A stretch of DNA of 64,000 bases, from contig NZ_JAATOV010000002.1 of the NCBI RefSeq assembly GCF_011806425.1, positions 806,001 through 870,000 on the forward strand, in the 5' to 3' direction. Shown here one piece after another: positions 1 through 64,000 of this stretch. The position numbers and the translations under genes were made by a program. The notes beneath the pieces are model-generated. The model had not been told where the DNA came from. It was given only the letters and a program-made list of their open reading frames with translations, and did no database searches. Position 1 is the stretch's first letter; every line of letters starts with the position of its first letter. Origin of the DNA: Thalassospira lucentensis. GTDB lineage: Bacteria > Pseudomonadota > Alphaproteobacteria > Rhodospirillales > Thalassospiraceae.

Positions 1-1
1 G

Positions 2-1120
2 GCACTTGCGCTGGAGCCCAGGCTCCTGATTGCCGATGAACCGACAACCGCCCTTGATGTCACGACACAGGCCCAGATCCTGAAGCTTATTCTTGATCTG
101 CGCGAACGCCGTGGCATGGCGGTGATGTTCATCACCCATGATTTCGGCGTGGTTGCGGAAATCGCCGATCAGGTGATCGTCATGCGCGAAGGCAAGGTCG
201 TTGAACGCGGTGACGCGAAGACGGTTCTTGAAGACCCGCAACACGACTATACCAAGCGCCTGCTCGATGCCATTCCAACCGGAAAACTGCCCGAGGCCCG
301 CACGCTCAGCGAAACACCAGCCCTTGAAATCAAAAACCTGCGTAAAACCTTCCGCACTGGTGGTGGGCTGTTCAAACCGGTCCGCGAAGTCCATGCGGTG
401 GATGATATCTCGCTTACGGTTGCGCGCGGCGAGGTTCTTGGTTTGGTGGGTGAATCCGGGTCGGGCAAGTCAACACTCGGTCGCACAGCGGTCCGCCTTG
501 TCACGCCCGATGGCGGGCATGTTATGGTCGGCGGTGTCGATCTGGCTGCCCTGTCTGAGGAAGAACTCCGCAAGCAACGCAACAAGGTCCAGATGGTATT
601 TCAGGATCCCTATGCGTCGCTTAATCCGCGTCAACGGATCATGGGGGCACTGACCGATGGACCGATCAATCGCGGCGTGCCAAAGGAAAAGGCACAGGCC
701 AAAGCCTGCGAATTACTTGAAATCGTCGGCCTGGGGGCTGATGCGGCCATGCGTTATCCGCACGAATTTTCCGGTGGGCAACGTCAACGCGTCGGCATTG
801 CCCGCGCACTTGCGATGGAACCCGATCTGATCATCGCCGACGAGGCGGTTTCGGCCCTTGATGTGTCGATCCAGGCGCAGGTGCTCGATCTGTTGCGTGA
901 TCTGCGTGAACGGTTGTCCTTGTCGATCCTGTTTATCACCCATGACTTGCGGGTTGCTGCCCAGCTTTGCGACCGAATTGCCGTGATGCAAAAGGGCCGA
1001 TTGGTTGAAATCGGTCGGGTTGATGAAATCTTCCTTTCGCCAAAAGAGGACTACACCCGACAACTTCTGGCGGCCGTGCCCGGCGGCAACTGGACACAAA
1101 CCAAAGAAGTACCCGCATGA
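2..1120 (+). CDS. Oligopeptide/dipeptide-type ABC transporter ATPase, two ABC domains, 5' end outside window
   Basis: The reading frame is open from base 2, so the gene begins upstream. The first visible residues are the Walker B end of a first ABC domain ([13 protein letters not shown]), followed by its H-loop (FITHD). A complete second ABC domain follows with Walker [11 protein letters not shown]-loop [10 protein letters not shown], signature FSGGQRQR, Walker [14 protein letters not shown] and a second H-loop FITHD. The [13 protein letters not shown] pattern and the tandem DppD-DppF arrangement are typical of ATPases that energise peptide, nickel or opine-type importers at the inner membrane. 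The stop overlaps the start of the next gene (ATGA at 1117), so it belongs to an operon with the dehydrogenase and amidase. The permease and binding-protein genes must lie upstream. The substrate cannot be read from this part; the downstream amidase suggests an amide- or peptide-like compound, which is inference. Confidence 0.93.
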
Positions 1121-2034
1121 TTGGTGTTCTGTCTTGCAGCAAGCTTGATTTGCGCGACATTTATGGCGCGCATTTCGAAACCTTGGCGCCCGAGCTTGAC
1201 CTGCGTCTGCCCCACGAAATCGATCGGCCCGAAGATGTGACCTTTATGGTCACCTTCGCGCCGGCCCCTGATGCCTTCACCCCCTATCCCAATATCAGGG
1301 CGGTGTATTCAATCGGGGCCGGGGTTGATGCAATCCTGTCTTGCCCGTCCTTGCCGCCGACGGTTGCGGTCCACCGGGTCGAGGATCCCGATCAGGCCCG
1401 GCAGATGGCCGGTTTTGCCGCCTTTCATGTCGTCTGGCATCACCGCAATATGGGCAACTGTCTTGCCAATCAGAAAATTGGTCATTGGCAACGCCAACTG
1501 ACCGGTTTGTCACCGCGTGCGCGCCGCATCGGGGTCTTGGGCTTTGGTCATATGGGACGCACGGTTGCCAAGGCGCTGGTGGCCTTGGGCTATCCGGTTG
1601 CAAGCTATTCGCGCTCCCGTCCGAACCCGTCCGAAAACGGCGTAACGCATTACAGTTCCCAGAATAGTGCAGGGGCATTTGATGATTTCCTCGCCCAAAG
1701 CGATATCCTGATCAACGTCCTGCCCCTGACCGATCAGACGCGGGGAATACTCGGGGCTGAAAACCTTGCCAAATTGCCCAAGGATGCGGCTTTGATCCAT
1801 CTGGGTCGCGGTGGGCAAGTCGATGAGGGTGCCCTGATGGATGCCCTTGATCGCGGCCATCTATCTGGCGCATCGCTTGATGTGTTTGATACCGAACCAT
1901 TGCCGACCGATCACCCGCTTTGGAGCCATGCAAAGGTGTTTGTCACCCCCCACGTGGCTTGCATCTGTGAACCGCCGGCTGCGGTTCTTTCGATCCGTCG
2001 GACCCAACTTGAACGACAGCCCCTCACAGCTTGA
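1117..2034 (+). CDS. D-isomer-specific 2-hydroxyacid dehydrogenase (GhrA-like)
   Basis: This 305-residue protein has the split substrate-binding and NAD(P)-binding layout of D-2-hydroxyacid dehydrogenases. The dinucleotide fingerprint GFGHMG is at residues 142-147. The catalytic Arg (LGRGG, R231), Glu (DTEPL, E260) and His (TPHVA, H279) are all present. The family reduces 2-keto acids such as glyoxylate or hydroxypyruvate, or oxidises the matching D-hydroxy acids, in the cytoplasm; its length fits the GhrA branch. Its ATG overlaps the stop of the ABC ATPase (ATGA), so translation is probably coupled. With the amidase 25 bases downstream it forms a transport-and-breakdown operon. The real substrate is unknown. 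Confidence 0.9.
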
Positions 2035-2059
2035 ACCCAACTTAAAGGTAGCGCCGCCG

Positions 2060-3451
2060 ATGACCATTGATCCCAACTCCCTTTCCGCCCGTGAATTGGC
2101 CCGACGCATCAAAAATGGCGAACTGAGCGCCACCTCGGTCATTCGCCAGACCCTTGACCGGGTCACGCGCGTCAATCCCGCCATTAACGCCATCGTTCAG
2201 GATTGCGCCGAAGATGCCATGGCAGAGGCACAATACCTTGATGCCCGCATCGCCGCCGGTGATCCCGTCGGGCCGCTGGCAGGTGTTCCGGTTACCATCA
2301 AGGTGATCTCTGACCAGACGGGCTATGCCACCACCAATGGCACAACACTGGCCGCCGATTTGAAGGCAACCAGCGACAGCCCGTTTTTGCAAAACCTGCG
2401 TCGTAACGGCGCGATTGTCATTGGCCGTACCAACACACCGGCCTTTTCCTATCGCTGGTTCACATCCAACAAGGTCCATGGCACAACGCTTAATCCGCAT
2501 AATCCCGACCTGACCCCGGGCGGGTCATCGGGCGGGGCCGGTGCCGCAACATCGGCTGGATTGGGTCACATCGGCCATGGCACCGATATCGCGGGCTCAG
2601 TACGCTATCCGGCCTATGCCTGTGGTATTCACGGGCTGCGCCCGACCCATGGGCGTATTCCGATGTTCAATCAAACCGGGGGGGACCGCCCGATTGGCGC
2701 GCAGCTGATGGCCGTGTCAGGCCCACTTGCGCGTTCTGTTGATGATCTGAGGCTCGCACTCGAAGGCATGTCGGGCTACGCGGCCGATGACCCATGGAGT
2801 GTGCCGATGCCGCTGCGCGGGCCTGATTTCAATCGCCGTGTGGCGCTTGTTACCCATCCGGGCGGGATCAATACCGATCCGCGTATTGTCGCCGATCTCG
2901 AACGATCCGCTGAAATGTTCCGCTCTGCAGGCTGGACAGTCGAAACCCCGGATATTCCTGAAATCCGCGAGGCCGTCGATCTGCAAATTGATCTCTGGCT
3001 GTCCGATGATCATGCGGCCAAACTTACCGCGGCGCGCCAAGAAAACGATCCGGGTGCGATCGCCCTGCTTGAACATTATGCGGATCGGGCCAACGCCATT
3101 GATGTCGCCGCATTCAGCCAGCTTTTCATCCGCCGTGCAGCGCTTGTCCGCGCTTGGCGCGCCTTCCTGGGGGACTATCCTGTTGTCCTGATGCCGGTGT
3201 CGGCTGAACTCCCGTTCCGCAAGGACGAGGACCTCGAAGGGTCGGAAACATTGACCCGTCTGTGGGAATCCCAATTGCCCCAAATCGCCATTCCGTTGCT
3301 CGGCCTTCCGGCCATCTCGATCAGTACGGGTGTTGAAAACGGCGTCCCGTCCGGCGTGCAACTGGTCGCAGCACCTTGGCGCGAAGACATCTGCCTGACC
3401 GCGGGTGAGGTCCTTGAACAAGGCTTCGGCTTGCCTCAGATTCCAGAATAA
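2060..3451 (+). CDS. Amidase signature (AS) family hydrolase
   Basis: This is a 463-residue amidase-signature enzyme that would hydrolyse a C-N amide bond in the cytoplasm. The Ser-cisSer-Lys triad is visible: K81 (in VTIKV), cis-Ser S156 in GGSSGG and nucleophile S180 in DIAGSVR, with the usual 24-residue spacing between the two serines. I chose the ATG at 2060 because it gives the normal family N terminus and is preceded by an AAGG-like site at 2045; the frame stays open back to 1841 inside the dehydrogenase gene, but that extension has no family resemblance. It is the third gene of the transporter-dehydrogenase-amidase operon, which suggests that an imported amide is hydrolysed and the acid product further oxidised or reduced. 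GatA is unlikely because no gatB or gatC is adjacent. Confidence 0.9.
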   Translation: MTIDPNSLSARELARRIKNGELSATSVIRQTLDRVTRVNPAINAIVQDCAEDAMAEAQYLDARIAAGDPVGPLAGVPVTIKVISDQTGYATTNGTTLAADLKATSDSPFLQNLRRNGAIVIGRTNTPAFSYRWFTSNKVHGTTLNPHNPDLTPGGSSGGAGAATSAGLGHIGHGTDIAGSVRYPAYACGIHGLRPTHGRIPMFNQTGGDRPIGAQLMAVSGPLARSVDDLRLALEGMSGYAADDPWSVPMPLRGPDFNRRVALVTHPGGINTDPRIVADLERSAEMFRSAGWTVETPDIPEIREAVDLQIDLWLSDDHAAKLTAARQENDPGAIALLEHYADRANAIDVAAFSQLFIRRAALVRAWRAFLGDYPVVLMPVSAELPFRKDEDLEGSETLTRLWESQLPQIAIPLLGLPAISISTGVENGVPSGVQLVAAPWREDICLTAGEVLEQGFGLPQIPE

Positions 3452-3670
3452 AGCGCACAGCTCATATCACTGATGCACAATCGCTAGAAATTGAAAATCA
3501 GGTCGGCATTACCAGTAGTGACGCGGGAAAATACAAATCCGCAATTGATACTATTGAGATGTCGACCGCTCTCACAATGTAGTCATACCTTGACGTGCCA
3601 TGTTGAAGCCTCTCCTACGTTCACATTCCACATCAATGTGGCCATTACAGTCTTTTACACGAGTGAATAG
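3452..3670. other. Intergenic gap, no gene seen
   Basis: The 460 bases between the amidase and tRNA-Leu hold no convincing intact gene. The first 219 bases contain only a short inverted repeat, CCACAT-CA-ATGTGG, at 3628-3641. No U-tract terminator for the amidase operon is obvious. The rest of the gap contains the membrane-protein remnant described at 3671-3829. Confidence 0.6.
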
Positions 3671-3829
3671 TTAAGGCTGAACAGGTTGCGCAGGCATATC
3701 AGGCCATATCCCGCCCCAGAAAATGCCCGCGATCAACCCAAGGATAAAATACGTCCCGCCAAACAGCGGCGTAAAAAGCCTTAGTTCGACGTCGTAAAAC
3801 CAATTTGCGGACAGTATCCCGAAACACGT
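3671..3829 (-). pseudogene. Possible C-terminal remnant of a membrane protein
   Basis: On the minus strand a 52-codon frame runs between two stops and reads like protein: it has a hydrophobic, glycine/tryptophan-rich segment (TYFILGLIAGIFWGGIWP) followed by a short polar tail, preceded by an aromatic stretch NWFYDVELRLF. There is no ATG, GTG or TTG start before the hydrophobic part, and a TAA codon at 3830-3832 closes the frame upstream. It may be the last part of a decayed gene, or a frameshifted small gene. I do not recognise the family. Composition resembles real coding sequence more than the neighbouring gap does, but confidence is low. Confidence 0.3.
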
Positions 3830-3911
3830 TTACGGAATGGGCCGCTTTGAAAAGCCGGAATGAGATTTTTTGGCGCGATTATTAAATCGCTGAAAGCAAG
3901 GAGAGAAGAGA

Positions 3912-3997
3912 TGGTGCCCCCGGGGAGAATCGAACTCCCACTCACCAAGTGAAACAGATTTTGAGTCTGCCGCGTCTACCAATTCCGCCACAGGGGC
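3912..3997 (-). tRNA. tRNA-Leu (anticodon CAA)
   Basis: An 86-base tRNA with an encoded CCA end. The 7-bp acceptor stem pairs GCCCCTG with CGGGGGC. The anticodon loop is CTCAAAA, giving anticodon CAA, which reads UUG leucine codons. A long variable arm (built around CACTTGGTGAGTG) fits class II tRNA-Leu, and the T-loop TTCGATT and D-loop GGTAGAC are present. A sigma-70 promoter with a GC-rich discriminator lies just upstream (4038-4065). Confidence 0.97.
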
Positions 3998-4037
3998 TGA
4001 CTTTTATGGTGCATGTTGCACCCCATCAACGGCGCGG

Positions 4038-4065
4038 ATAATAGCGTTAAATTTTGCGGGGTCAA
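4038..4065 (-). promoter_or_regulatory. Sigma-70 promoter of tRNA-Leu with GC-rich discriminator
   Basis: Read on the minus strand: -35 TTGACC (4060-4065), 16-bp spacer, -10 TATTAT (4038-4043), followed by CCGCGCCG. A GC-rich discriminator after the -10 is the usual mark of stable-RNA promoters under stringent (ppGpp) control. Transcription would start near 4031, about 30 bases before the mature tRNA. Confidence 0.6.
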
Positions 4066-4156
4066 TGGGGGTTTGTTTAAAAATGTCATGATCTGTCCTG
4101 CAACGAACAGGATCATTGCGATTATCGGTAAAATGCGCTTTGATCTGCGCGCCTTT

Positions 4157-4181
4157 GACGGGGCTTTTCCCCGTCTTTCTT
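4157..4181 (+). terminator. Terminator-like hairpin in the leader of the dedA-dsbB pair
   Basis: The perfect 7-bp stem GACGGGG/CCCCGTC (4157-4163 and 4169-4175) has a TTTCTT tail and sits 40 bases upstream of the DedA-family start. No plus-strand gene lies between it and the oppositely oriented tRNA, so it may act as an attenuator in the leader of this operon. The U-tract is imperfect. Confidence 0.35.
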
Positions 4182-4220
4182 CAGATTTTGATCAACAAAT
4201 AAAAACAGGGCGCAACTGCC

Positions 4221-4808
4221 GTGCTTCGCAGCCTTTATGACTGGACAATGAACCTTGCCGCCCACCGCCATGCCGGATTGGCGTTGTTTTTTATCGCATT
4301 GATCGAAAGTTCGGTTTTTCCGATTCCCCCTGATATCCTTTTGATCCCCATGATCATTGCCGCCCCGACCAAGGCATGGCGCTATGCGCTGATCTGTCTT
4401 GCGGGGTCCGTGCTTGGCGGGATGATTGGGTATGGGATCGGGTATTTCCTGTTTGAGACCGTTGGCCAGCCCGTGCTTGAGCTTTATGGCTATGCCGCGA
4501 AGTTTGACCAGTTCCGCGAATACTATAATGAATGGGGCGCCTGGGCGGTCTTTATCGCCGGTGTCACGCCCTTCCCGTATAAAGTGATCACGATCTTGTC
4601 GGGGGTGACGGCGCTTGATCCGGTGGTGTTTACCATTGCATCGATTTGCGCACGCGGATTACGGTTCTTTGTCATTGCGGCGCTGATTTGGAAATTTGGT
4701 CCGGCGATACGCGATTTCATCGAAAAGCGTCTGGGCCTCCTTTTTACCATATTTGTTGTGGTTCTTATCGGGGGCTTTGCCGCTATTAAGCTTTTGCCCC
4801 ATGGCTAA
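4221..4808 (+). CDS. DedA/YqaA-family membrane protein (SNARE-associated/VTT domain)
   Basis: This 195-residue integral membrane protein has four to five hydrophobic segments and the DedA hallmarks: an acidic residue and Pro-rich re-entrant loop near the N terminus (ALIESSVFPIPPD), a central GSVLGGMIGYGIGY segment, and the second re-entrant loop with VTPFPYKV. The family is linked to inner-membrane homeostasis, and some members flip polyprenyl phosphate or phosphatidylethanolamine. The start used is GTG at 4221 with an AGGG site ten bases upstream; an ATG at 4248 is the alternative. It overlaps dsbB, so the two are probably co-translated. Confidence 0.85.
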   Translation: MLRSLYDWTMNLAAHRHAGLALFFIALIESSVFPIPPDILLIPMIIAAPTKAWRYALICLAGSVLGGMIGYGIGYFLFETVGQPVLELYGYAAKFDQFREYYNEWGAWAVFIAGVTPFPYKVITILSGVTALDPVVFTIASICARGLRFFVIAALIWKFGPAIRDFIEKRLGLLFTIFVVVLIGGFAAIKLLPHG

Positions 4809-5367
4809 ACGGGCTTCGCGCCCACATAAACCACCCAAGCAACACGGATCTTCGATGATTAAACTGCTTCGCGCCCGCAACGTCCCGGCCTTTCCGCCGA
4901 TTGCCCTTTTGCTGGTCTCTGTCGGCAGCCTGAGCTTCGCGCTATATGCGCAATATGTGCAGAAAATATTGCCCTGCGTTTTATGCCTGCATCAGCGCAC
5001 CCCCTATTACATCGTGGCGGGGCTTTCGGTTGTTGCCCTTTTGCTGCTGCGGTTTCCAAAGGTGGCGCGCCTTATGGTGTATCTGTGCGGGGTCGCCTTT
5101 GCATTTGGAACGGCAATCGCGGTGTACCACGTCGGTGTTCAGCATCTGTGGTGGCAAGGACCGGCCATGTGTGGTGGAGTCGAAAGCGGGGCAAGCTCGG
5201 TCGCGGACCTTAAGGCGCAGCTGATGGCCCAGCCGATTATTCGCTGCGACAAAATCGACTGGAAACTGTTTGGCATCACCATGCCAACGGTGAATGTGTT
5301 CTTCTCAGCCGCCTTGACGATCTTTTGTTTGATCGCGCCGTCACGCTGGATGAAGCAATCATCCTGA
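4801..5367 (+). CDS. dsbB: Disulfide bond formation protein B (quinone-dependent DsbA oxidase)
   Basis: DsbB re-oxidises periplasmic DsbA and passes the electrons to ubiquinone. With a start at 4801 the protein has 188 residues and four predicted membrane helices. The first periplasmic loop carries the redox pair C59-x-x-C62 (PCVLC), and the second loop carries C124 and C149, the two pairs expected of the family. The ATG at 4801 overlaps the stop of the DedA-family gene. An ATG at 4855 would give a 170-residue protein closer to the E. coli length and has an ACGGA site in front of it, so the true start is uncertain. A likely partner, the DsbA-like protein at 49452-50048, is encoded elsewhere in the window. 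Confidence 0.9.
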   Translation: MAKRASRPHKPPKQHGSSMIKLLRARNVPAFPPIALLLVSVGSLSFALYAQYVQKILPCVLCLHQRTPYYIVAGLSVVALLLLRFPKVARLMVYLCGVAFAFGTAIAVYHVGVQHLWWQGPAMCGGVESGASSVADLKAQLMAQPIIRCDKIDWKLFGITMPTVNVFFSAALTIFCLIAPSRWMKQSS

Positions 5368-5396
5368 CGTTAACGCGATCGCATTTCTAAACAGCA

Positions 5397-5428
5397 AAAA
5401 GCCGACGGCATCTGTTCCGTCGGCTTTT
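5397..5428. terminator. Bidirectional rho-independent terminator (dsbB / HNH)
   Basis: A 12-bp stem, AAAAGCCGACGG paired with CCGTCGGCTTTT, with an 8-base loop, lies between convergent genes. A-tract and T-tract flank both sides, so it can stop transcription in either direction. Confidence 0.9.
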
Positions 5429-5452
5429 GTTTTGGCCGGGATCGCGACGTCT

Positions 5453-6019
5453 TTAGAAATCGTAATCCAATTCGGTATCCCAGTATAAAAAATCCCGCCA
5501 ACTTTCATGGAGATAGTTTGGCGGGAAACGACGGCCTGTGGCCTGCAATTCGTGCATGGTGGGCTGTCCGGGGGCCCTGCGAAGCCGCAAGCCGGCCTCA
5601 CGGACCGATCGACTGCCCTTAAACAGGTTGCATTCAGAACAGGCTGTAACGATGTTTTCCCAGTTTGTCCGTCCGCCCCGTGATCGTGGGATAACATGAT
5701 CAAAGGTCAGCTCATTGGTCGGTAAGCGATCATTGCAATACTGACAGGAAAACTCATCGCGTAGGAAAACATTAAAACGCGTAAAAGCCGGGCTGCTTTT
5801 AAGCGGCACATATTCCTTAAGCGAGATGACACTGGGTAATTTCATTGTAAAGGATGGCGAATGGACTTCGCGATCATATTCCGAAAGCACGTTCACACGG
5901 TCTAGAAAGACCGACTTAAGCGCATCCTGCCAGGACCATAAAGACAGCGGGAAGTAACTTAACGGCCGAAAGTCGGCGTTAAGAACAAGTGCAGGACACA
6001 CATTGGGCGATAAATGCAT
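5453..6019 (-). CDS. HNH endonuclease family protein
   Basis: A 188-residue protein with a C-terminal-half HNH module: C92-x2-C95 and C127-x2-C130 form a zinc site, and D107-H108 plus the following N-rich stretch form the beta-beta-alpha metal nuclease core (FDHVIPRSRGG, then NWENIVTACSECN). The N-terminal half (LVLNADFRPLSYFPLSLWSW) is conserved in a family present as a single gene in many alphaproteobacteria. Its role is not known; it is not next to any restriction or phage gene here. I chose the ATG at 6019 because GGAG lies eight bases upstream; a GTG at 6052 would add 11 residues without a better site. It shares a terminator with dsbB. Confidence 0.85.
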   Translation of the reverse strand: MHLSPNVCPALVLNADFRPLSYFPLSLWSWQDALKSVFLDRVNVLSEYDREVHSPSFTMKLPSVISLKEYVPLKSSPAFTRFNVFLRDEFSCQYCNDRLPTNELTFDHVIPRSRGGRTNWENIVTACSECNLFKGSRSVREAGLRLRRAPGQPTMHELQATGRRFPPNYLHESWRDFLYWDTELDYDF

Positions 6020-6262
6020 ACCATTCGCTCCACCGTGTTTACCGAGTCGCACATTTTATTTAGCAGGTTCGAACATTTTGATTGATGAACATATCATGAC
6101 GTTCGAAAAACCGTGCGGCGCGGCCACATAAACCACTGATAGAGAAAAGTATAAACCAATTTCACAAAAGCGCAAAGCCCGTGTTCCGCCGAGTCGCGTT
6201 TCCGGTCCCCGTACCGGCGCAAGTCAAACGCCCACAAGAGGTCTCAACCATAATCACGGCAC

Positions 6263-6294
6263 AAAAAAAGCCGTCCATCACAGATGGCACGGCT
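6263..6294 (-). terminator. Second rho-independent terminator downstream of rpmB
   Basis: Read on the minus strand, the stem AGCCGT-C-CATC pairs across a short loop with GATGG-ACGGCT (one bulged base) and is followed by seven T residues (6269-6263). It lies 37 bases beyond the first rpmB terminator, making a tandem pair. Confidence 0.75.
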
Positions 6295-6330
6295 ATTCAT
6301 GCGGCTTGAAGCCAAGCCAAATTGAGGCAG

Positions 6331-6362
6331 AAAAAACGAAAGGCTCGCTAAAAGCGAGCCTT
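6331..6362 (-). terminator. Rho-independent terminator of rpmB
   Basis: A perfect 10-bp stem, AAGGCTCGCT with AGCGAGCCTT (6340-6349 and 6353-6362) and a three-base loop, is followed on the minus strand by CG and six T residues. It lies 32 bases after the rpmB stop. Confidence 0.9.
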
Positions 6363-6393
6363 CGTCAAATCTGTTCTTAAAGCAGAAGCCTAA

Positions 6394-6687
6394 TTAGGCA
6401 GCTTTTGCTTCAACAGCTTTGGCAACCTGGCGTTTGATTTTCACCAAGTCAGCCGGAAGCTTTGCATTTGCAGTGCTGAGCAAAAACGCATCCAGACCAC
6501 CACGTTTTTCGATGGTGCGGACAGCATTGGTGGTCAGACGCAGACGCACCGAACGACCGAGCGACTCGCTAAGCAGCGAAGTCGGCTGCAGGTTCGGAAG
6601 AAAACGACGTTTGGTACGATTGTGGGCGTGGCTCACATTCATGCCGACCAAAACGCCTTTGCCGGATACCGGGCAGCGACGTGCCAT
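6394..6687 (-). CDS. rpmB: Large ribosomal subunit protein bL28
   Basis: This is the 97-residue bL28 protein of the 50S subunit. It starts MARRCPVSGKGVLVG and carries the basic NVSHAHNRTKRRFLPNLQ core expected of the family. The ATG at 6687 is preceded by AGGAGA at the right distance; the frame is open further upstream but that part is untranslated leader. It is a single-gene unit with its own sigma-70 promoter (6762-6790) and terminators. Confidence 0.97.
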   Translation of the reverse strand: MARRCPVSGKGVLVGMNVSHAHNRTKRRFLPNLQPTSLLSESLGRSVRLRLTTNAVRTIEKRGGLDAFLLSTANAKLPADLVKIKRQVAKAVEAKAA

Positions 6688-6761
6688 GACCTGATCTCCT
6701 GGTCTATAAATTCGCAAAAGGACGCTTGGCCTGAACACGCAGGCCCGCGCTTGGAGCCGGG

Positions 6762-6790
6762 TTATTACCGCCTCTGACCAATGTCGTCAA
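6762..6790 (-). promoter_or_regulatory. rpmB: Sigma-70 promoter of rpmB
   Basis: Read on the minus strand: -35 TTGACG (6785-6790), 17-bp spacer, -10 TAATAA (6762-6767), then a C/G-rich discriminator (CCCGGC). This fits a growth-rate-controlled ribosomal protein promoter; the leader would be about 70 bases. Confidence 0.65.
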
Positions 6791-7182
6791 GCCTTCATCA
6801 ACGCAATCAACCGACAAAACGCTGATCAGGGCTATTTTGACGCCAATTTACGGTATTCGTCGTATTTTTCCCAACTCAACCGCAAGAAGTCAGCCCCATT
6901 TCAAACCAGCGCGACAATACCAATCAGCCAATTTTGCCGCAAATAAATAGAAAATGCGCTGAGCTTCTGCCCGATTCTCAGCCTTAAGGGACTATATATA
7001 GACCCAACACATTATATATAGTGATATCCGAAGCCCCACTTCCAAACCCCATAGGTACTGGATTCTCATTCAAACGGCTTTCGGACGCTCGTTCGTCCCC
7101 TGCCCCATACTGCAATTCAAATCATGGGCCAGTGCACCTTACGCGGCGATCGGCTGCACTGCTTAATCGCGGGCTAATGTAA

Positions 7183-7196
7183 TTGATACGGATCAA
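7183..7196 (+). promoter_or_regulatory. FNR/FixK-type box (TTGAT-N4-ATCAA)
   Basis: The sequence TTGATACGGATCAA is a perfect match to the Crp/FNR-family consensus used by FNR, ANR and FixK. Its centre is at 7189.5. A weak -10-like TAGCTAT lies around 7220-7226, which would place the box near -41.5, the class II activation position. The first gene downstream is the small membrane protein at 7271. Confidence 0.6.
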
Positions 7197-7270
7197 AGTA
7201 AATGCGCGCAAATGCGTGGTAGCTATACCGTTATAGAGTTCAAAATTTTCCTTTGAGAGCAAGGTGCAAA

Positions 7271-7459
7271 ATGAAAACAGATAGTAAAGTGTCGCTGCCC
7301 CTTTTGGGCATTCTGCTGGTCGCAGTTGTCGGGCTGGTGCTGTATCTGGTGGGCTTTGTCCTTGCCCATCTTGGGGTGCCAATCGCATCAGCATGGATTT
7401 ACGTCGCACTGGCCCTAGTGCCGGTCGCATTCTTGGTGCTGATTGATTTTAGCCGCTAG
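7271..7459 (+). CDS. Small two-helix membrane protein, putatively oxygen-regulated
   Basis: A 62-residue protein made of a short charged N terminus (MKTDSKVS), two hydrophobic helices (about residues 9-32 and 38-58) separated by a small loop, and the tail DFSR. I do not recognise a family. The ATG at 7271 has AAGG seven bases upstream. It is monocistronic: a perfect FNR-type box lies about 75 bases upstream and a strong terminator (7493-7525) follows. This setting argues that the gene is real and induced when oxygen is low. A function in a respiratory complex or in membrane adaptation is possible but not shown. Confidence 0.7.
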   Translation: MKTDSKVSLPLLGILLVAVVGLVLYLVGFVLAHLGVPIASAWIYVALALVPVAFLVLIDFSR

Positions 7460-7492
7460 GTCTTCTTAACGACGCGGCAAAAAGATTAAATG

Positions 7493-7525
7493 CGGCCTGC
7501 CATGTTTTGGCGGGCCGTTTTTTTT
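7493..7525 (+). terminator. Rho-independent terminator of the small membrane protein gene
   Basis: A 10-bp stem CGGCCTGCCA/TGGCGGGCCG (one G-T pair) with a five-base loop is followed by eight T residues. Confidence 0.92.
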
Positions 7526-7551
7526 ATGCGCCGTCATGTGCCTTTAAACGT

Positions 7552-9615
7552 CTAGGCTGTGGAGGACGTCGCCTGCCAGTGCAGGTCCTTGCAAGGCCCC
7601 TTGGCCGGACGGGCAAAGAAATACCCCTGATAGGCATCAACCCCCATCGCGGCCAACTCAGAACGCTGTTGTTCGGTCTCGACCCCTTCGGCAATCACAT
7701 TCAGGCCAAAGCGGTGAGCAATCAAAATGGCCCCTTCGATCACGACCTTGGCATTTTCATCCATTTTCAAAACGAATGACTTGTCGATCTTGACCGCGTC
7801 CACGCGAATTTGATGGAGCCGCGACAAGGACGAATATCCCGTGCCGAAGTCATCAATATGCACTTCGATTCCCAACCCATGCAAAACCGACAAGACATCG
7901 GCAATCAGGGTGATCTGACGCTGATCAAAAATGGATTCTGTGACTTCAAGCGTCAGTCGGCTGGCGGGAAGACCGGTTTCACGCAGGACATCTTCGACCA
8001 CGCGCACAAAGTTTGGCACAACGATCTGACGGATAGAGACGTTAATCGCAACCTTGGTGGTCGGCGGCACATCCTGCCAAGCAACCAGCGTCGCACAGGC
8101 TTCGCGCAAAACCCATTCGCCAATGCCAACGATCTGTGCGGATTCCTCGGCGATGGGAATGAACTCGTCCGGGGGAACAAGCCCAAGTTCCGCACTTTGC
8201 CAGCGCAACAACACTTCGTAGGAAACAATAACCCCGTCAGCGGCCCGAACCACCGGCTGAAATTCAAGATAGAACTCACGCGACGGCATCGCACGACGAA
8301 GGGCTTGGTTGATGTTAAGGCGGCGTTCCTGCTCTATCAAAAGGGTTTCGTCGTAGTTATGCACGCTCCCGCGGCCATCGCGTTTGACCTCGGCTGCGGC
8401 CAGATCCGCCCAGTGGATCAATTCGGAAATATCTGGATTGTGGCGTGTTGAGAAGGCCACCCCGGTACTAAAACCAACATGCAAGGTATGACCCGAAACA
8501 TTCAGCGGACGATTAACCGCTTCGCGGGTCTTTTTGATCGTTGCCATTACGTCGGAATGAAGATCACCGGTGGATGCCGCCAACACCATCAGGAATTCAT
8601 CCCCGCCCCAACGCCCCACCGCCTGACGCGGACCATCAAATTGTTGTAACCGCGCGCCAACCAACCGAAGAACTTCATCACCAATGGCGTGACTAAGCCC
8701 GTCATTGATTTGTTTAAAGTGATCAAGATCGATGAACAGAACCGCATAATCCAAGTTTTCGCCACGCGAACAGACATCATTGAACCAGGCAATGATCCCA
8801 TCGCGGTTCAAAAGACCCGTCATGGTGTCATGGATTACCAGCTGACGAAGTTCTTCTGTGCGCTGGGCAACGCGCGCTTCAAGGGTTGCGTTCCAGTTCT
8901 CTGTAACGCGGTTTTTGTGCCGTAAATCCGCAAGCAATCCTTCGTTTCGGTGATGCAAAACCAAAGACCGAAACAAAATCGCATGGTTGTTACGATGCGT
9001 TGCCAACATCACGAACAGGAATACAACGCCAAGACCCGGAAGAATGTAATTATCCCCCGCCATCATCAGCAAAACAATCGGCGGGCCCAACAAGATTAAA
9101 AGATAGACCCGGCCGACAAAGAAAATCGGCGCAAAAATACCCGTCGCACCGCCAGCCAGCCCGGCATAGACAATCAAGGTCAAGGACTCGCTATCGCCGC
9201 TGACCACCGGGATTTTAAGGACAGCAAGCACCGCCCAAAGCATGACGGCAATGAAAACACCCGCAGCATAGCGATGACGCCAAATTCGGTATTCATCCGG
9301 ATCAAAATTTTCAACACTTCGACGTTTTCTGCGATACAGAAAACCGTCCCAAATGCGTACAGCACACACCACGCACACGCTGGCAAACCAGATCACGGTG
9401 CTAAGGACAAGCTCGTCACGCAGCCAAAACATCAGCAGCAATCCCGCCCCGGCGGACAGATTGACGAGGATATTCGCCCAGCTATTTCGGTATGCAAGAT
9501 CGAGGAGGTCGCGACGCACTTTGCCGGTCAGATTCTCATCTGCTTGCTGACCGATGTTTGGACCAATAAAGCGCCAGAAGTACTTTTTGACCAAACTGAT
9601 GGCTTCTTGATCCAT
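7552..9615 (-). CDS. Membrane-anchored GGDEF-EAL protein (cyclic di-GMP turnover)
   Basis: This 687-residue inner-membrane protein has five to six N-terminal hydrophobic helices (about residues 45-205), a short coiled linker, a GGDEF domain with an intact GGDEF motif at 337-341, and a C-terminal EAL domain. The EAL motif reads EVL (467-469), but the glutamate, the EVTES segment, DDFGTG, VKIDKSF and EGVET are all kept, so phosphodiesterase activity is plausible. No RxxD inhibitory site precedes GGDEF. It would make and/or break cyclic di-GMP in response to an unknown membrane signal. The ATG at 9615 is the first standard start; a TTG at 9654 would add 13 residues. It stands alone. Confidence 0.9.
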   Translation of the reverse strand: MDQEAISLVKKYFWRFIGPNIGQQADENLTGKVRRDLLDLAYRNSWANILVNLSAGAGLLLMFWLRDELVLSTVIWFASVCVVCAVRIWDGFLYRRKRRSVENFDPDEYRIWRHRYAAGVFIAVMLWAVLAVLKIPVVSGDSESLTLIVYAGLAGGATGIFAPIFFVGRVYLLILLGPPIVLLMMAGDNYILPGLGVVFLFVMLATHRNNHAILFRSLVLHHRNEGLLADLRHKNRVTENWNATLEARVAQRTEELRQLVIHDTMTGLLNRDGIIAWFNDVCSRGENLDYAVLFIDLDHFKQINDGLSHAIGDEVLRLVGARLQQFDGPRQAVGRWGGDEFLMVLAASTGDLHSDVMATIKKTREAVNRPLNVSGHTLHVGFSTGVAFSTRHNPDISELIHWADLAAAEVKRDGRGSVHNYDETLLIEQERRLNINQALRRAMPSREFYLEFQPVVRAADGVIVSYEVLLRWQSAELGLVPPDEFIPIAEESAQIVGIGEWVLREACATLVAWQDVPPTTKVAINVSIRQIVVPNFVRVVEDVLRETGLPASRLTLEVTESIFDQRQITLIADVLSVLHGLGIEVHIDDFGTGYSSLSRLHQIRVDAVKIDKSFVLKMDENAKVVIEGAILIAHRFGLNVIAEGVETEQQRSELAAMGVDAYQGYFFARPAKGPCKDLHWQATSSTA

Positions 9616-9748
9616 CCGTGCTTTTCGCCCCTGCCACGCAATAAGTATCAACAATACTATACATACGTACTAACTCAAGCCAGAACGAATATACGCTTAA
9701 TGCTGATACAAAAGGACTATAGGTCTTTTAACTTAGTTCAATGAAACA

Positions 9749-10600
9749 CTATTTTTGACTTTGGAATGCATCAGTCAAAGCAATTACATCTTTGGGATCA
9801 AGTCCCCGTTCACGCATTGATCGCAAAGTCATCGATTTATTGCGCTTGGCAAATCGCTTGCCGTCCGGCCCGGTCAGAAGCCCGTGATGATGATATTCAG
9901 GCACGTAATAGCCAAGAATTTCTTGCAGCAACCGGTGCAAGTGGCTGGCGAAAAACAGGTCCTCGCCGCGTGTAACAAGGCTAATCCCCTGTAGGTGGTC
10001 ATCAAAGGTAACCGAAAGGTGATAGCTGGTTGGCGTGTCTTTACGTGCCAGAACCACGTCGCCAAAAATCTCGGGCGTGGCGATCTGACGGCCTGCCGCG
10101 CGGTCAAACCACACCAGTTCGTGACCAGCGCGTTTTATGGCTGCGGCCATATCCAGACGCAGGGCATAACTTTCCCCCGCAGCAATACGTTCCTTGCGTT
10201 CCTGTCGGGAGCAATGGCGACATGTACCGGGATACAGCGCGCCATCAGGCCCGTGCGGGGCATTACCGATTTTGGCGATTTCGGCCTGAATGTCTTTGCG
10301 CGTGCAAAAACACGGATACAAAAGTTCCATATCCGTCAGGCGATCAAGCACGGCCTGATAGTCATCAAAATGGTCTGATTGAACGCGAACGGGGTGTTCC
10401 CATTCCAACCCCAACCACGCGAGATCTTCATAGATCGCATCAAGGAATTCGTGGCGAAAACGGGTTTGATCGATATCTTCGATCCGCAACAGGAAACGTC
10501 CATGTGGCTCCGACTGCTTAAACGAAAACAGGGCGGATGCCGCATGGCCAAGATGCAGATAGCCGGTTGGGCTTGGGGCAAATCGGGTAATCGCTGTCAT
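9749..10600 (-). CDS. gluQ: Glutamyl-Q tRNA(Asp) synthetase
   Basis: GluQ-RS is a truncated glutamyl-tRNA synthetase that attaches glutamate to queuosine at position 34 of tRNA-Asp. The 283-residue protein has the class I signature HLGH at residues 16-19 (FAPSPTGYLHLGHA), the zinc site residues CFC and YPGTC, and a KMSKS-like KRFAKRNKS near the end; it lacks the anticodon-binding domain, as expected. I chose the ATG at 10600 because MTAITRFAPSPTG is the family N terminus; the frame upstream runs into cobT. It starts 28 bases after cobT and is probably co-transcribed with it. Confidence 0.93.
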   Translation of the reverse strand: MTAITRFAPSPTGYLHLGHAASALFSFKQSEPHGRFLLRIEDIDQTRFRHEFLDAIYEDLAWLGLEWEHPVRVQSDHFDDYQAVLDRLTDMELLYPCFCTRKDIQAEIAKIGNAPHGPDGALYPGTCRHCSRQERKERIAAGESYALRLDMAAAIKRAGHELVWFDRAAGRQIATPEIFGDVVLARKDTPTSYHLSVTFDDHLQGISLVTRGEDLFFASHLHRLLQEILGYYVPEYHHHGLLTGPDGKRFAKRNKSMTLRSMRERGLDPKDVIALTDAFQSQK

Positions 10601-10628
10601 GGTGTCAGCACCGTCCCCTTTTTGACTG

Positions 10629-12605
10629 TTACCAGCGGTCGCGATCACCCGCGGCACGATCGCGCGCCTGACCGTTATCGGCCGGAACATGACGCAACGG
10701 GCGTTTGGGTTGGCGTGCGCCTTGTTCTTCAAACAGATCAGACAATTCGCGCAGCATGGTCCCGCCGAGTTCTTCGGGATCATTGATGGTCACAGCACGC
10801 TGATAATATCGGGTGACATCGTGACCAATACCAATCGCCATCAATTCGACAGGCGATTTGGTTTCGATCCAGTCGATGACTTCGCGCAAATGCCGTTCAA
10901 GGTAATTGCCCGAATTTACCGAAAGGGTCGAATCATCGACCGGCGCACCATCGGAAATCACCATCATGATCCGACGTTGTTCCGACCGGCCCAAAAGCCG
11001 TTCATGCGCCCAAAGCAGGGCTTCGCCGTCGATATTTTCCTTAAGCAACCCTTCGCGCAGCATCAAACCAAGGTTCTTGCGCGCACGGCGCCACGGCGTA
11101 TCGGCGGCCTTATAGATGATATGGCGCAGATCGTTCAGACGGCCAGGTTTTGGCGGCTTGCCTTGATCGACCCAACGTTCACGCGACTGGCCACCTTTCC
11201 ACTGACGGGTAGTAAAGCCCAGAATTTCGACCTTCACCCCGCACCGTTCCAATGTGCGGGCAAGGATATCGGCCGAAAGGGCCGCAATCGTAATCGGGCG
11301 CCCGCGCATCGAGCCGGAATTATCAATCAGAAGCGTGACAACCGTATCGCGGAAATCGGTATCTTGTTCCTGCTTGAACGACAGGGAAGTCGACGGGGTC
11401 GAGACAATCCGTGCCAGTTTGGCAGCGTCAAGAATGCCTTCCTCAAGGTCGAAGTCCCATCCACGGTTTTGCTGTGCCATCAGGCGGCGCTGCAACCGGT
11501 TGGCCAAACGTGACACCACGTTTTGCAAATTCGCCAACTGCTTATCCAGCATCGCCCGCAGACGTGACAGTTCAAGCCCTTCGCAAAGCTCATCGGCGGT
11601 GACGATTTCATCAAACTCGCGGGTGAATGGCTCATAGCCGCGTTCGAGCGGTTCGTTACGACCATCGAATTCAGGCTGTTCGCCCGGACCGGCAGGCTGT
11701 TCTTCCTGCGACATGGCTTCAAGCTGCTGATCATCGATATCGCCCTCGCCTGCTTCGGCGTCCTCGGTACCGGCATCTTGCTGCTCGTCACTGCCATCGG
11801 GTTCAGACTCGTCATTCTGTCCCTGCTGGCCGCCCTGACTTTCCATTTCGTCTTGGTCAGGGTCGTTTTCGCCACCTTGTTCTTCGTCATCCTCGCTATC
11901 TTGGTCGGGCGGGGAATCATCACCAAGGTCATCTTCAAGCGACAAATGATCAAGCAAACGGCGCATGCTGCGCGCAAAGGCATCCTGATCATCAAGCACA
12001 TCGCGCAGATCGCCAAGATCGGCCCCTGCTTTTTCTTCGATATGCGACCGCCACAGATCAATCAACGGACGGGCCGATTCAGGGGCCTTTTCGCCGGTAA
12101 AAACCTCGCGCGCCAGCATACCGATCGCATCGGCAAACGGTGCGTCTTCTTGGGCGGTCAGACGGTGATAACCCTTTGTATGGCAATCCTGTTCGAAATG
12201 TTCGTGCAGGTTTTTGCGCACACCTGGGAAATACCGCGATCCCACTGCTTCGCAACGCGCTGTTTCAAGCGCGTCATAGACAGCTTGTGCTTCGGCAGTT
12301 TCGGGCATACGGCGCGCATGCAGGGCCGCATCGTGGTGACGCATCTTAAGCGCCCAGCCATCTGCAACACCGCGCAAATCGGCAACTTCACCCTTTGGCA
12401 TGGCTTGCTTTGGCATCGGCAGGCGGACATGTTCACCATATCCGCCCGGACGACCGCCTTTGACAAAGCCGACTTCCAAATCGTTGCGCCCAGCAAGCGC
12501 ACGAAACGTCGCCGCCGTGCCGCGCAAAAACCCGGAAAGAGCCTCATCATTTTTCATTGTCTCACCCGCCTTGGGAACCAAATCGCCGATCTGCTTTAAC
12601 GCCAT
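10629..12605 (-). CDS. cobT: Cobaltochelatase subunit CobT (VWA component)
   Basis: CobT works with CobN and the AAA+ subunit CobS to insert cobalt into hydrogenobyrinic acid a,c-diamide in aerobic B12 synthesis. The 658-residue protein has an N-terminal alpha-helical part, a very acidic Asp/Glu/Gln linker (about 224-312) and a C-terminal von Willebrand A domain with an intact MIDAS motif DNSGS (428-432). This matches the ChlD/CobT architecture. It starts nine bases after cobS. cobN is not in the window. The tandem cobS-cobT next to a DnaJ-domain gene and bolA is a layout I know from alphaproteobacteria. Confidence 0.95.
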
Positions 12606-12614
12606 GGGAACTGC

Positions 12615-13685
12615 TTAACGCACCATCACATTGATGGCTTCTTCGGGCAGTTCTTCGCCAAAGCAACGCTGATAATACTCAGCCAAAATCGGGCGTTCGA
12701 CTTCATCACAACGGTTCAGGAACGTCACGCGGAAGGCATAAGACGCATCACCGAAAATCTTGGTGTTTTCCGCCAAGGTAATCACGGTACGCGGGCTCAT
12801 GACAGTCGAGATGTCACCGGCAACAAACCCGTGACGGGTCAAGTTGGCCAATGCGACCATTGCTTCGACCTTGCTGCGGCCGTCTGGCGTATCAAAGTCG
12901 GGAACCTTGGCAACGATGATGTTGGTTTCATCTTCGACCGACAGATAGTTCAACGTCGCAACAACGGACCAACGGTCCATCTGTGCTTGGTTGATCTGTT
13001 GGGTACCATGATACAGGCCAGTGGTATCGCCAAGGCCAACCGTGTTTGACGTTGCAAACAGGCGGAAATGCGAATGCGGATGGATGACCTTGTTCTGATC
13101 AAGCAGGGTCAATTTACCATCAACTTCCAAAACGCGCTGGATCACGAACATGACATCCGGGCGACCGGCATCATATTCATCAAACACCATCGCGACGGGG
13201 CGTTTAAGCGCCCATGGCAAGATGCCTTCGCGGAATTCGGTAACCTGTTTGCCATCGCGCAGAACAATCGCATCTTTACCAATAAGGTCGATACGGCTGA
13301 TATGGCTATCAAGGTTCACACGCACACATGGCCAGTTAAGACGTGCAGCCACCTGTTCGATATGGGTCGACTTACCCGTACCGTGATACCCCTGAATCAT
13401 CACGCGACGGTTATAGGCAAAGCCGGCCAAAATCGCCATCGTGGTATCGCGGTCGAACCGATAGGTCGGGTCAATCGCTGGGACATGCTCGCTGCCCTGA
13501 CTAAAAGCCGGGACATCCATATCGACATCAATCCCGAACGTCTCACGCACGGAAATGGTGGTATCAGGCGTATCAAACGGATGTTCAGCCGCTACACCTG
13601 TCGCTTCGTAACCTTGGCTCATAAGTACTCGCGCATTATCTTGGACCGGCGCTGGTGACGCGGTCGTTTCACTAAACTGGTTCAT
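12615..13685 (-). CDS. cobS: Cobaltochelatase subunit CobS (AAA+ ATPase)
   Basis: CobS is the ATPase ring that with CobT drives cobalt insertion by CobN. The 356-residue protein has Walker A GYHGTGKS at 99-106, a Walker B region ending in FDEYDAGRPD, and a sensor-type segment FRLFATSNT. The start at 13685 gives the usual N-terminal acidic extension, though no clear ribosome site precedes it; ATG at 13622 is the alternative. The leader contains a small hairpin (13702-13723) that pairs GCAT-CCCT with AGGG-ATGC, just before the start; I see no cobalamin riboswitch core. Confidence 0.95.
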   Translation of the reverse strand: MNQFSETTASPAPVQDNARVLMSQGYEATGVAAEHPFDTPDTTISVRETFGIDVDMDVPAFSQGSEHVPAIDPTYRFDRDTTMAILAGFAYNRRVMIQGYHGTGKSTHIEQVAARLNWPCVRVNLDSHISRIDLIGKDAIVLRDGKQVTEFREGILPWALKRPVAMVFDEYDAGRPDVMFVIQRVLEVDGKLTLLDQNKVIHPHSHFRLFATSNTVGLGDTTGLYHGTQQINQAQMDRWSVVATLNYLSVEDETNIIVAKVPDFDTPDGRSKVEAMVALANLTRHGFVAGDISTVMSPRTVITLAENTKIFGDASYAFRVTFLNRCDEVERPILAEYYQRCFGEELPEEAINVMVR

Positions 13686-13852
13686 TAATAGCGGCTAAGT
13701 CGCATCCCTCAAAGGGCAGATGCGTAAAAAATCTTTATCGCCGCAAAAAGGACCGGTGTTTCGGACGCGTGATCACACCATCCTACGCATCGTTTTGGCA
13801 ATCGGATTTCGCAAAAAGGCTGGCCCAAACCCCCGCCAAATAAGAACTGGGG

Positions 13853-14503
13853 TTAAAGGGAAACGCGGGCTTCAAGGTCGCGGATGTAGCTCATCAGCGA
13901 TGAATATGCCGCACTGATCTTTTTAAAGCGTTCTTCTGCCGCCTTATCCCCGCCATTGGCATCGGGGTGATACTTCTTGGACAGGGCCTTATATTTTGAT
14001 TTCAACTCATCGCGGGTAAAAGGCCAGCCCAGATCAAGGGTCGCCATTGCCTGCTGTTGCTCGGACGGCATGCCAAGTGCGCCGGCACGACGTTGGGCTT
14101 CTTCGCTTTTGCGTTTTTGCTCTGCGCGCGCACGGCCTTCTTCGCCGGGGCCATGATGGGTTTGATCGCCGTCTTCGTTAAAGAAGCCAAAACCGTCCTT
14201 GAATTTGAAATTGAACGGCTTTTTCGAACCCCGAATATGACCAAACTGCCACGTTGGCCGCTGCCAATGGGTATCACGGCGCATGTCATTTTCGATGTCT
14301 TCGGCCTTCATGCCGGCGTAGTAGTTCCAGGATTTGTTGTATTCGCGCACATGCTCAAGGCAGAACTGATAATACTCGTTCAGCTTGCGATCTTTGGGCG
14401 CACGAAATTCACCATGACCGTCGCAGTCTGGCCAATCACATTTGGGCAAGACCGGTTCGTCATGGTAGAGCGTTCTGCGCTTGTTGCGGTGTCCTCGGTT
14501 CAT
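13853..14503 (-). CDS. DnaJ-domain (J-domain) protein, alphaproteobacterial cob-linked type
   Basis: A 216-residue protein with its J domain at the C terminus: WPFTRDELKSKYKALSKKY followed by the HPD motif at 179-181. The N-terminal part has a C22-x4-C27 pair (KCDWPDCDGHGE), and the middle is rich in aromatic and charged residues. It lacks the G/F and zinc domains of true DnaJ, so it is a J-domain co-chaperone that would stimulate a DnaK-type ATPase on a specific client. It lies upstream of cobS and divergent from bolA; a link to assembly of the chelatase ring is an attractive but unproven idea. Confidence 0.9.
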   Translation of the reverse strand: MNRGHRNKRRTLYHDEPVLPKCDWPDCDGHGEFRAPKDRKLNEYYQFCLEHVREYNKSWNYYAGMKAEDIENDMRRDTHWQRPTWQFGHIRGSKKPFNFKFKDGFGFFNEDGDQTHHGPGEEGRARAEQKRKSEEAQRRAGALGMPSEQQQAMATLDLGWPFTRDELKSKYKALSKKYHPDANGGDKAAEERFKKISAAYSSLMSYIRDLEARVSL

Positions 14504-14664
14504 CTGCGTCTATATGTTCTGGATATCGCTGCTCGCAATATCATACGGTTCGATTTAATGCGATAAAAGGCTTGAAAAAGTGCCTATGCATGACAGAACC
14601 TGACTTACAGTTCGTTTTTTTTGCAGTGATCTGCAAACATCCAATGGAAATAGAGGCCCTTATC

Positions 14665-14964
14665 ATGCAGGTCGCAAATCAGATCCGTGACATCCTGACC
14701 ACCGAATTTACCCCAGCGAAACTCGAAATCATCGATGATTCGTCCAAACATGCCGGTCACTCGGGCGCAGACCCGCGCGGCGAGTCCCATTTTTCTGTTT
14801 TGGTGGTCTCGGATAAATTCGATGGCGAAAACCGCGTAAACCGTCAACGGCTTGTCTATGGCGCACTTGATGCGCTGCTAAAAGACCGGGTACATGCACT
14901 GGCCCTTAAAACCATGACCCCTGCCGAATATGACGCGGCCATGGAAACCAAAACCAATAAATAG
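14665..14964 (+). CDS. bolA: BolA-family protein
   Basis: A 99-residue BolA/IbaG-type protein: VANQIRDIL at the start, the conserved DDSSKHAGHSGADPRGESHF loop with the invariant His, and the VVSDKF.G.NRVNRQRLVYG helix region. BolA proteins partner with monothiol glutaredoxins in iron-sulfur handling and stress adaptation. I chose the ATG at 14665 because GAGG lies eight bases upstream and the family begins there; an in-frame ATG at 14644 is the alternative. It is divergent from the DnaJ-domain gene, with about 160 bases of shared upstream region. Confidence 0.93.
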   Translation: MQVANQIRDILTTEFTPAKLEIIDDSSKHAGHSGADPRGESHFSVLVVSDKFDGENRVNRQRLVYGALDALLKDRVHALALKTMTPAEYDAAMETKTNK

Positions 14965-15101
14965 TTTTCCGCATTGTGAAATCAACCTAGACGATCCTTC
15001 CGTTTGAGCGCATGCCTTAGGTACAAGCTGTTCTTGCACCCTATGCAGGCGCAGCGCGGGTACCGGCCAATGGTATCTGTATCAAACGGGAGGACTATGT
15101 A

Positions 15102-16355
15102 ATGACCAAGCGCCTTATTGGGGCGACCATTGCCCTTGTCTTATCCGGAACCGCACATGCGCAAGCACCTGCACCGGACAATCTCGAAAAACTCTCAAAC
15201 TTCCAATCAACCGGAACGACAAACTTCATTGTCATTGAACAGGGTGGCGATTACGCCGCCGGGATCAAAAAGACCCTTGAAGGCATCACTCTGCCGCCCG
15301 GTTTTAAAATCGGACTCTATGCCGTTGTACCTGATGCCCGACATATCGCTGTCGGCCCGCAAGGCGTTGTTGTGTTTGTCGGCACGCGCAAGGACAAGGT
15401 CTGGTCGGTGACCGACCGGAACAAGGACCGTATCGCAGACGAGGTAAAGGACTTCGCGCCGTCACTTCGTTTTGCCATTCCGAACGGCCCGTGTTTTTCA
15501 CCCGACGGGATGCTTTATATTGCCGAACAAAACCGCGTTCTGACCTTCCCGGCAGCCGAGTTTTTCTATGAAAGCCCGGATGTTGCCGCGTTTAATGTCG
15601 TCAAGCAAGGTGACCTTATTCCGCCAGAAGAAGAAAGCTACAACCACACCGCACGCGTTTGCAAAATCGGCCCGGACGGCAAGCTTTACATCTCGCTAGG
15701 TCAGCCCTTTAACGTCTCGCCGCCTGAAAAGCTTGATCTTTATCGTCAGGTCGGGATGGGCGGCATCATCCGTATGAATAACGACGGCTCCGACCGCGAG
15801 GTTTATACATACGGGGTCCGCAATTCGGTCGGCCATGATTTTCACCCCGAAACCGGCGAATTGTGGTGGACTGACAATCAGGTCGATGGCATGGGCGATG
15901 ACATTCCGCCCGGCGAAATCAATCATCAGACCGCAGCAGGCCAACATTTTGGCCATCCATGGTATGGCGGCGGTGACGTGCGGACCAATGAATATGCCGG
16001 ACAAGAAGTGCCCTATGACGTCGTTATGCCAGCGGTCGAAACCGTTGCCCATGCCGCCGATCTTGGCATGAGCTTCTATACGGGCAAGATGTTCCCGGCC
16101 AAATACAAGAACGCGATTTTCTCGGCCCAACACGGGTCATGGAACCGTACAACACCGGTTGGGGCGCGTGTGATGGTGACGTTTATTGACGCCGAGGGAA
16201 ACACCAGCACCGAACCCTTTGCCGAAGGCTGGATCGACGAAAATGACGAATACCTTGGCCGTCCGGTAGATGTTGCCCAACTGCGCGACGGGTCGATCAT
16301 TGTTTCAGATGATCTTGCCGGTGCGCTTTACCGCATCTGGTATGAGGGCAATTGA
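15102..16355 (+). CDS. Periplasmic PQQ-type sugar (sorbosone/glucose) dehydrogenase
   Basis: A 417-residue exported protein: signal peptide about residues 1-20 (cleavage after AHA), then a six-bladed beta-propeller of the soluble glucose/sorbosone dehydrogenase family. Visible marks are LPPGFKIGLYA, the GVRNSVGHDFHP segment with its active-site His, WWTDNQVDGMGDD (calcium-binding type loop) and the terminal SDDLAGALYRIWY. The enzyme would oxidise an aldose or sorbosone in the periplasm using PQQ. It has a strong GGGAGGA ribosome site. Its stop overlaps the start of a diheme cytochrome c gene, the natural electron acceptor. No PQQ biosynthesis genes are nearby, so the cofactor must come from elsewhere or be taken up. 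Confidence 0.88.
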   Translation: MTKRLIGATIALVLSGTAHAQAPAPDNLEKLSNFQSTGTTNFIVIEQGGDYAAGIKKTLEGITLPPGFKIGLYAVVPDARHIAVGPQGVVVFVGTRKDKVWSVTDRNKDRIADEVKDFAPSLRFAIPNGPCFSPDGMLYIAEQNRVLTFPAAEFFYESPDVAAFNVVKQGDLIPPEEESYNHTARVCKIGPDGKLYISLGQPFNVSPPEKLDLYRQVGMGGIIRMNNDGSDREVYTYGVRNSVGHDFHPETGELWWTDNQVDGMGDDIPPGEINHQTAAGQHFGHPWYGGGDVRTNEYAGQEVPYDVVMPAVETVAHAADLGMSFYTGKMFPAKYKNAIFSAQHGSWNRTTPVGARVMVTFIDAEGNTSTEPFAEGWIDENDEYLGRPVDVAQLRDGSIIVSDDLAGALYRIWYEGN

Positions 16356-17011
16356 TGCGTAGTGTGATCATGGTACTCCTTGGCGGGCTTTTGCCCGCCG
16401 GGGATCTTTGGGCGCAAAGCGCCACCGCCCCTGCGGCCACCCCTGCCCCCGCCAGCACGGAAACCAACCTCGTTGAAATCACCCAAAGCAACAGCGATGT
16501 GACAGCCGGACGCAAGATTGCGGGCATGTGCCGAACCTGTCATGGTCTTGAAGGTATGGCGCGCATTCCAATCGCCCCGCATATTGGCGGCGAAACCGTT
16601 GAATATCTGATGAAGCAATTGCATGCGTTCAAAAGTGGCGAACGCGAACATGAAATGATGAGTGTGGTCGCACGCGGATTGTCCGACGCGCAAATCAAAG
16701 ACGTCGCAACATGGTTCAACCATTTTGACGTTGCGGCAACCCTGCCACCTGGCAAGACTGAGGATGACGCACCACAATTATGCGTCGGGTGCCACGGTGC
16801 AAACGGCATTTCCGAATTGCCCGAAGCACCCAATCTAGCCGCGGAAACCAACATTTACATCGAAACCCAGATTAAGGCGTTTCGGGCTGGCAAACGTGTG
16901 CATGACGTCATGACGCCGATTGCCAAGGACCTGACCGATACCGAAATGCAGCAGGCATCTGATTGGTACAGCAAGATTGATCTGAAAATAACCGATCCGT
17001 TGGGAAAGTAA
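16355..17011 (+). CDS. Diheme cytochrome c (c4-like)
   Basis: A 218-residue exported cytochrome with a signal peptide of about 20 residues (ending LWA), an Ala/Pro-rich linker, and two c-type heme motifs: CRTCH at 59-63 and CVGCH at 143-147. Each half has the cytochrome c553/c4 pattern (IAPHIGGET.EYLM.QL.AFKSGER and the second copy NLAAETNIYIETQIKAFRAGKR), so the protein is an internal duplication. The start ATG overlaps the stop of the dehydrogenase gene (TGATG). It most likely carries electrons from that enzyme to a terminal oxidase. Confidence 0.92.
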   Translation: MRSVIMVLLGGLLPAGDLWAQSATAPAATPAPASTETNLVEITQSNSDVTAGRKIAGMCRTCHGLEGMARIPIAPHIGGETVEYLMKQLHAFKSGEREHEMMSVVARGLSDAQIKDVATWFNHFDVAATLPPGKTEDDAPQLCVGCHGANGISELPEAPNLAAETNIYIETQIKAFRAGKRVHDVMTPIAKDLTDTEMQQASDWYSKIDLKITDPLGK

Positions 17012-17169
17012 GTCACTGCATGATGGCGGGGTGCGATCAGCGTTTATGGCGTCCTGCCGACGATACATCCGGTCCTATGGTCAGCGCCGGCAGAACATCC
17101 CCGTGTCGCGTTCAATGACCGGCACAATGATATGTGGCAAGCACGCACGGGCACGCATCAAAGCGGATT

Positions 17170-17796
17170 TCACGGTTCTCGCGTGCCGTCGATATCTTCA
17201 TTTCCCGTATAGAAATTGGGTGCAATGCGCTTGACCGCTTCCCCGTCGCTGCGCCAGCCATGGCAAGTATTGATCAGGGGCATTTTCTGATTTTTGGGCG
17301 CGACAACGCTATCCTGTGAGGGTTGGCCTTCTTGTGACTGGGCGCGGCGTTTTTCCTCGGCTTCGCGCGAACGGATGGGAAAGATCGTTTGAAATGCCGT
17401 GGTCGCAACCGGTCCCATCAGCTCGGTCAGATGTGTGCATCCTTGAATGCCGCCTACCCGGTCGCGGATCTGCTTTCGGATGCCCGGCCCCAGTTTCAAC
17501 CCGACCAGTTTTTCATAGGCGGGCGCAATGGCGTCACACCCGTTAAACGGCGCGTAATCGGTTGCGGCCTCCACCGCGCGAATGACCAAATCATCGCCCA
17601 CGGTAACCCGTATCCACATTTCATGAACGGGAACGCCCGGCGGGATTTCGCCACGATCATGATTGGCAAAACCGTATGATTTGGTGTCGGTGATATGCCC
17701 TTCGATATCCCATAACCCATCTTCACGACGAAACCCCTGACAGGTCACATTGCGGGTATGGATATGCTCGCGGGCGGTGGGGCGGGATAATGGCAT
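17170..17796 (-). CDS. DUF2889 family protein
   Basis: A 208-residue soluble protein with the DUF2889 pattern: RHTRNVTCQGFRREDGLWDIEG-type N terminus (here HTRNVTCQGFRREDGLWDIE), the DIKSY-like TDTKSYGF, PPGVPVHEMWIR, and a Cys-containing middle GGIQGCTHLTELMG. The family's biochemical role is unknown; members are often found near acyl-CoA or aromatic degradation genes, which is from memory. The tail (about 150-208) is charged and poorly conserved. The ribosome site AAAGGAG lies inside one arm of an 18-bp palindrome (17807-17824), so expression is probably repressed by a DNA-binding regulator. Confidence 0.85.
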   Translation of the reverse strand: MPLSRPTAREHIHTRNVTCQGFRREDGLWDIEGHITDTKSYGFANHDRGEIPPGVPVHEMWIRVTVGDDLVIRAVEAATDYAPFNGCDAIAPAYEKLVGLKLGPGIRKQIRDRVGGIQGCTHLTELMGPVATTAFQTIFPIRSREAEEKRRAQSQEGQPSQDSVVAPKNQKMPLINTCHGWRSDGEAVKRIAPNFYTGNEDIDGTREP

Positions 17797-17806
17797 GGGA
17801 ATTCTC

Positions 17807-17824
17807 CTTTACGTAAACGTAAAG
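17807..17824 (-). promoter_or_regulatory. Perfect palindrome at the start of the DUF2889 gene (LiuR/MerR-like operator)
   Basis: CTTTACGT-AA-ACGTAAAG is a perfect inverted repeat of two 8-bp arms with a two-base spacer. On the minus strand it ends ten bases before the ATG and overlaps the ribosome-binding site. A TTGACA -35 element lies upstream at 17841-17846. The TTTACGT...ACGTAAA form resembles the sites I recall for LiuR-type MerR regulators of branched-chain amino acid and fatty acid breakdown; assignment to a specific regulator is inference. Confidence 0.6.
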
Positions 17825-17950
17825 TCGTTCACCCGCCCGATGTCAAGCAACAAAGCCAAAACACGCCAAAACAGTAAAGACGGCTGTGGGAGACACCCCA
17901 TAACCGACTGGTGGTTTTAAAACAGAGATCAGGAAAGATAGGCCGTTGGA

Positions 17951-18400
17951 TTACGCAACACCGTAGTCCGAACCAAAGATGAACTTTTCGCGTTCGCGCA
18001 CGTCTTCTTCAAGTTCGGCTTTGACCACGTTAAACAAATCGCGGATCGACACCATGCCGATCACCTTATCCCCATCAACAACCGGCAGGTGGCGATAGCG
18101 ACGCGCGCTCATTAATTCCAGCGCATTCATCGCGGTATCATTGGGCCCCAATGTATCGGGATTGGCGGTCATGACCTTGGAAAGTGGTGTGGTCGACGGG
18201 TCTTCGCGCTTTGCAATAACCCGGTTCACAAGGTCACGTTCGGTAAAGATGCCCGCAAGTTTTGCGGAACTATCAACAATGATAACGGCGCCAATTGTCC
18301 GTTCCGTCATCATTGTGACGGCATCCATAACGGAATCAGCGGGATTGAGGGTCGCGATGGATTGTTCCTTGACCACGCCTGGTACGATTTTCGTATCCAT
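17951..18400 (-). CDS. CBS-domain pair protein
   Basis: A 149-residue cytoplasmic protein consisting of two CBS motifs (about 20-75 and 84-135), the second with YRHLPVVDGDKVIGMVSIRDL. Stand-alone CBS pairs bind adenine nucleotides such as AMP, ATP or NAD(H) and act as energy sensors for a partner protein. I chose the ATG at 18400 because AAAGG precedes it by seven bases; an upstream non-ATG start at 18430 is less likely. The next gene downstream in map order (18618-19892) encodes a CBS-containing transporter, but a gap of more than 200 bases separates the two and they may be independent. Confidence 0.88.
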   Translation of the reverse strand: MDTKIVPGVVKEQSIATLNPADSVMDAVTMMTERTIGAVIIVDSSAKLAGIFTERDLVNRVIAKREDPSTTPLSKVMTANPDTLGPNDTAMNALELMSARRYRHLPVVDGDKVIGMVSIRDLFNVVKAELEEDVREREKFIFGSDYGVA

Positions 18401-18617
18401 GCTTATACCTTTGCGGATTGCTGTTGCCACATGCCCAACCCAAGTCAGATCATCTAACGCACGCTTACCAACGCAAAGGGGCCTTATGTCGAAGTGGCCC
18501 TGCGATCCTTCGGGTCAAGAGCTCAAACCCGATTCTAACCCATAAGTCGAAAAACTTAAAACAGTTTACGCCAAAGGGGAAAATCGAGCCTGTCTCTAAC
18601 CCGCATAGACAATTGCC

Positions 18618-19892
18618 CTATTCGCGATCATCCGTGGTCAAATCAGTAACTTCGCGCATCCTGATGCGCGTCACCTGATTACGAATACGGCGCAGCACTT
18701 CGAATTCAAACCCGTGGAAACGGAATTGCTGACCAACATCGGGAATACGCCGGGTCTCATACAGCAAAAGCCCCGCAACCGTTGCGGCTTCTTCATCGGG
18801 CAAACGCCATGCAAAACGACGGTTCAAGTCGCGAATGGTCACATCGCCACGCACAATCACCGATCCATCGGTTTGCGGCTGTACACCGACCACTTCGACG
18901 TCGGTTTCATCGGCAATATCACCAACGATTTCTTCCAAGATGTCTTCAAGCGATACGACACCTTCGAACGCACCGTATTCGTCCACCACAATTGCAAAAT
19001 GCTCGTGCCGTTCCTTAAACGCCTTAAGCTGATCGGCAAGCGTGGTTGAATCGGGGATAAACCATGCGTCGGAACTCAGTTCGCGCACGTCTTTGGCGGT
19101 TGTCGGTTTTGATCCGCGCACGATGGCCTTTAACACTTCGCGGGCATGCAAAACGCCAACGATGTTATCGGGATCTTGTTCGTAAATCGGAATACGCGTG
19201 TGCGGACTTGCCAGCACCGTTTCAAGAATTTCTTCGATCGGACGGGTAATGTCGATCATCTGCACCTTGCGACGGTGCACCATGATTTCCCAAACACCAA
19301 CATCTTCAAGATCAAGCACGCCGTGCAACATGGTGCGTTCCGCATGGTGATCACCCACCACCACGTCATCGGCATGAAGTTCAATGGCACCGCGCAATTC
19401 GCGTTCGCTATCCAGCCCAGGTCCTTCGCCGCTGCCAAACAGGCGCAAAGTCGCCTGAACCACCACCTGAATGCTTTGGGTGATCGGCGCAAAAACAACC
19501 ACCAGAATACTCATCGGGCGTGCGACGCGCAGCGCCATGGTATCGGCATGCTGCAGCGCATAGGTTTTTGGCAAGATTTCCGAAAACACAAGAACAAGTG
19601 CGGTCATGGCCATCGTCGCATAGACAACGCCATTTTCGCCAAACAGTTCGATCATCACCGACGTTGCCAAGGCAGAGGCCAAAATATTGACCAAGTTGTT
19701 GCCCAGCAAAATCGCCCCGATCAAGCGTTCCTGATATTGGCGCAGGCGGTTAACCGTCGCAGCCCTGAGATCGCCATCCTGTTCCTTGTGATGCATGACC
19801 GGACGCGACGCCGCCGTAAGCGCGGTTTCCGAGCCAGAAAAGAATGCCGACAACATCAGCAGGAAAAAAATCACGACAATCGTGATTGTCAT
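18618..19892 (-). CDS. CNNM/CorC-family protein (DUF21, CBS pair, CorC_HlyC domain)
   Basis: A 424-residue membrane protein. The N-terminal DUF21/CNNM domain has about four hydrophobic segments (residues 1-145, with FFSGSETALTAASRPVMHH and VFSEILPKTYAL), followed by a CBS pair (about 205-330, with RIPIYEQDPDNIVGVLH and EHFAIVVDEYGAFEGVVSLEDI) and a C-terminal CorC_HlyC domain. The family is associated with Mg2+ or Co2+ efflux and resistance. A promoter-like pair lies 55-82 bases upstream (19947-19974). aroB follows on its upstream side with the same orientation. Confidence 0.92.
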   Translation of the reverse strand: MTITIVVIFFLLMLSAFFSGSETALTAASRPVMHHKEQDGDLRAATVNRLRQYQERLIGAILLGNNLVNILASALATSVMIELFGENGVVYATMAMTALVLVFSEILPKTYALQHADTMALRVARPMSILVVVFAPITQSIQVVVQATLRLFGSGEGPGLDSERELRGAIELHADDVVVGDHHAERTMLHGVLDLEDVGVWEIMVHRRKVQMIDITRPIEEILETVLASPHTRIPIYEQDPDNIVGVLHAREVLKAIVRGSKPTTAKDVRELSSDAWFIPDSTTLADQLKAFKERHEHFAIVVDEYGAFEGVVSLEDILEEIVGDIADETDVEVVGVQPQTDGSVIVRGDVTIRDLNRRFAWRLPDEEAATVAGLLLYETRRIPDVGQQFRFHGFEFEVLRRIRNQVTRIRMREVTDLTTDDRE

Positions 19893-19946
19893 TCAGGGCC
19901 GTCTCCAAAGAGTGATCACACGCGAACGAAGATGTCCGCCAAATCA

Positions 19947-20011
19947 GTTGTAAGGTCAAATACCGTAACGTCAACGACTTCACTGTTCTGACCATTGACC
20001 ACAGTCAGAAC
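19947..20011 (-). promoter_or_regulatory. Putative promoter and upstream inverted repeat of the CNNM/CorC gene
   Basis: Read on the minus strand, -35 TTGACG (19969-19974) and -10 TACAAC (19947-19952) are separated by 16 bp. Eleven bases upstream of the -35 is a perfect 8-bp inverted repeat GTTCTGAC/GTCAGAAC (19985-19992 and 20004-20011). The repeat has no U-tract, so it is more likely a protein-binding site or an RNA end structure of aroB than a classical terminator. Confidence 0.35.
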
Positions 20012-20043
20012 CCAAATCCAAGATCGCCTTGATCCCGCGATGC

Positions 20044-21159
20044 TTAACCGCGGCAAGACCGGGTGATCGCCGCACGCATTTTTTCAACATCCATTGCCTT
20101 GGATGTAAAGGCCTTGCCGATACCGCGCGTCATGACAAAGGTGATCTGGCCATCGCTGACCTTTTTGTCGCGCGACATATGGCCAATGACCTTGTCGATA
20201 TCCCAATGCATGCCCGCAACTTCGGACGCATACACCGGCAAACCAACAGATTTCAGATGGGCAACGATGCGGTCTTTTTCACCTGCCGGGGCCATGCCCA
20301 TCGCACCACAGACGTCATGGGCAATTACCATGCCCATCGAAACCGCCTCGCCATGGAGCAATTTTTGGCCGTATCCGGTTTCGGCCTCGAAGGCGTGACC
20401 GAATGTGTGACCAAGGTTAAGCAACGCACGTTTGCCGCCTTCGCGTTCATCTTCGGATACGATACGCGCCTTTGCCGCACAGCTTTTGATCACCGCCTGA
20501 CGGCGCTCCGGCCCATCATTTTCAATGACCGCCTGCCCGTTTTCTTCAAGCCATGCAAAGAATTCCGGATCATCAATCAGGCCATATTTGGCCACCTCGG
20601 CATAGCCGGCCCGCATTTCGCGCGCCGATAAGGTATCAAGCACCGCCGTATCAGCCAGCACCAAACGCGGCTGATGAAAAGCGCCAACAAGGTTCTTGCC
20701 CGATTTGGAATTAATGCCGGTTTTACCACCGACCGAGCTATCAACCTGAGACAACAGGGTGGTTGGGATTTGCACGAAATCAAGCCCGCGCAAAAGGGAT
20801 GCGGCAACATAGCCCGCCAGATCCCCAACGACCCCACCGCCAAGTGCGATAATCACGGTGGACCGTTCAATGCCCATCGCCAAAATCTGTTCGACGACAT
20901 CTTCGAACACAGCAAAACTTTTGGATTTTTCGCCGGACGGCACGATAACTTCGCGGTGCGCGATATCGGCCCCGTCAAGCGATGCCAGAACGGTCGGCAA
21001 ATGTTTTTCCGCCACGGTCGCATCGCTGATCACGACAACGCCTGCTTTTCGCACGAACGGCGCAATGTATTTGGCGGTATCAGCCAAAAGGTTGCTGCCC
21101 ACAAGAATGTCATAGCTGCGCGCGCCAAGTTCAACGCGAAGAGTGTCGTGATTGCTCAC
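20044..21159 (-). CDS. aroB: 3-dehydroquinate synthase
   Basis: AroB converts DAHP to 3-dehydroquinate in the shikimate pathway. The 371-residue protein has the NAD-binding segment GGGVVGDLAGYVAASLLRG, the substrate-site PTTLLSQVDSSVGGKTGIN, and the zinc-ligand region GHTFGHAFE. The start is GTG at 21159 with AGGA nine bases upstream; it lies four bases after the aroK stop, so aroK and aroB form an operon, the standard aroKB arrangement. Confidence 0.97.
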   Translation of the reverse strand: MSNHDTLRVELGARSYDILVGSNLLADTAKYIAPFVRKAGVVVISDATVAEKHLPTVLASLDGADIAHREVIVPSGEKSKSFAVFEDVVEQILAMGIERSTVIIALGGGVVGDLAGYVAASLLRGLDFVQIPTTLLSQVDSSVGGKTGINSKSGKNLVGAFHQPRLVLADTAVLDTLSAREMRAGYAEVAKYGLIDDPEFFAWLEENGQAVIENDGPERRQAVIKSCAAKARIVSEDEREGGKRALLNLGHTFGHAFEAETGYGQKLLHGEAVSMGMVIAHDVCGAMGMAPAGEKDRIVAHLKSVGLPVYASEVAGMHWDIDKVIGHMSRDKKVSDGQITFVMTRGIGKAFTSKAMDVEKMRAAITRSCRG

Positions 21160-21163
21160 TTCG

Positions 21164-21802
21164 TTAGCTTCCTGTTCTGATCAAATTACCATCATCGTCA
21201 AACGACTGCGCCAAAAGCTCAAGGACGGCGACACAGGTGTCTTCCTTGGAACGTTCGTCACAATCAAAAACGATGTCAGCCCCAGCATAGACCGGGTAAC
21301 GGGTTTCGATGAAATCTGCGAGAATCTTGCGCGGGTTACCACGATTCAGCAACGGTCGGTGGCTCCGTCCGTTGGTCCGTTGCAACAACAGGTCAAGATC
21401 GGCGCGCAGCCACACCGATACAGATTTTTCGAGGATGAGTTGTCGGGTGCGTTCACGAATAAACGCGCCGCCGCCTGTTGCGAGGACAATCTGATCACTA
21501 TCAAGCAGCCGGGCAATCACGCGTTCTTCGCCATCGCGAAATGCGTCTTCGCCATACAGCTTGAAGATATCAGCAACTGAACAGCCAGCGGCCTCTTCTA
21601 TTTCACGGTCGGCATCGACAAAATCCAGCTTCAATTCCTTGGCGACCATCCGGCCGATGCAGCTTTTTCCAGCCCCCATCAGGCCAATAAACACCAAGGC
21701 GCGGCCGTTAAGGCCTTTGCGGATTTTGGCAATCACGTCTTCGTGCAAACCCGACTCGGCAATGTTGCTCTCCATGTTCGGTTTGCAGTCCTGTAAGTTC
21801 AT
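21164..21802 (-). CDS. aroK: Shikimate kinase
   Basis: AroK phosphorylates shikimate at the 3-hydroxyl using ATP. The 212-residue protein has the P-loop GLMGAGKS at 40-47, the DADREIEEAAGCSVADIF substrate segment, the GGGAF motif and the lid-region arginines (RTNGRSHRPLL). It carries an N-terminal extension of about 30 residues compared with E. coli AroK. ATG at 21802 is used; ATG at 21775 is also possible and has AGGA upstream. First gene of the aroK-aroB operon; an AT-rich TATATATA stretch precedes it. Confidence 0.95.
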   Translation of the reverse strand: MNLQDCKPNMESNIAESGLHEDVIAKIRKGLNGRALVFIGLMGAGKSCIGRMVAKELKLDFVDADREIEEAAGCSVADIFKLYGEDAFRDGEERVIARLLDSDQIVLATGGGAFIRERTRQLILEKSVSVWLRADLDLLLQRTNGRSHRPLLNRGNPRKILADFIETRYPVYAGADIVFDCDERSKEDTCVAVLELLAQSFDDDGNLIRTGS

Positions 21803-22220
21803 CTGGTTTCAACAAAATATATATAATTCTTTAGGGCAGCTTAGCCCCAAACGCAAGTAAACCGCACGTTCTTTGCGACAAATTCCCGCTTAAAATACCC
21901 GGCAAAATGACCGATTTCACTTTTACGGCGCACGCACCGCGACTGATCAGACAAATCTCATTTCGGGCTTTTCTGTTAACGCTCTGTGAGGAACAGGACC
22001 CTATACTGCCATGAAGTTGCCGAAATAGAATGTCATCCACCGCGTTGAAACCAAGCTGGTATCGCGTAATGGATGACGCAAAACCGGGCAATCACATGTA
22101 ACCACACGCAGGGTTTTTCCTGCGCGATGGAGTGATTGTTTGCGTTACTTGCATCTTTCTACGTCGTCAGCATACTGGTAGACGCGTCATTCGCATAAAC
22201 GCATCGAAGTCTGGATTAAA
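21803..22220. other. Gap of 418 bases with a nested structured element
   Basis: This is the divergent upstream region of aroK (minus) and the 45-residue membrane peptide (plus). I see no gene in it. It contains a nested inverted-repeat element at 22032-22077, described separately, and a small hairpin CGCAGG-GTTTTT-CCTGCG at 22107-22124. Confidence 0.55.
22032..22077. other. Nested inverted-repeat element, possible structured RNA
   Basis: Three helices are nested without conflict: GTCATCCA with TGGATGAC (8 bp, outer), CGCG with CGCG (4 bp, middle) and ACCA-AGC-TGGT (4 bp, inner hairpin). As RNA this would form one interrupted 16-bp stem. It lies 144 bases upstream of the small peptide gene on the plus strand and 230 bases upstream of aroK on the minus strand. 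Whether it acts as RNA or DNA is unknown. Confidence 0.4.
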
Positions 22221-22358
22221 ATGAAGATCATCACGCGCATTATTCTGCTGCTGGTTCTGGCCATCATCGTCGGCGGCGCCGTATTCCTCATCACTTGGGA
22301 TATCCCGGCCCCCACCACCCAGATCCAAGAAACCATCCCGAATTCGAGGTTCAATTAA
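22221..22358 (+). CDS. 45-residue single-helix membrane peptide upstream of xerD
   Basis: A short gene: a basic start (MKIITR), one hydrophobic helix (about residues 7-25) and a polar tail beginning TWDIPAPTTQIQ and ending IPNSRFN. The WDIPAP motif after the helix is conserved, from memory, in small proteins of the same position in Rhodospirillales. The stop and the next ATG are one base apart, so it is translated together with the 657-residue exported protein. Function unknown; the tail would lie in the periplasm, as would the partner, so a physical link is plausible. Confidence 0.75.
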   Translation: MKIITRIILLLVLAIIVGGAVFLITWDIPAPTTQIQETIPNSRFN

Positions 22359-22359
22359 A

Positions 22360-24333
22360 ATGGCATTTCGTTCCCGCCTATTACTGCAGACCTGTTTGCT
22401 GGCAATGATGACGGGAACCGGGCTTGTACCCGCGCCCGCCAATGCCCAAAACGGTGCACCGGTACCGCTGTTTTTAAAACAGGAAGCCCAACAGGACGCG
22501 ACCGGCCGTTCTGACACCCGTTCCCCATCGGCCAACAGCACAAATGGCCAGCGCGGGTTTAATTCCGGATCGTCTGCCGACAGTTTCCCGTCGGACCCAA
22601 ATGCGGTTCAGTCACTGACCCTTCAGGCGGTTGATGCCGAGGCTGTCGGAACGCTTGGCCCGTCGAATGGTGGGCTTGGTACCGATATGTGGACCGGCAC
22701 ATCGCGCAGATCTGCCGCCCAACTGGTGACCAACCTTCCGGCGACACCGGCAACCCATACCGCACGCGATTTGCAAAAACGCTTGTTGCTGTCGATTGCG
22801 GCTTTGCCAGAAGACAACACCGGCAAAGTCAGCCTTCTTGAAGCCCGCGTTGCCAAACTGATTAATATGGGCGCGCTTGATGGTGCGATTGATCTGGTGC
22901 GTGCAACCCCTCAAGGATCACGCGGTTCGATGCTGGCACAGGCCGAAGTAAACGCCCTTATGATTGGTGGGCGGATCGACGAAGCCTGCAACGCGATTAA
23001 AAGCTATAGCGCAAGCTTTGAAGAAATGTTCTGGCTGAAAGCTGCTGCCATGTGCGCGCTTCATGCCAATGATCCTGCGGGTGCGGCATTCTCGGTCGAT
23101 CTGGTCCGGGAAATGGGCGGTGAAAACGACGCAACATTCTTTGGTCTGGTTTCCGCCATTCGCAATGGTTCGGCGGTTGATCCCGACCTTTTGACGGATT
23201 TGCGCCCGATTGATATTGCGCTGTTGGCAATCGCCAAACAATCCATCCCGACAAGTCAGATTGAATCAGGCAATGCCGCAGCCCTTATCGGCCTGACAAA
23301 TGCGGCTGCGACACCGACTGACTTACGCCTTGAAGCCGCCCGTAAGGCTGAAAAACTTGGCCTGATCAGTGCAGACAAGCTCGCCGAGGTTTATCGCGGC
23401 GTTCAATTCGAGGAAAGTGACCTTGAAGATGCGCTTGATGATGCTGCCGAAAGCGTTCAGGGCCGTCAATATGCCAAGCTTTATCAGGCAGCGTTGCGCA
23501 CCGATGTACCTGCCGCCCGTGCGGAAATTCTCGCTTCCCTGTTTGAAACCGCCCAAATCAATGGTGATTTCCTTCAAGCTGCCCGCCTTGGCGCCCCGCT
23601 TGTTGATGACATTCCGGTCAATAACGATTTCTCGTGGTTTGCCATTACCGCCCTTAAGACATCCATCGCGGCCAATAATATGGAACGCGCGTCAACCTGG
23701 CTTCGGGTTGCGAAATCATCGGCAACGCCGGGCAATGACATTTCATCACGCTTGAGCCTTCTGTATCCGGTTTTGGCAATTTCCGGGCTTGAAGACACTG
23801 GCTCACCACGGCCAGATGAACAAAGTGCTTCGGTTCAGGTCAATGAAGACGTCATCGCCAAGCCGCGCTTTGGCCTTGGTGGGGCGATCAACCAAGCCCC
23901 GGCACAGCCAACACGTGCCGTCGACTTGCAGGCATTGACCGATCACCGTTCGCGCATGACCGAGTGGCAAGAAATCCAAGCCGCGCGGGCAGACCGGAAC
24001 GCCGCAAAACGCACCGCCGAGCTGGTTTACAACCTGTTTTACGGGTTCGGGATCGAAGTGCCAGATGGGGCATGGGATAGCCTGCTCGTCGCACCATATG
24101 CCGAACAACGCATGACGGTCAGCAGTGCTGTTACCCATCAGATGATTGATGCGGCACGCAACGACGAAACCGCAAAAACCGCGATTTTGGCCATTCAGGC
24201 ACAACAAGTTGCAACCATGGAAAATGCCGATCCAAAGGCACTGACCGATACGGTTGCGGCGCTTAACATGTTGGGTCTGACGGCCGATGCCCGGAAATTG
24301 GCAACGGAACTGCTTTTGATCTCGGATCAATAA
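22360..24333 (+). CDS. Large exported helical protein of unknown function
   Basis: A 657-residue protein with a signal peptide (cleavage after ANA, about residue 30), a Gln/Ser/Asn-rich low-complexity stretch (about 35-75) and then a long alpha-helical region with TPR-like alternation of small and large residues (from about 130 to the end). I recognise no catalytic motif. The position between a membrane peptide and xerD is an arrangement I believe is conserved in related genomes, so a role in the cell envelope or cell division is possible but unproven. Alanine-rich composition and helical repeats suggest a protein-interaction scaffold. Translation is probably coupled to the peptide gene one base upstream. 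Confidence 0.8.
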   Translation: MAFRSRLLLQTCLLAMMTGTGLVPAPANAQNGAPVPLFLKQEAQQDATGRSDTRSPSANSTNGQRGFNSGSSADSFPSDPNAVQSLTLQAVDAEAVGTLGPSNGGLGTDMWTGTSRRSAAQLVTNLPATPATHTARDLQKRLLLSIAALPEDNTGKVSLLEARVAKLINMGALDGAIDLVRATPQGSRGSMLAQAEVNALMIGGRIDEACNAIKSYSASFEEMFWLKAAAMCALHANDPAGAAFSVDLVREMGGENDATFFGLVSAIRNGSAVDPDLLTDLRPIDIALLAIAKQSIPTSQIESGNAAALIGLTNAAATPTDLRLEAARKAEKLGLISADKLAEVYRGVQFEESDLEDALDDAAESVQGRQYAKLYQAALRTDVPAARAEILASLFETAQINGDFLQAARLGAPLVDDIPVNNDFSWFAITALKTSIAANNMERASTWLRVAKSSATPGNDISSRLSLLYPVLAISGLEDTGSPRPDEQSASVQVNEDVIAKPRFGLGGAINQAPAQPTRAVDLQALTDHRSRMTEWQEIQAARADRNAAKRTAELVYNLFYGFGIEVPDGAWDSLLVAPYAEQRMTVSSAVTHQMIDAARNDETAKTAILAIQAQQVATMENADPKALTDTVAALNMLGLTADARKLATELLLISDQ

Positions 24334-24344
24334 CGGCACACACC

Positions 24345-25310
24345 ATGACACAAGCCCCTGCGAAAAAGGCACCAAGCAGTTCGCTGATTTCGGCATTTCT
24401 TGAAATGATGGCAGCGGAACGTGGGGCCAGCCCCCACACGCTTGATGCCTATCGCAGGGACCTTGAAGATTACGTTGCGTCATTAAAGGCCCGCAAATCC
24501 GATCCCCTCACTGCTGCCGATGGTGATATGCGCCGTTACATGGCCGAACTTGGGGCGGCGGGGCTTGCGCCACGCACACAGGCGCGGCGGCTTTCATCGG
24601 TGCGGCAGTTTCATAAGTTTCTCTATTCCGACGGATATCGTACCGAGGATCCATCGGCCAATATCGACAGTCCGCGGCAAGGCCAGACTTTGCCGAAATT
24701 CCTGACAATCGATGAAATTGATCGCCTGATTGTCGCCGCATCCAATCATCCGGGGATCAAAGGCAAACGTCTTTTGGCGATGGTCGAACTGATGTATGCG
24801 ACGGGGATGCGTGTTTCGGAATTGGTTGAGCTGCCCTTTGCCGCCGCCGCCCGCGATCCGCAAATGTTGATCGTGAAAGGCAAGGGCAATAAGGAACGTT
24901 TGGTGCCCCTGTCCGATCCGGCGCGTGATGCGTTGCGTGATTACATTGATGTCCGCGATGCTTTTATTCCATCAGACAAATCCGAAGGACAGGCTGACCG
25001 GCCGGGTCAATCCTCATACCTTTTCCCATCACGGGGGAAAACCGGGCACTTGACCCGGCAAATGTTCCTTAAAATGATCAAAGACTTGGCGGTTGATGCG
25101 GGGGTCGCGCCATCACGCGTTTCGCCGCACGTTTTACGCCATTCCTTTGCCAGTCACCTTTTGGCCAATGGTGCAGATTTACGTAGTTTGCAAAAAATGC
25201 TGGGCCATTCAGATATTTCGACCACCCAGATTTATACCCACGTTCTCGAGTCACGGCTACGTGGACTGGTGCAGGAACATCACCCGTTGGCACACATCAA
25301 CAAAGCCTAA
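24345..25310 (+). CDS. xerD: Site-specific tyrosine recombinase XerD
   Basis: XerD with XerC resolves chromosome dimers at dif. The 321-residue protein has an N-terminal SAM-like core-binding domain and the full tyrosine recombinase set: R156 (TGMRVSEL), K180 (VKGKGNKER), H262 and R265 (HVLRHSFASH), H288 (LGHSDIS) and nucleophile Y297 (IYTHV). Length and motif spacing fit chromosomal XerD rather than a phage integrase, and there is no attachment site nearby. It is the third gene of the operon starting at 22221. The spacing of 11 bases after the previous stop suggests coupling. Confidence 0.93.
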   Translation: MTQAPAKKAPSSSLISAFLEMMAAERGASPHTLDAYRRDLEDYVASLKARKSDPLTAADGDMRRYMAELGAAGLAPRTQARRLSSVRQFHKFLYSDGYRTEDPSANIDSPRQGQTLPKFLTIDEIDRLIVAASNHPGIKGKRLLAMVELMYATGMRVSELVELPFAAAARDPQMLIVKGKGNKERLVPLSDPARDALRDYIDVRDAFIPSDKSEGQADRPGQSSYLFPSRGKTGHLTRQMFLKMIKDLAVDAGVAPSRVSPHVLRHSFASHLLANGADLRSLQKMLGHSDISTTQIYTHVLESRLRGLVQEHHPLAHINKA

Positions 25311-25340
25311 TACCCGATATAGGTCGGCGATATTTGTCTA

Positions 25341-25361
25341 GGCCACCCGTATAGGGTGGCC
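25341..25361 (+). terminator. Strong hairpin after xerD, no U-tract
   Basis: A perfect 8-bp stem GGCCACCC/GGGTGGCC with a GTATA loop lies 30 bases after the xerD stop. The absence of a T-run means it may stabilise the mRNA 3' end or assist rho-dependent ending rather than terminate by itself. Confidence 0.4.
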
Positions 25362-25504
25362 ACGATCATTTCACAAAAAAATGCACGTTTTCTGCGGTTG
25401 TCATAAACCCGTAACCCGACTGTCATCAAGTTGTTGCCAAATATAAGCTAGAGCAAATCTAACAAAAACTGACTCTACCGCCGTGTTGGGAAAAGAAGAA
25501 CATT

Positions 25505-27370
25505 TTGGCAAATCGGGGAACTGCATTGGCGTTTGATGCAGACAACGCAGTGACATTTAATACAGCCGCCGCCACACCGGTGATGCTTCGCAACTGGCAG
25601 CAGGTCGTCGACAAGGTCGACTTTGCCTTTCAACCCATCGTCAGTCCGCATACAGGCCACGTATTTGGCTATGAGGCCTTATTGCGTCGCTGGGAAAGTG
25701 CCGGATTTACATCCATTCAAGCCCTGTTTGATACCGCATGGGAAACAGGTAACCTGCACAGCGTTGATATGATGCTGCGCGAAAAAGCGATTAAGAAGTT
25801 TGCCCGCCTTCCGGGGGCCAAGCGCCTTAAACTGTTTTACAATTTCGATAATCGCGTCATCAAAACCGAGGACTACCAACCCGGCCAAACCGCCAAACTC
25901 CTGTCCGATGCCGGGCTTGAGCGCGATACGATCTTTCTGGAAATTTCCGAACGGCACGACATCAGCAACGCGCAGTATCTAAAAGATATTCTGGTTCGAT
26001 ATCGCAGTCAGGGATTTAAGATTGCCATTGATGATTACGGCAGCGGCTTTGCCCAGTTGCGCGCGATCTATGAATGCGAGCCCGATATCATCAAAATCGA
26101 TCGGTTCTTTATTGATGGCATTGACCGCGACCGACGCAAGGAACTGTTTGTCACGCAAATCAACGCCTTCGCCCACATGATCGCCGCACAGGTCGTCGCC
26201 GAGGGGGTTGAAACACGCGAAGAATTCCTGTGTTGCCGACGGCTTGGCTGTGACCTTGTTCAGGGGTTCTTTCTGGCCCATCCGTCAACGGAACTGCCCG
26301 AACAAACCGATGCCATCCAAATTGCCGCTGACCTTGCCGCTGACAATCGCCGTCAAACCCAACGTGACGACGACGTTGTGCGATCTTACCTTCTTGATAC
26401 ACCGGCCCTGACCAGTGACATTAACCCGGTGGATATCTTGACCTATTTTCAGCACAACCCGGATATTTCGCTGGTGCCGGTGGTTAATCAGAATGGTGAA
26501 CCGCTCGGCGTTGTGCGCGATTCTGAATTCAAATCGTTTATCTACACCCCGTTCGGGCGTGAATTGCTGCAAAACCCGGCCAACCGCACCAATATCAAAC
26601 GCTTTTTACACCGATGCCCCATCGCCGATATCCGCACCAGCCTTTCTGAACTTCTCGAGACCTTCGTCAATACCAATGCCATTGATGGCGTTATCCTGAC
26701 GGAAAATGGTCAGTATCTGGGGGTTTTGGATCAAAGTGCACTTTTGCATGCGGTGAATGAACGCAATACCTTGAACGCGCGCGATGAAAATCCGCTGACG
26801 CGCCTGCCGGGGAATAGTGCGATTTATCGATATGCGGCGAACGCCTTATCCAATACGCGAAAGCGTCGTTTTGCCGTCTATTTTGATTTCGATAACTTCA
26901 AACCGTTCAATGACCGCTATGGGTTTCGTCAGGGCGACCGGGCAATTTTGTTGTTCAAGGACATCCTTGGCAAGGTGCTGAGCCAAAATGACTGGTTCAT
27001 CGGCCATATCGGCGGCGACGATTTCTTTGCCTATGTGCAGTCGATTGATTTCGAAGAGGCGGTTGCCGCGGTTAAACGTGTGCAGTCGATGTTTGATGAA
27101 CAGATCAAAAGTTTCTATGACGCAGAAACACGCGAAGCTGGATACCTAACCGGTAAGGGCCGAGATGGCATCGAAGCCCGTTTTGATTTGATGAGTGTCA
27201 GTGCCGCCATCGTTCGCATTCCACCAGAACGCTGCGACATAACCCTTGATCATGTGTCGATTGCAGCAGCCAAACTAAAAACCACCGCCAAAAATAGCCC
27301 GACGCGTTTTGCCAGCGCATATTACGAAAGCCCGGATGTGCCCGATAATCCTTCCCAAGCATCAACCTAA
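25505..27370 (+). CDS. EAL - CBS - GGDEF protein (cyclic di-GMP phosphodiesterase)
   Basis: A 621-residue cytoplasmic protein with an N-terminal EAL domain (EAL at 57-59, with LEISER, DDYGSGF, IIKIDRFF and AEGVETREE all kept, so likely an active cyclic di-GMP phosphodiesterase), a central CBS-pair region (about 285-425, e.g. ISLVPVVNQNGEPLGVVRD and GVILTENGQYLGVLD) and a C-terminal GGDEF domain whose motif is altered to GGDDF (503-507). The order EAL-CBS-GGDEF is a known architecture in which the CBS pair may sense nucleotides. The start is a TTG at 25505 with a GAAGAA site; ATG at 25583 is the alternative and would remove 26 poorly conserved residues. Monocistronic. Confidence 0.88.
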   Translation: MANRGTALAFDADNAVTFNTAAATPVMLRNWQQVVDKVDFAFQPIVSPHTGHVFGYEALLRRWESAGFTSIQALFDTAWETGNLHSVDMMLREKAIKKFARLPGAKRLKLFYNFDNRVIKTEDYQPGQTAKLLSDAGLERDTIFLEISERHDISNAQYLKDILVRYRSQGFKIAIDDYGSGFAQLRAIYECEPDIIKIDRFFIDGIDRDRRKELFVTQINAFAHMIAAQVVAEGVETREEFLCCRRLGCDLVQGFFLAHPSTELPEQTDAIQIAADLAADNRRQTQRDDDVVRSYLLDTPALTSDINPVDILTYFQHNPDISLVPVVNQNGEPLGVVRDSEFKSFIYTPFGRELLQNPANRTNIKRFLHRCPIADIRTSLSELLETFVNTNAIDGVILTENGQYLGVLDQSALLHAVNERNTLNARDENPLTRLPGNSAIYRYAANALSNTRKRRFAVYFDFDNFKPFNDRYGFRQGDRAILLFKDILGKVLSQNDWFIGHIGGDDFFAYVQSIDFEEAVAAVKRVQSMFDEQIKSFYDAETREAGYLTGKGRDGIEARFDLMSVSAAIVRIPPERCDITLDHVSIAAAKLKTTAKNSPTRFASAYYESPDVPDNPSQAST

Positions 27371-27509
27371 CGGTAGCGATTGGCGCAGTTACGGACAAAA
27401 ACGCAACCGCTATAAGACACTGAAATCGGCAAAATAAAGCTTTTCTTTATCTACGCTGCGTTTAATATCCCGGCGAAATATCCGTTCCTTAAACGAGTAT
27501 GTCCTGTCG

Positions 27510-27869
27510 ATGGTAAGCGTTTCTTCTTCGTCCGATCTGCAGCAGATGATCCCGGTGCGGCCAGCACGGCCGATTGCACCGCGTCAGCAGCCGCAACAAG
27601 ATCAGAACCAACAGCAAAACGACCAGATTGTTGATAAGAACAATCAAAAAGCTGTCACGTCTGATGAAGAAATCGCGCGCGCTGTCCGCGCCTATGAACA
27701 GGACCGCCAGCAGCAAAAACAGTTTTCCAGTGACCAGCTTAGCAACGCGGTTCTTGAAAACGGTTTTGAAGATGCCACCGCCAACGGTTATTCGCAGACG
27801 GGTTTTGCCAATGCCGGTGAAACGAATATCGCCAGTGCGCGCGGGCAATATATCGATATTTACGCCTAA
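27510..27869 (+). CDS. Small Gln-rich hypothetical protein with RGQ-x-IDI tail
   Basis: A 119-residue hydrophilic protein. Residues 25-70 are rich in Gln, Asn and Asp, followed by a helix-forming segment (EEIARAVRAYEQDR) and an Ala/Gly/Asn-rich region, ending with ARGQYIDIYA. I do not recognise the family. The C-terminal RGQ-x-[IL]-DI pattern is also found at the end of the 73-residue protein at 52172-52393. No signal peptide or membrane segment is seen. The start ATG at 27510 has only a weak ribosome site. Confidence 0.6.
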   Translation: MVSVSSSSDLQQMIPVRPARPIAPRQQPQQDQNQQQNDQIVDKNNQKAVTSDEEIARAVRAYEQDRQQQKQFSSDQLSNAVLENGFEDATANGYSQTGFANAGETNIASARGQYIDIYA

Positions 27870-27917
27870 CTATTTTGTACAGTGCCTAGTGGCCGCAAGA
27901 ATCAGTCAAACAGTCGA

Positions 27918-28568
27918 TTAGTCGATCAAATCAACTGCGCGCTTCCAACCATCCCAATCCCAAATCAAATTCGCCAGCAAGTCATAGCCGACTTTATCGG
28001 GGTGATAACCATCCCCGCGGCGCAAAGCGCGTTGCCAAGTCTCATCGCGCAATGTCGTATCTAAAAGATCAAGATACGGCACATCAAAGCCACGTGCGGT
28101 TTCCAGATAAATCTGATTGAGCCCTTCAAGGCGTTCATTGATTTCTCGGCTGGATTTTCCGCCATCAATTACCGCCTGCGGCCCAATCCAAAGCGTGGTC
28201 GCCAGTTTGGATGCTTCTCCGATGATTTCGGCGGCATTGGCGGCCGATGATGCCGGGGAAACACGCATCGATGTTTCTTCGCCGCGTTCCTCGGCATGGT
28301 TGGCATCATGCACACCAAAACCAAACACCAACACAGACGGAAATTCCGGCACCATGCGAAGCCCGGCCTCAAACTTCCAACGGGCTTTGAGGCCTTCGGT
28401 CGTTTCAGCGCGGATACCGAGGTTATAGACGGTGACATCGCGCTTTGCCTCTGCCAACATCCGGCGTCCCAACCGCATCGGCCAGCCGCCTTTTTCCCCG
28501 TCCCGGACACCATTGACCAAACTGTCGCCAAAACAGCAAATACGATGTCCAATTTTAGCGTCGCTCAT
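27918..28568 (-). CDS. SGNH/GDSL-type hydrolase
   Basis: A 216-residue cytoplasmic hydrolase of the SGNH fold: nucleophile S16 in FGDSLVNG, the second-block Gly (LGIRAET), the third block GVHDAN where the usual Asn is His, and the catalytic D186-x2-H189 in DGYHP. The family includes esterases, lipases and deacetylases; the substrate here is unknown. Its start overlaps the stop of the CCA-adding enzyme gene (ATGA), so it is the last gene of the minus-strand operon beginning at 31541. Confidence 0.87.
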   Translation of the reverse strand: MSDAKIGHRICCFGDSLVNGVRDGEKGGWPMRLGRRMLAEAKRDVTVYNLGIRAETTEGLKARWKFEAGLRMVPEFPSVLVFGFGVHDANHAEERGEETSMRVSPASSAANAAEIIGEASKLATTLWIGPQAVIDGGKSSREINERLEGLNQIYLETARGFDVPYLDLLDTTLRDETWQRALRRGDGYHPDKVGYDLLANLIWDWDGWKRAVDLID

Positions 28569-29944
28569 TGTGTCTCCCGTTCGCTGGCCACCAATGGATG
28601 GCTGGCAAGATAGTTCATCAATTCATCCCGATCCGGTTCACAGCCGCGATCCAGCCAATATTCTTCGGCCTGCTTTAGCAAGATGCCCATTTTCGGTCCC
28701 GCAGGTACAAGCTTTGCCGCCAGAATATCGCGCCCTTGGATTGGCAAAGATACCGGTTGCCAATTGGCCGCCATGGTCACAAGGTTTTGCCACGCCTTGT
28801 TTTCATCTTGCGAACAGCGCGGCGGGACAGCGGCGCGCATGCTCCATGCCAAAAGGGTCGCGTCGCGAAAACGGTCCGCCCCCATTCGGTACAAATCACG
28901 CCGGACGGTATCAGGGTTAAGATTGGCCTCAATCAAGGGGGCATGGGAAATCATCGCGCTAAAACGATCAACTTCGGCATTCGATAGCCGCAAAGACCGT
29001 GCGAATTCTTCGGCGATGTTAGCGCTAACATCGCTGTCATCAAGATCATCAGGCGATTTAAAAAGAGCGGCTAATCGGCGCAAAGGATCGGGACGAATGG
29101 CGGGATCGGCCAAGGCGGTACTATCAAGCCATTGCATGATTCGAAGATTTGCAACGTGGCTGAGTTGCGGCAAGATTGCGGGTAAAATTCCAAACCCGAT
29201 CATATCGCCAACCGTGCCGGCCGGGCTTTTGGCGCGCAATAATTTCAGAACTTCATCGCGAATGCGTTCAGGCGAAATATCCAGCAGCCCCGAAACACCC
29301 TTGCGACAAGCTTCCGCGCCGACCGGATCAATTGGTGGGCGACCAAACCATGCCTGAAAACGGAAAAACCGCAAAATGCGCAAGTAATCTTCGGCCATGC
29401 GGTGTTCAGCAACACCAATAAACCGCACACGCCCATCGCCCAAATCCGTTTGGCCATCAAACGGGTCATACAGCGTCCCGTCCAGATCACAATAGATCGC
29501 GTTAAACGTAAAATCGCGACGCTTGGCATCTTCAAGCCAGTTGTCGGTAAAGGCGACTTCGGCATGGCGGCCATCGGTTAAAACATCCATCCGCAGGGTG
29601 GTAATTTCATATGCCCCCCCATCGGTAATTGCCGTGACAGTGCCATGCTTGATCCCGGTTGGCACCACGCGGATGCCGACCTTTTCAAGGGCGGCTGTGG
29701 TTTCTTCGGGGCTTAGGTCGCAGGCCATATCAACATCATGCAAATCACGACGCAGCAACGCATCGCGTACGACACCGCCGACAAAACGTGCCCGCCCGCC
29801 ATGTTGTTCGATGGCATCAAATACGCGTGCCGTATCTGGCGCGACCATGACGCCATAGGGCCGTAATCTGCCGGTTGCTTCCAATACTGTCATCGCAAGG
29901 TCTTGATGCTTAATGTCCATGGGATGTGCGGGGCCTGCACGCAT
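28565..29944 (-). CDS. cca: CCA tRNA nucleotidyltransferase (poly(A) polymerase family)
   Basis: This enzyme adds or repairs the 3' CCA end of tRNAs. The class II nucleotidyltransferase head is clear: FVGGVVRDALLRRDLHDVDMA, with the metal-binding DVD, the EDAKRRDFTFNA segment with RRDF, and EDYLRILRFFRF in the neck. The C-terminal part is the variable body and tail. The longest frame gives 459 residues; ATGs at 29920 and 29893 are also possible and no ribosome site decides. It sits between the DUF6111-like gene and the SGNH hydrolase, and overlaps the latter by four bases. Confidence 0.93.
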   Translation of the reverse strand: MRAGPAHPMDIKHQDLAMTVLEATGRLRPYGVMVAPDTARVFDAIEQHGGRARFVGGVVRDALLRRDLHDVDMACDLSPEETTAALEKVGIRVVPTGIKHGTVTAITDGGAYEITTLRMDVLTDGRHAEVAFTDNWLEDAKRRDFTFNAIYCDLDGTLYDPFDGQTDLGDGRVRFIGVAEHRMAEDYLRILRFFRFQAWFGRPPIDPVGAEACRKGVSGLLDISPERIRDEVLKLLRAKSPAGTVGDMIGFGILPAILPQLSHVANLRIMQWLDSTALADPAIRPDPLRRLAALFKSPDDLDDSDVSANIAEEFARSLRLSNAEVDRFSAMISHAPLIEANLNPDTVRRDLYRMGADRFRDATLLAWSMRAAVPPRCSQDENKAWQNLVTMAANWQPVSLPIQGRDILAAKLVPAGPKMGILLKQAEEYWLDRGCEPDRDELMNYLASHPLVASERETQ

Positions 29945-30004
29945 TTAAATGATGCATTTCAATACCGCGAAACGCAGCCTCCGACCAGAACATGATGGGT
30001 TTGC

Positions 30005-30295
30005 TTATTTCTTGGGTTCGAAATAGCCCGGTTCAACAACCCCGCCGTCACCCAATGAAGGCGCGTGATAAACCGAATCAGGTGACGCACCTGTACCGAG
30101 GGCAGTGTAAATCAGGATGGCCGCGGTTAACGCAACCCCTGCCCCAAACAGTAACAACCATGGGCCCTTGCTCCAGGGTGGGACGATGTCGTGACCTTCG
30201 CGGATGGCCTTGGCACGCGCGAATTTCAGCCAAATGCCATAGATGACAAACGGCAATATCAGGGGCAGGCCAATCTGGATGATTTGTCTTAGCAT
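30005..30295 (-). CDS. Small two-helix membrane protein (DUF6111-like)
   Basis: A 96-residue membrane protein with two hydrophobic helices (about 6-24 and 46-65), a basic cytoplasmic loop (KFARAKAIREGHD) followed by PPWSKGPW, and a Pro/Gly-rich tail ending VVEPGYFEPKK. It resembles the DUF6111 family placed between NUDIX and CCA genes in alphaproteobacteria; this assignment is from memory. Function unknown. Gaps to its neighbours are 23 and about 60 bases, so it is part of the operon. Confidence 0.8.
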   Translation of the reverse strand: MLRQIIQIGLPLILPFVIYGIWLKFARAKAIREGHDIVPPWSKGPWLLLFGAGVALTAAILIYTALGTGASPDSVYHAPSLGDGGVVEPGYFEPKK

Positions 30296-30318
30296 TACGC
30301 TTTATCCCTGAACGTCAT

Positions 30319-30963
30319 TTATGTTTGCATCTCGGTTTTTGACGCGCGCAGAACTTCGCTGAAATTCACCAGCATTCCGGCTGTCGCCCCCCAGATGTAA
30401 TATTCCCGGTACGGGATCGCAAAATAGCGCCGCCGTGCACCTTCAAAGGTCACGGTTTGCAGTTTCTGGTTACTCGGGTTGAGGATGAATTCCAACGGAA
30501 CTTCAAACACTTCAGCCACTTCATGATCATCTGGTACCAGATCAAAAGGCGGTGTAACAAGCCCGATCACCGGCGTCACCTGATAGCCGGTGACGGTATA
30601 GTAGTCATCAATACGGCCAATCAGTTCAACGTGATGACGCGCAAGACCAATTTCTTCTTCAGTTTCGCGCAAGGCGGTTTCTTCGATGGTGGCATCAAAC
30701 TGTTCTTGTCGCCCACCCGGAAAGCTGATTTGCCCCGCATGATCACTTAGATGATCTGTGCGACGGGTTAAAATCACATGCAGTCCATCATCGCGTTTCA
30801 CAAGCGGCACTAAAACCGCTGCTGGTCGCGCGATCAATTCGCCCTCGGCAAAGGCGCGCGCACGTGATTTTGATCCGGGATAATCAACGGCATGGTCCCC
30901 AATGCGCTGAACGATGTCGTGGCGTGGAGCCCGGAGTGCCGCGATGATTTCGTCTGGCGTCAT
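30319..30963 (-). CDS. NUDIX hydrolase, CoA pyrophosphatase type
   Basis: A 214-residue NUDIX enzyme of the NudL/YeaB branch. It carries the subfamily motif LTRRTDHLSDHAGQISFPGG followed by a Nudix box ending RETEEEIGL, in which the first glutamate of the general box is replaced, as usual in this branch. These enzymes split coenzyme A or its derivatives into phosphopantetheine and 3',5'-ADP in a metal-dependent way. Its start overlaps the stop of the DUF1285 gene (TAATG). Confidence 0.9.
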   Translation of the reverse strand: MTPDEIIAALRAPRHDIVQRIGDHAVDYPGSKSRARAFAEGELIARPAAVLVPLVKRDDGLHVILTRRTDHLSDHAGQISFPGGRQEQFDATIEETALRETEEEIGLARHHVELIGRIDDYYTVTGYQVTPVIGLVTPPFDLVPDDHEVAEVFEVPLEFILNPSNQKLQTVTFEGARRRYFAIPYREYYIWGATAGMLVNFSEVLRASKTEMQT

Positions 30964-31541
30964 TAAACCGCCTCCATGCGGCCAATTTCAAAAAACTGTC
31001 CGTGACTATACACACCGACCGTCATCATACCGGTGTCAGGTTCAACGATTTCTTCGGCCAATTCAACAAGCTGATAAAATACTGCCCGGTTCAGGCGTGC
31101 TTCAAGTCCCCGTTCCAGCATGACATATGGCGACGGTTCGTCTGTTTCTGGATCATGTTCCACCCGAAGCGGGTGGTCCGCATCCAATTCGACCCACTGA
31201 TCGATATTGGTACGGAATCGGATCACCTGATCGCGGCCAGTGCCGGAATTTTGCATTTCAACGGCAATAAAGGCGACGTCTTCGACTTCAATCCGGGCCA
31301 TTTCGGCTGGCGTAACCAGCCAATGTCCGCCTTCTTCATCGCGTTGTAATACAGAAGAAAAAAGTTTCACTAGCTCTATCCGGCCAATCGGGCCACCTTG
31401 ATAGAACCAAGTGCCGTCCCGACCTATAGACATAGGAATATCGCCGCAAATCTGCGGGTGGCGCCCAGTGCCGGTTTTCTGACCGCGTAGGCGTGTCCAA
31501 AGCTTTTCGGCGAGATCTGTGGTTTTTTCGTTATTGCTCAT
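30963..31541 (-). CDS. DUF1285 domain-containing protein
   Basis: A 192-residue cytoplasmic protein with the DUF1285 core: CGDIPMSIGRDGTWFYQGGPIGR, then LVKLFSSVLQRDEEGGHWLVTP and the C-terminal SHGQFFEIG. The family has solved structures but no assigned reaction. First gene of a five-gene minus-strand operon (DUF1285, NUDIX, DUF6111-like, cca, SGNH). I used the ATG at 31541, which gives the usual length; an ATG at 31577 would add 12 residues. It is divergent from the moxR gene, with about 115 bases between. Confidence 0.85.
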   Translation of the reverse strand: MSNNEKTTDLAEKLWTRLRGQKTGTGRHPQICGDIPMSIGRDGTWFYQGGPIGRIELVKLFSSVLQRDEEGGHWLVTPAEMARIEVEDVAFIAVEMQNSGTGRDQVIRFRTNIDQWVELDADHPLRVEHDPETDEPSPYVMLERGLEARLNRAVFYQLVELAEEIVEPDTGMMTVGVYSHGQFFEIGRMEAV

Positions 31542-31656
31542 GCTGTACAGTTGAATCCGGAACCGGATGTTTCCCATCGTCGTTATGTGAATTCATTTGC
31601 GTTCCTTGATCTGGTCAGCGATTGCACTGCAACAGAGGAAGCAAGGTTTTCCCGTC

Positions 31657-32694
31657 ATGACAAACGCGCCACGTTTCCCCGAAGAAGTCGGGTTATCCCA
31701 AGATAGCAGCCTTGCACGCGACGCCGCGCGTCTGGATGAATGTGTCGCACGACTGGCCGAAGCCCGCAAAATGGTCTCATCCATTATATTTGGGCAGAAT
31801 GACGCCGTAGAGCAAACACTTATCGGAATTTTATCTGGCGGCCATGTTTTGATGGTCGGCGCACCCGGTCTTGGTAAATCATTACTGGCCCATACCTTGG
31901 GCAAGGTTCTTGGCCTTTTGGACAAGCGCATTCAGTTCACCCCAGACCTGATGCCCGCCGATATCCTGGGCTCCGAAGTTCTTGAAGAAGGGACCGACGG
32001 CAAGCGCGCCTTTCGCTTTATCAAGGGGCCGGTGTTTTGCCAGCTTCTTTTGGCCGATGAAATCAACCGTGCCAGCCCCCGCACCCAATCTGCACTTTTG
32101 CAGGCAATGCAAGAACACGAAGTATCGGTTGCCGGATACAGCCACAAACTTCCCGAACCGTTCCATGTTTTGGCAACCCAAAACCCGCTAGAGCAGGAAG
32201 GGACCTATCCCCTTCCCGAAGCACAGCTTGACCGGTTCTTGCTTGAAGTGCGGCTGGCCTATCCCAGTGCGGACGAAGAACGCAAAATTGTGACCGAAAC
32301 CACCGGGCGATATCCCGCCCGGCCACGACAAGTTCTTCAGGCCGATGATCTGGCCGAGGCCCAGGATTTCGTGCGCCGCCTGCCAATGCCGGACCGGGTC
32401 CTTGATGTCATCATTTCGCTGTGCCGGGAATGCCGCCCGGAAAGCACATCAATGGCCGATATTCGCGATAATGTTGCATGGGGGCCGGGCACACGTGCGG
32501 CACAGGCGCTGTCGCTGGCCTGTCGGGCTCGTGCGATGCTGCATGGTCGGTTTGCACCGTCAATCGAAGACGTCGCCGAGTTGGCCGTGCCCATCTTACG
32601 CCACCGTTTTGGCCTGACATATGGCGCACGTGCAGAAGGATATACCGCAAGAAGCCTGATCACCAACGCGCTTGCCCACCTTCAGGAGGGCTAA
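31657..32694 (+). CDS. MoxR-family AAA+ ATPase
   Basis: A 345-residue MoxR ATPase: Walker A GAPGLGKS at 68-75, Walker B LLLADEINRAS at 131-140, sensor-1 VLATQNPLEQEGTYPLPEAQ and the C-terminal lid domain. MoxR proteins act as chaperone-like motors for partners containing VWA or DUF58 domains, often in envelope stress or metal insertion. I chose the ATG at 31657; the frame is open 20 codons further upstream. First gene of a tight four-gene operon; the next gene starts three bases after its stop. Confidence 0.93.
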   Translation: MTNAPRFPEEVGLSQDSSLARDAARLDECVARLAEARKMVSSIIFGQNDAVEQTLIGILSGGHVLMVGAPGLGKSLLAHTLGKVLGLLDKRIQFTPDLMPADILGSEVLEEGTDGKRAFRFIKGPVFCQLLLADEINRASPRTQSALLQAMQEHEVSVAGYSHKLPEPFHVLATQNPLEQEGTYPLPEAQLDRFLLEVRLAYPSADEERKIVTETTGRYPARPRQVLQADDLAEAQDFVRRLPMPDRVLDVIISLCRECRPESTSMADIRDNVAWGPGTRAAQALSLACRARAMLHGRFAPSIEDVAELAVPILRHRFGLTYGARAEGYTARSLITNALAHLQEG

Positions 32695-32697
32695 GAA

Positions 32698-33666
32698 GTG
32701 GCGCTTGATGCTGTGCAGGATCATGTTGCGGCGGCCCGAGCATTGGCGGCACGACTGCCGCAATTGATTGATGAATCTCGCCGGACCGCGATTAGTCTGC
32801 GCGGGGGATTGCATGGCAACCGCAAGGTCGGCCCCGGCAGTGATTTTTGGCAGTTTCGCCCCTATATCCCCGGCGATCCAACCAATCAGATTGATTGGCG
32901 ACGTTCCGCACGCGGCGATCATACATTCATCCGCCAAACCGAATGGCAGGCCAGCCATAATTACTGGATATGGCCGGTTTTATCGCCGTCGATGTATTGG
33001 TCATCAAGCCGGTCTATTCCCAGCAAAGCCGAACGCACCCTAATCCTATCCATTGCGCTGGCCGACCTTTTGATTCGCAATGGCGAAACCGTTGGTACAT
33101 TTGACGGGGAACGCACCCGGATTACATCGGTCGAGCATTTGGAAAAGCTGGCACATGCCATGTTAGCCACCCCGCACAGCATTGCCACGTCGGGGATGAA
33201 CATGCATCCCGGGCGCAAACATTCTGTTTTGGTGTTGGGTGACTTTTTGGAATTTGCCGATCACGGCGATCAAACCCGACATGCGCTTCGCAGTTTGGGG
33301 CAATCGCAAAATGACGGGGCGTTGGTCCATATTCTTGATCCGGCAGAAATTTCGCCACCGTTTCAGGGGCGCGTGAATTTCATCGATTCACAAGACAACC
33401 TGATTTTTAAAAGCGAGAAGTTCGAAGACCTTGCTGACGGCTTTAAGCAACGTGCCCAAAAATGGCGCGCGGATGTACGCGATGCTGCACGCCAAAACGA
33501 TTGGCTATGTGATCAGCATGTTACGTCCCAAAGTGCGAGCCCGACGCTTCTGGCCCTTTATCAACATCTTAGCGAACGCCAGAACCAAGGCGGATCAAAC
33601 GGACGCGGTCGTCCAAGCCTGACCCAAGCACGGACAGGCAGCCACGATATGCAGGAGACGTCATGA
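32698..33666 (+). CDS. DUF58 domain-containing protein
   Basis: A 322-residue protein with the DUF58 signature in the first third: GLHGNRKVGPGSDFWQFRPY, then GDPTNQIDWRRSAR, and a Rossmann/VWA-like remainder. It starts with GTG at 32698 behind a strong AGGAGGG site. DUF58 proteins are the usual partner of MoxR ATPases. It lacks N-terminal membrane helices, so it probably binds the membrane components encoded next in the operon. The last four bases overlap the next gene (ATGA). Confidence 0.9.
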   Translation: MALDAVQDHVAAARALAARLPQLIDESRRTAISLRGGLHGNRKVGPGSDFWQFRPYIPGDPTNQIDWRRSARGDHTFIRQTEWQASHNYWIWPVLSPSMYWSSSRSIPSKAERTLILSIALADLLIRNGETVGTFDGERTRITSVEHLEKLAHAMLATPHSIATSGMNMHPGRKHSVLVLGDFLEFADHGDQTRHALRSLGQSQNDGALVHILDPAEISPPFQGRVNFIDSQDNLIFKSEKFEDLADGFKQRAQKWRADVRDAARQNDWLCDQHVTSQSASPTLLALYQHLSERQNQGGSNGRGRPSLTQARTGSHDMQETS

Positions 33667-36380
33667 GCCTGTCGGCCATTACATTTCTGTATCCGGCGAT
33701 GTTGGCGGGGTTGATGGTCCTGCCGATTGTTTGGCTGTTGATCCGGTCCGCCCCGCGTGCGCCCAAACAAATTCGGTTTCCAGCGGCCCGGTTGCTGCGC
33801 GGATTGAAAAGTGCGCGACGCGACGTTCAACGTGCGCCGATCTGGCAGACAATTTTGCGCTGTCTCATTCTGACCTTGTTGATCATAGCCGCCGCGCGCC
33901 CGGTAATGAACAGGAATGAATTTGCGCAAAATGATGGCGCGATCTTGATCGTCCTCGACAATGGCTGGTCGAGTGCCAGTGATTGGTCCCAATATCGTTC
34001 GGCCCTTGATCAGATCATCAATAAGGCGCGATTTGATCTGCAATCGATTTACATCGCCCAGGCAGCACCCGAGGCCGCCGGGGCCAGCACATGGAACTTG
34101 CCCGATATCGTCGGGCCGTTGTCACCGCCCGCAGCCGAAAATATCGTCAGCCGCCTGCAACCGCGTCCATGGCCGTCGGATTATTTGGCGCTGTCGGATT
34201 TGATTTCCGAACAACAGGAAATGAACAATACGATTGGCAGTGTGCTGTGGCTGAGCGATCAAATGGCGTTGCCAGGCAAATCAAAACTTGCCGACGAGCT
34301 TCTTGAAATCGCGCCGATCACCGTAATTGCGCCAGCCACGAATGACCGGATCGCGTTGCGTTCACTGATGCGAACACGCACAGGACTGGTCACAACACTT
34401 GCGCACAACAAAAGCGATACGGCGCGGTCGGTTACGCTTTTGGCGCGCGGGGAACGCGGATCGGTTTTGTTGCGCCATACAGCGGAAATTGCCCCCGACA
34501 GTACAGAAACCGAAATATCGGTTCTGTTGCCAAGCGACATTGCCAACGCCATTCAAACCGTTGGCATCGAGGGACGCGAAAGTGCCGCCACTGTGTTTCA
34601 AACCGGTGCGCGCTGGCAACAAAGACGGGTTGGTGTGATTGTCAGTTCGGGCGACAGCCCGGCGGTTTTATCGGATCGTTATTTCTTTTTGGATCGCGCA
34701 TTATCCCCTTATGCCGATGTGACCTATCAGCCGCTTGGCAAGTTGCTTGCGGGCAAGGTTGATGTGTTGGTCGCGACCGGTCCGATTTCGGGACTGGGCA
34801 GCCAATATAAAAACCTTGAAAAATGGATCAGCAATGGCGGGATGCTGGTGCGATTTGCTGGCGACAGTTCGACAGATATCGGCACCGACTTTTTGCCGGT
34901 CGCCTTGCGTCTGGGCAACCGGGACTTTGGCGGATCGATGTCGTGGGAAAAGCCCAAAAAGATGGTCGATTTCCCGGAAAACAGTCCGTTTTTTGGCATC
35001 CCCATTCCGTCTGAAATCACCATTAATCGCCAATTGCTGGCCGAACCCGACCCCGATATCTTGGGGAACACATGGGCGCGTCTGACAGATGGCACACCGC
35101 TGATCACAAGCACCCAATATAATGCCGGGCGGCTTGTCCTGTTTCATGTAACGCCATGGGCGGATTGGTCGAACCTGCCGATGTCGGGGCTGTTTGTCGA
35201 ACTCTGGCAACGGATTTTGCCACTTGCCAGCCCCAGCAGCGGTAACCGCAGCGAATTGCAAACCAGCTTGCCGCCGCAATCAATTCTTGATGGATTTGGT
35301 CGGGCGCATCAGCCCGATGACATGATCTTGCCGCTTCGCGCGCCCTTAACCACCCCAACACCGCGCCATCCGCCCGGTATTTACGGCGAAAATGGACAGG
35401 CCGTTGCCCTTAACCTTGGGCCCTTTGTCGGACCATTGGCAGACGATGTGATGTGGCCGTCAAGGGTTGACCAACGCAAGATTACGGATCAGGACCAAAT
35501 TGATCTCGCGGCATTGTGTCTTTTGGCGGCGTTGGTTTTGCTGCTGATTGACGCGTTGATTTTACTCGCATTGCATCACCTCAGCTTACGGCGCAATCGG
35601 CGCAGCAATGCGGTGACATCCACCCTGATGGCACTGGTCATAGTTGGCGCATCTGGCGGTGCCGCGTTGCTAGCATTTCCGGCCAATGGCATAGCCGCCG
35701 AGATAGAGGAAGCCGCCCTATCGCCCAGATTGGCCTATTTTGAAACCGGCGTTGCCCCGGTTGATCGGCTTAGTCAAGCGGGGATGGCGGGCTTAACCGA
35801 AATCCTGCGTCGACGGAGTGCCGCCGATCTTAGCCGGGCTGACGGGATCAATCCGGAAACAGACGAGCTTAGTTTTTATCCGCTGATCTATTGGCCGTTG
35901 GTCGATGGGCAGAAACCGTTTTCGGAACTGGCCCGTGCGCGGCTGAACAAATACCTTGAAAATGGTGGCATGATCCTGATCGACAGTCGCGACCGCGAAG
36001 TTGAGCCCGCCCGATTGCGCCGCCTTTTGGCCGGGCTTGAAATCCCGATCCTTGATCGCGCGCCGAGTGACCATATCGTTTTTCGCAGTTTCTATTTGCT
36101 TGATCAGGCCTATGGCCGGTTTGCAGAACCGATTTGGCTTGATGCCAGACCCGATCGGCGTTTGGACGGTGTCGCATCCGTACTTTTCGGGGGCAATGAC
36201 TGGGCATCGGCCTGGATGCTGCCCGAAGGACGCGAAGACATGCGCGCCGAGGATATTTCCCCCCGGCAACGCGAAATGGCGTTTCGGTTTGGGGTTAATC
36301 TTGTGATGTATGCCCTAACGGGCAGTTACAAAGGCGATCAGGTGCATTTGCCGGCCATTCTTGAAAGGCTGGGCCGATGA
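33663..36380 (+). CDS. BatA-like membrane protein with C-terminal DUF4159 domain
   Basis: A 905-residue membrane protein. The N terminus has the BatA-type start (two helices, about 9-27 and 60-80, flanking a basic segment), followed by a VWA-like fold whose metal site is degenerate (VLDNGWSS in place of DxSxS), a beta-rich middle region, two further helices (about 610-635 and 650-675) and a C-terminal DUF4159 domain (about 690-900, starting PRLAYFETGVAPVD). The combination of a BatA-like front with DUF4159 is typical of alphaproteobacterial MoxR operons. It would sit in the inner membrane with large periplasmic or cytoplasmic lobes. Function unproven; envelope maintenance is a common guess. 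Confidence 0.88.
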   Translation: MSLSAITFLYPAMLAGLMVLPIVWLLIRSAPRAPKQIRFPAARLLRGLKSARRDVQRAPIWQTILRCLILTLLIIAAARPVMNRNEFAQNDGAILIVLDNGWSSASDWSQYRSALDQIINKARFDLQSIYIAQAAPEAAGASTWNLPDIVGPLSPPAAENIVSRLQPRPWPSDYLALSDLISEQQEMNNTIGSVLWLSDQMALPGKSKLADELLEIAPITVIAPATNDRIALRSLMRTRTGLVTTLAHNKSDTARSVTLLARGERGSVLLRHTAEIAPDSTETEISVLLPSDIANAIQTVGIEGRESAATVFQTGARWQQRRVGVIVSSGDSPAVLSDRYFFLDRALSPYADVTYQPLGKLLAGKVDVLVATGPISGLGSQYKNLEKWISNGGMLVRFAGDSSTDIGTDFLPVALRLGNRDFGGSMSWEKPKKMVDFPENSPFFGIPIPSEITINRQLLAEPDPDILGNTWARLTDGTPLITSTQYNAGRLVLFHVTPWADWSNLPMSGLFVELWQRILPLASPSSGNRSELQTSLPPQSILDGFGRAHQPDDMILPLRAPLTTPTPRHPPGIYGENGQAVALNLGPFVGPLADDVMWPSRVDQRKITDQDQIDLAALCLLAALVLLLIDALILLALHHLSLRRNRRSNAVTSTLMALVIVGASGGAALLAFPANGIAAEIEEAALSPRLAYFETGVAPVDRLSQAGMAGLTEILRRRSAADLSRADGINPETDELSFYPLIYWPLVDGQKPFSELARARLNKYLENGGMILIDSRDREVEPARLRRLLAGLEIPILDRAPSDHIVFRSFYLLDQAYGRFAEPIWLDARPDRRLDGVASVLFGGNDWASAWMLPEGREDMRAEDISPRQREMAFRFGVNLVMYALTGSYKGDQVHLPAILERLGR

Positions 36381-38452
36381 CAAAGGGATGGCAAAGCCTG
36401 CAACTCTCGCCATTGATCGATATCGGCATTTTGCAAATCCTCGCCGTTGTTTGCGTCGTTGCAATTGGGGTATTTACCGTTTTCCGCCTGCGCGGGATTA
36501 TCTGGCGTGGCGCTGTGATGGTTCTGGTCCTGCTGACCCTTTTGGCGCCGCAATTTGCCGATCAGGACCGTGAAAAATTAAGTGACATTGTCCTCGTGCT
36601 TGTTGATCGCACCGCCAGTCAGCAGATCGGCGATCGACCCGCACAAACCGATGAAACGATCAAGAATCTGCGGGACCGTTTTGCCGATAACGAAGACATT
36701 GAACTACGGTTTGAGGACGTTACCGGTGACACAGATACCCGCATGTTTGCCGCCATTGACCGATTGTTAGGCGGCATCCCGCGCGAACGACTTGGCGGTG
36801 TTATGATGATCACCGATGGGCAGGTGCATGATGTGCCGGCAAGTCTTGATCTGGGCGCGCCACTGCATGTGTTGATCACCGGTCACGAGGATGAACACGA
36901 CAGACGTTTGCAAATTCGCCATAGTGCGGATTACGGCATTGTCGGCAAAAATGCGGAATTCATGGTTGAGGCAATTGACCATGACCTTGCCAAAGGCACC
37001 CCGATTGCCGTGCGCATGTTGCTTGAAGACGGCAGCGAAGAAGAAATTGCCCTTCCCGCCAATGAACAATACCGCGTCAGCATCCCGGTACCCCATGCCG
37101 GACCGGTTTTGGCCGAACTGCGCATGGACGAAATTGAAGGTGAAACCGATCAAACCAACAACCGGCTGATCCTTGAAACGACCGGGGTGCGCGACCGATT
37201 GCGGGTCCTATTGCTATCGGGGGAGCCCCATCCGGGGGAACGGGCGTGGCGCAATCTTTTGCGGGCGGACCCCGGTGTTGATTTGGTGCATTTCACAATC
37301 TTGCGCCCGCCAGAAAAAGGCGACGATACGCCGATCAACGAACTGGCCCTTATTCCATTTCCGATCCGCGATTTGTTTGAAGTCCGCCTGCGCCAGTTCG
37401 ATTTGATCATTTTTGACCGCTATCAAATGCGTGGGGTTTTGCCTGGCTATTACCTTGAAAAGGTGGCCGACTATGTACGTTGGGGCGGGGCTGCACTTGT
37501 TGTGGCCGGCCCGGAATATTTGGGGCCTGACGGGCTTTCAAGCACGGTTTTAAATGATTTGATGCCCGCTGTTGCGACGGGGCGGATCATCGAACAACCG
37601 TTCGTGCCGCGCGTAAATGATGCCGGGCGATTACATCCCGTCACCGCCGCCATTGCCGGTTCCCCCAACACACCGCCCAAATGGGGGCGTTGGTACCGAC
37701 AACTTGAAACCACAATATCCGACCCAGATGCCATGACGCTAATGACCGGGGCGGATAATGCGCCAATTTTAACCCTGCAACGGGTCGAAGAAGGCCGGGT
37801 TGCGATGTTAAGTTCCGATCAAATGTGGCTTTGGCAGCGCGGCCATGATGGTGGCGGACCGGTGGCGGAACTGCTGCGCCGATTGTCGCATTGGCTGATG
37901 AAAGAACCGGCACTGGATGAAAACACCATTACGACTGTCCGCAGTGCCGATGGCGACAGCCTGATCCTGACATGGCGGAAAATCGGCGCTAATCCGGATA
38001 TGGCAAGCGTGTTGAACCCCGAAACCGGCGCGCAGGTGAATGCACCGTTTGAACGGCAAGCCGACCAAACGTGGCAAGCGGTTGTTCCCATGGCGGAACG
38101 CGGCCTGATCCGGGTTAGTGCACGCGATCAAAATGACCGCACCCAAAGTGCCCTGCATGTTGACCGGGATATTTTAACCGCAGAAACCCGCAACACCAAT
38201 TCGACGCCAGATATCCTTAGCAGTTTGGTGGCGCAAAACGATGGATATATCGGACGCATCGAAGATGGCCTGCCCGATTTCCGCCAAATCCCCAAAGACC
38301 GAATACGCCATGGCTTAAACTGGGCGGGACTTATTGAAACCGAAAGTTACCGCACCATTGTTGGTGGCATCACAAATCTGCTGCCGATCCCTTTGATCGC
38401 GCTTTTGGTCGGCGCAATCTGTTTGGTTGGCTGGCGGGTCGAAAGCAAATAG
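36377..38452 (+). CDS. VWA-like membrane protein with glutamine-amidotransferase-like region
   Basis: A 691-residue membrane protein with two N-terminal helices (about 16-34 and 40-58), a VWA-like domain with a partly kept metal site (LVDRTASQQ, then MMITDGQVHD), an Ig-like beta region, a middle domain of class I glutamine amidotransferase-like fold (LRVLLLSGEPHPGERAWR, FDLIIFDRYQMRGVLPGYY, GGAALVVAGPEYL) without an obvious catalytic Cys, and one C-terminal helix (about 665-685). It overlaps the previous gene by four bases. It completes the MoxR operon and is a likely partner of the DUF4159 protein. Confidence 0.85.
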   Translation: MTKGWQSLQLSPLIDIGILQILAVVCVVAIGVFTVFRLRGIIWRGAVMVLVLLTLLAPQFADQDREKLSDIVLVLVDRTASQQIGDRPAQTDETIKNLRDRFADNEDIELRFEDVTGDTDTRMFAAIDRLLGGIPRERLGGVMMITDGQVHDVPASLDLGAPLHVLITGHEDEHDRRLQIRHSADYGIVGKNAEFMVEAIDHDLAKGTPIAVRMLLEDGSEEEIALPANEQYRVSIPVPHAGPVLAELRMDEIEGETDQTNNRLILETTGVRDRLRVLLLSGEPHPGERAWRNLLRADPGVDLVHFTILRPPEKGDDTPINELALIPFPIRDLFEVRLRQFDLIIFDRYQMRGVLPGYYLEKVADYVRWGGAALVVAGPEYLGPDGLSSTVLNDLMPAVATGRIIEQPFVPRVNDAGRLHPVTAAIAGSPNTPPKWGRWYRQLETTISDPDAMTLMTGADNAPILTLQRVEEGRVAMLSSDQMWLWQRGHDGGGPVAELLRRLSHWLMKEPALDENTITTVRSADGDSLILTWRKIGANPDMASVLNPETGAQVNAPFERQADQTWQAVVPMAERGLIRVSARDQNDRTQSALHVDRDILTAETRNTNSTPDILSSLVAQNDGYIGRIEDGLPDFRQIPKDRIRHGLNWAGLIETESYRTIVGGITNLLPIPLIALLVGAICLVGWRVESK

Positions 38453-38465
38453 GAAAAGATGCCGC

Positions 38466-38486
38466 TGGCGCGTTGATTACGCGCCA
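38466..38486. terminator. Hairpin between the convergent MoxR operon and LysR gene
   Basis: A perfect 8-bp stem TGGCGCGT/ACGCGCCA with a TGATT loop lies in the 42-base gap between two convergent stops. There is no T-run, so it is a weak or rho-assisted terminator. Confidence 0.4.
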
Positions 38487-38494
38487 ACTGAACC

Positions 38495-39436
38495 TTAGTC
38501 TTTGAGGATATCTGTCGCGGTTTGTTGATGGAATGAGCATAATCCGCCGCGGAACTTCTCGACCAGGAAATCGATAAACACCCGGACTTTCGTCGGCAGA
38601 TGCCGCCGTTCTGGATAGACCGCATAAATGCCCCCGCCACTATCGGCGGTAAATTCCTTTAAGATCGGCACCAAGCGCCCATCCAACAGCGCCTGGGCGA
38701 CGATGAATTCGGGTTCACGCGCAATGCCGAGCCCGCGAATGGCTGCATTAGATGTGAACTCGCCATTATTGCATGACAATGCCGGCTCAACCCGCACGCT
38801 GATCTGCCCATCCGGGCCATCAAAATCCCAGATATTTGGGCTGGGCAAGTTGGTATAGGCCAACGTTTTATGCTGGGTCAGCTCCTGGGGGGTTTTGGGC
38901 TCGCCATGTTGTTTTAAATAGGATGGTGCCGCGACAACGTGACTGGAAAAGTCGGCGAGTTTGCGCGCAATCAAACTTGAATCCTTAAGTCGGGTAATCC
39001 GGATCGCCATATCGATCCCTTCGGCGACCAAATCAACCATGTGATCGGCCAGATGGATATCGACATGCAGGCCCGGATATTCTTCCATGAATTCGGTAAC
39101 CAATTCGGGCAAATACATTTGCCCGAACGTCAGGGGGGCCGATATCCGAAGCGTACCGCGCGGGGTGCCGCGCAAATCGGTTAAGGCATGTTCGGCGGTT
39201 TCGATTTCTTCGACGACGCGCGCGCAATGCTGGTAAAATGTCGATCCCGCATCGGTCAGGCTTAACCGCCGTGTTGTGCGGTTCAAAAGGCGGATACCAA
39301 GATTGTCTTCCAGCTTGGTCACATGTTTGCTGACGGCGGATTTTGACATACCAAGTTTTCGCGCAGCTTCGGAAAAGCTGCGTTCTTCGACCACGCGGGC
39401 GAAAACCGTCATGGCGTCAAGATTACCGATCAACAT
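38495..39436 (-). CDS. LysR-family transcriptional regulator
   Basis: A 313-residue LysR regulator: N-terminal winged helix-turn-helix (about 1-60, with FARVVEERSFSEAARKLGMS and SAVSKHVTKLEDNLG) and a C-terminal type 2 periplasmic-binding-like effector domain. I chose the ATG at 39436 because AGGAG lies seven bases upstream. It is of the CrgA/DsdC-like branch that often controls a divergent redox gene. It is divergent from the glutathionyl-hydroquinone reductase, so the 152-base gap probably holds its operator, and quinones or oxidants are plausible inducers. Confidence 0.92.
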   Translation of the reverse strand: MLIGNLDAMTVFARVVEERSFSEAARKLGMSKSAVSKHVTKLEDNLGIRLLNRTTRRLSLTDAGSTFYQHCARVVEEIETAEHALTDLRGTPRGTLRISAPLTFGQMYLPELVTEFMEEYPGLHVDIHLADHMVDLVAEGIDMAIRITRLKDSSLIARKLADFSSHVVAAPSYLKQHGEPKTPQELTQHKTLAYTNLPSPNIWDFDGPDGQISVRVEPALSCNNGEFTSNAAIRGLGIAREPEFIVAQALLDGRLVPILKEFTADSGGGIYAVYPERRHLPTKVRVFIDFLVEKFRGGLCSFHQQTATDILKD

Positions 39437-39588
39437 TGACTTACTCCTGTCTGCGACCAAACTGTTGCCTGTTTGGAAACAAATTAATGTCACATCGCCT
39501 CATTGTCTTCAACGCGGAAATGACGACAATAGAGATAGAGAACGGCTCGATCAGATAAATGACAAACGACGATGTCGGAGGAAATAAG

Positions 39589-40548
39589 ATGGGATTGTTG
39601 GTCGAAGGACACTGGAAAGATCAGTGGTACGATACCGAAAGTAACGGCGGAAAATTCAAACGTCAGGATTCCGCGTTTCGATATTGGCTGTCTGCGGACC
39701 CTGATGCCCAATTCCCTGCCGAGGCTGGCCGATACCATCTTTACGTTTCCTATGCCTGCCCATGGGCGCACCGTGCGTTAATCATGCGCGCCCTCAAGGG
39801 GCTTGAAGACATGATTTCCGTGTCAGTCGTGCATTGGCATATGGGCGAAAACGGTTGGGAATTTTCGCGCGAAGACGGCCTTGTCGATGATCTTGAAGAC
39901 CGTGATTTCATGTATCAGGTCTATACCGATGCGAAATCTGATTATACCGGTCGGGTCACCGTCCCGGTGTTGTGGGATAAGAAAACCAAAACGATCGTCA
40001 ATAACGAATCGGCTGAGATTATTCGGATGCTCAACACCGCATTTGACGATCTTGGCGCAAAACCGGGCGACTATTACCCCGACGATTTGCAAGGCGAAAT
40101 TGATCAGGTCAATGAGCGCGTCTATCACGAGGTCAATAACGGCGTGTACAAGGCGGGCTTTGCCACGACCCAGTCTGCCTATGAAGAGGCCGCAACGACC
40201 CTTTTTAAGGCGCTGGATTGGCTTGAAGAGCGTTTAAGCACCCAGCGTTACCTTGCGGGCGATCGTTTAACAGAGGCTGACCTGCGGCTGTTTACGACCC
40301 TTGTGCGTTTTGACCCGGTTTATCACGGGCATTTCAAATGCAATATTCGCAAGCTGAACGAATATCCAAACCTTTGGGCCTATACGCGTGATCTGTATCA
40401 GCAGCCGGGCATCAAGCAGACAGTCTTTATGGACCACATCAAGGGCCACTATTACGAAAGCCACCCGACCATTAATCCGTCCGGTGTCGTGCCAATCGGT
40501 CCCGTGATGGACCTTGACTCTCCGCATGGGCGCGACAAACTGTCCTAA
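39589..40548 (+). CDS. Glutathionyl-hydroquinone reductase (Xi-class glutathione transferase)
   Basis: A 319-residue Xi-class glutathione transferase of the YqjG/EcM4/PcpF type. It reduces glutathionyl-hydroquinones back to hydroquinones with glutathione. The active-site motif SYACPWAHR places the catalytic Cys at residue 57, followed by the usual WHMGENGW and the conserved IRMLNTAFD and YEEAATTLFKAL segments of the C-terminal helical domain. The ATG at 39589 has a perfect GGAGG site; an upstream frame to 39559 is not needed. It is divergent from the LysR gene. Confidence 0.93.
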   Translation: MGLLVEGHWKDQWYDTESNGGKFKRQDSAFRYWLSADPDAQFPAEAGRYHLYVSYACPWAHRALIMRALKGLEDMISVSVVHWHMGENGWEFSREDGLVDDLEDRDFMYQVYTDAKSDYTGRVTVPVLWDKKTKTIVNNESAEIIRMLNTAFDDLGAKPGDYYPDDLQGEIDQVNERVYHEVNNGVYKAGFATTQSAYEEAATTLFKALDWLEERLSTQRYLAGDRLTEADLRLFTTLVRFDPVYHGHFKCNIRKLNEYPNLWAYTRDLYQQPGIKQTVFMDHIKGHYYESHPTINPSGVVPIGPVMDLDSPHGRDKLS

Positions 40549-40594
40549 GCTTTACAAACTTCCCTGAAGAATGCATTTCAGAGTCTCGGTCTGG

Positions 40595-40626
40595 GCCGTT
40601 GAAACAGAAAACGCTGTTTCAACGGC
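40595..40626 (+). repeat. Perfect 13-bp inverted repeat upstream of a methyltransferase gene
   Basis: GCCGTTGAAACAG and CTGTTTCAACGGC are exact inverted copies separated by AAAACG. No T-run follows on either strand, so it is not a standard terminator for the upstream reductase gene. It ends 38 bases before the methyltransferase ATG and may be an operator or a leader RNA hairpin. Confidence 0.6.
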
Positions 40627-40664
40627 ACCAAATCGTTCACTCACCGACACAAAGCGGTTCCGAA

Positions 40665-41405
40665 ATGCCAGATCCCCAAAACATTTACGACGATCCCGAC
40701 TTCTATGCGGGATATGAAGAGCTTCGCAGGTCCGGACGTGCCCTGAACGAAATCCTGGAACAGCCCGCAATTCGCAGTCTGCTTCCACGGTCATTCGAAG
40801 GTCTTCACCTGCTTGACATCGGGTGTGGTTTTGGAGATTTCGCACGCAGTGCCTGTGATCAAGGTGCTGCATCCGTCGTCGGGATTGATCCTTCTTCGAA
40901 CATGATCAACGCCGCACGTGACCTGACCAAACAAACCGCAATCACCTATGAAAATGTGGCGATTGAGTTGTTCGAGCCGAAGCTGGAGCGAAGGTTTGAC
41001 TATGTCGTGTCTTCACTCGCCCTCCACTACGTCGAAAATTACCAAGAGATATTGGCCAAAGTTGCATCGTGGCTATCACCAAACGGAAAGCTGATGTTTT
41101 CGGTCGAGCATCCAATTTGCACGGCGCTGGCCGCGCAGAAGTGGGTCAAGGATGCGCACGGAGATGCCGAATACTGGCCAATAGATAATTACCGCGACGA
41201 AGGCCCGCGTGAGACATCATGGTTTGTTGACGGTGTCATCAAATATCATCGAACCATTGAAACCTACGTCAATGGGTTACTTGATAAGGGGTTCAGCCTT
41301 ACGCGACTTCTTGAACCTGAACCGCTGGATGACGGCGAAGATGTTCGCTGGGCGAAACATCGGCGACGCCCGCCGTTCCTTATTCTTGCCGCGGAAAAAC
41401 GCTAA
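40665..41405 (+). CDS. Class I SAM-dependent methyltransferase
   Basis: A 246-residue methyltransferase of the UbiE/Methyltransf_11 type. SAM motif I is LLDIGCGFGDFA (DIGCGFG at 51-57), the acidic motif II is VVGIDPSSNMI, and motif IV is FDYVVSSLALHYVEN. Motif SVEHPICTA and the WF.DGV.KYHRT.ETY region mark a subfamily frequently annotated only as methyltransferase. The substrate is unknown. I used the ATG at 40665; a TTG at 40599 in the same frame would run through the inverted repeat. It is followed by a bidirectional terminator. Confidence 0.87.
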   Translation: MPDPQNIYDDPDFYAGYEELRRSGRALNEILEQPAIRSLLPRSFEGLHLLDIGCGFGDFARSACDQGAASVVGIDPSSNMINAARDLTKQTAITYENVAIELFEPKLERRFDYVVSSLALHYVENYQEILAKVASWLSPNGKLMFSVEHPICTALAAQKWVKDAHGDAEYWPIDNYRDEGPRETSWFVDGVIKYHRTIETYVNGLLDKGFSLTRLLEPEPLDDGEDVRWAKHRRRPPFLILAAEKR

Positions 41406-41447
41406 CGCCTGAAACCCAAACCGTTTGATGACTGTTTGCGGACAACA

Positions 41448-41478
41448 AAAAACCCCGCAGCATAACTGCGGGGTTTTT
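41448..41478. terminator. Bidirectional rho-independent terminator (methyltransferase / atp operon)
   Basis: A 13-bp stem AAAAACCCCGCAG/CTGCGGGGTTTTT with a CATAA loop lies between convergent genes and serves both the methyltransferase and atpF. Confidence 0.93.
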
Positions 41479-41500
41479 CAAATCCGTAAAACGGAAAATC

Positions 41501-42004
41501 TTAGTTCAGGCGACCTTTGATTTCCGCGATCGCGTTGTCGACCAACTCGTCAGCCTTGGCACCAGAAACCTTGTCAGAAACAAGGGCCATGGTGGCCTGG
41601 GTTGCGATTTCGGCGACATGCGCACGAACTTCGGCAACCGCCTGGCTTTCAAGGTTGGAAATACGTTCCAGAGCCTGCTGTTCACGGCGTTTAAGTGCCG
41701 CTTTCAGTTCAGCCTGGGCGTTTTCCAGCATCCGGTCGGCTTCTGCCTTAGCATGCGCGCGGATCTCGTCTGCTTCCTTCAGAGCTTCGCGCTGTTTGGC
41801 CTGATAGTTGGCCAGAAGCTCTTGAGCTTCCTCGCGAAGACGCTGAGCTTCATCCAGTTCGTTGGAAATCTTTTCCGCACGTTTATCAAGTGCAGCAGAG
41901 ATCCCTTTGACAGCTTTAAAGCCACCAATACCAGCGACCAAGATGAACGAAAGCGTGGTCCAAGTGTATGGATCGGTAAGGAAAGTAACCTCGTGGGTTG
42001 CCAT
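41501..42004 (-). CDS. atpF: ATP synthase Fo subunit b
   Basis: A 167-residue subunit of the peripheral stalk: one N-terminal membrane helix (about 12-30, TLSFILVAGIGGFKAVKG) and a long charged coiled coil reaching towards F1. Together with b' it replaces the b2 dimer of E. coli, as usual in alphaproteobacteria. Ribosome site AGGAG is present. It starts four bases after b'. Last gene of the Fo operon; the F1 genes (atpHAGDC) are not in the window, which is the usual split in this class. Confidence 0.95.
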   Translation of the reverse strand: MATHEVTFLTDPYTWTTLSFILVAGIGGFKAVKGISAALDKRAEKISNELDEAQRLREEAQELLANYQAKQREALKEADEIRAHAKAEADRMLENAQAELKAALKRREQQALERISNLESQAVAEVRAHVAEIATQATMALVSDKVSGAKADELVDNAIAEIKGRLN

Positions 42005-42008
42005 TATC

Positions 42009-42494
42009 TTACTCTCCTACGATAGCCGAAACAGCCTTGTCGGCAGTTTTGGCCTGAACCTTGACACCGATAAGTTTGTCGGTTGCTTCACGGGCGATTT
42101 CTGATGCTGCTTCCGCAACACCGGTCATCGCATCCGCTTTGGCATCCGCAATAGCCTTCTCGGCATCAGATGTCTTTTTAGACAATTTCTTGACCATTGC
42201 TTCGGTTTTTTTAGCCTGCTCTGCAGCAGCCTTTTCCGAAGCTTCGCGAATGTCTGCTTGCGCAGCGTCACGAGCTTCTGCCAGGGCAGCCTCGTACTTC
42301 GCGATGGCGGCATCGGTTTCGTCTTTCAACGCCCGTGCCTTGCCAAGATTGTCTTCGATGTTTTTTTGACGGCGTTCAAGAACTTCGCCAACTTTCGGCA
42401 GCGCAATTTTCGACATCAAGAAATACAAGACGGCGAAAATAACAAACAGCCAGAAAATCTGTTCTGAGAACGTCGCAATATCAAACTGCGGCAT
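42009..42494 (-). CDS. atpF': ATP synthase Fo subunit b'
   Basis: A 161-residue paralogue of subunit b: MPQFDIATFSEQIFWLFVIFAVLYFLM anchors it in the membrane (about 9-29; split here as PQFDIATFSEQIFWLF and VIFAVLYFLM) and is followed by an Ala/Lys/Glu coiled coil. The MPQFD..TF..QIFWL start is diagnostic of b'. It is separated from atpE by a gap that carries a strong hairpin (42519-42541), which may adjust the ratio of c to b/b' subunits. Confidence 0.95.
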   Translation of the reverse strand: MPQFDIATFSEQIFWLFVIFAVLYFLMSKIALPKVGEVLERRQKNIEDNLGKARALKDETDAAIAKYEAALAEARDAAQADIREASEKAAAEQAKKTEAMVKKLSKKTSDAEKAIADAKADAMTGVAEAASEIAREATDKLIGVKVQAKTADKAVSAIVGE

Positions 42495-42518
42495 AGCCTA
42501 CTCCCGAATTCAACGACA

Positions 42519-42541
42519 CCGGCGAGGGCGTTCCTCGCCGG
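42519..42541 (-). promoter_or_regulatory. Strong intercistronic hairpin between atpE and atpF'
   Basis: CCGGCGAGG and CCTCGCCGG form a perfect 9-bp GC-rich stem with a five-base loop, with no U-tract. It lies in the 74-base gap after the c-subunit gene. It could protect the 3' end of an atpI-atpB-atpE transcript or reduce reading into the stalk genes, consistent with the need for many more c than b subunits. Confidence 0.5.
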
Positions 42542-42568
42542 GCCGAGTATTCGCTCAAAAGGCGCCGA

Positions 42569-42793
42569 TTAAACGAAGAGAACGATCAGCGCAACGACGA
42601 GTGCGAACAGTGCAATAGCTTCGGTAACGGCAAAGCCGATCCAGCCATACAGTTCAACGTCGCCTTTGGCAGCCGGGTTACGGCCAACAGTCGCAATCAG
42701 GCTTGACCAGATGTTACCGACACCGATACCGGCACCAATCATACCAATAGCAGCCAGGCCAGCACCGATCATCTTTGCAGCATCGAGTTCCAT
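42569..42793 (-). CDS. atpE: ATP synthase Fo subunit c
   Basis: A 74-residue proteolipid that forms the rotating c ring. Two hydrophobic helices flank a polar loop with the conserved RNP (R38). The proton-binding carboxylate is E58 in the second helix (FAVTEAIALFALV). GAGIGVGN in helix 1 is the glycine-rich packing motif. The start ATG at 42793 has an AAGGG site. Confidence 0.97.
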   Translation of the reverse strand: MELDAAKMIGAGLAAIGMIGAGIGVGNIWSSLIATVGRNPAAKGDVELYGWIGFAVTEAIALFALVVALIVLFV

Positions 42794-42853
42794 AACTTCA
42801 CCCTTTCGAATTTCTTAAAGGCAATCAGAAGAGATCACACCAAACCACACACA

Positions 42854-43576
42854 TTAGTGCATGTGGATTGCATCATGGAGATAGATGCAGGTGAGAATTG
42901 TGAACACATAAGCCTGAAGCGCAGCAATGCCGAACTCCAGAACAGTAATCCCCGTCAGAAGAGCAAACGGTAGAACGCCAAGGATGCCAATGAGGCCAAC
43001 GAAACCACCGATAACCTTCAGCATGATGTGGCCAACTGTCATATTCGCAAACAGTCGGATCGCCAAGCTGAACGGACGAGAGAAATAGGAGATGATTTCA
43101 ATCGGGATCAAAATGATCGCGGTCGCAATCGGCGCGCCTTCCGGGAAGAACATCCGGAAGTAGTGCGTCCCATGACGCACAAAGCCAATGACCGTCACAC
43201 CGACGAAAATCACCAAAGCCAGCGCGAAGTTAACCGCGATGTGGCTCGTAAAAGTAAAGCTGTGCGGGATCATGCCAAGCAGGTTCCCGAACATAACAAA
43301 CATGAACAGTGTGAAAATGAACGGGAAATATTTGCGCCCGGCACTTCCAACGTTATCTTTGAGCATATTGGCGACGAATTCGTACATCACCTCGGCTGCA
43401 CCCTGCCAACGTCCCGGAACCAACGCACCACGACGCATCGAAAGCGTCATGAAGCACGTTACCAGAACGGCTGCGATCACCATCCACAATGCGGAGTTGG
43501 TGAAGGAAATATCAACGCCGCCAACCGAGAGATCGGCCAAGGGCTTGATTTCAAACTGCTCTAGCGGTCCAGCCAC
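42854..43576 (-). CDS. atpB: ATP synthase Fo subunit a
   Basis: A 240-residue membrane subunit that forms the proton half-channels. The essential arginine is R174 in LAIRLFANMTVGH; other conserved stretches are FGNLLGMIPHSFTFTSH and the C-terminal FTILTCIYLHDAIHMH. The start is GTG at 43576, with AGGA six bases upstream. It follows atpI by 34 bases. Confidence 0.96.
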   Translation of the reverse strand: MAGPLEQFEIKPLADLSVGGVDISFTNSALWMVIAAVLVTCFMTLSMRRGALVPGRWQGAAEVMYEFVANMLKDNVGSAGRKYFPFIFTLFMFVMFGNLLGMIPHSFTFTSHIAVNFALALVIFVGVTVIGFVRHGTHYFRMFFPEGAPIATAIILIPIEIISYFSRPFSLAIRLFANMTVGHIMLKVIGGFVGLIGILGVLPFALLTGITVLEFGIAALQAYVFTILTCIYLHDAIHMH

Positions 43577-43610
43577 CGTAATCCTCGCTCAATATTATAA
43601 GGCTTCGAGG

Positions 43611-43964
43611 TTAATCCTCGTCCCCCTGCTTGCGCTCCCTCATCGCACGACCAAGTCCGACAGCACTGTCGTATCCCCTGGCAACGCGATAAGCGTTCAA
43701 ACCTCCAGCCCCTGCTCCGAGAAAGACAAACAGAACAATAAGCCAAGGCGTCGTATCAAGCACCCTATCCAGCGCCCAGCCAATCAGCAATCCAACAAGA
43801 ACGGCAGCGATCATTTCCGCCGAAATCCTCATGCCGAGAGCCATCCCTTGGGACGGTTTGCCGGTCGCCCGGTTCGGGCTATGCGTCTCTTCGCGTTTAT
43901 GCGCGACTGCGTTTAGCTTCGTTTCAAGATCTTGTAATGAAGCGCGATCTTTATCATCGCTCAT
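43611..43964 (-). CDS. atpI: ATP synthase assembly protein AtpI
   Basis: A 117-residue protein with a charged N-terminal third and two membrane helices in the second half (about 45-66 and 72-92), including SAEMIAAVLVGLLIGWALDR and FVFLGAGAGGLNAYR. AtpI helps c-ring assembly and Mg2+ supply, and is the standard first gene of the Fo operon. I chose the ATG at 43964 (MSDDKDRASLQDLE); an in-frame extension up to 44093 lies over the promoter and is not coding. Confidence 0.92.
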   Translation of the reverse strand: MSDDKDRASLQDLETKLNAVAHKREETHSPNRATGKPSQGMALGMRISAEMIAAVLVGLLIGWALDRVLDTTPWLIVLFVFLGAGAGGLNAYRVARGYDSAVGLGRAMRERKQGDED

Positions 43965-44018
43965 TGCCGTGAACCCCGCTTTTGCAGCCTTGCAAACGTC
44001 GCAAGGAAATGCGCGGGC

Positions 44019-44047
44019 AACATACTTAGCACCCCATGGGCTGTCAA
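44019..44047 (-). promoter_or_regulatory. Sigma-70 promoter of the atpIBEF'F operon
   Basis: Read on the minus strand: a consensus -35 TTGACA (44042-44047), a 17-bp spacer, and -10 TATGTT (44019-44024). This places the transcript start near 44012, about 48 bases upstream of the atpI ATG. Confidence 0.65.
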
Positions 44048-44097
44048 GCTGTAAAACCCCAGCCGACGGGGCACCCAATAAGTTACCTAACACATTG

Positions 44098-44144
44098 AAA
44101 AAATTAAAATTATCCGCCGAAATGTGATGGAAAACACATTTGGC
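44098..44144 (-). terminator. Terminator-like hairpin downstream of the two-domain methyltransferase
   Basis: GCC-(G)-AAATGTG pairs with CACATTT-GGC (44116-44126 and 44135-44144, one bulged base) with an 8-base loop. On the minus strand it is followed, after a few bases, by a T-rich stretch ending in six T residues. It is about 280 bases after the methyltransferase stop, so a role as operator for the atp region is also possible. Confidence 0.35.
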
Positions 44145-44425
44145 GTTAGGCGATAGTTGCAGATGATTTTATCGATACTTCAACAAAAAAACAGTCTGCA
44201 ACCGGCGGATTTCCTTGGTTGTTGCGTGTTTTCGCATAAGTCGCGGACAAAATCGCAGTTAATCTTAATTTCAATCTATTCCGTTGTTTTCAACCAAAGT
44301 GACGCGAGTTTCAGGGGTTAAAGACAATTTGAAACCCGCCTGCCCAGTTTTGTAACCGCCGATTCACCATTCCGACAACGCACCGCGATATCGCCACAGG
44401 ATCAACCGATTACATCGCCTGGCCA

Positions 44426-45775
44426 TTACACCTTGCGCACGGAAAGCGTTCTTTCACGATCGGCTTCCTGCCACCCGTCAGGAGACGCCGCAAGCATCCA
44501 GTCGAACTTATGAAACAGTGCCCAAACTGCCCCAAGGGTATTGGCGGCAATCTGGTTCATGTCGATTGGTTGGCGATCCAAAATTTCATCGCGCAAAACC
44601 GCAACCAACTCCGCAACCGTTTTGGTTCCGTCAAACACCGCAAGCAACCGCGCCAAATCGGGACCACCGGTTAGGTCAACAGCGTTGCCGCTGCCGTCTT
44701 CGATCAAAACCGGTTGCCCGGCCAATGCGATCATATCATCAAAGAACGTTTCGTTCGGACGCACAAAGAAATACGGCGCTAGATCGACATCGGGCAGCAT
44801 CCCCGTCGCGGCACTGGTGTCTTGTGCACCTTGCGCCTCGGCTTTGGTCAGGTAAAACGCGTGCAGGGGCATCGCCCCACTAAACCGTTCACAGAATGCC
44901 TGCTGATCGCGCAGCGGCTTGGCCGCCAATTCGCGCAACGTGCGTTGATCACGCACCAGGTTTTCGATGGCATAATGCGCCTTGCCCGTCCCGCCAAAAC
45001 CAAAGAAACCGGTAAAGGCCGCAACATCCAATCCCGCCGAAGCGGCAAAATCATATACCCCGTGAACGTCATAAGCACATTCAACCGGATGAAGCAGCAA
45101 GTCGACAATTTCCGGATCGTTTTCAAGCAACCCTTTGATAAAGCCCGGACCGCCGCCCATTTTAAGCAGCATGTTATCTTCGGGAAGGTTGGCCAAAAGC
45201 CCGCGCGTCATCGCCAATTGCGCATCAAGGTCCTTTTCCGGCAAAAGCGGCGCGACCATTTTGCGCCATTCCGTCACGGCCAAACGCCCATGTTCGCCGT
45301 AAACCATCACCCCCATCGCGCCATCGGGTTTCAGAACCGAGGCAAGATCACGAAGGCCGCCTTCTGGGTCTTCAAGGTGATGCAAGACACCTGCGCAATT
45401 GATGTAATCAAATGCATCCGGATTTGATGCAGCAAAATCGGAAATCGTCGCGTTGACATAGATAACGTTTTCAAGCCCGCGGACCTCGGCCCGGGCACGT
45501 GCAACGTTGGTGCTGGCAAGGGATGGTTCAAGATACGTTACCGTGCCGCCAGCCGCGCGCAGCTGTTCCGCAAGCCAAATCATCGCATCACCGGTGCCCC
45601 CACCGGCAACAAGCGCACGGAAGGTGTCGTCGACCACTTTACGGCCGCCAAAGCCATAATGGTTTACCCGCGACAGCGTATCCATTGGTGGCATCAACAA
45701 ACGTTCCTTTTCCTCCTGCGGGTCACGCAGTGGATAGGGAAACTGTTCATAAAGCTCGCGGACTTTTTGCGACAT
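44426..45775 (-). CDS. Two-domain SAM-dependent methyltransferase
   Basis: A 449-residue protein. The N-terminal part has a short YEQFPYPLRDP segment typical of a family that also includes PKMT-like enzymes, then a class I SAM fold with motif I LVAGGGTGD (57-63 region), motif IV DYINCAGVLHHLEDP and KPDGAMGVMVYG. The C-terminal 200 residues include a helical regulatory region and a small winged-helix-like end (LARLLAVFDGTKTVAELVAVLRDE) similar in shape to PqqD-type peptide-binding domains. The substrate is unknown; a protein or peptide-linked substrate is possible. Its ATG is seven bases downstream of a long near-palindrome (45782-45813) in the gap after smc. Confidence 0.85.
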   Translation of the reverse strand: MSQKVRELYEQFPYPLRDPQEEKERLLMPPMDTLSRVNHYGFGGRKVVDDTFRALVAGGGTGDAMIWLAEQLRAAGGTVTYLEPSLASTNVARARAEVRGLENVIYVNATISDFAASNPDAFDYINCAGVLHHLEDPEGGLRDLASVLKPDGAMGVMVYGEHGRLAVTEWRKMVAPLLPEKDLDAQLAMTRGLLANLPEDNMLLKMGGGPGFIKGLLENDPEIVDLLLHPVECAYDVHGVYDFAASAGLDVAAFTGFFGFGGTGKAHYAIENLVRDQRTLRELAAKPLRDQQAFCERFSGAMPLHAFYLTKAEAQGAQDTSAATGMLPDVDLAPYFFVRPNETFFDDMIALAGQPVLIEDGSGNAVDLTGGPDLARLLAVFDGTKTVAELVAVLRDEILDRQPIDMNQIAANTLGAVWALFHKFDWMLAASPDGWQEADRERTLSVRKV

Positions 45776-45781
45776 GGATGC

Positions 45782-45813
45782 TTACACCTTTGTAAAATTT
45801 TGCAACGGTGTAA
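45782..45813 (-). repeat. 32-bp near-perfect palindrome between smc and the methyltransferase gene
   Basis: The arms TTACACC/GGTGTAA (7 bp) enclose TTG-AAAA-TTTT-CAA pairs; 14 of 16 base pairs match. It ends seven bases before the methyltransferase ATG and, on the minus strand, includes the AAAGG that would serve as ribosome site. It has no T-run, so it is probably an operator or a leader hairpin that controls translation. Confidence 0.6.
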
Positions 45814-45840
45814 CATTCATAGACCCACTAGGAAAGTAAC

Positions 45841-48800
45841 CTAACTGGTAAAATCAAGCTCGGTTTGTTCTTTCTTGGAATATACTTCTGCCTGATGCAG
45901 ATCGACCGAGACCAGCGATGAAACGCCGCGTTCGGCCATGGTAACCCCAAACAAACGGTTCATGCGGGCCATGGTCATACGGTGGTGAGTAATCACCAAG
46001 AAACGCGTGTTGGCATGACGGCCAATTGCCTCAAGCAACTTACAGAACCGGTCAACGTTGGCATCATCAAGCGGGGCGTCAACCTCATCGAGCACGCAAA
46101 TCGGTGCCGGATTGGTCAGGAAGACAGCAAACAAAAGTGCCACTGCGGTCAAGGCCTGCTCGCCCCCGGAAAGCAGCGAAAGGTGCTGCAATTTCTTGCC
46201 CGGCGGGGATGCCATGATTTCAAGACCCGCTTCAAGTGGGTCATCGGCATCGGTTAGCATCAGATGCGCACCACCGCCGCCAAACAGACGGACAAACAAT
46301 TGTTGGAAATGTTTGTCGACTTCGTCAAAGGCGGCCTTAAGGCGCGTGCGGGCTTCGCGGTTAAGCTGATTGATGCCGTTGCGTAATTTTTCAATAGCTG
46401 CAATCAGGTCATCGCGTTCAGACACCATAGTGTCTTTTTGTTCCTGCATTTCGGCCAGTTCGACTTCGGCGCGCAAGTTAACCGCACCGAGATTTTCGCG
46501 TTCACGCGATTGCCGTTGCAGGCGGGCTTCAATGTCGCCTTCGGCCGGCAGTTCCTTGGTCAGGTCGATTTCACCCAACTCAACCAACTGATCGGGGGTG
46601 GCATTGATACGTTCCCGAATGCGCTCGATCAAATCCCGGCGATGTTGTTCGGCCTGCTCCAACAGGGCTTCGCAACGCACGCGCCCTTCGCGGGCTTCGG
46701 CCAGTTTTTGTTCCGCTTCTTTAAGGTTCTGATCGGCTTCGCGCTGGGCATTTTCCGCGCGCTGCAACTCATCAGCAACTTCTTTGCGGCTTTGATCGGC
46801 AAGTTCAATACGGTCTGACAAGACAGCACGGCGTTCTTCGATCTCTTCGGGCTTTAGTTCAAGCTCCTCGATCTCCATCCGGGCTTCTTCTTGGCGTTCG
46901 CGAAGCTCGGCCACGCGTTCGCCCGCCCCCGATGCGCGGTCATTCCAGGTTGAAATTTCGTTTTCAACAAATTCAAGACGCTTACGCCGCCCGGACATAT
47001 CGCGCATCATCCGTTCAAGCTGACTGCGGGCTTCCATCTGATCGGCACGGGCATCGGCAAGATTGGCGCGTTTTTCAATCAGCTCAGCCTTAATTTCCAT
47101 CAGCCCTTCGCTGCTTTCTTCGGGCAGGGCTGACAGTTCTTCTTGCTCGGCAATGACTTCGTCAAGGTCTTGCTTGGCGCGCTTTTCGGCCTCTTCTGCG
47201 CTTTGCAGGCGGCTTTCGATGGCGCTGGCATCGCGTTTGATGTTGGCGATTTCTTCGCGTGCCCGTGAAAGGGCACCTTCGGCTTCGCGCACGGCACGGT
47301 GGGATTCTTGTTCGGCGGTGCGCGCTGTCTCTATTTCTTCTTCAAGACGTTCGACATTTTCATTGGCAAGTTCGGAACGTTCGCGCGCCGCTTCGACGAT
47401 TTCGTCAGCTTCTTCAAGCTCGCCGTGGAGTTCTTCAAGGCGGTTGCGTTGACGCAAACGAACCGCGGCGGGCAATTCCGCCCCGGCCAAAATGCGATAA
47501 CCATCCCAACGCCAAAGTGCGCCTTCGCGGGACACAAGACGCTGACCAGCTTTTAGGTTCTTGGCCAACCAGTTGCCGGTGGCGTCATCATCAACAACAC
47601 CGATCTGCCACAAGCGACGGTTCAAAAGTGCCGGGGCTTCGACAAATTTCGCAAGCGCAGTCACACCATCAGGCAACGCCGGATCATCAGAGGCCGGATC
47701 AATCGCCGACCAATGCATCGGCGCATCATCGGCATCAGGCGCGTCAAGGTCTTCGCCAAGGGCGGCGGCCATTGCCAATTCCAGCCCACTTTGCACCGAA
47801 ATATCTTCGATGACAGCGCGGTATTCCTGATCTGTATTGCCCTTTAATAGGCTTTCAAGCGCATCAATTTCCGCGACAAGGCGTGATTTGCGGCTTTCGG
47901 CATCACGCAGCGCGTCGCGGGCATCATTTTCCGCCGTTTTCAGATTGTCTTCGCGGTCACGCAATTCGGCCAGACGCATTTCGGCCTCTTCGGTGGCCAT
48001 TTTGCGCTGTTCGCAAAGCTCTTCGCACTCTTCAAGGTGCATATTGGCTTCTTCAAGGGCCTCGTCGAAATCAGCTTCGATGCGAATGTCATCAAGTTTC
48101 GCGACCGCTTCGTCGTGGCGCTCGGTCAGGCGGTTGCGCCGTCCGTTCAATTCGCTGAGACGTTGCTGAACCGATTTCAGGCGGGCTTCTTCTTCGGCAA
48201 CCTTATTGGTCAGGGCCTCGGCTTGGCCTTCAAGCTCTTCGACATACAGCGCCTTTTCGGCGGCTGTTTCCTTTGCCATATCAAGCTCGTCATCCTCGCC
48301 GCCTTGGGCTTCGCGCAGTTCTTCGCTTTCGCGTTTAAGCTTTTCCAACGCACCTTGTGCGTCGCTTGCCAGTTCAGCTTCGCGCGACAAGTCAGCATCA
48401 ATTTGCTGAATGCGCCCGCGCAGCTGGCTCATCTGGGTTTCGATCTGGGCCTTGTCTTTATCCAGACCTTCTCGTTCGATCAAAAGACGCTGCAAGGCCG
48501 CCGCAGCGTCCGCTTCTTTTTTGCGTAGATCCGGAAGGCTTGCGGCGATATGGGCCTGAACGGTGGTGGCTTCGGTGACCGAGGACGTCAAATCACGGAC
48601 GGCACTTTCGCCCGCGACCAGCAATTCACGCGCATCTTCTTGGCGTTTTTGCGCGTCGCTCCAGCGGATGTGGAACAACAATGCTTCGGTTTGGCGGATG
48701 CCGGTACTGAGTTTGCGATACCGTTCGGCCTGCCGCGCCTGCTTTTGCAAGGATGCGATTTGGCCATCCAGGGTCACCAAAACGTCTTCAAGACGTTCAA

Positions 48801-49374
48801 GGTTCTGTTCGGCATTTTTCAGGCGAAGTTCGGCTTCATGACGGCGCGAATGAAGGCCGGTAATCCCGGCGGCTTCTTCAAGGATCAGGCGGCGTTGACT
48901 TGGCTTTGCGCCGATCAATGCGCCAATTTTACCCTGGGACACCATCGCCGTTGAACGCGCACCGGTAGCAGCATCGGCAAACAGCAATTGAACGTCACGC
49001 GCACGGACGTCCTTGCCGTTAACCCGGTAGTTTGAGCCGCCGCCGCGTTCAATGCGCCGGGTTACTTCGAGCATTTCAAAATCGTTGAACATGGCAGGTG
49101 CTTTGCGCTCGCTATTATCTAGCGTCACAGACACTTCGGCCACGTTTCGGGCAGGACGCGACGATGTCCCGCCAAAAATAACGTCGGACATGTCCGAGCC
49201 ACGCATTTGCTTGGCTGAGGTTTCCCCCATCACCCAGCGCAGCGCTTCAACAAGATTGGATTTGCCACAGCCATTCGGGCCGACAACACCTGTCAGCCCG
49301 TCTTCAACCAGAAGATCTGTTGAATCGACGAAGGATTTGAACCCCGTCAGCCGTAACGATTTAAATTGGACCAA
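45841..49374 (-). CDS. smc: Chromosome segregation protein SMC
   Basis: A 1177-residue SMC ATPase that, with ScpA and ScpB, compacts and segregates the chromosome. N-terminal Walker A GPNGCGKSNLVEALRWVMGE is at about 33-52; two long coiled coils rich in Glu, Arg, Ala and Gln flank the hinge (about 520-640, around the SGLELAMAAALGEDLDAPD region); the C-terminal head has the signature LSLLSGGEQALTAVALLF and Walker B PICVLDEVDAPLDDANV. The start is a TTG at 49374: an ATG four bases upstream is out of frame. Downstream of the dsbA-like gene in the same orientation. scpAB are not in the window. Confidence 0.97.
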   Translation of the reverse strand: MVQFKSLRLTGFKSFVDSTDLLVEDGLTGVVGPNGCGKSNLVEALRWVMGETSAKQMRGSDMSDVIFGGTSSRPARNVAEVSVTLDNSERKAPAMFNDFEMLEVTRRIERGGGSNYRVNGKDVRARDVQLLFADAATGARSTAMVSQGKIGALIGAKPSQRRLILEEAAGITGLHSRRHEAELRLKNAEQNLERLEDVLVTLDGQIASLQKQARQAERYRKLSTGIRQTEALLFHIRWSDAQKRQEDARELLVAGESAVRDLTSSVTEATTVQAHIAASLPDLRKKEADAAAALQRLLIEREGLDKDKAQIETQMSQLRGRIQQIDADLSREAELASDAQGALEKLKRESEELREAQGGEDDELDMAKETAAEKALYVEELEGQAEALTNKVAEEEARLKSVQQRLSELNGRRNRLTERHDEAVAKLDDIRIEADFDEALEEANMHLEECEELCEQRKMATEEAEMRLAELRDREDNLKTAENDARDALRDAESRKSRLVAEIDALESLLKGNTDQEYRAVIEDISVQSGLELAMAAALGEDLDAPDADDAPMHWSAIDPASDDPALPDGVTALAKFVEAPALLNRRLWQIGVVDDDATGNWLAKNLKAGQRLVSREGALWRWDGYRILAGAELPAAVRLRQRNRLEELHGELEEADEIVEAARERSELANENVERLEEEIETARTAEQESHRAVREAEGALSRAREEIANIKRDASAIESRLQSAEEAEKRAKQDLDEVIAEQEELSALPEESSEGLMEIKAELIEKRANLADARADQMEARSQLERMMRDMSGRRKRLEFVENEISTWNDRASGAGERVAELRERQEEARMEIEELELKPEEIEERRAVLSDRIELADQSRKEVADELQRAENAQREADQNLKEAEQKLAEAREGRVRCEALLEQAEQHRRDLIERIRERINATPDQLVELGEIDLTKELPAEGDIEARLQRQSRERENLGAVNLRAEVELAEMQEQKDTMVSERDDLIAAIEKLRNGINQLNREARTRLKAAFDEVDKHFQQLFVRLFGGGGAHLMLTDADDPLEAGLEIMASPPGKKLQHLSLLSGGEQALTAVALLFAVFLTNPAPICVLDEVDAPLDDANVDRFCKLLEAIGRHANTRFLVITHHRMTMARMNRLFGVTMAERGVSSLVSVDLHQAEVYSKKEQTELDFTS

Positions 49375-49451
49375 TCATGCCCCCGGCCCGAACCTTTGCC
49401 CCTGTTGCCGGACACCGCACCCATACGGTATCCGGCAGAATTAAGAATTAA

Positions 49452-50048
49452 TCAGTCGATCAGGTCGTCGACTTTGTCGATGAAGAATTCTGCATCGCGT
49501 GCACCGGCAATGGTTTCGCCGTCGATGATAAAGCTGGGGGTCGAAGAAACGTTATGTTCCTGTTCGCCCTTCATGCGCGATCCGACAATGGCATCGATCA
49601 TGGCTTCATCGTTGATGCAGGCATCGACCGCATCGCCATTGATGCCTGCGAAACGGACAACCTGTTTAATGCCTTCGATCGGGTCTTTCGCACGGGCCCA
49701 GGTCATCTGCGATTTAAAGAGCATGCCCAACACACCGAAATAACGATCATCACCGGCACATTGCGCAACGGCTGCCGCACGAAGGGCAATGCCATCAAGC
49801 GGGTAATCACGGAAAATGATTTTCGCCTTGCCGGTATCAACCAGCTTTTCCTTAAGCTCTGGCAGGACTTCATTATGGAACGCAGCACAGTGCGGACAGG
49901 TCAAAGACGCATATTCGATAATCGTGACCGGCGCGTCCGCGTCGCCCATAACATGCTCTTTATATTCTGCTGCCTGCGATGGCTGTGCGCTTACAACGCC
50001 AAGCGCCAACAAAAACGCGCCAGCAAAAAACTTAACTGCCTTTAGCAA
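49452..50048 (-). CDS. DsbA-family periplasmic thiol oxidoreductase
   Basis: A 198-residue exported protein: signal peptide to about residue 27 (ending SQAAE), then a DsbA-type thioredoxin fold with the redox motif C51-P-H-C54 and the cis-Pro loop (VSSTPSFIIDG). It resembles the alphaproteobacterial Com1/DsbA branch, which oxidises or isomerises periplasmic disulfides; DsbB encoded at 4801 may recharge it. The start is TTG at 50048, decided by a strong GGAGG six bases upstream. A promoter precedes it (50078-50107). The position next to smc is common in alphaproteobacteria. Confidence 0.92.
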   Translation of the reverse strand: MLKAVKFFAGAFLLALGVVSAQPSQAAEYKEHVMGDADAPVTIIEYASLTCPHCAAFHNEVLPELKEKLVDTGKAKIIFRDYPLDGIALRAAAVAQCAGDDRYFGVLGMLFKSQMTWARAKDPIEGIKQVVRFAGINGDAVDACINDEAMIDAIVGSRMKGEQEHNVSSTPSFIIDGETIAGARDAEFFIDKVDDLID

Positions 50049-50077
50049 GGAAACCTCCGTTAAAACAAAGTTTTGTG

Positions 50078-50107
50078 ATTACAAGCCTGTTGCAGCGCGG
50101 GAGTCAA
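50078..50107 (-). promoter_or_regulatory. Sigma-70 promoter of the dsbA-like gene
   Basis: Read on the minus strand: -35 TTGACT (50102-50107), 18-bp spacer, -10 TGTAAT (50078-50083). The leader would be about 25 bases long and contains the GGAGG ribosome site. Confidence 0.5.
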
Positions 50108-50281
50108 CACGCGCGCCAAAATGGCTATTGCACCAACGAGTCGCCAAGCTGCCGTGAAAATGCGGCAACTCCATGATCGTTCATTTCAATAAAATGATTC
50201 GAAAAGTCCCATAACACTCACGATCCAATGAGTGTCAAAACCAGCCGCCTGTTTGCCGGAAACAGACATATTTGCACAAGA

Positions 50282-50905
50282 CTATTTTTTAATATTCTTG
50301 GGCCGAAGCCCCCCGGTCGATCCGGCGATATGGCGCCCCAACCGTGTCAGGACTTCGCGCAGATGCGGGTCTTCAATTTTGGCAATGCTGGCTTCGTTGC
50401 CTTGGTTGATATTGCCCTCTGGCACCAAAGTTGGTGTGTGTACGGTACGTTCCGGCCGCGATATGTCGCCTTGCATCATTTTAATGCGTTCAACTGCCCG
50501 GTACCCGAAATAGGTATTCACCCGATCAATGATCTGGGGCATGCGGTGTTGCAGTTCAATCGCCACCGGGCCGCTTACACGGATTACCAATGTTCCGCCG
50601 CCGGCATTTTCACCGCGCGGCTGAATATATTTGACCGGCATGGTGAATTGTTCCAGATCACGCCCGACGATCTCGGCCCAATGCAGAATAATTTCGGTTT
50701 GGAAAAAACCGCGCTTTCGCACCAAAGGCCGTGTTAGGTTCCCGACAAGCGGGGCAACATTGCGTAAGCCCTGACGCCGTTCAGAACTGCCCATCGGGGT
50801 GATTTTTTGTTTCTTTTTAACCGCATTCTTTGCCGCCACGGCACCGGATCCCTGATCCATTGACGTGCTGGCCGTCGTATCGGTTGTATCTTTTTTCTTG
50901 CTCAC
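50282..50905 (-). CDS. DciA-like (DUF721) protein
   Basis: A 207-residue protein with a basic, low-complexity N terminus (KKKQKITPMGSSERR) and the DUF721 core: LTRPLVRKRGFFQTEIILHWAEIVG, then GGTLVIRVSGPVAIELQHRMPQIIDRVNTYFGYRAVERI. DciA is the ancestral loader of the replicative helicase in bacteria lacking DnaC, so a role in replication initiation is likely. The C-terminal tail differs from well-studied DciA. The start is GTG at 50905; ATG at 50860 is an alternative. It is divergent from mutY. A 7-bp inverted repeat ACACTCA/TGAGTGT (50214-50235) follows the stop. Confidence 0.87.
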   Translation of the reverse strand: MSKKKDTTDTTASTSMDQGSGAVAAKNAVKKKQKITPMGSSERRQGLRNVAPLVGNLTRPLVRKRGFFQTEIILHWAEIVGRDLEQFTMPVKYIQPRGENAGGGTLVIRVSGPVAIELQHRMPQIIDRVNTYFGYRAVERIKMMQGDISRPERTVHTPTLVPEGNINQGNEASIAKIEDPHLREVLTRLGRHIAGSTGGLRPKNIKK

Positions 50906-50974
50906 GCCCGCTTCTTTCGTAGGGTCAGATCAAAATTACCCGTCATTCAACCCGCAACATAACACGGGAACGCC

Positions 50975-52048
50975 GTGCATTTCACCAATCAGCAAATACA
51001 TCGCCTAAATCACAGCATGCTTGAATGGTATGATCGCCATCATCGCACCTTGCCTTGGCGGTCCGAACCGGGCGATTTGCCCAATCCATATCACGTCTGG
51101 CTTAGCGAAATCATGCTGCAACAGACCACTGTGCAAACGGTCGGTCCATATTTTCACGCCTTTTTGCAGCGCTGGCCAACCGTCACCGACCTTGCCAATG
51201 CAGAACTTGATGATGTTCTGCATGGTTGGCAAGGGTTGGGATATTACGCCCGGGCGCGCAATCTGCATAAATGCGCCAAAGTGGTCGCGACCGAGTATGA
51301 CGGCATCTTCCCCGATACCGAGGAAGGATTGCTTAAACTGCCCGGTATTGGCCCATATACGGCCTGTGCGGTCGCGGCGATTGCGTTTAACCGTCATGCA
51401 AGCCCGGTGGATGGCAATATCGAACGCGTGATTTCGCGGCTATTTGCCCTTGAAACACCGCTTCCCGACGTAAAGCCGGAAATTAAAGAAAAATCCGCCG
51501 CCCTGACCCCGTCGGATCGCCCCGGCGATTACGCCCAAGCCTTAATGGATTTGGGCGCAACAGTTTGCACCCCGCGCAACCCGGCCTGTGGCATTTGCCC
51601 ATGGCAAGCCGATTGCGAAGGCCGCAAGGCCGGTATCGCCGCCGACCTTCCCAAGAAACGTAAAAAGGCAGCCAAACCAACCCGGGTGGGCTATGCGTTT
51701 TGGATCCGACGCGAAGACGACGGGCGCATCTTGGTCCGGCGACGCCCGGAAAAGGGATTGCTGGGCGGGCTTTATGAAGTTCCGGGCAGTGACTGGCGGG
51801 CCATTGAGACGCCAGACGATGTCATGCTGGCCGAAGCCCCGATTAAAGCCGACTGGGCGGAGCTTGACGGCACCGTCGGGCATACCTTTACCCATTTCCA
51901 TTTGAACGTCAGTGTTTTGGCCACCACCGTTTCGGCCAAGGAAGCCGATCAAATGGACGGCAGCTGGACAACGATTGATGGATTGTCGGATTTCGCCCTG
52001 CCGACGATCATGAAAAAGATCGTCCGACACGCGTTGCAACATCGCTAA
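50975..52048 (+). CDS. mutY: A/G-specific adenine DNA glycosylase
   Basis: MutY removes adenine mispaired with 8-oxoguanine. The 357-residue enzyme has the helix-hairpin-helix region LPGIGPYTACAV, catalytic E45 (SEIMLQQT) and D146 (VDGNIERV), the [4Fe-4S] ligands C198-x6-C205-x2-C208-x5-C214, and the C-terminal NUDIX-like domain that reads 8-oxoguanine (from about 235, with FTHFHLNV). The start is GTG at 50975; the family N terminus fits. It ends at a bidirectional terminator. Confidence 0.96.
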   Translation: MHFTNQQIHRLNHSMLEWYDRHHRTLPWRSEPGDLPNPYHVWLSEIMLQQTTVQTVGPYFHAFLQRWPTVTDLANAELDDVLHGWQGLGYYARARNLHKCAKVVATEYDGIFPDTEEGLLKLPGIGPYTACAVAAIAFNRHASPVDGNIERVISRLFALETPLPDVKPEIKEKSAALTPSDRPGDYAQALMDLGATVCTPRNPACGICPWQADCEGRKAGIAADLPKKRKKAAKPTRVGYAFWIRREDDGRILVRRRPEKGLLGGLYEVPGSDWRAIETPDDVMLAEAPIKADWAELDGTVGHTFTHFHLNVSVLATTVSAKEADQMDGSWTTIDGLSDFALPTIMKKIVRHALQHR

Positions 52049-52116
52049 GCCGCGCCCGATAGCGCCGGCACCGTTCACGGGTCGATCAGTGTAGCGGTTT
52101 GACGATGGCACAAAGA

Positions 52117-52146
52117 AAAGGCCCGTGGAAAAATCCACGGGCCTTT
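52117..52146. terminator. Bidirectional rho-independent terminator (mutY / small tail-motif gene)
   Basis: A perfect 13-bp stem AAAGGCCCGTGGA/TCCACGGGCCTTT with an AAAA loop lies between convergent genes. Confidence 0.9.
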
Positions 52147-52171
52147 ATCATGTGAAACGTTCGCGGCGCGA

Positions 52172-52393
52172 TCAGACGGAAATATCAAGAACCTGTCCGC
52201 GGCCCTCTGTCGGGGCGGGTGCTGCCTCTTGCGACGTTTCTGTTTGTGCAGTTTGCTCTACCCGTTGGGTGGATGGGGATTGCAGGTCATTGCCACCGGT
52301 TTCCGCAATTGGTGCGGCCGCTTGCTGTATCTGGATCGGGTTGGGTGCGTATCCTGCACCACCTACTGCGCCTGCTTGCATGACTTCCTCCAT
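52172..52393 (-). CDS. Small hypothetical protein with RGQ-x-LDI tail
   Basis: A 73-residue hydrophilic protein: MEEVMQAGAVGG start, a Gln/Ala/Thr/Pro-rich, probably disordered middle, and the tail EGRGQVLDISV. It has no membrane segment or signal peptide. AAGGA precedes the ATG and a strong terminator follows, so it looks like a real single gene. The C-terminal RGQ-x-[IL]-DI pattern recurs in the 119-residue protein at 27510-27869. The family is unknown to me; a conserved C-terminal tail suggests binding to a common partner. Confidence 0.7.
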   Translation of the reverse strand: MEEVMQAGAVGGAGYAPNPIQIQQAAAPIAETGGNDLQSPSTQRVEQTAQTETSQEAAPAPTEGRGQVLDISV

Positions 52394-52449
52394 CTATCCT
52401 TACGGATAATTTTTCTGGCCAAACAATAGCAAATTTCTCTTAGGAATGC

Positions 52450-52484
52450 AAAAGCCGACGCAGTTTTCAACCGCGCCGGCTTTT
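52450..52484 (-). terminator. Rho-independent terminator of ccrM
   Basis: AAAAGCCG-x-CGC and GCG-x-CGGCTTTT form an 8-bp GC-rich stem flanked by A and T tracts, 37 bases after the ccrM stop. It could work in both directions. Confidence 0.8.
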
Positions 52485-52521
52485 AGGCATCTCGCATTTA
52501 ATCGGGAAATCCCGATCAGGA

Positions 52522-54109
<1,588 letters not shown>

Positions 54110-55117
54110 ATGAAGTCTAGCCCATTCAGCCTTTCGCGCCGCGCCTTGCTTTCGGCCATGGCGGCCGCCGCGGCGGTGGTTTCATTTGGCTTTGGCGCAC
54201 CGGCACAGGCTGCTGATCCGATCAAAGTTTCGGCAATCTACACCGTTCCAGTCGAACAACAGTGGGTTTCGCGGATCCACAAAGCACTGAACGCGGCACA
54301 GGAACGCGGCGACATTTCCTATGAATTTTCGGAAAACGTTGCCAATACCGACTATGAGCGCGTCATGCGTGAATACGCCGAAAACGGTTCTGATCTGATT
54401 TTGGGTGAAGTTTTTGGTGTTGAACGCGCGGCCCGTAAGGTTGCTGCTCAGTATCCAGAAACCGCCTTTTTGATGGGATCAAGCTTTGGCCCGGACGGCG
54501 AAAACTTTTCGGTATTTGATAACTACATCCACGAACCAAGCTATTTGGTTGGCATGGCGGCTGGTGCAGCCACCAAAACCGACAAAATTGGCATGGTGGG
54601 TGGCTTTGCCATCCCAGAAGTGAACCGTTTGATGAATTCCTTTATGGAAGGCGCAAAATCGGTCAATCCTGATGTCAAATTCATGGTGACCTTCATCAAC
54701 AGCTGGTACGACCCGCCCAAGGCCAAAGAAGCATCCTTTGCCATGATCGATAAAGGTGCGGACGTCATGTATGCCGAACGCTTTGGCGTGTCCGATGCGG
54801 CAAAAGAACGCGACGTTTTGGCAGTTGGCAACGTGATCGACACGGCAGCTGATTATCCATCAACCATTCTTGGTTCTGCCCTTTGGCACATGGAAGCAAC
54901 CGTTGACCACGCGATTGAAGCGGTAAAAGCTGATAACTTCAAAGCCGAAGATTACGGCAAATTCAGCTACATGAAATATGATGGCGGCAGCGTCGTTCTT
55001 GACCCGGCCCTTCTGCCAGAAGGCACGGTGGACGACGTTGAAGCCAAGAAAGCCGAAATTCTTTCTGGCGCATTCACCGTCGAGGTAAATGACGAAGAAC
55101 CGAAATCTTCTATGTAA
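54110..55117 (+). CDS. BMP-family ABC transporter substrate-binding protein
   Basis: A 335-residue periplasmic binding protein of the Bmp/Med (PnrA-like) family, which binds purine or pyrimidine nucleosides or bases. An N-terminal signal with an SRRALLS twin-arginine-like motif and a cleavage site near AQA (about 34) is followed by KVSAIYTVPVEQQWVSRIH and the family pattern YERVMREYAENGSDLILGE and FINSWYDPPKAKEAS. No lipobox Cys is visible, so it is probably soluble in the periplasm. First gene of the transport operon; ribosome site GGGGGA. Confidence 0.93.
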   Translation: MKSSPFSLSRRALLSAMAAAAAVVSFGFGAPAQAADPIKVSAIYTVPVEQQWVSRIHKALNAAQERGDISYEFSENVANTDYERVMREYAENGSDLILGEVFGVERAARKVAAQYPETAFLMGSSFGPDGENFSVFDNYIHEPSYLVGMAAGAATKTDKIGMVGGFAIPEVNRLMNSFMEGAKSVNPDVKFMVTFINSWYDPPKAKEASFAMIDKGADVMYAERFGVSDAAKERDVLAVGNVIDTAADYPSTILGSALWHMEATVDHAIEAVKADNFKAEDYGKFSYMKYDGGSVVLDPALLPEGTVDDVEAKKAEILSGAFTVEVNDEEPKSSM

Positions 55118-55244
55118 GATTTCCTTAAAATGCGGGGCAGTTCGGTATAAAAGCCGAACTGTCCCATGTTTATTGGGCCAACGGGCCACGCAGAATTCCC
55201 TATCGCCCCACAGCGTGACGCATAAAACTAAACGGATCACCCGG

Positions 55245-56855
55245 ATGTCATCGGCTGCGCACTCATCACATGAAACGTCCCCTGACCTTCTGCTTGAATT
55301 GGCAGGGATTACCAAAAAATTTGGCCCGCTGATCGCCAACGACGCCATCGACCTTAAGGTCCATAAGGGTGAAATCGTTGCCCTGCTTGGCGAAAATGGT
55401 GCGGGCAAAACCACCCTGATGAACATCCTGTTTGGCCATTACGTCGCCGATGAAGGCCAGGTCACGGTCGCCAATCGTGATGGCGGGATATCCGCCCTTG
55501 AACCCGGCGCGCCGCAAGCAGCCCTTGATGCCGGGATCGGCATGGTACATCAGCATTTCACGCTGGCGGAAAACCTGTCGGGTCTTGATAACATCGTGTT
55601 GGGGACCGAACCGATTTTCCGTCTTAAGCGCGACCGAACGAAGGCACGCGCCAAACTTGATCAGCTGATGAGTGGATCAGGTTTGAATGTCGACCTGGAT
55701 CAACCGGTTCACAAATTAACCGTTGGCGAAAAGCAGCGCGTTGAAATCCTAAAAGCACTATATCGCGATGCGCGGTTGCTGGTTCTTGATGAACCCACCG
55801 CCGTTCTAACACCACAAGAAGCCGACAGCCTGTTTGCCACCTTGCGCCAACTGGCCGCAACCGGCCTTTCGGTGATTATCATTGCCCATAAACTGGCCGA
55901 AGTTCTTGCTGTATCGCACCGCATCGCGGTTTTGCGTGGGGGCAAAAAGGTCGGTGAAATGCAAACATCTGATGCGGACCACAGATCCATCGCCGAAATG
56001 ATGGTCGGGCGCGAAGTCCCGGCCAGTCGCCGCACAGAACGCGCCCCCGGCGCGCCGGTTTTGCATCTTTCGGGTGTGACAATTGATCGCGGTGATGACA
56101 GACGATCTTTACACGGTGTTAGCTTAACCGCGCACGAGGGCGAAATACTGGGCATTGCCGGTGTGTCGGGTAATGGGCAGGCCGCACTGGCGCAATTGAT
56201 TGCGGGGCTGAGTAAACCCGATCATGGATCGGTCGAAATTTTTGGCGACGTCATCACCCGTTTTGATGCGCACACATTTGCGCAAAACGGCATTGCCCGC
56301 ATCCCCGAAGACCGGCACCATGACGGTATGGTTGGATCGATGACGGTGGCTGAAAACATCGCCATCGAAGACGTCCGGTCCAAAGAATATCAAAAATTCG
56401 GTTTCCTTGATTTTGCCGCCATCCGCAAACGCGCAGAGCACGCAATCAAAGATTACGATGTACGCTGCCCCGGGCCAGACGCCCAGGCCAGATTGCTGTC
56501 GGGCGGGAATATTCAAAAACTTATCCTGGCGCGTGTTTTGGAAAAATCACCGAAACTTATTCTGGCCAATCAGCCGTCGCGCGGTCTTGATGTCGGCGCG
56601 CAATCCGAAGTCCACCGTCGTCTGCTTGAAGCGCGCGAAAACGGCGCAGCCGTGATTTTGATTTCCGAAGATTTGGACGAACTTTTGACAATCTCAGATC
56701 AGATTTGCGTGATCCATGCGGGCCATGTTTCATCCGCGATTGCCACCGCCGCCATTGATCGGTCCGAGCTTGGCCTGATGATGGCCGGGCAATCGAAAAT
56801 CGATGCGCAGCACGCTGCCACCATTCCCACCGCCGATCAGGGAGAAACCCGATGA
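55245..56855 (+). CDS. BMP-type ABC transporter ATPase with two ABC domains
   Basis: A 536-residue ATPase of the RbsA/YufO (NupO) type with two ABC domains. The first has Walker A GENGAGKTT, signature-like LTVGEKQRVEI and Walker B LLVLDEPTAVLTP. The second has a degenerate Walker A (GVSGNGQAAL) and the signature LSGGNIQK. Only the first site is likely to hydrolyse ATP fully. I chose the ATG at 55245; the frame upstream to 55089 overlaps the binding-protein gene and has no family homology. Its stop overlaps the next permease gene (ATGA). Confidence 0.93.
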   Translation: MSSAAHSSHETSPDLLLELAGITKKFGPLIANDAIDLKVHKGEIVALLGENGAGKTTLMNILFGHYVADEGQVTVANRDGGISALEPGAPQAALDAGIGMVHQHFTLAENLSGLDNIVLGTEPIFRLKRDRTKARAKLDQLMSGSGLNVDLDQPVHKLTVGEKQRVEILKALYRDARLLVLDEPTAVLTPQEADSLFATLRQLAATGLSVIIIAHKLAEVLAVSHRIAVLRGGKKVGEMQTSDADHRSIAEMMVGREVPASRRTERAPGAPVLHLSGVTIDRGDDRRSLHGVSLTAHEGEILGIAGVSGNGQAALAQLIAGLSKPDHGSVEIFGDVITRFDAHTFAQNGIARIPEDRHHDGMVGSMTVAENIAIEDVRSKEYQKFGFLDFAAIRKRAEHAIKDYDVRCPGPDAQARLLSGGNIQKLILARVLEKSPKLILANQPSRGLDVGAQSEVHRRLLEARENGAAVILISEDLDELLTISDQICVIHAGHVSSAIATAAIDRSELGLMMAGQSKIDAQHAATIPTADQGETR

Positions 56856-57922
56856 TCCGGTTTGAACCCCGATCCAATCCCGGTCCGATTTTTGTTTATG
56901 GCGTTCCCGTTTTCGCCGCGATTATTGCCATTTTGCTGGCAGCCATTCCGCTGGCTTTGGCCGGGGCGCCAATTCTTAAGGCCTATGGCCTGATGATCAC
57001 GGGGGCATTCGGGTCGATCTTTTCGACGTCCGAGATGCTGACCCGTGCAACACCGCTTATTCTGACCGGGCTTGCCGCCGCAATCGCGTTTCGCGCCAAA
57101 CTTTGGAATATCGGCGCCGAAGGCCAACTTTACATGGGGGCGATGGCCGCCGTTGTTGTTGGGTCTGGTGTTATTGACGGGCCAAGCTGGGTGATGATCC
57201 CGGCCGTGATGATTGCCGGTGCAATTGCTGGGGCGTTGATGCTGATTGGGCCGACATTGTTGAAAACGCGGCTTGGCGTTGATGAAGTTGTCACCACACT
57301 TCTTTTGAACTTCATTGTTTTGCTGTTTGTGCAGATGATGCTTGAAGGTCCGTTAAAAGACCCGATGTCAATGGGCTGGCCGCAATCAGAACCGATCATC
57401 GACAGCGCCATTTTGCCGCCACTTCTGGAACGGATGCGGGTGCATTTGGGCTTGATCATCGCGCTGGTGTCGGCCGCTGCCTTGGCTGTTTTTGTTAAGC
57501 GCACCGTTTGGGGATTTGAAATCCGCGCCGTTGGTGAAAACGCCGCTGCAGCGAAATTTTCCGGCATTTCAGTCACCAAAACCATGATCCTGGTTGCCGC
57601 CCTTTCGGGTGGCTTGGCCGGGTTGGCCGGTGTTTCCGAAGTTGCCGGGACGCGTGGATATCTGGCGACCGATCTGTCACCGGGATATGGCTATGCCGGG
57701 ATTGTGGTTGCCATGTTGGCCCGTCTTTCGCCGGTGGGCGTGATCATATCGGCCCTATTTGTGGCATCGGTATTTGTCGGTGCAGATTCCATGAGCCGCG
57801 CGATTGGTGTCTCAAGCTATTTGGCGGATTTGATTGTTGCGATGTCATTGCTGTGCGTTTTGATCGGCGGATTTTTGACCCGGTTTAAAGTGCGGTTTGA
57901 CCGCAAAAAGACAGCCGGTTAA
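56852..57922 (+). CDS. BMP-type ABC transporter permease 1
   Basis: A 356-residue permease of the BPD_transp_2 family with eight to nine hydrophobic helices. The family marks TRATPLILTGLAAAIAFRAKLWNIGAEGQ and AAAAKFSGISVTKTMILVA are present. It overlaps the ATPase gene by four bases. It would form the membrane channel with permease 2. Confidence 0.93.
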   Translation: MIRFEPRSNPGPIFVYGVPVFAAIIAILLAAIPLALAGAPILKAYGLMITGAFGSIFSTSEMLTRATPLILTGLAAAIAFRAKLWNIGAEGQLYMGAMAAVVVGSGVIDGPSWVMIPAVMIAGAIAGALMLIGPTLLKTRLGVDEVVTTLLLNFIVLLFVQMMLEGPLKDPMSMGWPQSEPIIDSAILPPLLERMRVHLGLIIALVSAAALAVFVKRTVWGFEIRAVGENAAAAKFSGISVTKTMILVAALSGGLAGLAGVSEVAGTRGYLATDLSPGYGYAGIVVAMLARLSPVGVIISALFVASVFVGADSMSRAIGVSSYLADLIVAMSLLCVLIGGFLTRFKVRFDRKKTAG

Positions 57923-57933
57923 GGGGAAAAGAC

Positions 57934-58875
57934 ATGGAAATCGTTGATATCCTTTTGGCCGCCAGTTTTTGGGAAGCGGCCATTCGCATCGCCACCCCGC
58001 TTATTTTCGGCGTTTTGGGTGCACTTGTGTGCGAACGCGCCGGTGTGCTTAACCTTGGTATCGAAGGCATCTTTACCGCTGGTGCCATGGCAGGTTGGAT
58101 GGCGGTTTGGCTGGGGGCTGGACTTTGGGGGGGCGTTTTGGTTGCCGCCCTTGCTGGCGGATTTTTCGGCCTGATCCACGCGATCCTGACTGTTCCGCTG
58201 GGCCTGTCACAGCATGTATCGGGTATTGGGGTGACGTTGCTTGCGACCAGTTTGTCGTATTTTACCTATCGCACCGCATTGCCCGATGTATCGTCCCCAC
58301 CACGCATCACACCGTTTCAGCCGCTTGATATTCCGTTTTTGTCCGACCTTCCGTTTATTGGCCAAGCACTGTTTTCGCAAACTGCGATGACGATGCTCGC
58401 CCTTGTTCTGGTGTTGGTTACCGGCTGGGTTTTGTATCGCACGCCCCTTGGTCTTGCCATCCGTGCGGTGGGTGACAACCCATCCTCGGTCGAGGCGCAG
58501 GGACTTTCGGTTTACGGATTGCGCATTGGCGCTGTTGTCGTTGGTTCGTCCATGATGGCATTGGGCGGTGCGTTTTTGACCATGTCGGCCTTTGACGCGT
58601 TCTTCTTTGGGATGATTAATGGACGTGGCTGGGTCTGTATTGCACTGACTGTCTTTGCCAGCTGGCGGCCCGGTAAGGCGCTTATTGGCGCACTGTTATT
58701 TGGGGCATTTGATGCGTTTCAGGTCCGCCTGCAAACTGAAGTCGGGGCATTTTTGCCATCGCAAGTGTTCCTGATGATGCCTTATATTCTGTCGATCATC
58801 GCCTTGATCGTGGTTGCCCGCAAAGCTGATTATCCCAAGGCCCTTTTGGTGCCTTGGTTCAAAGGTCAGCGCTAA
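57934..58875 (+). CDS. BMP-type ABC transporter permease 2
   Basis: A 313-residue permease of the same family, with about eight helices and the conserved ATPLIFGVLGALVCERAGVLNLGIEG and AQGLSVYGLRIGAVVVG regions. It begins 11 bases after permease 1 and completes the importer (binding protein, ATPase, two permeases), the standard set for nucleoside or nucleobase uptake systems of this type. Confidence 0.93.
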   Translation: MEIVDILLAASFWEAAIRIATPLIFGVLGALVCERAGVLNLGIEGIFTAGAMAGWMAVWLGAGLWGGVLVAALAGGFFGLIHAILTVPLGLSQHVSGIGVTLLATSLSYFTYRTALPDVSSPPRITPFQPLDIPFLSDLPFIGQALFSQTAMTMLALVLVLVTGWVLYRTPLGLAIRAVGDNPSSVEAQGLSVYGLRIGAVVVGSSMMALGGAFLTMSAFDAFFFGMINGRGWVCIALTVFASWRPGKALIGALLFGAFDAFQVRLQTEVGAFLPSQVFLMMPYILSIIALIVVARKADYPKALLVPWFKGQR

Positions 58876-58965
58876 GCTAAGCGTTTAACCACCTAAAGTT
58901 TGCCGTATCAAAAGTCCGGTTATCACGATCTGTTACGTCGCCACCACCACACCAAGGATGCTGTC

Positions 58966-60255
58966 ATGCAAGCCGACCTGATTTTGAAAAATGCCAACCT
59001 TCCTGATGGCCGCATGGGCGTTGATATCGTCTGTAAGGATGGAAAAATCATCGAGATCGGCGAAAAATTGTCGGTTGCTGCGGTTGAGGAAATCGATTGC
59101 GGTGGCATGCTGGTCAGCCCACCGTTCGTCGACAGCCACTTCCACATGGATGCGACCCTGTCGCTTGGCCTGCCGCGCATGAATGAATCGGGCACCCTTT
59201 TGGAAGGCATTTCTCTTTGGGGGGAGCTTAAACCGCTTTTGACACCGGAAGCCGTCATTGAGCGCGCACTTAAATATTGTGATCTTGCCGTATCCAAAGG
59301 CCTGCTTGCGATCCGAACCCACGTTGATGTGTGCGATGATCGTTTACTGGCGGTCGATGCGTTGCTTGAAGTCAAAAAGCAAGTCGCACCTTATATCGAC
59401 CTGCAATTGGTCGCTTTCCCACAGGATGGCTATCTGCGAAGCCCGACGGCCAAACAAAACGTCATCCGCGCCCTTGATAAGGGTGTGGACGTCGTTGGTG
59501 GTATTCCGCATTTCGAACGCACCATGGCCGATGGCTCGTCAAGCGTCACCGAACTGTGTGAAATGGCCGCAGACCGCGGTTTGCGCGTTGACATGCATTG
59601 CGATGAGACCGACGATCCGATGTCACGCCACATCGAAATGCTGGCTTACGAAACCCAGCGTCTTGGGCTTCAGGGCCGGGTTGCTGGATCGCACCTGACA
59701 TCGATGCATTCGATGGATAATTACTACGTATCAAAACTTATCGCCCTGATGGCAGAGGCCGAAATAGCCGCCATTGCCAACCCGCTGATCAACATCACAA
59801 TTCAAGGCCGTCACGATACATATCCCAAACGCCGTGGCATGACCCGTGTGCCAGAATTGCGTGATGCGGGCCTGACCGTGGCCTTTGGGCATGATTGCGT
59901 GATGGACCCTTGGTATTCGATGGGATCTGGCGACATGCTTGAAGTTGCATCCATGGGGCTTCATGTTGCGCAAATGACTTCGCGCGACGATATCCGGGCG
60001 TGCTTTAACGCCGTGACCAGCGAACCGGCGAAAATCATGGGTATCGAAGGATACGGTATTGAGGTTGGCAATAACGCCGATTTCGTTGTCCTGCAAGCCC
60101 GTGACACGATTGAAGCCATTCGCGTTCGGGCCAACCGCCTGTTTGTTATCCGGCGTGGCAAAATCATTGCCGAAACCCCGATGACCCAAACGCGTCTGCA
60201 TCTGTCTGACCGCCCGGACCATGTCCGTGAACATGAATATGCCCCAACTGTTTGA
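58966..60255 (+). CDS. Cytosine-deaminase-like amidohydrolase
   Basis: A 429-residue amidohydrolase close to E. coli CodA. All metal and catalytic positions are kept with a constant offset of three: H58 and H60 (SHFHMD), H211 (HCDETDDP), D310 (GHDCVMDPW), E214 and H243. In CodA the residue after the metal-binding Asp is also Asp (D314); here it is Cys311, so substrate preference may differ from cytosine. The enzyme would deaminate the compound brought in by the transporter encoded just upstream. I chose the ATG at 58966 because AAGGA is eight bases upstream. It is separated by 90 bases from the permease gene and is probably in the same operon. Confidence 0.9.
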   Translation: MQADLILKNANLPDGRMGVDIVCKDGKIIEIGEKLSVAAVEEIDCGGMLVSPPFVDSHFHMDATLSLGLPRMNESGTLLEGISLWGELKPLLTPEAVIERALKYCDLAVSKGLLAIRTHVDVCDDRLLAVDALLEVKKQVAPYIDLQLVAFPQDGYLRSPTAKQNVIRALDKGVDVVGGIPHFERTMADGSSSVTELCEMAADRGLRVDMHCDETDDPMSRHIEMLAYETQRLGLQGRVAGSHLTSMHSMDNYYVSKLIALMAEAEIAAIANPLINITIQGRHDTYPKRRGMTRVPELRDAGLTVAFGHDCVMDPWYSMGSGDMLEVASMGLHVAQMTSRDDIRACFNAVTSEPAKIMGIEGYGIEVGNNADFVVLQARDTIEAIRVRANRLFVIRRGKIIAETPMTQTRLHLSDRPDHVREHEYAPTV

Positions 60256-60281
60256 TTTGATCGGTTGGTGAAACAGGACCA

Positions 60282-60317
60282 CCGGATATGGTCCGATCAA
60301 AAGTGATCCATATCCGG
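60282..60317 (+). repeat. Inverted repeat between the deaminase and flavin reductase genes
   Basis: CCGGATATGG and CCATATCCGG are perfect 10-bp inverted copies separated by 16 bases that can form a small inner GATC/GATC pair. No T-run follows. It lies 27 bases after the deaminase stop and may serve as processing site, partial terminator or operator. Confidence 0.5.
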
Positions 60318-60361
60318 CCCCTGATCGAATAGAAACCATCACCCAATAGACGGATTTCATC

Positions 60362-60967
60362 ATGTTCTACGAACCTGGAAAAACGGCCCATAATCTTCCG
60401 CATGATCCATTTAAGGCCTGCGTCGCACCGCGTCCGATTGGCTGGATTTCAACGGTTGATACCGATGGACGCCCCAATCTTGCGCCCTATTCGTTTTTCA
60501 ATGCGGTACATGGCAAACCGCCGATGGTGATGTTTTCGTCCGCCGGATCAATGGACAGTTTGGCAAATGCGCGTGCGACCGGTGAATTTGTCGCCGCCGT
60601 CGCCCCAAAATCCATGCTGCGCGAAATTAATTTCTGTTCATCACCGCTTCCGCACGGCGAAGATGAATTTGAATATGCCGGCCTTGAAAAGCTTCCTGCC
60701 AAGTGCGTCAAACCGCACCTGATCAAGGGTGTGCCGATCCACATGGAATGCGAAGTATTTCAGATCGTCGATCTGCCCAGTGAAAATCCCGAAAAACCGT
60801 GTGCGATGGTAATTGGCACCGTGGTTGGGTTGCATATTGATGATGCGATCATTCGCGACGGGATGGTCGATATTACCCTGTTTGAACCGCTTGCCCGGCT
60901 GGGATATCAGGAATATGCCAGCATTTCGGAAACCTTTACCGTCCGACGCGAAGATTTCTGGAAGTAA
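60362..60967 (+). CDS. Flavin reductase-like FMN-binding protein
   Basis: A 201-residue protein of the flavin reductase-like (DIM6/NTAB) family: CVAPRPIGWISTVDTDGRPNLAPYSFFNAV is the flavin-binding signature, with PPMVMFSS and the conserved N/S-rich loop after it. Such proteins bind FMN and reduce it with NAD(P)H, or act as flavin partner to a monooxygenase. No monooxygenase is nearby; the position after a pyrimidine-type deaminase recalls RutF of the uracil pathway, but that link is only suggestive. Confidence 0.87.
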   Translation: MFYEPGKTAHNLPHDPFKACVAPRPIGWISTVDTDGRPNLAPYSFFNAVHGKPPMVMFSSAGSMDSLANARATGEFVAAVAPKSMLREINFCSSPLPHGEDEFEYAGLEKLPAKCVKPHLIKGVPIHMECEVFQIVDLPSENPEKPCAMVIGTVVGLHIDDAIIRDGMVDITLFEPLARLGYQEYASISETFTVRREDFWK

Positions 60968-61157
60968 CCAGCGCACTTGATACAAACAAAAGCGACCTTA
61001 TGCCGACTTAAGTGTCTGATTTGTTTCATAAAACCGACGTGCAAACGCAAACAAACTGTCACACACACCCTTTAATGTGAATGGGAACACAGGTTCGCGC
61101 GACCATCTTACGCGCTTGAGCCTGCATGTTTTTGTACATATTTCAGGGGTTTCTATT

Positions 61158-62459
61158 ATGAAACGGACGATTGCAGCCGGTCTTACCGGCATTGCAGCGA
61201 TGCTGTTGGCCAATACGGTAATGGCGGGCGACGCCAAGGTTTTTGAAACCAAAAGTGCGATCAACAATCTTTCGACCGTCATGGTTGATGGCGGCAAGGC
61301 CCGTGACCTGACCATTGGATTGGGGTCAGGTGCCTATCGCCGTCCCGGTGATCCGGCCAACATGTTTTACGCCGTTTCTGACCGTGGTCCGAACTTTGTA
61401 TGTCGTGATGTTGAGACGATTCTGGGGGTTTCCGAAGAATCCGTTTGCCACGGCAACAAAGTCCGCGTTTATCCGACCCCGGATTATTCCCCGTCGATCT
61501 ACACCATTTTCCTCGGCGACGATGGCAGCTTTGACATCAAGGATGTGATCACCATCAAGGATCAAAACGGTGTGCCGCTTACCGGTCTTACCAATAAGCT
61601 GACCGTTGCGAAAACCGAAAAGCCGGTCGACGCAAATGGCAATGAACTTGCACAATCCGTATCGTCCATCGATTCCGAAGGCATCATTCGCCTAAGCGAC
61701 GGCTCCTATTGGTTGGGCGAAGAAAACGGTCCTTCGATACTGCGTGTGGCCGCCGATGGAACAGTGATTGAACGGATCGTTCCTTTTGGTTCGCAAGATG
61801 ATTTCAAAGAAGCTGGCTATAAAGTTACCGGCGGACTTCCGGCGATTTTGGTCAAACGCCAAACAAACCGCGGTATTGAATCGATGGCGGTTTCGCCAGA
61901 TGAAACCAAACTGTATTTCATGGTTCAAAACCCGTTGGCCAACCCAAATGCCGATGCCTACAAAGCAGCCAAAAACACGCGTCTTTTTGTTTTCGACCGT
62001 GCGTCGGAAAAGCTAACTGGAGAATATATCTATCAGCTTGATGATCCCCAGTCCTTCCGCAATGACCCATCGAAAAAGCAAAACGCACCGCGCGTTTCGG
62101 AAGTTCTGGCATTGGGTAATGACCGTCTTCTCGTGCTTGAACGCACAGACAAAACCACCAAGCTGCACGAAGTCAAACTTGATGGTGCGACCAATATTTT
62201 GGCGACACGCTGGGATGATATGTCAACCAGCCCGACACTTGAGCAGCAAAACGATCTTGCCAGCATTGAGCTGAAAGCTGTGTCCAAGACTTTGCGGTTT
62301 GACAGTGCCGATTATCCGATGGCCCCCAACAAGCTCGAAGGCCTTGCCATTCTGGGCGATGGATCACTTGCCATGATCAACGACAATGACTTTGGCATTA
62401 AGGGCGACCCGACCAAAGTCATCGTGATTGACGGTTTGGTTAAGGCCGACAAATACTGA
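61158..62459 (+). CDS. Exported esterase-like (phytase-like) protein
   Basis: A 433-residue exported protein: signal peptide to about residue 24 (ending VMAGD), then the esterase-like-activity-of-phytase domain seen in many periplasmic proteins: AVSDRGPNFVCRDV, SIDSEGIIRLSDGSYWLGEENGP, RGIESMAVSPDETKLYFMVQNPL and NKLEGLAILGDGSLAMINDNDFG. A beta-propeller fold is expected. Substrate is a phosphate or carboxyl ester, not known. I chose the ATG at 61158 because AGGGG lies nine bases upstream. It ends at a strong terminator and stands alone. Confidence 0.87.
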   Translation: MKRTIAAGLTGIAAMLLANTVMAGDAKVFETKSAINNLSTVMVDGGKARDLTIGLGSGAYRRPGDPANMFYAVSDRGPNFVCRDVETILGVSEESVCHGNKVRVYPTPDYSPSIYTIFLGDDGSFDIKDVITIKDQNGVPLTGLTNKLTVAKTEKPVDANGNELAQSVSSIDSEGIIRLSDGSYWLGEENGPSILRVAADGTVIERIVPFGSQDDFKEAGYKVTGGLPAILVKRQTNRGIESMAVSPDETKLYFMVQNPLANPNADAYKAAKNTRLFVFDRASEKLTGEYIYQLDDPQSFRNDPSKKQNAPRVSEVLALGNDRLLVLERTDKTTKLHEVKLDGATNILATRWDDMSTSPTLEQQNDLASIELKAVSKTLRFDSADYPMAPNKLEGLAILGDGSLAMINDNDFGIKGDPTKVIVIDGLVKADKY

Positions 62460-62488
62460 TTTAGACGCCCTGAAATGGGTTTGATCGT

Positions 62489-62523
62489 GCGGGAAAGCTG
62501 CTATGTGGCTTTCCCGCTTTTTT
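62489..62523 (+). terminator. Rho-independent terminator of the phytase-like gene
   Basis: A perfect 10-bp stem GCGGGAAAGC/GCTTTCCCGC with a 9-base loop is followed by six T residues. Confidence 0.92.
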
Positions 62524-62553
62524 ATTGCGTAAAATGGGCGTAAAAGCAGGCCC

Positions 62554-63528
62554 ATGATGACAGAAAAACAGATATTCGACACCCCGGACGGCATCACCGC
62601 CGTGATCGAACCGATGGATCAGACCGGTTACCTCGCCCCTGTCGGGTTTGAGGACCAGTTATATAAGGAACTTGGCGACGTTACCGAACGCCATGACCGT
62701 TTGATGTTCGCGCCCGGCCCGGAACGGCGCGTGTTCTGGGCGCAGAATGTCTGGCGCAACCCGGTGCGGATTGCCATTCCGTCGATCAAAGGTGCGGCCA
62801 AAATCCTGAAATTTAATCAGCGCAATTGGGCGATGTTTAAGTTTGACCATTTTTCACGGGCCAAATTGATCGAGGCAAATCTGCCGCATGTCTCGGCCAA
62901 ACGTCAGGTGTTTGGCGAACCGGCACCGACCGCGCCACTTGGGTCGTGGACCTTGATTGATCCCGATACCATTATCGCATCTGCTGATTGTTCCAGCCCC
63001 TGGAAAAACGGCGAGGTCGAGTTTGAAGAAGACAAAGTAACACCGCCCAACCGTGCCTATTTGAAACTTTGGGAAGCCTTCACCCGACTTGGTGCCTATC
63101 CACAAGCGGGCGACCGCACCATGGATTTGGGCGGAAGTCCCGGTGGCTGGACGTGGGTTTTGCATGAATTTGGCACCGATGTCATTTCCATCGACAAAGC
63201 CCGCCTTGACGCCAAGATCGCCAAGTTGCCGCGCGTTGATTTCCGTCAGGAAAGTGCCTTTGGGCTTAATCCCGAAGAAGTCGGCTATATCGATTGGCTG
63301 TGCTCGGACGTGATTTGTTACCCTGATCGCCTGTATCAATTGGTCAATCAGTGGATGGATGCCGCCATGGCAACCAACTTTATCTGCACCATCAAGTTAC
63401 AGGGTGATACCGATTATTCCGCCATCACCCAATTCGCAGATATCCCCGGATCAAAGGTCGTGCATTTGTACAACAACAAACACGAACTGACCTGGATGAA
63501 AGTCCCCGGTGTGACCGATCAGGATTGA
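62554..63528 (+). CDS. SAM-dependent methyltransferase, RlmM-like (FtsJ fold)
   Basis: A 324-residue RNA methyltransferase-like protein. The N-terminal part resembles a THUMP-like domain and the C-terminal half has an RrmJ/FtsJ-type SAM fold with motif I DLGGSPGGWTWVL (near 190), VISIDKARLD and the catalytic-type segments SDVICYPDR and CTIKLQGD. RlmM methylates the 2'-O of C2498 in 23S rRNA; this protein is a related form whose target is not proven. The start is ATG at 62554, followed by a second ATG. Confidence 0.83.
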   Translation: MMTEKQIFDTPDGITAVIEPMDQTGYLAPVGFEDQLYKELGDVTERHDRLMFAPGPERRVFWAQNVWRNPVRIAIPSIKGAAKILKFNQRNWAMFKFDHFSRAKLIEANLPHVSAKRQVFGEPAPTAPLGSWTLIDPDTIIASADCSSPWKNGEVEFEEDKVTPPNRAYLKLWEAFTRLGAYPQAGDRTMDLGGSPGGWTWVLHEFGTDVISIDKARLDAKIAKLPRVDFRQESAFGLNPEEVGYIDWLCSDVICYPDRLYQLVNQWMDAAMATNFICTIKLQGDTDYSAITQFADIPGSKVVHLYNNKHELTWMKVPGVTDQD

Positions 63529-63560
63529 TCATCCAAACACCGTAATTGGCGATATTTAAG

Positions 63561-63590
63561 AATGCGGCGATCCTGTCAGGACGCCGCATT
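63561..63590 (+). terminator. Terminator of the RlmM-like gene
   Basis: AATGCGGCG pairs with CGCCGCATT, and the enclosed TCCTG-T-CAGGA extends the stem. A short TTTC follows. It lies 32 bases after the stop codon. Confidence 0.75.
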
Positions 63591-63640
63591 TTCTATGATG
63601 TCGGGGAGTTCAAAGGGGCGGCTTCGTCAAAATACGCCTG

Positions 63641-63665
63641 ATGTTTCAGACAAATATGTTTGAGA
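63641..63665 (+). promoter_or_regulatory. Direct repeat upstream of nadB
   Basis: ATGTTTCAGA and ATGTTTGAGA (63641-63650 and 63656-63665) are direct repeats with a 15-base period, 105 bases before the nadB start. It may be a regulator-binding site; no specific regulator can be named. Confidence 0.25.
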
Positions 63666-63769
63666 TTACGCAAAAGCAGTCCTATTCTGCGCGTTCTGAT
63701 CGGGTCAGGATGATGACGCCACCGCGCCAATACCCGCCATCCAGTCCCGCCCAATTGTGATGGGATACC

Positions 63770-64000
63770 ATGTCCGAAAACTCTTTTAATTATGACGTGC
63801 TCGTTATCGGCAGTGGCGCTGCCGGACTTTCCACAGCGCTTAAACTTGCCCCGCATGTAAAAGTCGCCGTTCTTTCTAAGGGAAAGATCGATGATGGCTC
63901 GACCAATTGGGCGCAGGGTGGCATTGCCGCCGTGTTGGATGCCGCTGACAGTATCGAAAACCATGTACGCGACACGCTGATTGCCGGTGCTGATCTGTGT
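63770..64000 (+). CDS. nadB: L-aspartate oxidase, 5' part only
   Basis: The first 77 codons of NadB, which oxidises L-aspartate to iminoaspartate for NAD synthesis. The FAD-binding motif [10 protein letters not shown] lies at 12-21, followed by the typical [10 protein letters not shown] segment (about 50-59). The gene continues beyond the window; nadA and nadC, often adjacent, are not visible. The ATG at 63770 gives the family start; a weak GGGAT precedes it. Confidence 0.92.

Follow-up and report, generated by a model that had tools for sequence, protein, structure and literature searches.

What does a perfect FNR-type box signify when the gene behind it encodes a membrane protein of only 62 residues? 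Proteins of this kind are often missed in annotation and lack family models. The locus that raises the question lies in a stretch of 64,000 nucleotides of Thalassospira lucentensis DNA, referred to here as the window, for which an earlier note had proposed an oxygen-regulated small protein. The box and its promoter, the protein, its relatives and the other boxes of the genome were analyzed in turn.

The box, promoter and gene in Thalassospira

The FNR/FnrL-type box TTGATACGGATCAA (plus strand, 7183-7196, centre 7189.5) is, as the earlier note had claimed, a perfect palindrome, and it is the sole exact occurrence of TTGATN4ATCAA in the 64,000 nt scanned. Sites with at most one mismatch to this pattern numbered 8 in the window versus 3.04 expected, and a count of 8 was reached in 1 of 100 shuffles. 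A candidate extended -10 element of the form TG-G-TAGCTA (TGGTAGCTA) follows on the same strand at 7217-7225 (TG at 7217-7218, TAGCTA at 7220-7225), and from its spacing a transcription start is predicted near 7232, with the centre of the box at about -42.5. A sigma-70 consensus scan of positions 6500-8200 returned no promoter (1.4 expected), which is consistent with a site that lacks a -35 element. An AT-rich repeated motif (ACTATATATAG and ATTATATATAGT) is located at 6991-7022, between rpmB and the box.

The gene was present in all 29 Thalassospira genomes searched, with identities of 79 to 100 percent (A1 was built from 20 of the 29 orthologues), and each of the 29 carries an exact TTGAY-N4-RTCAA upstream of it. 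The TGnTA motif starts 19 nt past the box in 27 genomes and 20 nt past it in the other two, one of them being the window; counted from the predicted -10, the box centre thus falls at -41.5 in 27 genomes and at -42.5 in two, which agrees with the position near -41.5 previously suggested. Relative to the position of the window's own start codon, the box lies 86 to 101 nt upstream, and in two orthologues the start codon lies two codons further upstream.

The DNA around the box is more variable than the box. In a box-anchored, ungapped comparison of the 29 genomes, the mean major-base share over the 60 nt upstream of the box was 0.42, while invariance beyond TTGA/TCAA, whose eight positions are fixed by the anchoring pattern itself, was seen at box position 7 and at the base flanking the box on either side, which is an A in all 29. 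Indels worsen the ungapped flank comparison, and a gapped MAFFT alignment gives the same contrast between box and flank. Distinct box regions were found in 28 of the 29 genomes. The box recurs in Thalassospira beyond chance, the rate of exact boxes being 0.0007 per 100 nt under a first-order Markov model of the compared region, and the 29 box-bearing genomes, being kin, do not represent 29 independent events. The TTGAY-N4-RTCAA sequence, together with its position near -41.5 of a -10 that has no separate -35 (relative to a predicted start), corresponds to class II architecture, and the gene is very probably under FNR/FnrL class II-type regulation.

The gene itself occupies 7271-7459 of the plus strand, including the stop codon, and is delineated by its translation, its codon-position pattern and two predicted helices. 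Differences among the 29 orthologues are distributed over codon positions 1, 2 and 3 as 3800, 1478 and 10711, and the median pN/pS between the window gene and the other Thalassospira orthologues is 0.185; on both counts, purifying selection acts on the plus frame. The same interval is overlapped by an antisense ORF of 102 codons. The protein was found at 13 named loci, 12 from Thalassospira and one from a Rhodospirillales MAG. An AlphaFold2 model, built from 13 sequences (the window protein plus 12 of the named loci; L044, of which only 46 residues matched, was omitted), places helices at residues 5-33 and 39-61, with a mean pLDDT of 78.6 and a pTM of 0.50, in keeping with the two-helix protein described before. 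In a 19-residue hydropathy plot the first helix has the higher peak, 2.99, against about 2.4 for the second. Given the lysines near the start and the arginine at the end, both termini are probably cytoplasmic, with a short loop outside.

A terminator-like hairpin follows on the plus strand at 7492-7525, comprising an 11-pair stem (7492-7518) and a T run to 7525. It is the best of three terminator-like sites found, versus 2.4 expected, so that the number of sites is in itself no evidence; the case for the strong terminator that the earlier note had seen rests on the strength of the stem and on its recurrence, as judged by eye in the genus alignment, where a similar hairpin and T run lie downstream of most Thalassospira orthologues.

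An unnamed protein family and its neighbours

The window protein yielded nothing above cut-off in Pfam or NCBIfam, and for 12 family members the best E-values were 0.01 in Pfam and 0.005 in NCBIfam. Searching PDB chain sequences with a profile (up to E 5), comparing the AlphaFold2 model with the PDB by Foldseek (up to E 10) and running one relative against plasmids with tblastn each gave no match. Among the matches listed from the open-licence literature, there was no study of the small protein or of FNR in Thalassospira.

Relatives emerged when profiles were run against 317 genomes of the order. One built solely from Thalassospira sequences detected ORFs some 60 codons long in further genera (best E 2.0e-5, in one genome); the widened profile matched 91 of the 317 genomes at E 0.01, and the final profile 113 of 317, in 30 of 115 genera, at E 0.001, an extra match in a 250-codon frame of G024 having been dropped. 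In a class-wide sample of 385 genomes four matches were obtained, two from Thalassospira, one from another member of the order and one, weak (E 1.3e-4, within a 238-codon frame), from a different order; the sample includes at least two genomes of the order to which Thalassospira belongs without a match. Against a profile without Thalassospira, made from 90 of the 93 copies outside the genus (three were left out for length), the window protein scored 31.2 bits, while 10,000 hydropathy-preserving shuffles scored at most 17.0; the resemblance is therefore more than mere hydrophobicity, within a check that is not fully independent, since the 93 copies had been gathered with profiles holding Thalassospira rows. 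Common to the family members are an LG close to the N-terminus, the pattern GLxxYL within helix 1 and, in helix 2, a stretch resembling GLALT.

On these searches the protein represents a family, new here, that lacks a Pfam or NCBIfam model and is found in one order, save for one weak match. The view that it has no recognised family is thus upheld for both databases and has to be amended by an unnamed family present in 113 of the 317 genomes.

Six genomes contain further copies of the family sequence in longer frames, namely L173 (G179), L174 (G174), L175 (G114), L176 (G135), L177 (G081) and L178 (G184), and one genome has a second stand-alone copy. The longer frames carry an extra hydrophobic stretch ahead of the hairpin, and in G174 and G179 two copies are neighbours.

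The genes adjoining the small gene were also compared. Its downstream neighbour in the window is a convergent GGDEF-EAL gene (7552-9654, minus strand), and upstream rpmB (L28), on the minus strand and pointing away, starts about 500 nt off. Within flanks of up to 1.5 kb, rpmB was found in 25 of the 29 Thalassospira genomes, while 22 of them have the GGDEF-EAL gene there. Clusters formed by BLAST from the adjoining ORFs at 47 loci, named from a Pfam check of their representatives only, included the GGDEF-EAL type (12 genomes), GlgB (11), a GlgE-domain protein (10), phasin (10) and DUF2794 (6). As a clue to function the neighbours were set aside, no single pathway being apparent among the 47 loci. 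The small gene is not part of the cco operon, ccoN being located 90 kb away in its own genome, and no respiratory operon adjoins it.

FNR-type boxes outside the genus and across the genome

Outside Thalassospira the picture differs. An exact box within 350 nt upstream was detected in 6 of the 93 copies (control pattern, 0), four of them in one genus and one each in two others; in 8 of the 93 the stretch read falls within a longer frame. A one-mismatch box occurs in four further copies (L061, L116, L204 and L212), and in L126 and L128 a TTGAT-N3-ATCAA sequence, with a spacer of 3 instead of 4, lies upstream of the family gene. The six exact boxes are situated 120-154 nt upstream of the family gene, their centres at -71.5 to -92.5 relative to a TGGACA-like promoter that was findable in five of the six. 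On its other side, each of the six boxes has the start of a divergent ORF (737-773 codons) 11-122 nt away, and the box may therefore serve the divergent gene. Upstream of many outside copies, a TGGACA-N17-TAnnnn sequence was noted by eye and left unscored.

A family-wide box is ruled out by these counts (6 of 93). The exact box is found in 29 of 29 Thalassospira genomes and only 6 of 93 copies elsewhere, where it also faces a divergent gene, and FNR control accordingly looks like a feature of Thalassospira and not of the family. The earlier expectation of a box upstream of the orthologues thus stands within the genus, at class II distance, and fails for the 87 of 93 outside copies without an exact box; oxygen control therefore appears lineage-specific rather than family-wide. 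The simplest history would be an ordinary promoter in most lineages, with an FNR site having replaced the -35 element in the Thalassospira lineage.

Five of the six divergent ORFs belong to the BLAST cluster of GlgB (checked with Pfam in L103), the sixth being L189. At L065, L129, L130, L132 and L135, the exact box stands between the family gene and the divergent GlgB-cluster gene, a hint that glycogen metabolism may respond to oxygen in these genera.

Four Crp-type regulator matches were detected in the window's own genome. One of them, L069 (C5:916530), carries an N-terminal CxxCx7C motif and an ETVSR helix, which we take to be the marks of an iron-sulphur FNR. Its best score was with the FnrL model (197.9 bits), followed by FixK (179.5) and Fnr (140.3), each below the respective model cut-off (300 for FnrL). 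A second match, L070, likewise has N-terminal cysteines and scored 54.9 bits with FnrL; by eye, it adjoins an apparent NarL-type response regulator. L069 lies about 11 kb from ccoN, and fnr is often located near cbb3 genes, according to the available portion of one report (PMC2908626). From homology and position, the FnrL-type L069 would be the activator, acting in class II mode.

The whole genome contains 21 exact TTGAYN4RTCAA sites versus 9 for the reversed control pattern. At the Markov rate of the region compared for the small gene, about 31 exact boxes would be expected in 4.5 Mb, more than the 21 observed, and a lone box therefore proves little. Under a rough gene model, 7 of the 20 other boxes are intergenic and 13 lie within ORFs. 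The intergenic ones are found upstream of petA, of an OmpW-like gene (its 150.6 bits fall short of the OmpW cut-off, 287), of ccoN (two boxes) and of a di-haem peroxidase gene, in the gap between hpf and htpG (the latter recognised by eye only), and at one site with no gene within 450 nt. Among those within ORFs, one falls right where the hemN frame begins, and another lies in a small and possibly spurious ORF next to a chemotaxis receptor. (The loci at petA, the OmpW-like gene, hpf/htpG, ccoN, the di-haem peroxidase and hemN are L142, L144, L147, L149, L154 and L159.) These exact boxes outline a predicted compact FNR set for Thalassospira; much of what is clear among them belongs to the classical FNR set, but many of the boxes may be due to chance.

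A further small ORF was encountered in one Thalassospira genome (L067, G022:C21, ORF 2488-2658). It encodes a 57-residue two-helix-like protein without a Pfam match, and a one-mismatch box, ATGATCCGGATCAA, is located at 2381, 107 nt upstream. This protein matched the window protein at E 0.008 but no family profile, and may be unrelated to the family.

Possible function and competing readings

The occurrence of oxidases was analyzed alongside that of the gene. At E 1e-60, ccoN was present in 110 of the 113 gene-bearing genomes and in 91 of the 204 others, a threshold laxer than the curated cut-off (201 genomes versus 187); the three gene-bearing genomes without a match are drafts (G250, G251 and G283). 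In a sample of 87 genomes, ccoN occurred in 18 of 18 gene-bearing genomes and 44 of 69 others, and subunit I of cytochrome bd in 8 of 18 and 13 of 69, respectively. Both sets of counts are confounded by lineage, as lineages and genome sizes differ, and a link of the family gene to cbb3 is possible within that limit. A strict partnership with cytochrome bd is unlikely, since 10 of the 18 gene-bearing genomes have no subunit I match.

The explanation proposed here is that of a stand-alone gene activated directly, in class II fashion, by an FnrL-type oxygen sensor. As oxygen falls, FnrL would retain its iron-sulphur cluster and bind TTGATACGGATCAA; at about -42, in place of a -35 element, it would recruit RNA polymerase to the extended -10. 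The resulting short RNA, whose leader would be about 39 nt long, would end at the hairpin at 7492-7525. Its product would be a two-membrane-helix hairpin, its termini probably cytoplasmic and its short loop outside, which as a non-catalytic accessory would help to assemble, stabilise or tune a low-oxygen respiratory complex, the cbb3 oxidase/bc1 branch being considered first. We infer topology, partner and function, the accessory or assembly role being suggested by the company that the promoter keeps and by the association with ccoN. The earlier suggestion of an accessory to an oxidase or sensor is compatible with the presence of ccoN in 110 of 113 genomes, a count confounded by lineage. As a whole, from FnrL activation to respiratory accessory, the proposal is tentative, and since 87 of 93 copies outside Thalassospira have no exact box, the protein may act in some role unrelated to low oxygen.

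The main rival reading holds that the protein is a general membrane component, used at all oxygen levels in most lineages and no respiratory accessory, whose Thalassospira promoter was captured by FNR owing to a greater demand for the protein when oxygen is scarce. The lack of an exact box in the stretch read for 87 outside copies, the TGGACA-N17-TAnnnn sequences seen by eye ahead of many of them and the diversity of neighbours (GGDEF-EAL, DUF2794, GlgB, GlgE-domain protein and phasin) all argue for such a component, whereas the retention of an FNR-type promoter in 29 of 29 Thalassospira genomes and the presence of ccoN in 110 of 113 gene-bearing genomes argue against it; we give this reading a substantial chance, somewhat short of even. 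The box might also be read mainly by another Crp/FNR-type regulator, L070 or L071, in response to a different signal such as nitric oxide. The genome has four Crp-type matches, and in alphaproteobacteria one target sequence is common to FNR, FixK and DNR, as stated in the accessible text of PMC2908626. The further boxes at ccoN, petA, hemN and the OmpW-like gene, and the FnrL score of L069 (197.9 bits versus 54.9 for L070), make this distinctly improbable.

Two other readings concern the product itself. Were the protein a CydX-like accessory subunit of cytochrome bd under FNR control, its small size and hydrophobicity would be accounted for, subunit I is encoded in its own genome, and subunit I is somewhat commoner with the gene (8 of 18 versus 13 of 69, five of the eight being Thalassospira). 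The idea is largely refuted for the family by the 10 gene-bearing genomes of 18 without subunit I, and two helices are predicted here as against one in CydX, so that it appears very unlikely. Least probable of all, hardly to be credited, is that the box drives a small RNA or the distant rpmB and that the short ORF is incidental. The unit is short, has its own hairpin and is overlapped by the antisense ORF, as such a reading would have it; against this stand the third-position excess in the plus frame, the pN/pS of 0.185, the homologous ORFs in 84 other genomes and the -10 directed into the ORF, with rpmB about 500 nt away on the opposite strand and not found in 4 of 29 Thalassospira flanks.

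Comparison with known systems bears on the proposed FnrL activation and respiratory role. CcoM and CydX, each with a single helix, resemble the present protein in being small and hydrophobic with a low-oxygen tie, which here comes by way of the promoter; unlike CydX, the family has two predicted helices, and its gene occurs also in genomes without cytochrome bd. CydX is a small hydrophobic protein that completes cytochrome bd, as the portion of PMC6005532 at hand describes. CcoM, a cbb3 subunit of Pseudomonas stutzeri, is likewise very small and tied to oxygen-limited growth in the part of the source available (PMC10433244), but has 36 residues as against 62 here, and was compared by description only. 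The FnrL regulon of Rhodobacter sphaeroides uses the same TTGAY-N4-RTCAA site, and its targets, as far as excerpts of the report give them, include ccoNOQP, ompW, ccpA and hemN, together with some hypothetical proteins given without sequence (PMC2908626); in the window's own genome, boxes are similarly found at ccoN, the OmpW-like gene, hemN and the di-haem peroxidase gene. MgFnr of the related Magnetospirillum gryphiswaldense is also an alphaproteobacterial Fnr, with the site TTGAN6TCAA, whose targets, in contrast, are denitrification operons, no small membrane protein being seen among them in the excerpted text (PMC4065386). In the same excerpts, deletion of fnr left transcription of terminal oxidase genes unchanged (PMC4065386), which counts against a respiratory reading of the small gene.

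On regulation the evidence is clean, in that the box has been kept in every genome of the genus though the surrounding DNA has changed, and its conservation singles out this gene as a candidate for tests of a low-oxygen role. The family also offers a comparison between a genus seemingly under FNR and many genera seemingly not. A bolder version of the proposal, which we regard as rather doubtful, is that this two-helix family of one alphaproteobacterial order is a dedicated partner of the cbb3/bc1 branch, with FNR class II control determining its dose in Thalassospira and a promoter of housekeeping type doing so in other lineages. If true, the family would supply a missing subunit or assembly factor, invisible to solved structures because these come from other orders.
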